Below are positions 1-38,170 of a DNA stretch of 38,170 bases, in pieces. The number at the start of each line of letters is the position of its first letter. Within the stretch, counting starts at the first letter, position 1. The notes under the pieces are model-generated. The model ran no database searches, was not told the origin of the DNA, and saw only the letters and a program-made list of their open reading frames with translations. The stretch comes from Candidatus Peregrinibacteria bacterium RIFOXYB2_FULL_33_20 (GTDB lineage Bacteria; Patescibacteriota; Gracilibacteria; UBA1369; GWF2-33-10): contig MFXK01000027.1 of the NCBI GenBank assembly GCA_001788835.1, positions 1-38,170 of the forward strand, in the 5' to 3' direction. The translations under genes and the position numbers were made by a program.

Positions 1-189
1 TTTGATACTGCAATATCAGGAATTGAAAAAGAGAAACAAATTAAACATTTATATTATTTGTTTTAACTAATCCTCCATATAAAATATAAAAAACACTATC
101 GATGTTACTCCTCTACTGGATTCCTGCCTTCGCAGGAATGACGGTTGACGATAAATTAAAATTTCTTCAAACCATTTTCCGCTTGATCC
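1..189. repeat. Left copy of the terminal inverted repeat
   Basis: The first 189 bases reappear in reverse complement at 37920-38139. The outer ~100 bases match almost perfectly, apart from a short TT/GC difference near 61-63. A variable centre follows, and then a near-identical inner block ending GCTTGATCC at 181-189. The left copy has a short centre with a hairpin (ATTCCTG, loop, CAGGAAT, about 120-139); the right copy has a longer, different centre. No reading frame is evident. The inner end shares GGATCA and GTTTGAAGAAA with the MITE-like elements at 13625 and 36058. Confidence 0.85.
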
Positions 190-227
190 GTTAATTAATA
201 CTTCGGTTTTAGAGCAAGATCACATTT

Positions 228-256
228 TTGATTTATAGTGATTTTTTTGCTATAAT
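228..256 (+). promoter_or_regulatory. Sigma70-type promoter of the 276-1073 gene
   Basis: A -35 TTGATT at 228-233 and a perfect -10 TATAAT at 251-256 are separated by 17 bases. The predicted transcript start, near 263, leaves only about a dozen bases before the ATG at 276, and no Shine-Dalgarno sequence is present. Confidence 0.7.
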
Positions 257-275
257 TAATTAATAATTTAAATCT

Positions 276-1073
276 ATGGTTAAAAGAATAATTGATAGAG
301 GAGAAGACAAAGAATTCGGACAAGATGATGTTGATAAGGTAGCTGCAATATTAATCAGTGCCGCAAAAATTGGTATAAGACCAAATGCAGAAGCACTTGC
401 AGAGTTAAGGCTGGTTTTGAGTGTTGTTGAGGGTGCTAAATCAGTAGATGGAGAAAATAACGCGGAAATTGGATTAACAGGGGTTAGAAATGGAAGGAAA
501 GAAATAGAAGGAGTGATTGGTTTAAAAAAAATGGCCATTAATGAATATGAAGGGACTGATGATCAGGATGATGCTTTTGTTGGTGAGGAATTAGTAAGGC
601 TCATCGAAGAACAAAGGATTTTGGAAGAGCAAATAAAATTAGAAATCGATACTTATATGAATGAGCCAGTTAAATCAAGACTGAGTCCTAATCATCTGAA
701 CTCTGCTTCCAATAGTTTAATTGCTTTAAAATTAATGCTGGGGAAAGTTGAGATGGCTTCAATAGAAATTCTTCAAAAAATAGTGCATATAATAAATGAT
801 GCTAAATTTGATGATACAGGTAATATAACAGGGCTAAATCAGATATTACAACTAACAAGAACTATGCCTGAAATGAGGCAAATGAGGCAAGCAATAGCTC
901 AAAGGCTTTTGGCATTAAAACGAAATGAAAATAAAAGTGTATATGATGATGTTTATATGAGATTGGATTATTATGCTAGGGATCAAGGGTTAACAACGTT
1001 TAATCGAGAAAAGAATATTAAAGCGAGGCTTAGACAAATTATAAACAATCCTCAAATAGATAATATTGGATGA
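276..1073 (+). CDS. Hypothetical soluble helical protein (265 aa)
   Basis: I do not recognise this protein. It is charged and mostly helical by composition, with no signal peptide or membrane segment, so it is probably cytosolic. Residues around 105-125 are very acidic and glutamate-rich. The C-terminal ~70 residues are basic and contain a Met/Arg/Gln-rich stretch (PEMRQMRQAIAQRL). The ATG at 276 is chosen because a strong promoter (TTGATT-17-TATAAT) lies 20 bases upstream. There is no Shine-Dalgarno sequence, as for several genes in this window. It is the first gene inside the left inverted repeat and is followed by another unknown gene that has its own promoter, so the two are probably transcribed separately. 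Confidence 0.7.
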   Translation: MVKRIIDRGEDKEFGQDDVDKVAAILISAAKIGIRPNAEALAELRLVLSVVEGAKSVDGENNAEIGLTGVRNGRKEIEGVIGLKKMAINEYEGTDDQDDAFVGEELVRLIEEQRILEEQIKLEIDTYMNEPVKSRLSPNHLNSASNSLIALKLMLGKVEMASIEILQKIVHIINDAKFDDTGNITGLNQILQLTRTMPEMRQMRQAIAQRLLALKRNENKSVYDDVYMRLDYYARDQGLTTFNREKNIKARLRQIINNPQIDNIG

Positions 1074-1106
1074 TAATTTGGCGTTATTGGCGAGTTTTTA
1101 TTTGGC

Positions 1107-1135
1107 TTGACTTTTCTTTGATTACGTTTGATAAT
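1107..1135 (+). promoter_or_regulatory. Sigma70-type promoter of the 1167-1682 gene
   Basis: TTGACT at 1107-1112 and GATAAT at 1130-1135 are separated by 17 bases. The predicted start near 1142 gives a leader of about 25 bases before the ATG at 1167, with no clear ribosome binding site. Confidence 0.65.
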
Positions 1136-1166
1136 GGTAATCTGAGTTTTTAATATTTTTACCTAT

Positions 1167-1682
1167 ATGAACGAGAAGGCAAGTTTTTACGAAATAATAC
1201 CTTATTATGACCCTGAGACATTGGTAAAATTGTTAGGGGCTGGGCAGGAAGAGGTTTACCAGGGAGCAGATAGGAATTTAATTGATTTTATTAGATTAAT
1301 TATAAAAGGGGTATTGTTTCCAGAATTTTTAAGCACTTATGCCCCATTGATCAGTGACAGAAATGATAGGAGATTGATGTGGCAAGCTTTTCAGGCCGGT
1401 GATCATCCAAAACAGTCTGCCTTTGAAATGGCAATAATTAATAAACTTAAGGAGATTGAAGGCTTCGTTGAATTAATAGGGTTATATGTTGTGCAGCCTT
1501 ATCTTGATAAGTTAGCTGTAGAAGATTTTGAAGATGTAGACACAGATGATGATGGCATTTCGCAAAAGGATATGGAACAAAGGTTTCATGAGGTTTGGCA
1601 AAATGTAGCAGAATTACATGAGGAGATATGTATCTATATCAGTGAAGTATTTCCTGGGGCTATTGAGTATTGTCAGACATGA
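1167..1682 (+). CDS. Hypothetical protein with an acidic DxDxDG loop (171 aa)
   Basis: I do not recognise the family. The protein is acidic and helical with no signal peptide or transmembrane segment. Residues 125-130 (DTDDDG), within a longer acidic run, resemble the calcium-binding loop of EF-hand or thrombospondin type-3 repeats. The loop occurs only once, and the usual position-12 glutamate is shifted by one, so calcium binding is only a possibility. The flanking segments at about 85-120 and 133-165 are predicted helical. The gene has its own promoter (1107-1135) and ends 11 bases from the convergent 3' end of the 1694-5077 gene, with no hairpin terminator between them. Confidence 0.7.
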   Translation: MNEKASFYEIIPYYDPETLVKLLGAGQEEVYQGADRNLIDFIRLIIKGVLFPEFLSTYAPLISDRNDRRLMWQAFQAGDHPKQSAFEMAIINKLKEIEGFVELIGLYVVQPYLDKLAVEDFEDVDTDDDGISQKDMEQRFHEVWQNVAELHEEICIYISEVFPGAIEYCQT

Positions 1683-1693
1683 AATGAGATGAT

Positions 1694-4600
1694 TTATAGG
1701 AGTGCCTTGAGTTTATTCATTGAAAGGAACTCTGGCAGATTAATATTAAAAACTTTACTGATTTCTTTAGTGAAGTTTTGGTATGGCAGGCGATATTTTT
1801 GTTTATCATCTAATTTCTCAGCGAGAGTATTTAATGGAATGAATAATTGTACTAAAAAGCTGGCATGATTTGCTCCAATGGCATCTTTTAAATTTTTGGC
1901 GGGATCGGTTAAATCAACATTAGCAGAAACAGCTTTTATTAATATGTATCTGACAACGTCAATAGGAATTGGTCTTAATTTGTTATAATCTTCGCCATCA
2001 ATTATTCCTTTTTCCGCAAAAAGCCTTAATTGGGCAATTTTAAAATCATATAAAACATTAAGCTTGTTTTCAGAAATATCGGCTAAACCATTGATAAATT
2101 GATCAGCATTAAATTTGTCATGAATATCAGTAAGTTTGGGGTTTTTTGGAGTATCGCCAATTAAGGCAATTTCGGCTTTGGTCTTGGCTGTTTTTTCCGC
2201 TTCATCCTTAGTTTCAGTTTCATTTGCTTTTGACTGCCTTTCATATAAATATGAGCGGGACTGGAATAAATCTGCTAATGTTTGTTTTGTTAATTCTTCA
2301 GGTGCTGGCTGATTATCTTTAAATTTTATCTTAAAATCTTCACTAATTAACTTTAATATTGGGAATAAAATCTGCGTAACGCCATTGTTTTTCCCTAATA
2401 CCATTTCAATATTTTGATCATTGACTGGCATTTGATAAGCATTTACAAAATCTTTGGCTGGGACAAGGCATAATATCTTGGCCATGGCCGGTGTTAAATC
2501 TATTGTTTGTGGTGGATTTAAATTGGTTAAAGATAAAGTATTTCCCTGCAAATATTTGCTAACATCATTTATTAATTGAACTTGGTCTTGATTTTCATAT
2601 TCCTCGAAATCAATGAAGCTGTCATGGCTGGCGTCAGTAAACGCTTCATTCAAATTATCATTTTCTGTGGGAGTCTTGACGGCTAAGCTGTCCATGAAAT
2701 CAACCACTGAGAAACTGTATTCAGGATAGTATAGGTTAATTTGGTTTAAATATGTTTGTTGCAAAGCATTTAAATATTCATGATTAGAAAGATTTGCAGA
2801 TGAAAATCCTACTGCAATCAAATGTTTTTTGAATGCTTTTGAATCAATACTGTGATGGTAGTTCATGATTTCGTGCATCTCATTTTGATCTCCCAAAAAA
2901 TCAGATATTTTTAAATTTGCTGGTAATGTTTCAGGCTTTACCTGATCATCAAAACTAAGAGTGGAAAGATTCTGTCCTAAATTTTTCTCTCTTTCTTTTT
3001 GAGCTTTTTCTGATAGCATTAATTTGCTGTTGGTGTTAATCAATAATGATAGAAATAAATTTTCCAGAATTTCGTCTTTTGGATATTTTTTGATAGAGGG
3101 ATTTATGTTTGCAAATTGATTTCTGATATCTTTGAAATGTTTACCTAAAATCCTTTTATTGAGCATGTCTTTAGTTAATTTGTTTTTATTAGGATCATTT
3201 AGGAAAGCTTGATATTGACTAGGACTATTGAAAAATTGTTTAGGATCGCGTTTTTTGCCACCAGTGAATTCAGCGACCGTGATTTGAGAACTAAATATTT
3301 CGTAAGCCCAGGGCTGAATATCATCGCATAAGCAATATTTGGCTCGGGCATAGTTTTTTCTATCTTTGATAGATACTCGGTCTGGTTGGCTATAAGCAAC
3401 CATTTCGTCAATTGTGCCTCGGGAGATTCTTGATTTGAAATCACCCCAAATCAGCATGACATCATTTAAAGCCTTGAAAAATAATTCATAGCGAGATGGC
3501 GGATATTTAGAAAAATTATATTTTTTATTGCTGCTAGCTAGGGCGATTAATTCTTCCGTTGCTCTTTTTTCCTCGCCAGTTTTAGGATCGACATCAATGA
3601 GGTCACCTGGCTGTTTATTGTTGTCTTTGACAGGCGGATTTTCAACTTTAGTTAAATTTCCAGTGGCATTATAATATTTGGCTTCGATAATATGATTGGC
3701 TGAATCTTTTTTGTATATAGCAACTTGTTGAGGTTTGTTGTTGTTATTTGGATCAGGATTTTTGGAAACAAGGAGATATTTTTCAGTCTTACCATTTTGA
3801 TCGATAGTTATTTCTTGAGTTTTGACAGGCTGATTGATCGGAGTAAAAGGATCATTAGTAGTGTTTATTGTTGGGAAATTTTGCTGAAATGTTTCTTGAG
3901 AGGGGACAGGGTCTAAAATAGCGGCGACTTCAGATTCAATTAAATTTTTAGAAATATCATATGTAGAGCAAGGTCTGCCATTATCATCAAGTTCGACCAG
4001 TCTGAGCATGTCTTTACCTCTATGACCTTCATATTCGTAAGCTTCAAAAGTTTTAATTTGAGAGTTTTTTGAAAGTTGAATGCCGATTATTTTTTCCCCA
4101 TTTTTTTTGGTTTTTATTCCTTCTCTTAATGCGGTCCATTCATTGGAATTTGTTGCTTTTGGTGTTTGAGAAGTTGTTTCTGGTGAAGCCACTGGAGCAG
4201 ATGGCGTTGTTGGGGATTGAGCTGTAAAAGTTTGATAGGCTTTTGCTATAGATAATGATTGGGAAGGTTCGGAAGATCCAGCGGGAGAGACGGGGGCTGA
4301 ATTTGTTGTTATAGGAGAAAATGTGGGTGCGGGGGGTTGTATTGGAGACATAGTCATGGCAGTTGGCTGAGATTGTTCTGATTTTAGTTTGACTTGGACA
4401 CCCTTGACGCTGATTTGAGAAATATTAACTAAAGAAATTGATGGACGTCCGATTTTTGTCTGAAAATATTCTTGCAAGTCAGGAGTTAAATTTTGACCAG
4501 CTAAGGCTTCCAATTGTGGATTTATAAATCTAGCAAGCATTCCTTCGTTAGTGATAGATCGTAATATTAAATCGCCATTGGCATCAATGTACAAAAAAGC

Positions 4601-5077
4601 TTCCATGGGCAGATTGGGAATCATTCTGTGGTTTACATTCGCAGTAAAGTTGATTTTGATTTGATTGCCAATAAAACTGATTTGTAAATTTTCTATTGTT
4701 GTACTGCTTAAATCAATTGTCTGTTCCCCAATAAGTGGGAGTTCAAATTTAATTTCTTGCCCTTTTAAATATTCTTTTACTAATTTAGGTAAAGCCTGGC
4801 CTAAAATATCTGTTACCTGTTCTGGAGTAATTTCTGCATTTGCTTCACCTGAGTTACTTAAAGCTGTTTGGATCTCTGTAATTAAGGCTTTTTCATCTGC
4901 AGCTTGAATTGTTTTATCTGTTGAACGTTCTAGTTCTGTGGGCTCTGACGGTGGTATCTCTTGTGCTGGTGGAGCTTCTGTTGGTTGAATCTCTTCAAAC
5001 ACAAAACGGCATTCCCCTGCAAATATTTTTTTGGCAATTAAGTTTTGAAACTGATGATTTAGTATTTTTTTGAACAC
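1694..5077 (-). CDS. Large multidomain hypothetical protein (1127 aa)
   Basis: I cannot assign this protein to a family. It has four visible zones. Residues ~30-60 are a Pro/Glu-rich stretch. Residues ~100-230 are probably beta-rich (alternating hydrophobic and polar, with Asn and Thr). Residues ~235-320 are a Ser/Thr/Pro/Gln-rich low-complexity linker. The long remainder is mixed and mainly helical, with a charged Lys/Glu/Thr segment near 940-960. There is no convincing signal peptide or transmembrane helix, although the first 25 residues are weakly amphipathic and basic. It is the last gene of the minus-strand cluster 8046-1694, 51 bases after the VanY-domain gene. Co-transcription with a peptidoglycan peptidase hints at a cell-surface or wall-related role, which is inference only. 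Confidence 0.75.
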   Translation of the reverse strand: MFKKILNHQFQNLIAKKIFAGECRFVFEEIQPTEAPPAQEIPPSEPTELERSTDKTIQAADEKALITEIQTALSNSGEANAEITPEQVTDILGQALPKLVKEYLKGQEIKFELPLIGEQTIDLSSTTIENLQISFIGNQIKINFTANVNHRMIPNLPMEAFLYIDANGDLILRSITNEGMLARFINPQLEALAGQNLTPDLQEYFQTKIGRPSISLVNISQISVKGVQVKLKSEQSQPTAMTMSPIQPPAPTFSPITTNSAPVSPAGSSEPSQSLSIAKAYQTFTAQSPTTPSAPVASPETTSQTPKATNSNEWTALREGIKTKKNGEKIIGIQLSKNSQIKTFEAYEYEGHRGKDMLRLVELDDNGRPCSTYDISKNLIESEVAAILDPVPSQETFQQNFPTINTTNDPFTPINQPVKTQEITIDQNGKTEKYLLVSKNPDPNNNNKPQQVAIYKKDSANHIIEAKYYNATGNLTKVENPPVKDNNKQPGDLIDVDPKTGEEKRATEELIALASSNKKYNFSKYPPSRYELFFKALNDVMLIWGDFKSRISRGTIDEMVAYSQPDRVSIKDRKNYARAKYCLCDDIQPWAYEIFSSQITVAEFTGGKKRDPKQFFNSPSQYQAFLNDPNKNKLTKDMLNKRILGKHFKDIRNQFANINPSIKKYPKDEILENLFLSLLINTNSKLMLSEKAQKEREKNLGQNLSTLSFDDQVKPETLPANLKISDFLGDQNEMHEIMNYHHSIDSKAFKKHLIAVGFSSANLSNHEYLNALQQTYLNQINLYYPEYSFSVVDFMDSLAVKTPTENDNLNEAFTDASHDSFIDFEEYENQDQVQLINDVSKYLQGNTLSLTNLNPPQTIDLTPAMAKILCLVPAKDFVNAYQMPVNDQNIEMVLGKNNGVTQILFPILKLISEDFKIKFKDNQPAPEELTKQTLADLFQSRSYLYERQSKANETETKDEAEKTAKTKAEIALIGDTPKNPKLTDIHDKFNADQFINGLADISENKLNVLYDFKIAQLRLFAEKGIIDGEDYNKLRPIPIDVVRYILIKAVSANVDLTDPAKNLKDAIGANHASFLVQLFIPLNTLAEKLDDKQKYRLPYQNFTKEISKVFNINLPEFLSMNKLKALL

Positions 5078-5128
5078 GGTGTTTTTTATAAAATAAAGAT
5101 TTTTGTAATACGACGTATGACAGTGGTA

Positions 5129-7489
5129 TTAAGCTGTGGCCTGATCATGATTCTGTTTTTCCAGAATGCATAGCATTTCATTGATAGGATTGCTTTCGCC
5201 AATGGAGAAATGCCATGGCTCGTTGCGAATATTGGCTTGAAATCCGTATTTTAACAAACAAATTTTCGCTAATTCGTAATTTTCACCTAATCCTGCGTGA
5301 TTGATATCCAAGGCTTGGCCGATTTCGTGGAAGGAATGTCCAGTTGGAGCTGCCAGGCTAGGATTCATTTTACTTTGTTGTTCATTGGTCCTAAAACTTG
5401 AGTTAACGATAATATGTTTTCCAGTTTGTTTGAAAAAATCATTATCAGCTAATTGTAAAGCTAGTAAAACAGATTTTTTGGCTATGACTTTTACCCCACC
5501 GATTTCTTTTGTTTCGATTGGTTCTTTGAGAATTCTTGATTTATCGATGTTGGTAAAATTTGCACCGGTCCATTCTGGATCTTGCAGATCGTCAATTTCT
5601 GAAATTTTTGAAGTATCAATTGTGAAAATTGAACCATTCACCATGGCATTTACATCTTCACCAATGAATATTTTTTTACCATTTTTTAATTGATGGGCGC
5701 CACCTTGGATCTTGTCATGCACTAAAGTAGTAAAATCATTTTGAGATAATGAATTGTCAGCGATTAAGGTCAAAACATCAGCTTTTTTGGCACCTATTGT
5801 CTTTTTTCCCAGCAATTCCAGGTATCCAATATAAGCAATTAAGTCTTTGTCTTCGGCATTTAAACAAGTTTCGTTTGGCAAATTTCCGCCAAAAGTTTTT
5901 TCATAATTTTTCATACCCAAGTCAAGACATTGTTGGTATTTGGATTCAGTGCTACCTGTATCATCGCCATCATCATGTAACTGGAAAATGGTTTTACTCC
6001 AGCCACCAGCAGGATCATGGTTGGCAATGCCAAACCTTAAATTACCCTCGTGGCTGCCAATCGCAATAACAGTTTTGCAAATTCTACCGTTGGCATGATG
6101 ATCTTCATCCAACCTGATTAATAATTCCGCACCGTAGGAATTACCGAATATACTTCTGGTGACAGCATAAGTTTCTTGAGAACTTAGAGCTGATAATGTT
6201 TTTCGTTTAATACCTCGTAAAATGGCTAAATCATTTTCATTGCTAGCTTGCTTAATGGCTAAGGTTGATGGTTGTAATTCCCCAGCTCTATCTAAGTTAA
6301 ATCTATCAGTCCTTTTGCCTTTATTCTGGAAATTTTTTTTAAATTGTTTTATGGTATTAGTAATTTGTTTTGTGGCGGTGTCTTGGTTTTTAATTAAATG
6401 TTTTTGCCTATCCGCCATCCCATCATATCGTTTTAATATTTTTGCTTGAACATTTGGGGCTGATTGGCAGTTAGAAAGGAAATAAATGGCAAAAATTGGA
6501 TTAATATAACCACTCTCTTTTTCAAAAGCATCAAGAGTTTTCTGTCCTTCTGGAAGGCTAATTCCATAATTTTCAAGAAGTTTATGGTCCCAACCTTCTA
6601 TGTGTTCAAATTTGTCCTGGATAATTTGAATTTTTCGAATTAACAGATAAAGTCTGGCTTCGAAACCAATTTTTTCTTGATTATCAATTAATCCGGCGAA
6701 AGGCTGAGTTGGATCTTTGGTGTTTTCAATATAAAGTGAAAGTAAGAAATGCGGATCAATATTATTTAAATAGGCGGTTTCAAAAAGTTTGGTAATGAGT
6801 TTTTCTTGAGCTGATTTTTCGCCTGCCATTTCTGTGTCCAAGTCGGGCTGTATTGTGATGTCTTTGAGTGTGGTGCGACTCCTGGAGTCTGGCTTTTTAA
6901 GATTTTGCATTAATTGGGTGGCTGAATTTTGAGCTTTATTTTTGAGGCCTTGGATTCGAGCTGTAATGCTGGGTTCTTCTTTCTCAAAAATTATTTTATA
7001 TCCACTTAATATTTTTATATATCCATGTTCGTCGAAAAAAGAACCAGTGATTCCTTGTCTGAAACCTTTTCTGGTGCGACCCGTTTTGTCAATGACGGTG
7101 ACTTCTCTGACATCAGGTTGAAGAGTGCATAAGCCAATTTTTTTTTCAGCAAACTTATTTCCGGCAAAATCTACTTCATATACCTTTCTATTATCAACAG
7201 TATTTATTTCGGTGGCATAAACATCGAACAGTAATCCTGGCTGTAGATTGTTTAATTTAAGAAGCAAGTCAGGAGGAAGATTACCTTTGATAGCTTCTTT
7301 ATTTTCTAAAACAGTTTTTATCAAAAGTTGTTTTTGTTCCGTTGAAGTTAAGCGTTGATAAGTGTCCCGTTCTAGCTGATCAAGTTTTTCTTCTACGCCA
7401 AGAACCTGCTGTAAAGCCTCTCTAATGTTATCCTGAGATGGTTCTTTATTGTCATTTTTTGGTTCTTGTAGTTGTTCTGTGGGAGCCAT
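5129..7489 (-). CDS. Large protein with C-terminal VanY/M15B D-Ala-D-Ala carboxypeptidase domain
   Basis: The last ~95 residues of this 786-residue protein form a recognisable M15B (VanY-type) zinc peptidase core. It has the SxHxxGxAxD motif at 719-728 (zinc ligands H721 and D728), the catalytic glutamate and third zinc ligand in EPWHF (E757, H760), and an upstream SSFRT strand near 697-701. M15B enzymes trim the terminal D-Ala from peptidoglycan stem peptides or cut cross-links. The ~600 residues before it are not recognised. An N-terminal ~150-residue part includes a beta-rich segment with GSFFDEHGYIKI. The middle is helical and low in recognisable motifs. No signal peptide is evident, so how it would reach the wall is unclear. 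It is the middle gene of a three-gene minus-strand cluster. Confidence 0.8.
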   Translation of the reverse strand: MAPTEQLQEPKNDNKEPSQDNIREALQQVLGVEEKLDQLERDTYQRLTSTEQKQLLIKTVLENKEAIKGNLPPDLLLKLNNLQPGLLFDVYATEINTVDNRKVYEVDFAGNKFAEKKIGLCTLQPDVREVTVIDKTGRTRKGFRQGITGSFFDEHGYIKILSGYKIIFEKEEPSITARIQGLKNKAQNSATQLMQNLKKPDSRSRTTLKDITIQPDLDTEMAGEKSAQEKLITKLFETAYLNNIDPHFLLSLYIENTKDPTQPFAGLIDNQEKIGFEARLYLLIRKIQIIQDKFEHIEGWDHKLLENYGISLPEGQKTLDAFEKESGYINPIFAIYFLSNCQSAPNVQAKILKRYDGMADRQKHLIKNQDTATKQITNTIKQFKKNFQNKGKRTDRFNLDRAGELQPSTLAIKQASNENDLAILRGIKRKTLSALSSQETYAVTRSIFGNSYGAELLIRLDEDHHANGRICKTVIAIGSHEGNLRFGIANHDPAGGWSKTIFQLHDDGDDTGSTESKYQQCLDLGMKNYEKTFGGNLPNETCLNAEDKDLIAYIGYLELLGKKTIGAKKADVLTLIADNSLSQNDFTTLVHDKIQGGAHQLKNGKKIFIGEDVNAMVNGSIFTIDTSKISEIDDLQDPEWTGANFTNIDKSRILKEPIETKEIGGVKVIAKKSVLLALQLADNDFFKQTGKHIIVNSSFRTNEQQSKMNPSLAAPTGHSFHEIGQALDINHAGLGENYELAKICLLKYGFQANIRNEPWHFSIGESNPINEMLCILEKQNHDQATA

Positions 7490-7557
7490 AGGGAAAGTGT
7501 GAAAAGGGGAGGTTTTGCGATATGCGATTTATGCACAATGCAAGTCGAATATCATTT

Positions 7558-8046
7558 CTATATTACATAAACATTGCCGCATTCTTGTTCAACCCTTGAT
7601 TCAATTTGTCTTAATTCGGTAATCAAGTGTTTCATCTGGTAAGTCATAGAGGAATCTGATTTCCATAAATTATGGATTTCTCGTAAGCGGAACATGATGA
7701 CTTGGGTGTTCATATCCACTTTTACAGTTTGCTGAGGATTGAGTTTTTCATAAATTTCTAAATTTAATAAAGTATTTTGATTCATGAGATTGATTTTTTT
7801 GCTTTCAACCATTTTCATGATAATTCCCAAATATTGCTGGTCAGTCAGATCTCCTCCGTCTGGATCAAGAGGCGGAGTATTCATTTTTTGCTGTAAATTA
7901 TCACTTATGGGAGCGTCATTGGTAGCTTCATCATATAAATCATGAAGCGGGGTATAAGTTTTATCATAGACTCTGATTTGATCTGAATTTAAATTCTGCA
8001 AATTATTTTGTCTGATTTGTGAATTTTGAATTTGTTGAGGAAGCAT
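7558..8046 (-). CDS. Hypothetical small protein, first gene of the M15 cluster (162 aa)
   Basis: The family is not recognised. The N-terminus is rich in Gln and Asn. Residues ~55-70 form a Pro/Asp/Gly turn (PPLDPDGGDL), and the rest is predicted helical with Met, Leu and charged residues. There is no signal peptide or membrane helix. It is the promoter-proximal gene of the minus-strand cluster, 68 bases before the VanY-domain gene, and the same order suggests a shared transcript. A partner or adaptor role for the two large proteins downstream is plausible but unsupported by any motif. Confidence 0.65.
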   Translation of the reverse strand: MLPQQIQNSQIRQNNLQNLNSDQIRVYDKTYTPLHDLYDEATNDAPISDNLQQKMNTPPLDPDGGDLTDQQYLGIIMKMVESKKINLMNQNTLLNLEIYEKLNPQQTVKVDMNTQVIMFRLREIHNLWKSDSSMTYQMKHLITELRQIESRVEQECGNVYVI

Positions 8047-8077
8047 GAGTGAAAGAACATGGAATGTAGGATGTAAA

Positions 8078-8097
8078 ATTCTTGTTTTTACAAGAAT
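8078..8097. repeat. Degenerate copy of the ATTCCTG/CAGGAAT hairpin repeat
   Basis: ATTCTTG at 8078-8084 pairs with CAAGAAT at 8091-8097, followed by GACA. This is the same design as the hairpins at about 120-139 and 16672-16691. It lies between divergent genes, so it is not a terminator for either. Confidence 0.45.
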
Positions 8098-8239
8098 GAC
8101 AGCAATAATCCTAATATTTTAGCACAAAAAAGAGCTTTTAGCTTTTGGCTTTTGGTTTTTAGGGTAAATTAAAATAGATTTTTTTGGGAAACATGGTCTG
8201 ACCATACAATGTGTGTTTTAATCTTTTTTTAAAAAAAAC

Positions 8240-8267
8240 TTGCAGGTTTTTAAAAATGTATTATATT
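8240..8267 (+). promoter_or_regulatory. Promoter of the 8291-8800 gene
   Basis: TTGCAG at 8240-8245 and TATATT at 8262-8267 are separated by 16 bases. The predicted leader is about 17 bases, ending in an A/T-rich run with no Shine-Dalgarno sequence before the ATG at 8291. Confidence 0.55.
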
Positions 8268-8290
8268 AACTGCTCTTCGTTTTTTAAAAA

Positions 8291-8800
8291 ATGCCTGTTA
8301 GATCCGAAATAAATAGTGTGACTTATGGTGTAGATTTTTCTAGAGTAGCTACTCAAAGGAATTTTGATGAATTATTTGCTGCGAGTGCTGAAGCGATTAA
8401 TAGATATTTGTTTGGTATAGATTTGAAAGATACAAGAGATCCTACTTTTGAAACATATTTGCATCATGGTGTGGAAAGAATTAGATGTGAGATTTCCATT
8501 GTTTTACAAGATTTTTTATTTAAAGGAGATTTAAATAGTAGAAAGATACCTATTGGATTAGAAAGAGCGTTAAACGATTATTATAGGGCTAATGGTTTTA
8601 GTAAAATGGAAATATTTTCAAGTAAATTTGATGGCGATTCTAGAAGTGTTATTTTTAGAATTCGATTGGTTGGTAGTATTGATGAAATTAGAGATAACAT
8701 AGGAAAAGTAATACCTTTCCATTTTAAATATGCAGGATGGAAAACACAGGCTAGCACTGTTAATCCTAATATTTTAGAAATTTCAGATTATAAGAAATAG
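8291..8800 (+). CDS. Hypothetical protein (169 aa)
   Basis: I do not recognise this protein. It is soluble by composition: a helical N-terminal two thirds, then a stretch of alternating hydrophobic residues (about 108-130) that looks like beta strands, followed by a short helix and a final strand. There is no signal peptide, membrane segment or catalytic motif. It has its own promoter and precedes ligA by 100 bases, with an A/T-rich gap and no visible terminator. Read-through into ligA is therefore possible. Confidence 0.65.
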   Translation: MPVRSEINSVTYGVDFSRVATQRNFDELFAASAEAINRYLFGIDLKDTRDPTFETYLHHGVERIRCEISIVLQDFLFKGDLNSRKIPIGLERALNDYYRANGFSKMEIFSSKFDGDSRSVIFRIRLVGSIDEIRDNIGKVIPFHFKYAGWKTQASTVNPNILEISDYKK

Positions 8801-8855
8801 ATTATCTTTATTTGATATTTTTTTTCTCTTGTTTAGAATAATACTTGAGATTTAA

Positions 8856-11012
<2,157 letters not shown>

Positions 11013-11018
11013 AATTTT

Positions 11019-12425
11019 ATGAATATTAGTCGGCAATCCAGTAAAAAAGAATCAGTAGCTTTGAGTTCAGTTTTTGCCAGTTTAGGATTGACCCTGATCA
11101 AAGTTATTGTTGGTGTATTGACTGGTAGCATGGGTATTATTTCTGAGGCTGCGCATTCTGCTCTGGATTTTGGCGCGGCTTTGTTGACTTATTTTGCCGT
11201 GAAAGTCGGCGATAAACCTGCAGATAAAAATCATCCTTACGGACACGGCAAAATTGAAAGCGTTTCCGCTTTGATTGAAACCGGATTGTTATTTTTAACT
11301 AGTGTTTTCATAATCTATGAAGCCATAAAAAGATTGATTTTTCATCAAGTGGAAATAGAAGTGACCTGGTATTCTTTTGTGGTGATTATGATTGCGATTC
11401 TGGTGGATTTTTCGCGCTCCAGGGCTTTGAAAAAAGTGGCCGATGAAACTAGAAGTCATGCTTTGGAGGCTGATGCCTTGCATTTTAGTTCTGATATTTT
11501 AAGCTCAATTGTTGTTTTATGTGGTTTGGTTTTTGTGTTAATCGGGGTTGAATGGGCTGATGCAATTGCCGCCATTGGAGTATCATTATTTGTTGGTTAT
11601 GCCGGTTATCAACTTGGAAGACGAACAATTGATGTTTTGATTGATACTGCACCGGAAGGATTGGCGGGAAAAATCGTTGATTTGTCTCAACAAGTCGATG
11701 GGGTAATTTCAGTTGAAAATATCCGTGTTCGCAGTGTTGGCTCTTATTTTGTTGTGGATATGACAGTAAATGTCAGCCGAAAGTTATCTTTGGAAAAAGT
11801 TCACCAAATTACGGAAAATGTGGAAAAAAATATTAAAAATTTTATGTTGGAGGCAGACGTTACCGTTAAAACCAAACCTGTTACTTTGAGTAATGAAAGT
11901 ATGATTGAGCGAGTACATATTATTGCTTTAAATAATGGTTTGGAAGTTCATGACATTGCTTATTATTCTCAAAAGAAGAAAAAATATTTAAGTTTTGATT
12001 TGGAAGTTGATGGTAAATTGAAAAATAAAGAAGCGCATGCGATTGCTGATCAATTGGAACGTGAAATAAAAAATGAATTAGGGGATGATCTGGAAATTAC
12101 CACCCATATTGAACCTTTTAAAGCGGAAGCTATTAATGGCAAGTTAGTTAATGGGCTGGCTTATCTGGATAAAGAAAAAATTATTTTAAAGGTTGCCAAA
12201 AAGATGCCATTAATGAAAAACGTTCATGATATTAGAATCCTTAAAAACAATAATAAATTATTCATTTCTTTACATTGTTTGTTTGATAATCTGCCACTTG
12301 AAGCTGTACATAATGAAGCCAGCCATTTTGAATATTTAATCAAAGAACAAATGTCAAACGTAGAAAGAGTGGTGGTGCATAGCGAACCTTTTCCGCTTGT
12401 TCCAAAATTTGACAGACAGGAATAA
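11019..12425 (+). CDS. Cation diffusion facilitator (CDF) transporter with extended cytosolic tail
   Basis: CDF proteins export divalent metals (Zn, Fe, Mn, Co) by proton antiport. The family signatures are clear. AHSALDF lies in TM2 with the metal-site aspartate. The NHPYGHGKIES loop follows TM2. HFSSD in TM5 provides the second half of the metal site. About six transmembrane helices occupy residues 10-205. The tail is unusual: after the standard dimerisation domain (about 208-290) come two further segments of similar size and pattern (about 291-372 and 385-465), each ending in a similar T/V-x-H-x-E-P-F phrase. That makes 468 residues against the ~300 typical of bacterial CDFs. It begins 6 bases after ligA and is very likely co-transcribed with it. 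The metal cannot be predicted from sequence alone. Confidence 0.93.
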   Translation: MNISRQSSKKESVALSSVFASLGLTLIKVIVGVLTGSMGIISEAAHSALDFGAALLTYFAVKVGDKPADKNHPYGHGKIESVSALIETGLLFLTSVFIIYEAIKRLIFHQVEIEVTWYSFVVIMIAILVDFSRSRALKKVADETRSHALEADALHFSSDILSSIVVLCGLVFVLIGVEWADAIAAIGVSLFVGYAGYQLGRRTIDVLIDTAPEGLAGKIVDLSQQVDGVISVENIRVRSVGSYFVVDMTVNVSRKLSLEKVHQITENVEKNIKNFMLEADVTVKTKPVTLSNESMIERVHIIALNNGLEVHDIAYYSQKKKKYLSFDLEVDGKLKNKEAHAIADQLEREIKNELGDDLEITTHIEPFKAEAINGKLVNGLAYLDKEKIILKVAKKMPLMKNVHDIRILKNNNKLFISLHCLFDNLPLEAVHNEASHFEYLIKEQMSNVERVVVHSEPFPLVPKFDRQE

Positions 12426-12478
12426 AAAATGTATTATGTTATATAAAATTACATTTTTATTCACTAATTTATAATATT

Positions 12479-12871
12479 ATGGCAATCACTCCTGATGGTA
12501 GAGTCATAGACTTTACATCTGACTTTACTCCGCCTACTCCATTAGATTTTCACGAATATGGATTAGATGAAACTCCTTCAGCAGATATTAAAGCAGGCTT
12601 AACTGTGCTTTTACGCTTCTTAAGCTCTTCAGTACCTGAGGATCGTTCGTTTGATGAGAAAACTTTATTTACTGTTTTGAATTTAGGTGAATTATTGAGA
12701 GCAGCGGATTTATATAATATTCAAAGTATCCAAGAAATGATTGGAGGAATGGACACTGTGGATAGTCTGTCCGAAATAATAGAAGCTCGTAGAAAGGAAA
12801 CTGCGTTAGAAATGTTAAAAATATTAAAACCATTTGGGACAATACCTCCAGGGCTTGAGGATGAAAAATAA
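12479..12871 (+). CDS. Hypothetical protein (130 aa)
   Basis: I recognise no family. It is acidic, with an extended Pro/Thr/Asp-rich N-terminus (residues 1-35) and a helical remainder. There is no signal peptide or membrane helix. The ATG at 12479 follows TATAAT with only three bases between. That TATAAT is too close to act as the -10 of a transcript containing the start codon, so a TATAAA near 12442 is the better candidate. It is 37 bases before the next unknown gene in the same direction. Confidence 0.6.
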   Translation: MAITPDGRVIDFTSDFTPPTPLDFHEYGLDETPSADIKAGLTVLLRFLSSSVPEDRSFDEKTLFTVLNLGELLRAADLYNIQSIQEMIGGMDTVDSLSEIIEARRKETALEMLKILKPFGTIPPGLEDEK

Positions 12872-12908
12872 TCTTAATATAATATTCTATTAAATAAATA
12901 TTATAACT

Positions 12909-13577
12909 ATGCGAAGTAACTTAGAAGAGCCAGTTGCAAAAGAAATGCCGGAATTCATTGAACTAGAAGGCAATCCCGATGAAAGCCTTCAGGCATTTAC
13001 AGAGAGGGTGTATCCTGTCATGCGTGAAATGGCCTCTCCTGGTGGCAAAGCAAAGACTGTAGTCCTATATTGCAATGGACGTGAGGCTTTTATATCTTAT
13101 GATGAGATACATAGTTATACCCGCACAGCAGCAGATGTTGAAGGGATGCTGACAGCTGGGACTCTGGTATCATTAAAAACCAGTATTATAGCTAATGAAC
13201 TGATTGTTAAATTACAATCTTTAGATTTCGATAATATCAATGATGTTTTTGATTGGTTAATAACTTTTGAGAGTAAAGTCCCGTTTCATTGCTTTGATGT
13301 TGGGTCGATTATAAGTGTTTTTGCAGCCCATGGTTTCTTTTCAGGCATGAATTGTGGGGAAGCTTATAATGCGAAAGATCCTCACAACCGCGCCCAATAT
13401 ATTGTAGGACAAGCTTTACAAACACTTGAAACAGGAGGAGTCATAATGCAACCTATAACAGGTTTTATAAAAAGATGGCGAAATGAATGTTCAGCAGGTG
13501 ATAAAAATCAAAGCAAAGGCGGAAAGAATGATTTAGCTGAAGAGAGGAAAGACCTCCGTAGGCTATTAGTTCCCTGA
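12909..13577 (+). CDS. Hypothetical protein (222 aa)
   Basis: The family is not recognised. The protein is soluble by composition. It has a short beta-like segment (KTVVLYCNGREAFISY, about 49-64), a helical centre, and a Phe/Gly/Cys-containing stretch (about 135-160). The basic tail is rich in Lys, Arg, Asn and Gly (about 185-222) and could be disordered or bind nucleic acid. A TATAAT at 12878-12883 lies about 25 bases before the ATG and could be its own -10 box, but no good -35 is visible. It is followed by the MITE-like element. Confidence 0.6.
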   Translation: MRSNLEEPVAKEMPEFIELEGNPDESLQAFTERVYPVMREMASPGGKAKTVVLYCNGREAFISYDEIHSYTRTAADVEGMLTAGTLVSLKTSIIANELIVKLQSLDFDNINDVFDWLITFESKVPFHCFDVGSIISVFAAHGFFSGMNCGEAYNAKDPHNRAQYIVGQALQTLETGGVIMQPITGFIKRWRNECSAGDKNQSKGGKNDLAEERKDLRRLLVP

Positions 13578-13624
13578 ACCCATTAAGGTGGTAATTTTTT
13601 ATTATCTGTTTTGTCAAAAAAAAT

Positions 13625-13805
13625 GGATCATCTGATTTTTAGTTTGAAGAAAATCATGAAAAAGCCAGAAATGAAGAATATTCTTTTGAAAACTCACCCC
13701 GTCCCTCTCTTTCAAGCTTGTCCTCGACTCCGATCGGGGAAGAGGGATTTAGGGTGAGTTTTTAAAGGATATCTATATTTTTCCAAACAAAAAATCAGAT
13801 GATCC
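13625..13805. mobile_element. MITE-like palindromic element, complete copy (181 bp)
   Basis: This element has terminal inverted repeats of 22 bases with one mismatch: GGATCATCTGATTTTTAGTT at 13625-13644 and its complement ending at 13805. Inside is a second inverted pair, CTCACCCC followed by CCCTCTC against GAGGG and GGGTGAG near 13695-13760. It has no coding capacity. The first 82 bases recur almost identically at 36058-36139. It fills most of the 340-base gap 13578-13917. I see no other feature in that gap apart from A/T-rich sequence that may carry the promoter of the next gene. Confidence 0.8.
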
Positions 13806-13917
13806 AAAAAAATCTTATTGCAATATTAAATTGTATGGTCCGCAATTAGCTCTATAAAAAAAAACTAATTTATGTTAAAATATAAAGATTGTTGATTGTT
13901 AAGAAACATTAATTTCT

Positions 13918-16038
13918 ATGAATACGGATATTAAATTGGAAAATTTACAAAGGCCATTACTGCAGGTCGTTCCTTTTCAGAAGTTATGGAAAGTTTTTAT
14001 TCCGGCCATAGTTATATTTGTTTTAACTTTTATTTCAGTATTTTTTTCTGCCGGCACTGAGAATGGAATGTCTGAGGCGGATCATTTTAGTTTGAAGTTT
14101 TTGAAGGGTAATTCATTGTTTTCGCAAACATCAGATAATGCGCAAGTAACTAAAATCACAAATTTAAATAATTTGATCAATAATCAAGTCCTATCAACTG
14201 ATGCGAATACAACCGTGATGTTGTTAATTGATGATTATGGCAGTCTTACCCTGAGCGAAAATAGCAAAATCAAAATTGCGCAAAATAATCTGGCGCAAAA
14301 TCAGTTAAGCTTGCAATTATTGCAGGGTAAGGTCTGGGTTAACAATAATTACCTCCCGGTTTCGATTAATTTGCAAACTAAATCATCTTTATATTCAATT
14401 CAACAGGCGATTGTATCAATTGAGGTTGGTGAACTGAATGAAGTGGCATTGGGTATTGATCATGCGGTGGCTGGTCAATTTAATAATACAAATAATCATT
14501 TTACCCTTACTCCAGGGAAAGAGATTAATATTGTAAATAATGAAATTAGCGAAATTAAATATTTGAATTTGTCAGACGAAAGTTTGGGAACTTCAATCAG
14601 AAGCAACTTACAGCAGGATACGGTTTTGAGACAGAGTTACGATAGCTATACCAAAAATGTTTTAAATCTACTGCCCTATTCAGTGATAGATCAAATTGCT
14701 TATAAAATAAATAATTATAAAAGAGTTTTATCAGTCTTGCCATTTTCTAATAAATCGTATGTTTTGAATAGCTCTAAATATTTTTTGGCTAAATCAGTGC
14801 ATGATAATAATCCTGATGAGTTAATTAGTTTTTTGCAGGCTAATAGCAATTTGGTCAGTGATCTGGTGCTGGCGATTGCTCATAATTATGGCGCTTATTT
14901 CTATTCTGTGTTGCCGGGGGATGATCTTTATCAAATGAAATCACAGTTGATAGATTTGGAAACCAGTTTGAACGATGCTGGCCCTCAATCAATTTATAAA
15001 AAATTTGATAAAGAAAAAGATCGGCTTTTTGCCATTATGGATTTGTTGAAAAAAGGACAATCAACTTTGGCTATTAGCACTTTTGTTGAATATCAAAGCG
15101 ACATGAATGATATTTTGTCCACTAATAACGTTACGCCTGATGATCGTTATTTATCGATATTGATTTTTCATAAACAGATTCTTGATGATCTTTATTATAA
15201 TTATTTCTATTTTTATAAAAATAATTTACTGGATATATATTTAAATTTGAGTAATCGAGTTTGGGATATTGTGAAAAAAACTGAAGTTAAAGAAAGTTAT
15301 GCTGAAGATTTGATAGCTAATGATTTGCGTATTGTAAATAATTTGATTGCTGTGATCAAAAATAAGATTGTTAAAGGCGATGAGATGACGAATTTTGCTG
15401 ATCGGATTTTGCTTCATAGTAAATTTTTATTAGACGATCCTGATTTTGAATATGATCAGAATAACCAAGTGCATGTCTATTTTTCTCAACAAATTTTGCA
15501 GTTACAGAGTTTGGTGGATTTTATCAAATCTTTAGATTTCAAAACTTCCAATGCTAGTTTTGATGATGCTTACCAGGAATTTTTATCCAAGCAGCAAGAT
15601 TTGTCACAATTAAATCAGTATTTAAATATTGATGCCAAACCCAATACAGGGAGCAAAAGGATTAACCCTGCCACCATTATTCAAAATGTTTATAATGAAT
15701 TCAAGGATGCTGGTCTGGAGATCCAGGGCTTGGAATCTTTAAATGATAAAGAATTTAGATTGTTTAGTTTCGAAAAAAGTATTTATCAAGGCATTCCTTT
15801 CTATGGAAAATATGATTACGAAACCAAGGTGGTTTATGATTTATTTGTAGATGATCAAGTGGTAGCAACTGGCATATCGCTTAAAGATTTGCCTGATAGT
15901 TTGGTGAAAATCAGGCTTGGGAATTCAGATACAGAAAATGATGATATGCAGAGTATTTCCGATCAAAACACCATTGAGACTGGCCATGCGTCAGCGAATG
16001 GTAAGGTTTCAACATCGGCACCAAAAGTGAAAAAATGA
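13918..16038 (+). CDS. FecR-domain membrane-anchored protein
   Basis: This 706-residue protein has a single N-terminal transmembrane helix (about 24-44), so most of it probably lies outside the membrane. Residues ~75-200 match the FecR pattern: an initial DANTTVMLLIDDYGSLTLSE strand pair, then LQLLQGKVWVNN and a beta-rich continuation. FecR domains occur in Fe-siderophore signalling proteins, but in this kind of genome they are common on surface proteins without any sigma factor partner, and none is visible here. Residues 240-560 are helical and Asn/Asp/Leu-rich. The last ~40 residues are Ser/Asp/Asn-rich and probably disordered. The gene lies 66 bases before prmC. Its function is not known. 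Confidence 0.75.
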   Translation: MNTDIKLENLQRPLLQVVPFQKLWKVFIPAIVIFVLTFISVFFSAGTENGMSEADHFSLKFLKGNSLFSQTSDNAQVTKITNLNNLINNQVLSTDANTTVMLLIDDYGSLTLSENSKIKIAQNNLAQNQLSLQLLQGKVWVNNNYLPVSINLQTKSSLYSIQQAIVSIEVGELNEVALGIDHAVAGQFNNTNNHFTLTPGKEINIVNNEISEIKYLNLSDESLGTSIRSNLQQDTVLRQSYDSYTKNVLNLLPYSVIDQIAYKINNYKRVLSVLPFSNKSYVLNSSKYFLAKSVHDNNPDELISFLQANSNLVSDLVLAIAHNYGAYFYSVLPGDDLYQMKSQLIDLETSLNDAGPQSIYKKFDKEKDRLFAIMDLLKKGQSTLAISTFVEYQSDMNDILSTNNVTPDDRYLSILIFHKQILDDLYYNYFYFYKNNLLDIYLNLSNRVWDIVKKTEVKESYAEDLIANDLRIVNNLIAVIKNKIVKGDEMTNFADRILLHSKFLLDDPDFEYDQNNQVHVYFSQQILQLQSLVDFIKSLDFKTSNASFDDAYQEFLSKQQDLSQLNQYLNIDAKPNTGSKRINPATIIQNVYNEFKDAGLEIQGLESLNDKEFRLFSFEKSIYQGIPFYGKYDYETKVVYDLFVDDQVVATGISLKDLPDSLVKIRLGNSDTENDDMQSISDQNTIETGHASANGKVSTSAPKVKK

Positions 16039-16104
16039 AAGGTTGTCATCTGTTGGTTATCGGTAAAGCTTTACAAATTTGAGAAATTTTATAAACTTAA
16101 GTTT

Positions 16105-17037
16105 ATGAAGATTTCTGACATTTTAACATTGGCGAAAAAGCAAAATAAAATTTTGGAAGCAGAACTTTTGTTGGGATTTTTGTTGAATCAGAATCGGGTT
16201 TTCGTTTTTGCTAATCATGGTCTAGAAATTGATGAAAATATTTACAAAAAATTTCAAAAATTATGGCTGAAAATTTCGGATAACTATCCACTTGCCTACA
16301 TCACCAAATTAAAAGAATTTTATGGCCGGGAATTTTATGTGGATGAGAGAGTGTTGATACCTAGGCCTGAAACGGAATGTTTGGTGGAGGAGGTTATGAA
16401 AGCTATGGGTTGTCAACTGTTAGCTGTTAGTCAAAAAGTTAAGGTGATTGATATTGGTGCTGGCAGCGGCTGTATTGGCATTTCTGTAGCGCTGGAATTA
16501 ATGGAAAAATTTGGAATAAAAAAAGAAAATTTGAAAGTAATTTTATCTGATATTTCAAGAGAGGCGTTGGAGGTAGCCAAGATAAATGTGGATAAATTTG
16601 GATTAAAAGATATAACTAAAATTAGAGAAGGGGATTTGCTTTCCCCTGTTATGACTGTCTGCTCTTCTGTCATTCCTGCGGAGGCAGGAATCTTAGATCC
16701 TTACGAAAGAAAAGATTCCTGTGAAAACAGGAATGACATGAAAATTTTAGTAGCAAATCTTCCATATATTGGTTCTAAAAAATATAATTTTGTTCAAAAT
16801 GGTGTGAAAAAACATGAACCCGGTTTAGCATTATTTAGTGGTGATGATGGTTTAGATTCATATCGAAAACTATTCGAACAAATAAAATGTTCAAAAATTA
16901 AGTTTAATCTGATGGCTTATGAATTTGGCGATTCCCAGAAAGAGGCTTTTGAAGCTTTGATAAAAGTGAATTTATCTGAATGCCAATTTAGTTTTTATAA
17001 AGATTTGGCAGGTTTGTGGAGGGGAGTGATAGCGTGA
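16105..17037 (+). CDS. prmC: Peptide chain release factor glutamine methyltransferase PrmC
   Basis: PrmC methylates the glutamine of the GGQ motif in release factors, using S-adenosylmethionine. Conserved parts are present: the substrate-recognition region FYGREFYVDERVLIPRPETE (about 72-91), the SAM loop DIGAGSGCIG (about 115-124) and the catalytic N-x-P-Y motif, here NLPY at 218-221 instead of the commoner NPPY. Between them, residues ~188-212 (VIPAEAGIL... through ...CENRND) are encoded by a 71-base palindromic repeat inserted in frame. The insertion falls on the loop just before the catalytic strand. Without it the protein would be about 285 residues, the family norm. It is followed by prfA, its substrate's gene, 113 bases away. 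Confidence 0.95.
   Translation: MKISDILTLAKKQNKILEAELLLGFLLNQNRVFVFANHGLEIDENIYKKFQKLWLKISDNYPLAYITKLKEFYGREFYVDERVLIPRPETECLVEEVMKAMGCQLLAVSQKVKVIDIGAGSGCIGISVALELMEKFGIKKENLKVILSDISREALEVAKINVDKFGLKDITKIREGDLLSPVMTVCSSVIPAEAGILDPYERKDSCENRNDMKILVANLPYIGSKKYNFVQNGVKKHEPGLALFSGDDGLDSYRKLFEQIKCSKIKFNLMAYEFGDSQKEAFEALIKVNLSECQFSFYKDLAGLWRGVIA
16668..16738. repeat. Palindromic repeat inserted in frame in prmC
   Basis: The outer arms TGTCATTCCTG (16668-16678) and CAGGAATGACA (16728-16738) are exact complements. Each arm also forms a local hairpin (ATTCCTG/CAGGAAT at 16672-16691; ATTCCTG/CAGGAAT at about 16715-16734). The same hairpin occurs in the left terminal repeat near 120-143 and, degenerate, at 8078-8097. 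Confidence 0.85.
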
Positions 17038-17150
17038 GAAGTTTATTCAAATAGTTTTTCATGAACTTGTCAATACTTTGTGGTATTATAAATAATATAT
17101 TTTATTTAGATGATTTGATATAAATATTAAGCTTAAATTGTTTTTTATAA

Positions 17151-18212
17151 ATGCTAGAAAAACTGCAAAAAATCGAAACTGAATTTGAGGAGATTGAAAA
17201 ACAAATCTGTGATCCAGTGGTCATAAACAATCAGTCTCAATACATGAAACTCATGAAAAGGCGCAAAGAAACTGAAAAATTAGTGGCTTTGTTTCGAAAT
17301 TTGAAGAAAATTGATAAGCAAATCAAAGAAGCGCAGGAAATTTTGGCTACGGAAAAAGATAAGGAATTGATTGAATTGGCAAGATCAGAATTAGGAGAAG
17401 CCAAGCATAAAAAAGAACAGCTGGATGAACAGCTCAAGATTGAACTTTTGCCAAAAGATCCTGATGATGGGAAAAATTGTATTATTGAAATGAGGCCAGG
17501 CACAGGCGGTGATGAGTCTTGTTTGTTTACCGAGGAATTGAGTCGATGTTATGTGAAGTTTTTGGAGACTAAGAGATATAAAGTAGAGATAATTAACAGA
17601 ACAGAAGCTGATCATGGCTTGAAAGAATTTATATTTCGAGTAGTGGGCGAGGGCGCTTACGGATTGATGAAGTATGAAGGGGGAGTGCATCGTGTGCAGA
17701 GAGTGCCGGTAACGGAAAGTCAGGGCCGAATTCATACTTCCGCAATATCAGTGGTGGTGATGCCGGAAGTAGAAGAAGTGGATATCAAAATTGAAGAAAA
17801 GGATTTGCGTATTGATGTTTTCCGATCAGGCGGTCATGGCGGACAATCAGTCAATACCACTGATTCTGCAGTGCGCGTGACTCATTTGCCGAGTGGCTTG
17901 GTAGTTATTTGTCAGGATGAGAAATCCCAGTTAAAGAATAAAGCCAAGGCTTTGTCAGTGTTAAGAGCTAGGCTTTATGCCATTGAACAGGAAAAAAGAC
18001 AAAAAGAGTTAGGGGAAATTCGTTTGTCAATTGGTAATGGAGACCGCAGTGACAAGATTCGCACTTATAATTTTCCGCAAGATAGAGTTACTGATCATAG
18101 AATTCACAAAAGCTGGAATAATATTTTTGGAGTAATGGATGGGAACATTCAGGATATCGTTGATTCATTGCAAATTGAAGAACAAGCGAAGAAACTGGCG
18201 GCGAATATATAG
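17151..18212 (+). CDS. prfA: Peptide chain release factor 1
   Basis: RF1 reads UAA and UAG stop codons and triggers peptide release on the ribosome. At 353 residues it is full length. The GGQ catalytic motif lies at 230-232 within [17 protein letters not shown]. The stop-codon-reading tripeptide is PVT at 186-188 (PxT is RF1-type; RF2 has SPF). An N-terminal coiled-coil domain occupies about 1-105. It follows prmC, which modifies Q232 in this pair. The intergenic region has a possible promoter (TTGTCA at 17067 with an A/T-rich -10 near 17089), so it may be transcribed both from there and by read-through. Confidence 0.97.
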
Positions 18213-18293
18213 ATGACTGTGAATTTTTGATTGTCAGTTATGAACTAGATCAGCTTATTTGATTTGCAGAAAAAATGGCGAAACTATAAAATT

Positions 18294-18322
18294 TTGACAA
18301 AAAATATTTTAAATGTTTTAAT
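18294..18322 (+). promoter_or_regulatory. Promoter of the radical SAM operon
   Basis: TTGACA at 18294-18299 and TTTAAT at 18317-18322 are separated by 17 bases, giving a leader of about 37 bases before the ATG at 18366. A second TTGACT at 18324 has only a weak -10 partner. Confidence 0.5.
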
Positions 18323-18365
18323 GTTGACTTAAATTAGCTGGCTAATTTTTGTAAAAATTATATAA

Positions 18366-19301
18366 ATGAAATTTCCACCCTCTTTTTCATGGCATGAAAC
18401 AAGTCAGGAAGATGGCAAAAAATATGATCCAGAACTTGTCTTTCAGGCAGGGCTTAAGCATCATGGCATATCAAATACAGCCTTTCCCATTGCTCATAGG
18501 AGTACTATGCAGCCTTATAAAGTCCCTAATGACGATATTGAATCTGTTGCTGTTCAAGTATGGGACGGCGTTTCAGAAATGTCTTTATATGTACATATAC
18601 CTTTTTGTGAACAAAGATGTCGGTTTTGTGAATATACAGTGGTAAAAAATGATAGATCGTATCCACAAGAGACAATGTATTTTGATGCTTTGGGAAGAGA
18701 ATTTGTCATGTATGGGAATCTAATAGTTCCAAAAGATAAAAAAATAGTTGGTTTTGATATTGGAGGAGGAACTCCATCGTTCGTAGACGTTAGACATATA
18801 AAACAAGTTATTGATTCTGCTGTTGGATGTTTTGGGCTATCTAGTGATATTGATATTTCCATTGAAACCACTCCAAAAATTGCGGCCTTAGATTTTAAAA
18901 AAATGCAAGAGTTACATGATATGGGAATAAGACGTATTAGCATGGGGATTCAAACGGTTAATCCAGCTTTATTAGCGGATGTGGGACGTATAGCAACTTC
19001 AGCACAGTGGAATATTGAGGCTGCGGAACATATTTATAGAGCGGGATTTGAAAGATTTAATGTTGATTTGATGTATGGTTTTGCTAGACAGAGCTTGGAA
19101 AGCGTAGAAGCCACCATTCGTCATGCTATTGCCTTAGATCCGCACTATATTACTCTTTATAGAATGAGATATAAAGGCACACTTTTGAAAAGTGATGCTG
19201 AAAATGTAAGTTTAGAGGATGTAAATAGACAGGTTACTTTGATGAAAACTATATTAAAAGAGGGGGGGGTATACAGGCAAATATGGAAAAAACACTTTTA
19301 G
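18366..19301 (+). CDS. HemN-like radical SAM protein, N-terminal part (frameshifted)
   Basis: This carries the radical SAM core of the HemN/HemW superfamily: HIPFCEQRCRFCEY with the 4Fe-4S cysteines C81, C85 and C88, GGGTPS (about 133-138), an IETTP strand, GIRRISMGIQT and FNVDLMYG. These enzymes cleave SAM to a 5'-deoxyadenosyl radical; HemN itself decarboxylates coproporphyrinogen III. I see no heme genes nearby, so a different substrate is likely. The reading frame ends at 19301, shortly after a run of eight G (19262-19269). Removing one G joins it without a stop to the 19306-19773 frame, giving a 468-residue protein of the usual HemN size. The break is either a real or switchable frameshift or a sequencing error. 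It heads an operon with the next genes. Confidence 0.85.
   Translation: MKFPPSFSWHETSQEDGKKYDPELVFQAGLKHHGISNTAFPIAHRSTMQPYKVPNDDIESVAVQVWDGVSEMSLYVHIPFCEQRCRFCEYTVVKNDRSYPQETMYFDALGREFVMYGNLIVPKDKKIVGFDIGGGTPSFVDVRHIKQVIDSAVGCFGLSSDIDISIETTPKIAALDFKKMQELHDMGIRRISMGIQTVNPALLADVGRIATSAQWNIEAAEHIYRAGFERFNVDLMYGFARQSLESVEATIRHAIALDPHYITLYRMRYKGTLLKSDAENVSLEDVNRQVTLMKTILKEGGVYRQIWKKHF
19262..19269 (+). repeat. G8 homopolymer at the HemN-like frameshift
   Basis: Eight consecutive G in an otherwise A/T-rich gene sit exactly where the HemN-like frame breaks. Seven G would give an uninterrupted frame reading GGYTGKYGKNTFSRVEGEN across the junction. Such tracts are prone to slippage and also to sequencing error. 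Confidence 0.8.
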
Positions 19302-19305
19302 TAGA

Positions 19306-19773
19306 GTGGAAGGTGAAAATGGCTTAAGCAATTATTTAAATGCACGTGTTGTTGATGGAATCCCATATTTAGGACTTGGTTTAGGGGCTCAAACATTTTC
19401 GCTGAGATCACTTTCCTATAATGTCGGTGCTGATAGTAAAGAATTAAAAAGTTATGTTGATAAAAATCAACATGGAGTGTTGCCAATTCAGGATATACAT
19501 CATCTTTCAAAAGAAGCTGCTATGGCGAAAATGATTTCAGTAGCTTTTTATTCAGGCGGAATTAATCTGGAAAGTTTTAGAAGAAATTTTGGGATTACAT
19601 TTCAGGAAGCTTTTTCAGAAGAGGTTAAATATGTAATTGAAAATGAATTAATGGAGTTTACGTTAGGGGATCTACAATTAACTGAAAAAGGTGAGCAATA
19701 TTATAATGGAATAATTGCTCTTTTTTATTCAGGTTCTGTAAAAAAACATCTCATAGAATTAAATCACAAATAA
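19306..19773 (+). CDS. HemN-like radical SAM protein, C-terminal part
   Basis: This frame continues the gene that starts at 18366, in the next frame after the G8 tract. It holds the HemN C-terminal region, including GIPYLGLGLGAQTFS, which matches the YLGLGPGAHS phrase of the family, and a helical winged domain to the end (SVAFYSGGINLESFRRNFG, then LQLTEKGEQYYNG). If translated on its own it could only start at the GTG at 19306, with no Shine-Dalgarno sequence. It would lack the iron-sulfur cluster and SAM site and would be non-functional. It is best read as the second half of one gene. The stop is 2 bases before the next radical SAM gene, which suggests translational coupling. Confidence 0.8.
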   Translation: MEGENGLSNYLNARVVDGIPYLGLGLGAQTFSLRSLSYNVGADSKELKSYVDKNQHGVLPIQDIHHLSKEAAMAKMISVAFYSGGINLESFRRNFGITFQEAFSEEVKYVIENELMEFTLGDLQLTEKGEQYYNGIIALFYSGSVKKHLIELNHK

Positions 19774-19775
19774 CT

Positions 19776-20543
19776 ATGGAAAATGAAAGATATGATTTTG
19801 GTAACATTCTTTTTTCTGGACCATGTAATGCAAAATGCCCAGAATGTATCGGGAAATTACTGGAAGAGACAAAAAAGCAACTAAATAATTTGCAAATCTA
19901 TCCATTATTGAATATAGAGCCTTTTGTAGCACTTCTAAAAAAACAGGGTGTACGAGAAGTGATTTTTACTGGAACAAACACCGATCCTCAATTATATGGA
20001 TATGAGGAACAGCTTATTGCTGATCTTCGTCGGGAATTGGGAGATAATGTTTTGTTATCTTTACATACCAATGGCAGATTAGCAGTAAAAAGAAGAAGCA
20101 CTTTTAATCAATATGATAAAGCAACTATTTCCATCCCATCGTTTACTCCTGAAGTTTATAAGGCCATGATGGGAGTGTCTCCAAACTTTGACTTGTCTCA
20201 GATATTAAATTTAGCAAAAATGCCTATAAAAATTTCTAGATTAACAAGTTTAACTAATAGAGAAGATTGTGCGGCTTTTTTGAGACATTGTTTGACTTTG
20301 GGTATAAAAAGAGTGGCATTTAGAAAACTGTTTGGTGAAGTGCTTGAATGGGAGGATTTAGTCGATATCAATGGACTTGGTATGCAAAAGATAAGAAATT
20401 TTCATGGCAATTCTGTATATAACTACAAAGACATGGAAGTAACTTTATGGGATTTTTCAGCTACTGGCTGCAGATCTATCAGCTTATTTAGTGATGGTCA
20501 TATTAGTGATCATTATTTATTAATTGATGCCATGAAACAATAA
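19776..20543 (+). CDS. Radical SAM protein (255 aa)
   Basis: The N-terminal GPCNAKCPEC holds a canonical CxxxCxxC cluster motif (C17, C21, C24). It is followed by a beta-alpha pattern with VREVIFTGTNTDPQLYGY (about 56-73) and LLSLHTNGRL, as expected for a short radical SAM barrel. No SPASM or B12-binding domain is present, and no more specific family is obvious. The later TGCRSISLFSDG (about 231-242) contains a lone cysteine. It lies 2 bases after the HemN-like gene and 38 bases before the phosphatase start, so the three are very likely one transcript. The product could modify a small molecule, nucleoside or peptide; no precursor peptide gene is visible beside it. Confidence 0.85.
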   Translation: MENERYDFGNILFSGPCNAKCPECIGKLLEETKKQLNNLQIYPLLNIEPFVALLKKQGVREVIFTGTNTDPQLYGYEEQLIADLRRELGDNVLLSLHTNGRLAVKRRSTFNQYDKATISIPSFTPEVYKAMMGVSPNFDLSQILNLAKMPIKISRLTSLTNREDCAAFLRHCLTLGIKRVAFRKLFGEVLEWEDLVDINGLGMQKIRNFHGNSVYNYKDMEVTLWDFSATGCRSISLFSDGHISDHYLLIDAMKQ

Positions 20544-20581
20544 TTTAAAAAATTAAAACTTTGGAAAAAAGGATTAACACC

Positions 20582-21145
20582 ATGATGCTAAATAACGATT
20601 ACTATGCAATAAGACACGCTTTAGCCAAAAACAGGGAAGATCGTGTGTTATCTTCTACTGAAAAAACAGGGATATCTCACCCTTTAACACCTGAAGGAAG
20701 AGTTCAAATGCATAAAGTTGCAAAAGAGAGTGGTATAGAATTTGATCGTATTATTACTTCTTCTATTTTGAGAACAAGACAATCAGCAGAAATTATTCAA
20801 GAATACTGTGGGGGGATTATTATGACGGATGAGCGATTAATAGAGCATCAGGTAGGTGCTTTTGATGGCAGATCAATCGATGAATGGGCCAATTATTGGA
20901 AAGAAAATGATGTCAGATATTGCGCCTCAATACAAGTTGAAACATGGACAGCCGTTCGCGAAAGAGTGGGGGCTTTATTAATAGAGTCCAATTTTCTTTA
21001 TAAGGGTGAAAATATACTTTTTGTTTCTCACGAACTGCCGATAAGCATGTTACTTGATTTTATTAACGGGATTAAGCGAGAAACACATCCCAGAATATAT
21101 ATACCTTATAGCCAATTTATCCATTTAAATTCTGTTAGTCCTTGA
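20582..21145 (+). CDS. Histidine phosphatase (phosphoglycerate mutase-like)
   Basis: This is a member of the histidine phosphatase superfamily, which transfers phosphate through an active-site histidine. The N-terminal RHG motif reads IRHALA, with the Arg-His pair kept and Gly replaced by Ala. TSSILRTRQSAEII supplies the second conserved arginine, and SHELPI supplies the second catalytic histidine. The length (187 residues) fits the cobC/SixA-like branch. I prefer the ATG at 20582 because an AAAGGA ribosome binding site sits 8 bases upstream; an in-frame TTG at 20561 would add seven residues. It closes the radical SAM operon and may remove phosphate from the pathway's product or a precursor. 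The 3' end converges on nadB, with no clear terminator. Confidence 0.88.
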   Translation: MMLNNDYYAIRHALAKNREDRVLSSTEKTGISHPLTPEGRVQMHKVAKESGIEFDRIITSSILRTRQSAEIIQEYCGGIIMTDERLIEHQVGAFDGRSIDEWANYWKENDVRYCASIQVETWTAVRERVGALLIESNFLYKGENILFVSHELPISMLLDFINGIKRETHPRIYIPYSQFIHLNSVSP

Positions 21146-21181
21146 TGTTATGGATATCTATTTTCAATTATGAGTCTATTG

Positions 21182-22678
21182 CTAGTGGTCTTTTATATAA
21201 TGCCCTCCCAGACTGATAGGACGAGCCATGGCTGATTTGGTGATTAATTCAGCGGTGATTAATAAATTTTCGGTTTCCAGTAGCATTTCATTTAAACCCT
21301 TAGTGTTGGCGGGCAGATTGGATTTAAGCTGATTTATTGATTCTAGAGCTTCTGCCATTTCTGCCATTTTTCTTAGGATGCCGACCTTTTCCCACATTAA
21401 ATTTTTGAGGTTTTTTTGCATAGCTATTAGCTTGTTTTCTAATTTTTTATTTAGTTTAAGGTATTCTGATTTATTTTTTTTGATTTGGATTTTTGTAATG
21501 TTAGTTCTATCAGCATTTTTTTGGGCTAAATTTTTAATGATAGCATCGGAAAATACCAAGGCTTCCACTAATGAATTTGACGCTAGTCTATTGGCCCCAT
21601 GTACGCCAGTGCAAGCTACTTCGCCAAAAGCATATAAATTTTTAACGCCGGTTTCACTCTTTAAATTTACTTTAATTCCGCCACAAGAATAATGAGCCGC
21701 TGGAGTAATAGGAATTAAATCTTTGGTTAAATCAAAGCCATAGTCTTTGAGCCAGTCATAGATTTTTGGAAAGCGCAGTTTTACTTCATTGGGATCTTTG
21801 TGAGTAATATCCAAGTAAATAGGGCTTTTTTTGCTTTCTTCATAAATATTGATAGCTACAATATCTCGAGGTGCTAATTCCGCTAATTTATGTCTTTTCA
21901 ACATAAATCTCTCTCCTTTATTGTTTTTTAAATAAGCGCCTTCTCCACGCACTGCTTCGGAAATCAAGAATTTCGCTTCACCCCAATAATTAAAAGCTGT
22001 CGGATGGAACTGAATAAATTCAAGATCTTGAAATTTTAGTCCTGCTCTATAGCCCATAGCTAAACCATCGCCGGTGGAGATTTTGGGATTAGTGGTGTGC
22101 AGATAAACTTGGCCGCAGCCGCCTGTAGCTAATATCGTATAGTCCGCGTATAAGTCCATGATTTTTTGATTTTTGATGGCGGTAGCGCCTAAGCAGGATT
22201 TTTGGTCATTATTCAAAATCAGTTCGCAGGCAAAACAATTTTCCCAGATTTTAATATTTTTATTTTTTTTCACATTGGCTAATAAGGCTAATTCTATTTC
22301 CTGTCCAGTATAATCTCCCACAAAGGCAATCCTTCTCTCGCTGTGTCCGCCTTCTCTGGTTAATAACAATTCGCCGTCATGGCTGGCAAATTTAACGCCA
22401 TAATTAATGAGGTTTTTAATGGCTGATGGCGCATTTTTCACCATGAATTTCACCGCTTTTTGGTCATTGTGGTAGGAACCGGCGATCAGGGTATCTTTTA
22501 TGTGTTTATCAAAGCTATCATATTTATCCAAGACGCCGGCAATGCCTCCTTGCGCATAATTGGTGCTGGTATCAATGGCATGTTTTTTGGTAATTATTAA
22601 AACCTGTCCTAATTTAGAGGCATTTAAAGCGAAATTCAAACCAGCGATTCCGGAGCCGATAACTAAGAAAGTGGGCAT
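21182..22678 (-). CDS. nadB: L-aspartate oxidase NadB
   Basis: NadB is the FAD enzyme that oxidises L-aspartate to iminoaspartate, the first step of de novo NAD synthesis. The N-terminal dinucleotide-binding motif is VIGSGIAGLNFA (G8, G10, G13). STNYAQGGIAGVLD, typical of NadB, follows. HPTAFNYWGEAKFLISEAVRGEGAYL and HYSCGGIKVN match the active-site and FAD-contact region. The C-terminal helical domain is present. The length of 498 is slightly short but complete. No nadA or nadC lies in this window. Fumarate reductase subunits share the fold, but the motif spellings and length favour NadB. The gene is the last of the minus-strand set 26985-21182. Confidence 0.92.
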   Translation of the reverse strand: MPTFLVIGSGIAGLNFALNASKLGQVLIITKKHAIDTSTNYAQGGIAGVLDKYDSFDKHIKDTLIAGSYHNDQKAVKFMVKNAPSAIKNLINYGVKFASHDGELLLTREGGHSERRIAFVGDYTGQEIELALLANVKKNKNIKIWENCFACELILNNDQKSCLGATAIKNQKIMDLYADYTILATGGCGQVYLHTTNPKISTGDGLAMGYRAGLKFQDLEFIQFHPTAFNYWGEAKFLISEAVRGEGAYLKNNKGERFMLKRHKLAELAPRDIVAINIYEESKKSPIYLDITHKDPNEVKLRFPKIYDWLKDYGFDLTKDLIPITPAAHYSCGGIKVNLKSETGVKNLYAFGEVACTGVHGANRLASNSLVEALVFSDAIIKNLAQKNADRTNITKIQIKKNKSEYLKLNKKLENKLIAMQKNLKNLMWEKVGILRKMAEMAEALESINQLKSNLPANTKGLNEMLLETENLLITAELITKSAMARPISLGGHYIKDH

Positions 22679-22698
22679 GGGTAAGAAATTTAAAAATT

Positions 22699-23250
22699 CT
22701 AATTCTCAATAGTTTGAAACCAGTCATCAAATCTAGTTTTTTTGAGTTTTTTAAATAAAGCTTTGCCGGTTTTGGTTTGCAGGTATTTTTCAGTATTCGT
22801 CAGCCATTTCATACAAGTTTTGTAGCCAAGATCATAATATTCTTTTGCCTGGAGGCAGGTTTCAAGATGATCTGCGTCTCTGGCACATTTGCTTTCTAAT
22901 GTTTTTTGTTCTTCAAATTCATGGAAAAGTTTATAAAAAGTTTGGCCAGTATTTGTTGGTAGACCTTTAATCTGATCGCGAAAAGCCTGATTTTCTGCCA
23001 AAGCAGGTTTAAGGTATTTTTTATTGATATTATTAAAATCACCAATGCGAATTTCGGCGTTATCATGAATTATAATCATCATGGCTGTTTTATAGGCATC
23101 AGCTTTTTCTTCACTGGCAATTACAAAAGCGATTTGGCTGGCTCTGGCAATATGTTCCGCTAGACTATCAGGATTCTGGACACCTGCGAACATCGTACCG
23201 CAGTGTTTTATTTTTTTTAACATGCCCAATTCAAAGAAAAAATTTAGCAT
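22699..23250 (-). CDS. HD-domain phosphohydrolase (YfbR/HDDC2-like)
   Basis: The HD superfamily metal site is complete: H33 (in SLAEH), H62-D63 (IIHDNAEIRIGDF, with the family's extra E66 and D71) and D127 (ARDADHLE). This pattern matches the YfbR/HDDC2 group of 5'-deoxynucleotidases, which remove phosphate from deoxynucleoside monophosphates. The substrate is not certain from sequence. The first nine residues are hydrophobic and could be an over-extension, because M10 is an alternative start. The gene lies 20 bases upstream of nadB on the same strand, so the two are probably co-transcribed. A strong terminator separates it from secDF. Confidence 0.85.
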   Translation of the reverse strand: MLNFFFELGMLKKIKHCGTMFAGVQNPDSLAEHIARASQIAFVIASEEKADAYKTAMMIIIHDNAEIRIGDFNNINKKYLKPALAENQAFRDQIKGLPTNTGQTFYKLFHEFEEQKTLESKCARDADHLETCLQAKEYYDLGYKTCMKWLTNTEKYLQTKTGKALFKKLKKTRFDDWFQTIEN

Positions 23251-23328
23251 GATTTAAAATTTATTAAGCAAAAACAACCTAATTTTAGGTCTAAAAAAAA
23301 AATCTAGCAACTTATAAATTTTACGCTT

Positions 23329-23365
23329 AAAAAACCGTATATTTTTTGCGGATATACGGTTTTTT
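23329..23365 (-). terminator. Rho-independent terminator after secDF
   Basis: ACCGTATAT and ATATACGGT form a stem around a ~9-base loop, flanked by A6 and T6 runs. Read on the minus strand the stem is followed by six T, 28 bases beyond the secDF stop. The symmetry means it could also work in the other direction. Confidence 0.85.
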
Positions 23366-23392
23366 AGTTTAAGTTTTTTGTGTTGGAGACCT

Positions 23393-26300
23393 TTATTTTC
23401 TTTTAAATCTTTCAAATTCGATTAGTAATGGCGAGGCAATGAAAATTGATGAATAGGCACCAACTGTTATACCGATAATTAATGATAAGACAAAAAACTG
23501 GATTGAATCGCTTCCCAAAAAATACATAGCAATCAAAGGAATTACGGTTGATAGGGAAGTATTGATAGATCTATGAAGAGTTTCGTTGATTGAAGTGTCG
23601 GTTAGAGCTAGCAGATCAGTTGAGGTTTTGTGAATTTTGAGATTTTCTCTTAACCTGTCAAATACCACTATGGTGTCATGCACAGAGAAACCAGCAAGAG
23701 TCAGTAAGGCTGTAATAAATAAGGTGTCAATTTCCGCCGCAGGCAGAAAATGTCCGATAATTACATATATTCCAACTAGACAAGCAAGGTCATGTGCAAG
23801 AGCAATTATAGCCGCAATGCCAAATTTCCAGGCACTGATTTGTTTTGGAACTTTCCTGAAGGCAAAGGCAATATAACTCATTATCGCAATTAGAGCTATA
23901 GTTAGAGAAGTTAAAGCTTTTTTCTTAAGAGTTGCGCCTACTGTTGGACCTATAGTTGTGAATCTTAATTCTTCAATAGTTCCGAAATCAGTTTTTAATT
24001 TAGTAAGTAGTTTTTGGTGCACTTCTTCTTCAATTGATTTATGTCTTATTATGAAAGTATTTTCACCTGACGCAATAATTTGAGGGTTAACGCTTAGGTC
24101 AATTTTTTTAGTTTCATCGCTAAGATCTTTATTGTATTCATCATCAAATTTTTTCAATTCTTCTTGTATTTGTATGTTAGTAACAGTATTCGGGAATTTT
24201 ATTTCTAACAATGTTCCTCCTTTGAAATCCATTCCATAGTTGAAGCCCCAGATTGCAAGACCTATAAGTCCAGGTAAGATTGACGCCACTGAAAGGCCAT
24301 AAAAGAATTTTCTGTATTTCATTATTTTAAGATCTGGTTTCTTATATTCTTTACCAGCCCTAGGTCCGCCAAATAACCAAGGGTATTCTTTGAGCGGTGT
24401 GTATTTTAAGCCTTGTAAGAAAACGTAAGAAATAGAAATTGCGGTGAACATGGAAACGACCACACCAGCCGCCAAGTTGAAAGCAAAACCTCTGATGATT
24501 GATGAACCGAAAACAATTAAGATGGCACAGATAATGAGAGTGGTAAAATTACTATCTCTAATACTTGGCCAGGCTCTGTTGAAACCAGCAACAATTGCCA
24601 TAGAATAAGTAGAGCCATTACGCATCTCTTCTTTCATGCGTTCAAAAATAAGGATGTTCGCGTCAACTGCCATGCCCACCGACAACACGATACCAGCAAA
24701 GCCGGCTAAGGTCAGAGTAATAGAGGTGGAAAATAAGAAAGCGAGGAAGAAAAACGCAAAAGTAGCAATGACAAATGAGGCTAATTTTTCCAGTCCATTT
24801 TCTTCGCTTTGGACAATCTTGATAATAATGAAAACATAAATGACCGCCGCAATTAAAGTGCTGGCAATCATAGGTATGGACATCTTGATCAGGAAAGCCA
24901 AGATAATTGCATATATTGTTAAGGCAATGTTAGCAATGAGGCCTGGAAGTCTGTAATATAAAATCATAAATAATGCTAACACAATAATACCAATAAGACC
25001 GGCTTTGAAACTTGCATTTAAGGCCTGCTCTCCAATACTAGCACCAAGCGTATATTGCCCGCTCAAAGTGATTGGAGCGGGAATAGCGCCGGTCATCAAA
25101 TCCCTGGCTAATTTATTGGCTTCATCCACACTGAAGTTACCTGTAATCTGGGCTTGTCCGCCGCTGATTTTTTGTTGCACATTTGGTGCTGAAATTAATT
25201 CTCCGCCAACAAATATTGCTAATGGTTTATTTATATTTTCTTCGGTTAATTTTTCGAAAATTTTCGCCCCTTCGTCATTGAATTTAATGCTGACATAAGG
25301 AACATATAAATTATTGAAAGCCACACTGGCTGATTCAAAATATTCGCCATTAAGTTCAGTATCTTGCCATGGATCAGGTAGAGTGGAGAAGAAAATTTCT
25401 TGTAATTTGTAGGCTTCTTCTGATTTGGTTTCTGTGTATTCTGGAGTAACTTTATCAGCTTTGATAAGATGAAAACCAAATTTTGTTTCCACTGGTTTTT
25501 GTGAAATTTCATTGTTGTTTTGTAAATCCAAAGCGCCGGCAATAAAATCAGGATCATACTGGCTGTCTTTGTTGACTTCCTGATCCAAAATTCCGCCTTT
25601 ATCTTTATTGCTTAAATCGTCAGAATATTCATTAACTAAGGTGCTGAAATCCTCGCCTGCTTGTAATTTTGTTAGCACTTCCTTAGCAAGTTTCTGGGCT
25701 TCTTCTTTTGATCTGGTAACAGTGAGAGCAGCACGTTCAGCACCTTTGTATGAAATTAAGAGGTGGCTGACTTTAATTGATTTATCATGCTTAATTTCTC
25801 GATCTTGCGTTTTTTTATCCACTAATTGCAAAACAAAGAAACCAGTTTGATCTTTTAGTCCGCTGGAATCCAAAAATTTGCCATTATTACCTTCTACAAT
25901 TTCAGAGAAAATTTTCCCCACTGGTAGTTTAGCTAACACGTTTTGGATGGTTGGCACTAGTTGATCTTGATATACATAATCTTTGTTTTCAATGTATTGC
26001 ACTTTTTGTGGATTGGCTGATTGTAACTCAGGACCTATCTGAGATATAGCTGTGCCGTTTTTTATCTTTTTTAAAGTATCATTAGCAGCCACTCTGACAA
26101 CTTCAATTTCCGAAGCGTCTGAGGTGTTTTTTTGCGTTTTGAATTCTAACTGAATTACTTTGCCAACAGTGGCCTTGGCTTTTTCAATATCTTTTATACC
26201 AGCTAATTCTACTACAATATATTTTTCGCCGCCGAAATCAGAAACATATATATAAGGTTCATTTACACCTAAGCCATTAACACGTTTTGTAATGACCTCT

Positions 26301-26536
26301 TTTACGCCTTCGATGATTTTTTGTCTTTGACTGGGATCAACTTTGTTTAAATCTATTTTATAGGTAAGCTGCGTTCCGCCCTGCAAATCTAAGCCTAAAT
26401 TATATTTCATCTCCTTAAGCGATTGTGGCAAATTAGGGATAACTTTTTGTTGATATTCGCTTGGCAGATCAAGGAATCCTAGACCTATAGCAAATATTAC
26501 AATAATAAGAATCTTAATTAAGATATTACGTTTCAT
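23393..26536 (-). CDS. secDF: SecD-SecF fusion with inserted parvulin-type prolyl isomerase
   Basis: SecDF uses the proton gradient to pull secreted proteins out of the SecYEG channel. This 1047-residue protein holds both halves. SecD has LGLDLQGGTQL (about 47-57), then an ectodomain, then six transmembrane helices with the AVDANILIFERMKEE signature. SecF has GMDFKGGTLLEIKF and VHDTIVVFDRLRENL. Fused SecDF is known in other bacteria. The unusual part is residues ~255-360, a PpiC/parvulin domain inside the SecD ectodomain: KVSHLLIS, EDFSTLVNEYSDD, KGGIL and TKFGFHLIK are its standard landmarks. Residues ~185-250 may be a second, decayed copy. The insertion puts a foldase on the exit side of the translocon. 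The gene ends at a good terminator. Confidence 0.95.
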   Translation of the reverse strand: MKRNILIKILIIVIFAIGLGFLDLPSEYQQKVIPNLPQSLKEMKYNLGLDLQGGTQLTYKIDLNKVDPSQRQKIIEGVKEVITKRVNGLGVNEPYIYVSDFGGEKYIVVELAGIKDIEKAKATVGKVIQLEFKTQKNTSDASEIEVVRVAANDTLKKIKNGTAISQIGPELQSANPQKVQYIENKDYVYQDQLVPTIQNVLAKLPVGKIFSEIVEGNNGKFLDSSGLKDQTGFFVLQLVDKKTQDREIKHDKSIKVSHLLISYKGAERAALTVTRSKEEAQKLAKEVLTKLQAGEDFSTLVNEYSDDLSNKDKGGILDQEVNKDSQYDPDFIAGALDLQNNNEISQKPVETKFGFHLIKADKVTPEYTETKSEEAYKLQEIFFSTLPDPWQDTELNGEYFESASVAFNNLYVPYVSIKFNDEGAKIFEKLTEENINKPLAIFVGGELISAPNVQQKISGGQAQITGNFSVDEANKLARDLMTGAIPAPITLSGQYTLGASIGEQALNASFKAGLIGIIVLALFMILYYRLPGLIANIALTIYAIILAFLIKMSIPMIASTLIAAVIYVFIIIKIVQSEENGLEKLASFVIATFAFFFLAFLFSTSITLTLAGFAGIVLSVGMAVDANILIFERMKEEMRNGSTYSMAIVAGFNRAWPSIRDSNFTTLIICAILIVFGSSIIRGFAFNLAAGVVVSMFTAISISYVFLQGLKYTPLKEYPWLFGGPRAGKEYKKPDLKIMKYRKFFYGLSVASILPGLIGLAIWGFNYGMDFKGGTLLEIKFPNTVTNIQIQEELKKFDDEYNKDLSDETKKIDLSVNPQIIASGENTFIIRHKSIEEEVHQKLLTKLKTDFGTIEELRFTTIGPTVGATLKKKALTSLTIALIAIMSYIAFAFRKVPKQISAWKFGIAAIIALAHDLACLVGIYVIIGHFLPAAEIDTLFITALLTLAGFSVHDTIVVFDRLRENLKIHKTSTDLLALTDTSINETLHRSINTSLSTVIPLIAMYFLGSDSIQFFVLSLIIGITVGAYSSIFIASPLLIEFERFKRK

Positions 26537-26610
26537 AGGGAGTTAGTTAGAAAGAAAAAAGTGGAAAGAAAAAAGTGGTTATAAATACTTTTTTCTTTTT
26601 TCTTTTTCCT

Positions 26611-26985
26611 TTATGCTCTCTTGTAATCATCCTCAATTCTCACCACGTCATCAAGTTCAGGTGTAGACACTTCAAAAATTTCACTATCTTCAAGTGCTTC
26701 AAGGCGGTGGATAGTTTTTGGCAGTAAATCAATTTTGTCTCCCGGCGTTAAAATAAGTTCTTGCAAAGATTGTTGATTATCTCCTACGGTTAATTTAACT
26801 TGGCCTTTTAAGACATACTGCGTTTCGCACTTAATTTTATGATATTGCAGAGATAAACGATGTTTTTTTTTGATTTTTAAAATTTTTCCGGCATATTTAT
26901 TAGTATGTGCGAACCATATTTCTGATCCCCATGGTTTTTCTTTAATTTGAATATCTGTAAGATAAATTTGATTTATGTCCGTCAT
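26611..26985 (-). CDS. Cupin, mannose-6-phosphate isomerase type II-like
   Basis: This small cupin (124 residues) resembles the C-terminal isomerase domain of bifunctional ManC/type II phosphomannose isomerase. Landmarks are KPWGSEIWFAHTNKYAGKIL, then LSLQYHKIKCETQYVLKG with metal-binding His and Glu, and the family ending SEIFEVSTPELDDVVRIEDD with YKR. The reaction would be fructose-6-phosphate to mannose-6-phosphate, but free-standing cupins of this type are also found in other sugar pathways, so the substrate is not proven. It lies 74 bases upstream of secDF on the same strand; the gap has a short duplicated A/G-rich sequence and a weak A/T hairpin. Confidence 0.85.
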   Translation of the reverse strand: MTDINQIYLTDIQIKEKPWGSEIWFAHTNKYAGKILKIKKKHRLSLQYHKIKCETQYVLKGQVKLTVGDNQQSLQELILTPGDKIDLLPKTIHRLEALEDSEIFEVSTPELDDVVRIEDDYKRA

Positions 26986-27112
26986 AAATAATAAAAATTT
27001 ACTACATTCTTATAGCACGGAAAAATACGAAATGAAAATAAAAAATTCTAAAATGAGTTGTAAGATAAATTTATTCTTGTTTTTTAGCGGATTTCTAATA
27101 CAATAATTTAGC

Positions 27113-27197
27113 GCCCAGGTGGTGAAATTGGTAGACACGCTAGTCTTAGGAACTAGTGCTTCACGGCTTGAGGGTTCGATTCCCTCCCTGGGCACCA
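27113..27197 (+). tRNA. tRNA-Leu (UAG)
   Basis: The acceptor stem GCCCAGG (27113-27119) pairs with CCTGGGC (27187-27193), followed by A and an encoded CCA. The anticodon stem CTAGT/ACTAG encloses the loop CTTAGGA, giving anticodon TAG. A long variable arm marks it as class II, and GGTTCGATTCC is the T-arm. It reads CTA and probably other CTN leucine codons. Confidence 0.96.
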
Positions 27198-27394
27198 CCA
27201 CCTTTGCTTTTAAATTTGAGAATTGCCTGATACATGATCCATGAGATATGGCTTTAAAATTGAATTTAGCAAGCATTAAAAGCTACGGAGCATATACTTT
27301 AATCCAGATTTTTTAAAGCGTAGTAGTATAAAAATTTTACAGTGAATGTTTTTTAACATATATTTAGGATAAACAATTAACATTTATTATAATA

Positions 27395-28531
27395 ATGCCA
27401 AATATCATTAAAAAATTTACAACTAATAAAATGAAAAATTCAAAATTGGAACAGCATACAGTTCTAGTTGATATCCCCAAATATTTTATTTTGATATCTC
27501 TGACTGTGCTTTTGATTTTATTTTTTTGGATGATGGTGCCGTTTTTGCCTTCATTGATAATCGCTTCAGTTATTACAACAGGATTTTATCCACTGTATTT
27601 AAAATTTTTAAAAATTATTAAAAGGCCAACTTTAGCGGCGATAATTTTTAGTTTGTTATTATTGATAGTGATAATTACACCGATTACCTGGTTCATTTCT
27701 TATATCACTTCCGAATCAATTAATACCTATCTGTTATTAGAGTCAAAAGTATCAGAACTTATTAATTCTGATTTTACTTTGATTCCGAAAATTTTGAGAG
27801 ATAGTTTTTTGGGTAGTTATATCGATAAATACAGTCAGTATGTGACAATCAATCCTAATGAATTAATTCAATATGCCAGCAAGTTAGTGCAAAATGTCAG
27901 TCAGTTTTTGATTGATAAAACAGCAGGATTAGCCAAGCAAATTTCCATTTTAGCCTTGTACGTTTTTGTGTTGTTAATCTCCACTTTTTTCTTTTTTAGA
28001 GATGGAGATAAAATTGTTCATGGGATTAAGGATTTGATTCCCCTGCCAAGACAATATAGAGATATTTTGGTGAGTAAATTGCATGAAATTAGCCAAGGGG
28101 TGCTTTATGGTGTATTTGGATCGGCAATTGCTCAAGGTTTTCTTGGTGGTGTGGGTTTTGCGGTAGTTGGAATTCAAAGTGCGGCTTTCTGGGGAACGGT
28201 CATGGCTTTTTTCTCGATCGTTCCATATATTGGCTCAACCGTTATCTGGCTGCCAGCCGTGCTATATCTGTTTTATTCTGGACATGCTATTGCCGGTATT
28301 TTTTTGTTGTGTTGGTCTATGTTTTTGGTGGGAACGGTGGATAATTTTCTCAAACCTTATCTGATCGGCGGAACAGCGCATATTCATCCTTTGCTTTCTT
28401 TTATAGCCATTTTCGGCGGTATCTTTGCTTTTGGCATGGTGGGATTGATTATTGCTCCTTATATTCTATCTTTGGTCTTAACTTTCTTACATATATATAA
28501 GTTGGAATATAAGAAGATATTGGGGGAGTAG
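27395..28531 (+). CDS. AI-2E family (PerM/UPF0118) membrane transporter
   Basis: This is a 378-residue integral membrane protein with about eight helices: pairs near 31-70 and 85-107, then a soluble segment to about 180, then helices to the end. The C-terminal half carries the family pattern (GVLYGVFGSAIAQGFLGGVGF, then FSIVPYIGSTVIWLPA and a final FGGIFAFGMVGLIIAPY). The family was named for a proposed autoinducer-2 exporter, but members have various or unknown substrates. A TATAAT at 27388-27393 almost touches the ATG at 27395. If it is the -10 box, the transcript would begin inside the gene and the ATG at 27431 (residue 13) would be the real start. It converges on trpS with a 5-base gap. 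Confidence 0.92.
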   Translation: MPNIIKKFTTNKMKNSKLEQHTVLVDIPKYFILISLTVLLILFFWMMVPFLPSLIIASVITTGFYPLYLKFLKIIKRPTLAAIIFSLLLLIVIITPITWFISYITSESINTYLLLESKVSELINSDFTLIPKILRDSFLGSYIDKYSQYVTINPNELIQYASKLVQNVSQFLIDKTAGLAKQISILALYVFVLLISTFFFFRDGDKIVHGIKDLIPLPRQYRDILVSKLHEISQGVLYGVFGSAIAQGFLGGVGFAVVGIQSAAFWGTVMAFFSIVPYIGSTVIWLPAVLYLFYSGHAIAGIFLLCWSMFLVGTVDNFLKPYLIGGTAHIHPLLSFIAIFGGIFAFGMVGLIIAPYILSLVLTFLHIYKLEYKKILGE

Positions 28532-28536
28532 GGGGG

Positions 28537-29505
28537 TTAAAGTCCGCATTTTTCTCTTACCTCTTTTATAGTTTGTTCAGCGACTTTTCTTGCTTTTAAA
28601 GCTCCTTTTTTTAAAACTTCTTCAACATAATTTTTATTGTTTTCAAGTTTTTTTCTTTTTTCGCGTGCATCTTGGAAATATTCTAGGATTTTTTCAAAAA
28701 GGGTTGTTTTGGCATGACCGTAGCCATATCCGCCTTTTAAATAATTTTCTCGCATTAATTTAATTTCGCTTTCTGTTGCTAGAAGTTTGTAGAGCTTGAA
28801 AACATTGCAGGTGTCAGGATTTTTTGGTGATTCCAAAGGTGTTGAATCAGTTTTGATAGTCATAACTTGCGATTTTAAGACTTTTTCTTCAGCAAACATT
28901 TCGATTGTATTGCCGTAACTTTTACTCATTTTTTCTCCATCAGTTCCTGGAACAACAGCAACAGATTTTTCAATTAAAGGTTCTGGAAGAGGAAAAGTTT
29001 CTCCCCAAGTTTGATTAAATTTTTCTGCAATGTCACGACTCATTTCAATGTGTTGTTTCTGGTCTTGTCCGACTGGCACAAGATTTGGTTTGTAAATAAG
29101 AATATCCGCGGCCTGTAAAATCGGATAAATGAAAAGTCCGGCTGACATTTCTTTTTTGCCTTTTTCTTTGGCATCTTTCCAGGCATGAGCTCTTTCAAGA
29201 AATCCCATGTGTGTTATACAGTTAAAAATCCAGCATAATTCAGTGTGTTCTGGCACATCGCTTTGTTTGAAAAAGGCAGTGTTATCATTGTCGATTCCAA
29301 GAGCTATGTAGTCCATTGCCAGATTGAGAGTCATTTCTTCAAGTTTTTTTTTGTCTTTTACAGTAGTTAAAGCATGATAATTGGCAAGAAAATAAAAACA
29401 TTCATTTTGTTCATTTTTTGTTCTTTCGATATGTTGTCTCATTGCTCCAAGATAATTACCTAGATGAGCAATGCCTGATGGTTGCATGCCTGAGAGGATA
29501 CGCAT
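28537..29505 (-). CDS. trpS: Tryptophanyl-tRNA synthetase
   Basis: TrpRS charges tRNA-Trp with tryptophan. At 322 residues it is the normal bacterial length. The class I signature appears as PSGIAHLGNY (residues 9-18, HIGH-like) and KMSKS (192-196). The intervening ERAHAWKDAKEKGKKEMSAG and VPVGQDQKQH segments are characteristic of TrpRS. The start ATG is followed by the canonical RILSGMQPSG. The 3' end lies only 5 bases from that of the permease gene, with no terminator between. The region upstream (29506-29765) is noncoding and A/T-rich; I see no T-box or trp leader in it. Confidence 0.97.
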   Translation of the reverse strand: MRILSGMQPSGIAHLGNYLGAMRQHIERTKNEQNECFYFLANYHALTTVKDKKKLEEMTLNLAMDYIALGIDNDNTAFFKQSDVPEHTELCWIFNCITHMGFLERAHAWKDAKEKGKKEMSAGLFIYPILQAADILIYKPNLVPVGQDQKQHIEMSRDIAEKFNQTWGETFPLPEPLIEKSVAVVPGTDGEKMSKSYGNTIEMFAEEKVLKSQVMTIKTDSTPLESPKNPDTCNVFKLYKLLATESEIKLMRENYLKGGYGYGHAKTTLFEKILEYFQDAREKRKKLENNKNYVEEVLKKGALKARKVAEQTIKEVREKCGL

Positions 29506-29765
29506 GGGCGAGTGGGAGTAAAAGTATAGAGGAGGGAAAGTATGAAAGAGGATGAAGTCAGAAGTGAGTAACCAGAAGTCAGTTCGAACCGACTACTGAC
29601 AACAACATTTAAAGCTGAAAATGTAGAATATGAAATAACTTTATTATAAATCTTGTTATTAAGCAAAGTTTTGTGAAAAGGTCTATTTTGTTTTTTTGAC
29701 TATATTGATTGAAACAAGTAAAAGTATAATGTTTATTTTTTGTATTTTTTAATTTTCAATTTTTT

Positions 29766-30161
29766 ATGAAGAAAATTTTATCTGTTGCTCTTTTATCACT
29801 TTTGGTTGTAATTTTGGTTGCCTGCAAGGCTTCTGAAAAAGACAGAGTTATCAGTGCCACTGTTGATTCTGCTTGTTTAGCAAAAACAGTAATGGATCAA
29901 TTTAATCCATCTACTTTGCAGGATAGGGTGTCAAAAATGAATTTAGAAGAAATTGGAAAATTAAAGGCTGAAATTGATGCAAAACAAAAAGAATTAGAAA
30001 CGCAAATTGAAGAAATTTATAAAAAATATGATTTTGAAACAAAAGAAGCTTTTGAAACTGCGGCAGGGAAATACGAAAATGATTCTGCTGTAAAAAATGA
30101 AGTTAAAGAAAAAGCTTTATCTCAATGCAATGTTGATTTAGACAAATTAGGACAATTCTAA
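29766..30161 (+). CDS. Small putative lipoprotein
   Basis: The N-terminus is a lipoprotein signal: KK, a hydrophobic core of about 15 residues and a lipobox LVAC with C20 as the lipidated cysteine. The mature part (about 110 residues) is helical with heptad-like Lys/Glu/Ile/Leu periodicity around 58-85, suggesting a coiled coil. No enzymatic motif is visible. It would be anchored in the outer leaflet of the cytoplasmic membrane. A TATAAT at 29725-29730 precedes it by 35 bases, with a poorly spaced -35 (TTGATT, 14 bases). It converges on priA across a double hairpin. Confidence 0.8.
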   Translation: MKKILSVALLSLLVVILVACKASEKDRVISATVDSACLAKTVMDQFNPSTLQDRVSKMNLEEIGKLKAEIDAKQKELETQIEEIYKKYDFETKEAFETAAGKYENDSAVKNEVKEKALSQCNVDLDKLGQF

Positions 30162-30171
30162 AAAACCCCTC

Positions 30172-30203
30172 TGTCCTTCGGACATCTCCCCTTGTCAAGG
30201 GAG
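30172..30203. terminator. Double hairpin between convergent genes
   Basis: TGTCC/GGACA (30172-30184) and CTCCCCTT/AAGGGAG (30186-30203) form two adjacent hairpins. The sequence resembles a dispersed GC-rich repeat. It lies between the ends of the lipoprotein gene and priA, where it could stop transcription in either direction. T-tracts are weak, so it may be only a repeat. Confidence 0.45.
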
Positions 30204-30214
30204 AAAGAAATGAT

Positions 30215-32428
30215 TTATATATTTATCGGATCGACATCAATCCTCCATTTTTCTGAGAATTCCAGAGAGTGGAGGATTTTTTTTAGTTCGGAATTTTCAC
30301 CTTTTAGCCAGATATTATAATGATATTTCCCAAACATTTTGGGATGAAGAGGGGGAGCTATGTAATTTTGAATTTTGAATTTTGAATTTTGAATTTTGGT
30401 ACCTAAATTTGAAAATAAATTTTCTGCAGTGGTTTTGCATTTTTGTTGATTAGGATCAGTGTAGGTTAATTTAATAAGTGAAGAGAATGGAGGGTAATGT
30501 AAATTTTCACGATCTTTGATTTCCTTTTTATAAAAACTTTCATAATCATGTTTTGAAGCGCAGGTAATTGCAAAATTATTTGGATTATATGTTTGAATCA
30601 CAACTTCACCATTATTAATTGATCTTCCGGCCCTGCCTGAAACTTGAGTCAAAAGCTGAAATGTCTTTTCCTCAGCCCGAAAATCAGGCATATCAAGACC
30701 CATGTCAGCAAGAATAATTCCAACTAAAGTTACTTTTGGCAGATCCAGACCTTTTGAAATCATTTGAGTGCCAACTAATATATCTGCCTTGTGTTCTTTG
30801 AATAAATTGTAAATTTGTTCAAAAGAATTTTTTTTGGAAACAGTGTCGCTATCAGCTCTGAGTATTTTGGCATTTGGGAAAAGTTTTTGTATCTCGGTTT
30901 CAACTTTTTGCGTGCCAATGCCGATATATTTAATTCTGGTAGATTTGCATGAAGGGCAGGTGAGGGGATTTGGGGTGACGTAACCGCAGTAGTGACATTG
31001 AAGGAAATTTTGAATTTTGAATTTTGAATTTTGAATTTCATGATAAGTAAGTGGTATTTCGCAGGTTTTGCATTTACAGGTATATCCACAATCCCTACAA
31101 ATAACTGAGGATGAAGAACCTCTGCGGTTTAAAAACAAAATTATTTGTTCATGGCGATTTAGTTTTTCCGCAATTTTTTCTTGTAAAAGATTGGAAAAGA
31201 TAGAGAAATTTTTAGCTCTAAGTTCGTTTCTAAGATCAACAATTGCAGTTTTTGGCATTTTCAAATCATTAATTCTGGTTTTTAGTTTAATTAGTTGAAT
31301 TTCATTTTTTTCTGCTAAGAAATAATTTTCAATTGAAGGGGTTGCTGAGCCCAAAATTAATTTTAAATCTGGATAAAGTGTTAACATCTCAAAAGCAACA
31401 AATCTGGCATCATATTTCGGTGAATTTTCTTGTTTATAAGTCCATGAATGTTCTTCATCAATAATTAAATATTTTAAATTTTGAAATGGGCAAAATAAAG
31501 CCGATCTTGATCCAATGATAATTTTTGCGTCATCATGAAGTATTCTCATCCATTGCTGGCATTTTTCTAGTTCTCCTAATTTCGAATGCAAAACAGCGAT
31601 TCCATCACCAAATTCTTTTTGGAAATAAGCCAAAAATTGAGGAGTTAAAGCAATTTCAGGAACTAAGATTAATGTTTGTTGATTGTTAGCATAGGCTTCT
31701 TTTGCGAGTTGCAAATAAATTTCAGTTTTGCCTGAGCCTGTGACACCATGAATTAAAAAAGTTTTTTTGTTTGAATTTTGTATTGTATCAACAGCATTTT
31801 TTTGATCAGTAGAAAGGTTGAAATTGTTTTTTTTGTCATGATAATTTTTATTTGAATTTAAAGCTTTGCCTTCAATTAATTCTATAAAATTTAGATCAAC
31901 TAATCTTTTGATATGTTGTGTAGAAAATTTATATGTTTTTTTAATTTCATTTTCAGAGATTTTTTCATTGGTAATAAATAAATTTAAAAGAGCAGATATT
32001 TTTTTTGATTTTTTTTGATTTTTGGCAATAAATTTTGTAATTTCATCTTTATTTACAATTAATTCGTAAAAATTTTCTTTTTGCATTTTAAATTTGCCAT
32101 CCCAAATTTTATCAGGCAAAAATAGAGATAAAACTTTGTATAGATCAGCAAAATAATAGTTTGAAATAAAATGAGCTGTTTTGATTTTCTCTTTTGAAAT
32201 TATAGGTTCTGAATAAATAATTTGTTCAATATCTTTTATTCGATGTTTAGAATTTTCATCAAGTTCTTTTTGAATGTCTAAAACAAGACCTGCATATTTT
32301 TTATTTCTTAAAGGCACTTTGACAATTGATCCAACATGAATTTGGTCACGCAAATGTTCTGGTACGAAGTAGGTGAGCGTACCGAGTCTTTGGCTTGTGT
32401 TGGAGTTGAGGAGGAGGGAGGCGTACAA
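30215..32428 (-). CDS. priA: Primosomal protein N' (replication restart helicase PriA)
   Basis: PriA recognises stalled forks and reloads the replicative helicase. The 737-residue protein has an N-terminal DNA-binding domain, Walker A in HGVTGSGKTEIYLQLA (about 229-244), a DEEH helicase box, paired zinc sites (CRDCGYTCKCKTC and CHYCGY...CPSC) and helicase motifs VGTQMISKGLD and SGRAGR. Two segments reading IQNSKFKIQN are encoded by AATTTTG heptamer tracts. One lies within the zinc-binding hairpin between LTYH and CHYC; the other is near the C-terminus after NLGTK. The start is a TTG at 32428. An upstream ATG whose frame ends 59 bases before it is out of frame. The 5' region holds a third heptamer tract. 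Confidence 0.96.
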   Translation of the reverse strand: MYASLLLNSNTSQRLGTLTYFVPEHLRDQIHVGSIVKVPLRNKKYAGLVLDIQKELDENSKHRIKDIEQIIYSEPIISKEKIKTAHFISNYYFADLYKVLSLFLPDKIWDGKFKMQKENFYELIVNKDEITKFIAKNQKKSKKISALLNLFITNEKISENEIKKTYKFSTQHIKRLVDLNFIELIEGKALNSNKNYHDKKNNFNLSTDQKNAVDTIQNSNKKTFLIHGVTGSGKTEIYLQLAKEAYANNQQTLILVPEIALTPQFLAYFQKEFGDGIAVLHSKLGELEKCQQWMRILHDDAKIIIGSRSALFCPFQNLKYLIIDEEHSWTYKQENSPKYDARFVAFEMLTLYPDLKLILGSATPSIENYFLAEKNEIQLIKLKTRINDLKMPKTAIVDLRNELRAKNFSIFSNLLQEKIAEKLNRHEQIILFLNRRGSSSSVICRDCGYTCKCKTCEIPLTYHEIQNSKFKIQNFLQCHYCGYVTPNPLTCPSCKSTRIKYIGIGTQKVETEIQKLFPNAKILRADSDTVSKKNSFEQIYNLFKEHKADILVGTQMISKGLDLPKVTLVGIILADMGLDMPDFRAEEKTFQLLTQVSGRAGRSINNGEVVIQTYNPNNFAITCASKHDYESFYKKEIKDRENLHYPPFSSLIKLTYTDPNQQKCKTTAENLFSNLGTKIQNSKFKIQNYIAPPLHPKMFGKYHYNIWLKGENSELKKILHSLEFSEKWRIDVDPINI
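30364..30398. repeat. AATTTTG x5 tandem heptamer inside priA
   Basis: Five perfect 7-base units (35 bases) lie within the priA coding region near its 3' end and encode KIQNSKFKIQN. One unit more or fewer would shift the frame. Confidence 0.85.
31006..31033. repeat. AATTTTG x4 tandem heptamer inside priA
   Basis: Four perfect heptamers plus a partial unit lie within the priA zinc-binding region. They encode the same IQNSKFKIQN peptide as the 30364 tract. Confidence 0.85.
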
Positions 32429-32436
32429 GGGGAGGA

Positions 32437-32470
32437 AATTCTAAATTCTAAATTTTGAATTTTGAATTGA
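32437..32470. repeat. Degenerate heptamer tract upstream of priA
   Basis: Units of the AAATTCT and AATTTTG type lie immediately upstream of the priA TTG start. They are the same heptamer family as the two tracts inside the gene. Confidence 0.65.
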
Positions 32471-32524
32471 AGGGAAAAGTATTTCATTAAAAATCCATGG
32501 GTAAGATAGCATAGATTGGGAGGA

Positions 32525-32553
32525 TTGACAGGTGGGTTTTATTAAATTATTTT
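32525..32553 (+). promoter_or_regulatory. Promoter upstream of the 32622-33557 gene
   Basis: A consensus TTGACA at 32525-32530 is followed after 17 bases by TATTTT at 32548-32553. A second, weaker pair (TTGCTT at 32564, TAAATA at 32587, spacing 17) would give a ~23-base leader for the ATG at 32622. Confidence 0.5.
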
Positions 32554-32621
32554 AAAATCAATCTTGCTTTTTGTCAAATTTTTTGGTAAATATTTACCTA
32601 ATAATAAATTTTATTTTTATT

Positions 32622-33557
32622 ATGTTAGGGAAATTACAAAAAAGATACGATTTATATGTAGCAAGATCAGTGTTAAAAGACGCAATAGATCCAAATGATC
32701 CTTTGTATGATCGACTTTTACATGATAAAGGAGAGATAGCTGAATTAATAAGATTAAGGCGAGAATGTGCTAAATTTTTAAAATCTTCTGGAGAACCTTT
32801 AAATAAAAAATCAATTTGTCGTCAAATTGTTGCTGATCTTTTTCCAAGAAAAGATGAATTGAATTTTAATGTTCAGACAGATTTTGCAATAACAGCGTAT
32901 AAACAGATGTTAGAGAAACCAGTAACAAGATATAGAATCTTGAGCCGTACGCCTGTGACAGCAGATCAACCTGCAATTGTTTTAGAACGTTTTCTGTCTA
33001 TTAATAACTCGCAATATGTAGCATTAGAAGAGGCATTGGTTTTAACTTGGGAAGGATGGGATAGATTATCTGCTTTTTTAAAAGTAGTTGCGTCAGGACA
33101 AGAAGTTCCTAGTCAAATTCATGCTATAAATAATCGTTTTATTCCTTTGCAAGGAAAAATATTTATTTTTGGAGAAGGTTTTATTGTAGAAGATCGTACA
33201 ATTGTCATTGGGCAAGGATGGTTGCCATTTGTAGAAAATCCACAATCAATACACCTTACATTCTTTTTTAGATTGACGAGAAATGATGATACTATTTCGC
33301 AATTTTTGAATCAAATGCAAGAGAATGAGAAGAATTTACGATTTAAATATACTAAAGAAATGTTAGAAGCTTTGGAGAAAGTTTTAAGTATGGAAAATGA
33401 TCATATTATGAAAAATTTACAATGGATAGATCGTCAAATAGAAATGATTGAAAAAAGTTTTACATGGTTAGATGAAAATAGAATTAGTACAGTTATTGCG
33501 TTAAGGCCATGGTTAGAACAATTAAAAAAGAAATTGGCTAGAATTAAGTTTATTTGA
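32622..33557 (+). CDS. Hypothetical protein whose 3' end is duplicated at 36325
   Basis: I do not recognise the family. The ~311-residue protein (from the ATG at 32622) has a helical N-terminal part (1-85), a probable beta-rich centre (about 100-215, with GEGFIVEDRTIVIGQGWLPF), and a helical tail (about 220-311) rich in Glu, Lys and Trp. It is soluble by composition. A TTG at 32571 is in frame and would add 17 mainly hydrophobic residues; I prefer the ATG because the second promoter pair fits the short-leader pattern of this genome. The last 181 coding bases and ~11 following bases recur at 36325-36516 with 96% identity. Confidence 0.7.
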   Translation: MLGKLQKRYDLYVARSVLKDAIDPNDPLYDRLLHDKGEIAELIRLRRECAKFLKSSGEPLNKKSICRQIVADLFPRKDELNFNVQTDFAITAYKQMLEKPVTRYRILSRTPVTADQPAIVLERFLSINNSQYVALEEALVLTWEGWDRLSAFLKVVASGQEVPSQIHAINNRFIPLQGKIFIFGEGFIVEDRTIVIGQGWLPFVENPQSIHLTFFFRLTRNDDTISQFLNQMQENEKNLRFKYTKEMLEALEKVLSMENDHIMKNLQWIDRQIEMIEKSFTWLDENRISTVIALRPWLEQLKKKLARIKFI

Positions 33558-33700
33558 ATTTATAAATATTTCTTTTTCAACTTGCTCATTTGATATTGAT
33601 TTAAATTTAAAAATTTAAGTTTTTTTCATTTCGATTTTTATTATCAAAATTTTCTTTCGTTTCGAAATAATGAAAATAAAGAAAATAAAAAATTATTTGA

Positions 33701-34921
33701 TTAATTTAGAGATTTTAGATATTCATGAAAATCGGTTGCAATTTTTTGTAAATAATCTTGCCCTTCAACATTTTGTCTCATATATTCAGGAAGACTTCCA
33801 AGACCATATCTACCTCCTAATATTGCCGTAACAATTGAAGCTATAGAATCTACATCCCCTCCTAATTGTACAGCGCTAATTAATCCTAAAAAGGTATTTG
33901 GTGAATGTTTCAAAATATAAAGGGCGGAAACTGCTGTAAGCATAGCATCAGCAAAAAGTCCATTTTCTCCGCGACTAAATTTTATAGGAACAGTTTGACC
34001 ATCAATGAAAATGGTAGGAGGACTGGGATCTCTATATTTGGTTAAAAATTGTAACTGATTTTTAGTTAAATTTAATGGGGTTGGTAGTTCATCTGTCTGT
34101 CTAAGCATCTCAATGGTTTCTTGATCAGTATTTTCTATATATTTTAAACAATATTCAATTAGTTTTCGTGGGTCTCCTCTCTCCACTACTAAAAATCTTG
34201 TTGCTCTGGCTATCAAAATGCTTGCAGCAATTGATTTAGGATGAGGATGAGTTAAGTTAGCATTGATTGTAGCAATTTTATTGATTTCTTCCTCTGGAAG
34301 AAAACCAATTGGGGTTGCTCTCATAGGGGCCGCATTGCCAGGATATAATTTAATTCTTTGCCTTTCTCTTATTTCATCAATTGCTTTATTACCTTTAAAA
34401 TAACTAAGGATATAGCCATGTCCACGATCACCTTTGCTTTGGCAATCTTGCTCGTATTCTTTTAGCCAACATTGCATTATTAAATCTTCAATTGACGCAG
34501 TGGATGATTCTCTTTTTATTAGAGCTTTTATAAGGCCAATGGTCATTTGAGTATCATCAGTATAATCCCATACTCTATATTTAGGATCTCTAAAAGCTTG
34601 GACATCATGATTTGTTCTTAAATCTACAAAGTGAGTAAAATCGATATTATCAGCTATCCATTCTCGGGCATAATTTTCTAAACCAGCTCCATAGCTATCC
34701 CCAATTGCACATCCAAGCAACGTATTTATTAATATGGTTTTTGAAATCCCCACAGGATATTCTACAGTAGTGTTATCTGATGATATTTGAGTGGCTAATA
34801 ATTGGGTCCTAAATATTTTTATAACTCTTGCCAATGCTTGATTGGGAGCTTGATTTAAGATTTCATCGCTTAAATTATTAAGTCTAAATTGGTGATCTAT
34901 TCGATCTAACATTGCTGGCAT
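33701..34921 (-). CDS. ADP-ribosylglycohydrolase (DraG/ARH family)
   Basis: These enzymes remove ADP-ribose from modified proteins or small molecules, using two magnesium or manganese ions. The key motifs are present in order in this 406-residue protein: LLGCAIGDSYGAGLE (about 68-82), TDDT at 121-124, GNAAPMRATPIGF, THPHPKSIAASI and GGDVDS at 354-359. The last reads S359 where the family usually has Thr; the metal aspartates D356 and D358 remain. The N-terminal ~55 residues are outside the domain. It follows the 34937-35977 gene by 15 bases and is certainly in the same transcript. A role in reversing ADP-ribosylation by a partner is inferred from family knowledge and operon placement only. 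Confidence 0.9.
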   Translation of the reverse strand: MPAMLDRIDHQFRLNNLSDEILNQAPNQALARVIKIFRTQLLATQISSDNTTVEYPVGISKTILINTLLGCAIGDSYGAGLENYAREWIADNIDFTHFVDLRTNHDVQAFRDPKYRVWDYTDDTQMTIGLIKALIKRESSTASIEDLIMQCWLKEYEQDCQSKGDRGHGYILSYFKGNKAIDEIRERQRIKLYPGNAAPMRATPIGFLPEEEINKIATINANLTHPHPKSIAASILIARATRFLVVERGDPRKLIEYCLKYIENTDQETIEMLRQTDELPTPLNLTKNQLQFLTKYRDPSPPTIFIDGQTVPIKFSRGENGLFADAMLTAVSALYILKHSPNTFLGLISAVQLGGDVDSIASIVTAILGGRYGLGSLPEYMRQNVEGQDYLQKIATDFHEYLKSLN

Positions 34922-34936
34922 TTAAATATTTAATTC

Positions 34937-35977
34937 TTATTTTAAATTTTCATCTTCCCATTTTGTAATTCTTTCCCTTACTGATTGTTCAAACTCTCCA
35001 ATTGGTATTTCTTCCCCCTTTTTATCTAAAAGTTTAAATCTAAATCCTTTCTTATTGTCATTGGGAGCAAGTTTTCTAACACGTCTAGTTCCATAAAAGA
35101 AATCATTGAAACTTTCTCCAATAAGTATACATTTCCACATTAAAGGGTCTTGGCTGGCGGTGTATTTGTGATAATCTAATACTGTCTTCATCAGGTGAGC
35201 GTCTTGATAACATTTCCTATTACCCATTGACGTTGTAATGGCAAAATCGCTTAGACTAGTTAAATTTTCTATATCTTGCCATCCATTAGTTTTTACTTCC
35301 TGAACAAACCAGGCTTTAAGTTGACGATAAAGGTCATGTGGTAGTTTGTAGCAATCTTTTTCAGGCATTGACGTTGCTAAAAATTGTGCACCATTCTTAC
35401 TAGGTGTTGATAAATGTTTAAAAACACGAAATATGTCTGAAAATCGATGATATCTTGATCGTTGTGTTGGATCAAGCTGTTTTTGATCTGGAATTTTTGT
35501 TTCTGGAGAGTATTTTTTCATAAATGCGATAATTGCATTAAAGAATTCTACGGTAATTGACATAATTAAATCATCTGGATAGACCAATAAATCAGGTACT
35601 TTATTAAAGTTGCTTATTGCCAAACGATCATCGTTAAGCCATCTCTTTGCAAACCGATGATGTAGTTTGTCAGCGCTATCGTAAAGGCATTCCTCATCTC
35701 CTGTATCTACTAGAGGCTGACCTATATTATATTCCCGATTCTCTTCCTCCCTATCAGCATATCCACCCCATACAGCGAATAACTTACCTAAAGGGACTTT
35801 GGAGTCGACATCAGCTCCTTGTATTTGTTCTCTTGTTCTCAATCTTTGATCGGCGACTGTTGCGGCAGGTTCAACATCAGGAGGAGTGAATGGAGTGAGA
35901 ATACCATCTGTCTTTGATGGGGGAGTCTCGTTATTAATAACAACAGTATCTGGAGATGTTGATTTTTTTGTTGGCAT
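34937..35977 (-). CDS. Hypothetical protein encoded with the ADP-ribosylglycohydrolase (346 aa)
   Basis: The family is not recognised. The first ~60 residues are Pro/Thr/Ser-rich and likely disordered. The rest is mixed, with aromatic and charged patches such as GKLFAVWGGYADREEENREY (about 64-83) and ESFNDFFYGTRRVR (about 287-300). I looked for the R-S-E or H-Y-E triads of ADP-ribosyltransferases and did not find a convincing set. It has no signal peptide or membrane helix. It lies directly upstream of the glycohydrolase and shares a 35-base promoter block with the 36574-37830 gene, which suggests the two transcripts are controlled in the same way. Confidence 0.7.
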   Translation of the reverse strand: MPTKKSTSPDTVVINNETPPSKTDGILTPFTPPDVEPAATVADQRLRTREQIQGADVDSKVPLGKLFAVWGGYADREEENREYNIGQPLVDTGDEECLYDSADKLHHRFAKRWLNDDRLAISNFNKVPDLLVYPDDLIMSITVEFFNAIIAFMKKYSPETKIPDQKQLDPTQRSRYHRFSDIFRVFKHLSTPSKNGAQFLATSMPEKDCYKLPHDLYRQLKAWFVQEVKTNGWQDIENLTSLSDFAITTSMGNRKCYQDAHLMKTVLDYHKYTASQDPLMWKCILIGESFNDFFYGTRRVRKLAPNDNKKGFRFKLLDKKGEEIPIGEFEQSVRERITKWEDENLK

Positions 35978-35996
35978 AAAATAAATTTTAAATAAG

Positions 35997-36031
35997 AAAT
36001 TAATTTAACTTATTATTATGGATTTAGTCAA
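35997..36031 (-). promoter_or_regulatory. Duplicated promoter block, copy A
   Basis: These 35 bases are identical to 37874-37908. On the minus strand they contain TTGACT (36026-36031) and, 17 bases on, TTAAAT (36003-36008). They precede the ATG at 35977 by about 20 bases. Confidence 0.6.
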
Positions 36032-36057
36032 ATTTTTGTTTTAGCTCATAAAAAAAC

Positions 36058-36139
36058 GGATCATCTGATTTTTGGTTTGAAGAAAATCATGAAAAGACCA
36101 GAAATGAAGAATATTCTTTTGAAAACTCACCCCGTCCCT
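36058..36139. mobile_element. Truncated MITE-like element (left half)
   Basis: These 82 bases match 13625-13706 almost exactly, beginning GGATCATCTGATTTTT and ending CACCCCGTCCCT. The right half and its terminal repeat are missing; the sequence changes abruptly at 36140. The surrounding gap 35978-36573 also holds the duplicated promoter block, a structured stretch and a gene fragment. Confidence 0.8.
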
Positions 36140-36187
36140 ACTATAAGGAAGTAAAAGAAATAATGTATATTAAGTAAGGACTTTCGA

Positions 36188-36323
36188 GTAGTGGTGATCA
36201 ACCATCCCTTTCACTTTTAAGTGACGAAGAGAGACTTTCACCACTACATATTGAAACTCTTGGTCAATTAACTTGTTTCCCTGCTAATGGGACTATAAAT
36301 AAGTAGGATACCAATTGAGTTTC
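36188..36323 (+). ncRNA. Candidate structured RNA or palindromic element, unidentified
   Basis: Two compact folded units are visible. GTAGTGGTGA (36188-36197) pairs perfectly with TCACCACTAC (36238-36247) and encloses a small TCACT/AGTGA hairpin. GAAACTC (36253-36259) pairs with GAGTTTC (36317-36323) and encloses CTTGTTT/AAATAAG plus CCC/GGG. There is no open reading frame of note. I could not match it to a known riboswitch, ribozyme, intron or CRISPR element. The strand is assigned only because the adjoining gene fragment is on plus. Confidence 0.4.
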
Positions 36324-36324
36324 A

Positions 36325-36516
36325 GAAAGTTTTAAGTATGGAAAATGATCATATTATGAAAAATTTACAATGGATAGATCGTCAAATAGAAATGATTGAA
36401 AAAAATTTTACATGGTTAGATGAAAATGGAATTAGTACAGTTATTGCGTTAAGGCCATGGTTAGAACAATTAAAAAAGAAATTGGTTAAAATTAAGCCTA
36501 CTTGAATTTATAAAAA
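36325..36516 (+). pseudogene. Duplicated 3' fragment of the 32622-33557 gene
   Basis: This copies 33377-33568: the last ~60 codons, the stop and the following bases. In the coding part there are 7 differences in 181 bases, all transitions, and all change amino acids (S to N, R to G, A to V, R to K, F to P, I to T). An ATG at 36338 could start a 55-residue peptide ending at 36505, but there is no promoter or ribosome binding site for it. It is most likely a remnant of a second copy that was cut down when the flanking MITE half and structured stretch came to lie beside it. Confidence 0.8.
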
Positions 36517-36573
36517 ATTAATTAAAACTATTCGATAATTTAGTTTAAATGAGATGAATGTAGTGATAGATAC

Positions 36574-37830
36574 TTAGATTTTTTGTGGGGTTTTTAATAA
36601 TGTAAGAAATTCATCAACGGATGGAGAAAGAGGGGGAGTAAGAGGAGGTAGATCGTTGTCATCGGTTTCTTCTTCGCCACCATTTGCACTTTGAGCATCT
36701 TTGTTGCCGTCGTTGTTAGGCAGTGATTCTTGTAAAATTTGGTTTAATGAGTCACGAGTCAGCGTTTCTAATGTTTCGATACTTAGCCCAGCTTTAGACA
36801 TAATATATTCTAAACTAATTGTCATAAGACGATAGTCTGGTAGCCAAATAATCTGCTGTAAACCAAATGGCTCTCCTATTAAATATCTTCTAAATAAGAG
36901 TTGTACTGCTTCTATTGTATGATTTTTAAATGAAGCTTCTATTAATTTATTTAGTTCTTCATGCTCGCTTTCAGGGCTAAAATAAAAGAGATAGTCAGCA
37001 GCGTGTCTGGTGGCTATTGGTCTCCATGTGAATTGGTTTTCAGCTAGTGCCCTTTTTAATGCGTCACAATTATTTTTAATAATTGTAGCATATTCTCCAT
37101 CTACACCTGTTACAGGTTTTACTCCTTCTAGTAATTGTATAGTTGGGGTAGCATGATATACATCATCAAATAAAGGATCAAAATCTTCAATAGTATGAAT
37201 ATTTTCAAACTTAACAACGTGTCCATTTAAAAGGGACCTGTCAAAAACGACGAAATCTCCCTCTTTTTGGGCGTTAAACATTTCTCTAATCAAATAAGTG
37301 GCTATTTCTAATCGTTTTTGAGAATTGACAGTTTCTAGTCTCTTAAGTTCTTCATACAAAGGGGTTTCTAACCTTTTTACTTCTGCAATAATATTTGGAG
37401 ATAACCCTAACCTACCATCGGTCCCTATTCTCGGAATAGGGAGACCAACAATTCTACCTGGATCTTCAGGATTATTTGTTAAATCTCGTAGCCCTTTTAA
37501 ACGTTTAAAAAAATCCTCCCTACTTCTAATATATAGTCTGTACTCATCTCTAGGATTCTTTACCTTTTTTCTATAAAATTTTAATAAAACTGTTGCAATC
37601 ATGAATTCTTTAACTTCAGTAGATAAGACTGGGTCATCTTGCGGTATATATTGCGATATAAATTTTTCTAATGAGGTTATAGTTACTTGTAGATTTTCTT
37701 GATCGAAAGCTCGTGTGCGCCAAACAGCATATGAACTATCATCTTCTTGAAAAGAAGCAATTACATTTCTCGCAAATAATAGTTTATTATCGGTTGTTTC
37801 AGAATGTGTAGGAGCTTCGGAAAGTGACAT
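36574..37830 (-). CDS. Hypothetical protein (418 aa)
   Basis: I do not recognise this protein. It is soluble by composition and mostly helical over residues 20-365. Basic and aromatic patches appear near 85-105 (LKFYRKKVKNPRDEYRLYIR), and a possible beta section lies around 190-240. The last ~55 residues are acidic and then Pro-rich (NGGEEETDDNDLPPLTPPLSP), so they are likely disordered. The Pro/Thr-rich tail recalls the Pro/Thr-rich N-terminus of the 34937-35977 protein. It is the last gene before the right inverted repeat and is transcribed towards the gene fragment. Its promoter region repeats that of the 34937-35977 gene. Confidence 0.7.
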   Translation of the reverse strand: MSLSEAPTHSETTDNKLLFARNVIASFQEDDSSYAVWRTRAFDQENLQVTITSLEKFISQYIPQDDPVLSTEVKEFMIATVLLKFYRKKVKNPRDEYRLYIRSREDFFKRLKGLRDLTNNPEDPGRIVGLPIPRIGTDGRLGLSPNIIAEVKRLETPLYEELKRLETVNSQKRLEIATYLIREMFNAQKEGDFVVFDRSLLNGHVVKFENIHTIEDFDPLFDDVYHATPTIQLLEGVKPVTGVDGEYATIIKNNCDALKRALAENQFTWRPIATRHAADYLFYFSPESEHEELNKLIEASFKNHTIEAVQLLFRRYLIGEPFGLQQIIWLPDYRLMTISLEYIMSKAGLSIETLETLTRDSLNQILQESLPNNDGNKDAQSANGGEEETDDNDLPPLTPPLSPSVDEFLTLLKTPQKI

Positions 37831-37873
37831 AAATTAAAGAAGAAATATTAATTGTTTTTTAAAATAAATGAGA

Positions 37874-37908
37874 AAATTAATTTAACTTATTATTATGGAT
37901 TTAGTCAA
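37874..37908 (-). promoter_or_regulatory. Duplicated promoter block, copy B
   Basis: This block is identical over 35 bases to 35997-36031, with TTGACT at 37903-37908 and TTAAAT at 37880-37885 on the minus strand. It lies about 50 bases before the ATG at 37830, further away than copy A is from its gene. Confidence 0.55.
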
Positions 37909-37919
37909 TGGGGAAAATA

Positions 37920-38139
37920 GGATCAAGCGGAAAATGGTTTGAAGAAATTTTAATTTATCGTCAGTCGTCATTCCAGATTTAGTCTGGAATCCAGCGTGCC
38001 ACTCCGAAGTAAAACGTAGGCTGGTAGAGGATTAACGTTGATAGTGTTTTTTATATTTTATATGGAGGATTAGTTAGCACAAATAATATAAATGTTTAAT
38101 TTGTTTCTCTTTTTCAATTCCTGATATTGCAGTATCAAA
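37920..38139. repeat. Right copy of the terminal inverted repeat
   Basis: This is the reverse complement of 1-189 with a longer, different centre (about 37985-38035, which includes a CATTCCAGA/TCTGGAATCC hairpin). It begins GGATCAAGCGGAAAATGGTT at 37920. The remaining bases to the end of the window (38140-38170) have no copy on the left and no visible feature. Confidence 0.85.
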
Positions 38140-38170
38140 TTCTTCTTTCTAAATTATTTGTCATTCCTAC

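Follow-up and report, generated by a model that had tools for sequence, protein, structure and literature searches.

Gene content of the prfA-nadB interval

The window analyzed here is a 38,170-nucleotide stretch of Candidatus Peregrinibacteria bacterium RIFOXYB2_FULL_33_20. Between prfA and nadB it holds three tandem plus-strand genes, which code for a HemN-like radical SAM protein, a second, small radical SAM protein (hereafter rSAM2) and a histidine phosphatase (Table 1). The preliminary description of this DNA had presented them as a trio with a promoter of its own. The families and the start of rSAM2 2 bases past the stop of the HemN-like gene were borne out, but the HemN-like gene proved to be frameshifted into two ORFs, and the promoter did not hold up, with 8 promoter-like sites in the scan against 14.9 expected by chance. 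No Rfam element was found within the cassette.

Table 1. Positions of the genes and other features at the locus
Feature	Position	Strand	Basis or remark
prfA	17151-18212		5' neighbor of the trio
Inserted segment between prfA and nadB, holding all three genes	18213-21181		Synteny at nadB loci of relatives
HemN-like radical SAM gene, frameshifted	18366-19773	+	ORFs 18366-19301 and 19306-19773
G8 run, +1 frameshift site in the HemN-like gene	19262-19269	+	Frame of the intact orthologue is the 7-G frame
rSAM2, 255-aa radical SAM protein	19776-20543	+	CX3CX2C; AlphaFold model with radical SAM fold
Histidine phosphatase (branch 1)	20561-21145	+	PF00300 1.5e-23
nadB, L-aspartate oxidase, convergent neighbor	21182-22678	-	TIGR00551 526 bits, above cut-off

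We found that prfA was the direct or nearly direct convergent neighbor of nadB at 11 of the 15 nadB loci of relatives, mostly without anything between, and that none of the 15 held any of the three genes. The ~3-kb segment has therefore been inserted into what was an old junction, and nadB is, judging from synteny, an old resident outside the cassette. Because its adjacency is ancestral, nadB gives no evidence for an NAD-related function of the inserted genes. In base composition and codon usage, the trio resembled its surroundings and was not foreign, and the insertion edges showed no target-site duplication exceeding chance length. A YfbR-like HD-domain nucleotidase adjoins nadB at 22699-23250; it was not found in the 1.5-kb nadB flanks of the 15 relatives.

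The rSAM2 and phosphatase genes are intact. The phosphatase scored 83.9 bits with PF00300, above cut-off, and has the features of branch 1, with the catalytic His18 (in RHA rather than RHG) and His156 both present. The ATG at 20582, which has AGGA just upstream, is the likelier start. In many relatives (e.g. G236:C2:222429-222953), a histidine phosphatase domain was seen inside open frames of ~1150-1200 aa, which we take to be probable fusions with some large housekeeping protein, for example a tRNA synthetase.

The split of the HemN-like gene is caused by one extra G in the G8 run, the sole G or C run of at least 7 in the window; with 7 Gs instead of 8, a single frame of 468 aa results. The orthologue in G467 (L110:7686-9101, 471 aa) is intact across this stretch and shows 47% identity over its length, so that in this assembly the split truly departs from the ancestral frame. 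Seven other genes of the window contain A/T homopolymers of 8-9 and keep unbroken reading frames, making a general indel error unlikely. Either an error confined to this site or a phase-variable tract is possible, and the HemN-like copy in the window may be inactive. With this frameshift, a working pathway in this genome, as suggested in the preliminary description, is not supported.

Family placement of the two radical SAM proteins

The HemN-like protein shows the hallmarks of the radical SAM superfamily, namely CX3CX2C at residues 81-88, a GGGTPS motif and a HemN-type C-terminal domain (PF04055 2.3e-14, above cut-off; HemN_C in the second half 5e-5, at 23.7 bits just under the cut-off of 24). 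Its domain architecture is shared with HemW, HemN and HutW, and in the repaired reading it scored 154.5 bits with HemN (TIGR00538) and 145 bits with HemW (TIGR00539), which are the points in favor of a housekeeping enzyme of these families. However, the respective cut-offs of 325 and 205.4 were missed, SNYLNA stands in the aligned region in place of the heme motif HNxxY, and the gene is sporadic in its presence, inserted and paired with rSAM2, so that a housekeeping HemW or HemN is highly improbable. Because all NCBIfam cut-offs were missed, HNxxY was absent and no other HemN-type protein was found in the genome, we consider that the HemN-like protein is not heme machinery and is, as far as its sequence tells, a distinct subfamily. 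The subfamily has its own N-terminal region of ~70 residues, common to the orthologues in G467 and G548. HemN-type matches in four other genomes (G014, G075, G129 and G061) were HemW-like with unrelated neighbors and were set aside. The preliminary description had taken placement in housekeeping families such as HemW as a point against its proposal; by family-model scores, neither radical protein falls there. The best-scoring NCBIfam model was STM4012 (NF006067, 174.6 bits), which raised the alternative that the locus encodes a pathway like STM4011-STM4014, with the HemN-like protein as STM4012, rSAM2 as STM4011 and an accompanying hydrolase. The layouts are indeed alike, each with a HemN-type gene followed directly by a second small radical SAM gene and with a hydrolase nearby. 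Nevertheless, the score does not reach half of the required 380 bits, rSAM2 resembles STM4011 in nothing but the cysteine motif, and the hydrolase families differ. Membership in STM4012 was therefore rejected, and the pathway as a whole is very unlikely.

rSAM2 (PF04055 1e-4) likewise has the superfamily features of CX3CX2C and a partial TIM barrel. The cluster cysteines C17, C21 and C24 are invariant in 18 homologues, the usual GGEP is replaced by TGTNTDP, and the family alignment has no second conserved cysteine set. A search of the family profile against PDB returned viperin first (5e-8), then MoaA (4e-6). Structure prediction, which the preliminary description had named as a check, gave a radical SAM fold for rSAM2 of the window (AlphaFold, pLDDT 80.8); a second predicted structure had a pLDDT of 83.7. 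Matches to radical SAM structures reached Z up to 18.0 (rmsd 3.3, 243 aligned), the Z value of GDGT-MAS, with MoaA at Z 17.7 (rmsd 3.4, 240 aligned) and viperin at Z 14.9 (rmsd 3.3, 216 aligned). By profile and fold, then, the closest solved structures are those of the viperin and MoaA clade, and viperin is also of similar size with a single CX3CX2C cluster motif. On the other hand, MoaA has second cluster cysteines that rSAM2 does not have, identities are only 13-17%, and curated cut-offs were not reached either for viperin (NF038283: 13.8 bits for rSAM2 and up to 24.2 for relatives, cut-off 180) or for MoaA (TIGR02666: 22.9 bits, cut-off 284). Viperin and MoaA are nucleotide enzymes, and nucleotide substrates are plausible for rSAM2, but fold likeness at this level of identity does not fix the substrate.

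Distribution and genomic neighborhoods

Genome searches covered this phylum, and the profile search covered 288 genomes of the class. Among the latter, rSAM2 was found only in the genome of the window and in G467, a genome of the same class in which TGA codes for Gly. The two rSAM2 proteins are ~40% identical, and in G467 the intact HemN-like gene overlaps or abuts rSAM2 downstream (L110). The preliminary description had looked to conservation of the trio in other genomes; the full trio was found in no other genome searched, and the phosphatase was absent from beside the G467 pair, from G402 and from the phage loci described below. Across these loci, the conserved unit is the pair of HemN-like protein and rSAM2, not the trio.

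Further members of the HemN-like subfamily, distinct from HemW, were found in G548, G654 and G647. Five loci of the subfamily are thus known, of which two are broken (that of the window and that of G647, where residues 115-297 are missing in frame from the copy at L163:8797-9636) and one is cut by a contig end. G548 has the HemN-like protein without rSAM2, and G402 has an rSAM2 relative (36% identity) with no HemN-like protein found in that genome; the two proteins are therefore not strictly interdependent. A search of the 59 nearest genomes found no rSAM2 apart from that of the window's own genome, and tblastn against phage and plasmid records gave no match. Three candidates were rejected, one from Staphylococcus cohnii (L010), a methyltransferase with eight residues in common, and two weak radical SAM matches that were generic (L013 and L014). 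A further relative (L012; 28% identity, E 7e-5) is doubtful.

Several of these bacterial loci lie beside NAD genes. In G548, the HemN-like gene is just upstream, on the same strand, of genes for nicotinamidase, nicotinate phosphoribosyltransferase (NAPRT), NadE, NAD kinase and two NMNAT-Nudix proteins. In G654, a same-strand gene for an NrtR-type regulator (NrtR_WHD 6.8e-23) lies 97 bp downstream. Similarly, a nicotinamidase gene is located 1.7 kb upstream of the truncated G647 copy on the same strand; the protein scored 104.8 bits, under the cut-off of 174, with the usual motifs present. The rSAM2 relative of G402 adjoins NrtR. No NAD genes were found near the pair in G467. A binomial estimate for three of four HemN-like loci beside NAD genes was ~0.0005, a crude value given that the background rate was assumed. 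Other gene arrangements were also observed. Flanking the HemN-like gene of G548 on its other side, near the NAD cluster, are a 306-aa radical SAM gene on the opposite strand and a protein of 341 aa that is nicotinamidase-like by eye and was matched by no Pfam or NCBIfam model (L132:1022-1942 and 6541-7566). In G245 (L016:2155-4615), a row of genes codes for an NrtR-type regulator, a kinase-like protein, a radical SAM protein weakly similar to viperin and a protein resembling dCTP deaminase.

rSAM2 also falls in a conserved protein family of large phages, represented on ~20 distinct contigs of up to 456 kb and having ~33% identity to the protein of the window. Its signature, WFGNIHLSGPCNRxCYFCIGQ...TGTNTDPLLY, is almost invariant, and no name for the family was found in PHROGs or NCBIfam. 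NAMPT or NMNAT genes are adjacent to the family gene in 3 of 20 distinct contigs: in L083 and L084 it abuts NMNAT-Nudix and NAMPT, and in L082 NAMPT is 1.6 kb away, the distances on the three contigs being 0-1.7 kb. Genes of the NAMPT or NMNAT-Nudix type occur within 10 kb in 6 of the 20, and the remaining 14 have no NAD gene within that distance. Among 100 phage neighbors, no Pfam families were commoner than NAMPT/NAPRTase, and the binomial estimate for 3 of 20 contigs was ~0.007, again crude because of an assumed background rate. Jumbo phages are known to carry the NAD synthesis genes NAMPT and NMNAT (PMC7824862), and it is exactly these that adjoin the family gene in two contigs, although that paper mentions no radical SAM partner and does not contain the word 'radical'. 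On one phage contig (L104:10001-13310), the family gene is followed by two radical SAM genes of another type (300 and 266 aa) within 3.3 kb.

A possible role in NAD metabolism

We tentatively propose that the pair acts in NAD metabolism, a reading that we rate at somewhat below an even chance. The link to NAD rests on gene neighborhood and is moderately supported; neighborhood is not function, and our confidence in any given reaction is much lower than in the association itself. The preliminary description had pictured two radical enzymes and a phosphatase acting on a nucleotide or cofactor. The enzyme part gains from the retention of the pair in G467, from the NAD gene neighbors and from the viperin and MoaA relatives, while the phosphatase drops out of the conserved unit.

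The same relatives suggest an alternative, in which nucleotide chemistry of the viperin kind takes place outside NAD metabolism: rSAM2 would make a modified nucleoside triphosphate or nucleoside, the HemN-like protein and the phosphatase would tailor it, and the product would have an antiviral or antibiotic use. Viperin is the best PDB profile match of the family, the G402 relative weakly matches prokaryotic viperin models (6e-7), the family is rich in phages, and two radical enzymes with a phosphatase are reminiscent of oxetane nucleoside pathways. Yet viperin scores are all far under cut-off (at best 24 of 180 bits), a nucleotide kinase is absent beside rSAM2 in the window, and the cofactor genes found beside both families are NAD genes rather than nucleotide kinases; we regard this alternative as unlikely. 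A slightly larger, still low probability is given to the view that the cassette of this genome is dead, a remnant that no longer has a function. In its favor are the HemN-like frameshift, the loss of an internal part from the G647 copy and the lack of relatives in the 59 nearest genomes. Against it stand the intact rSAM2 and phosphatase genes of normal codon use, and the G8 run could itself reflect faulty sequencing or act as a phase-variable switch.

In the proposed reading, the cassette is a horizontally moved unit with the HemN-like enzyme and the small viperin/MoaA-like rSAM2 as its conserved core. Each enzyme would cleave SAM to form a 5'-deoxyadenosyl radical, and the two would act in sequence on a nicotinamide- or nicotinate-containing nucleotide or on an NAD breakdown by-product, a modification that would feed or protect NAD salvage. 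The product may be a variant cofactor, a metabolite that has been repaired or NAD in a protected form. The phosphatase, as a local addition, would take a phosphate off the nucleotide and may finish the product in this genome, where, with the HemN-like gene frameshifted, the pathway may be off or degenerate. To our knowledge, neither the biosynthesis nor the salvage of NAD has an established radical SAM enzyme, and our literature search found no paper linking radical SAM enzymes to NrtR, to NAMPT or, for Gracilibacteria, to NAD. It is conceivable, if improbable in this specific form, that the pair represents an undescribed radical NAD route, forming a modified nicotinamide nucleotide or repairing NAD breakdown products, and that large phages combine the rSAM2 half with genes for rebuilding NAD as one of their means against NAD-depleting defenses. 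As both halves of the cassette independently point to NAD genes, in reduced bacteria and in large phages, the pair is a concrete, testable candidate for such a role, and a conserved but unnamed family of phage proteins finds a context in the cassette.
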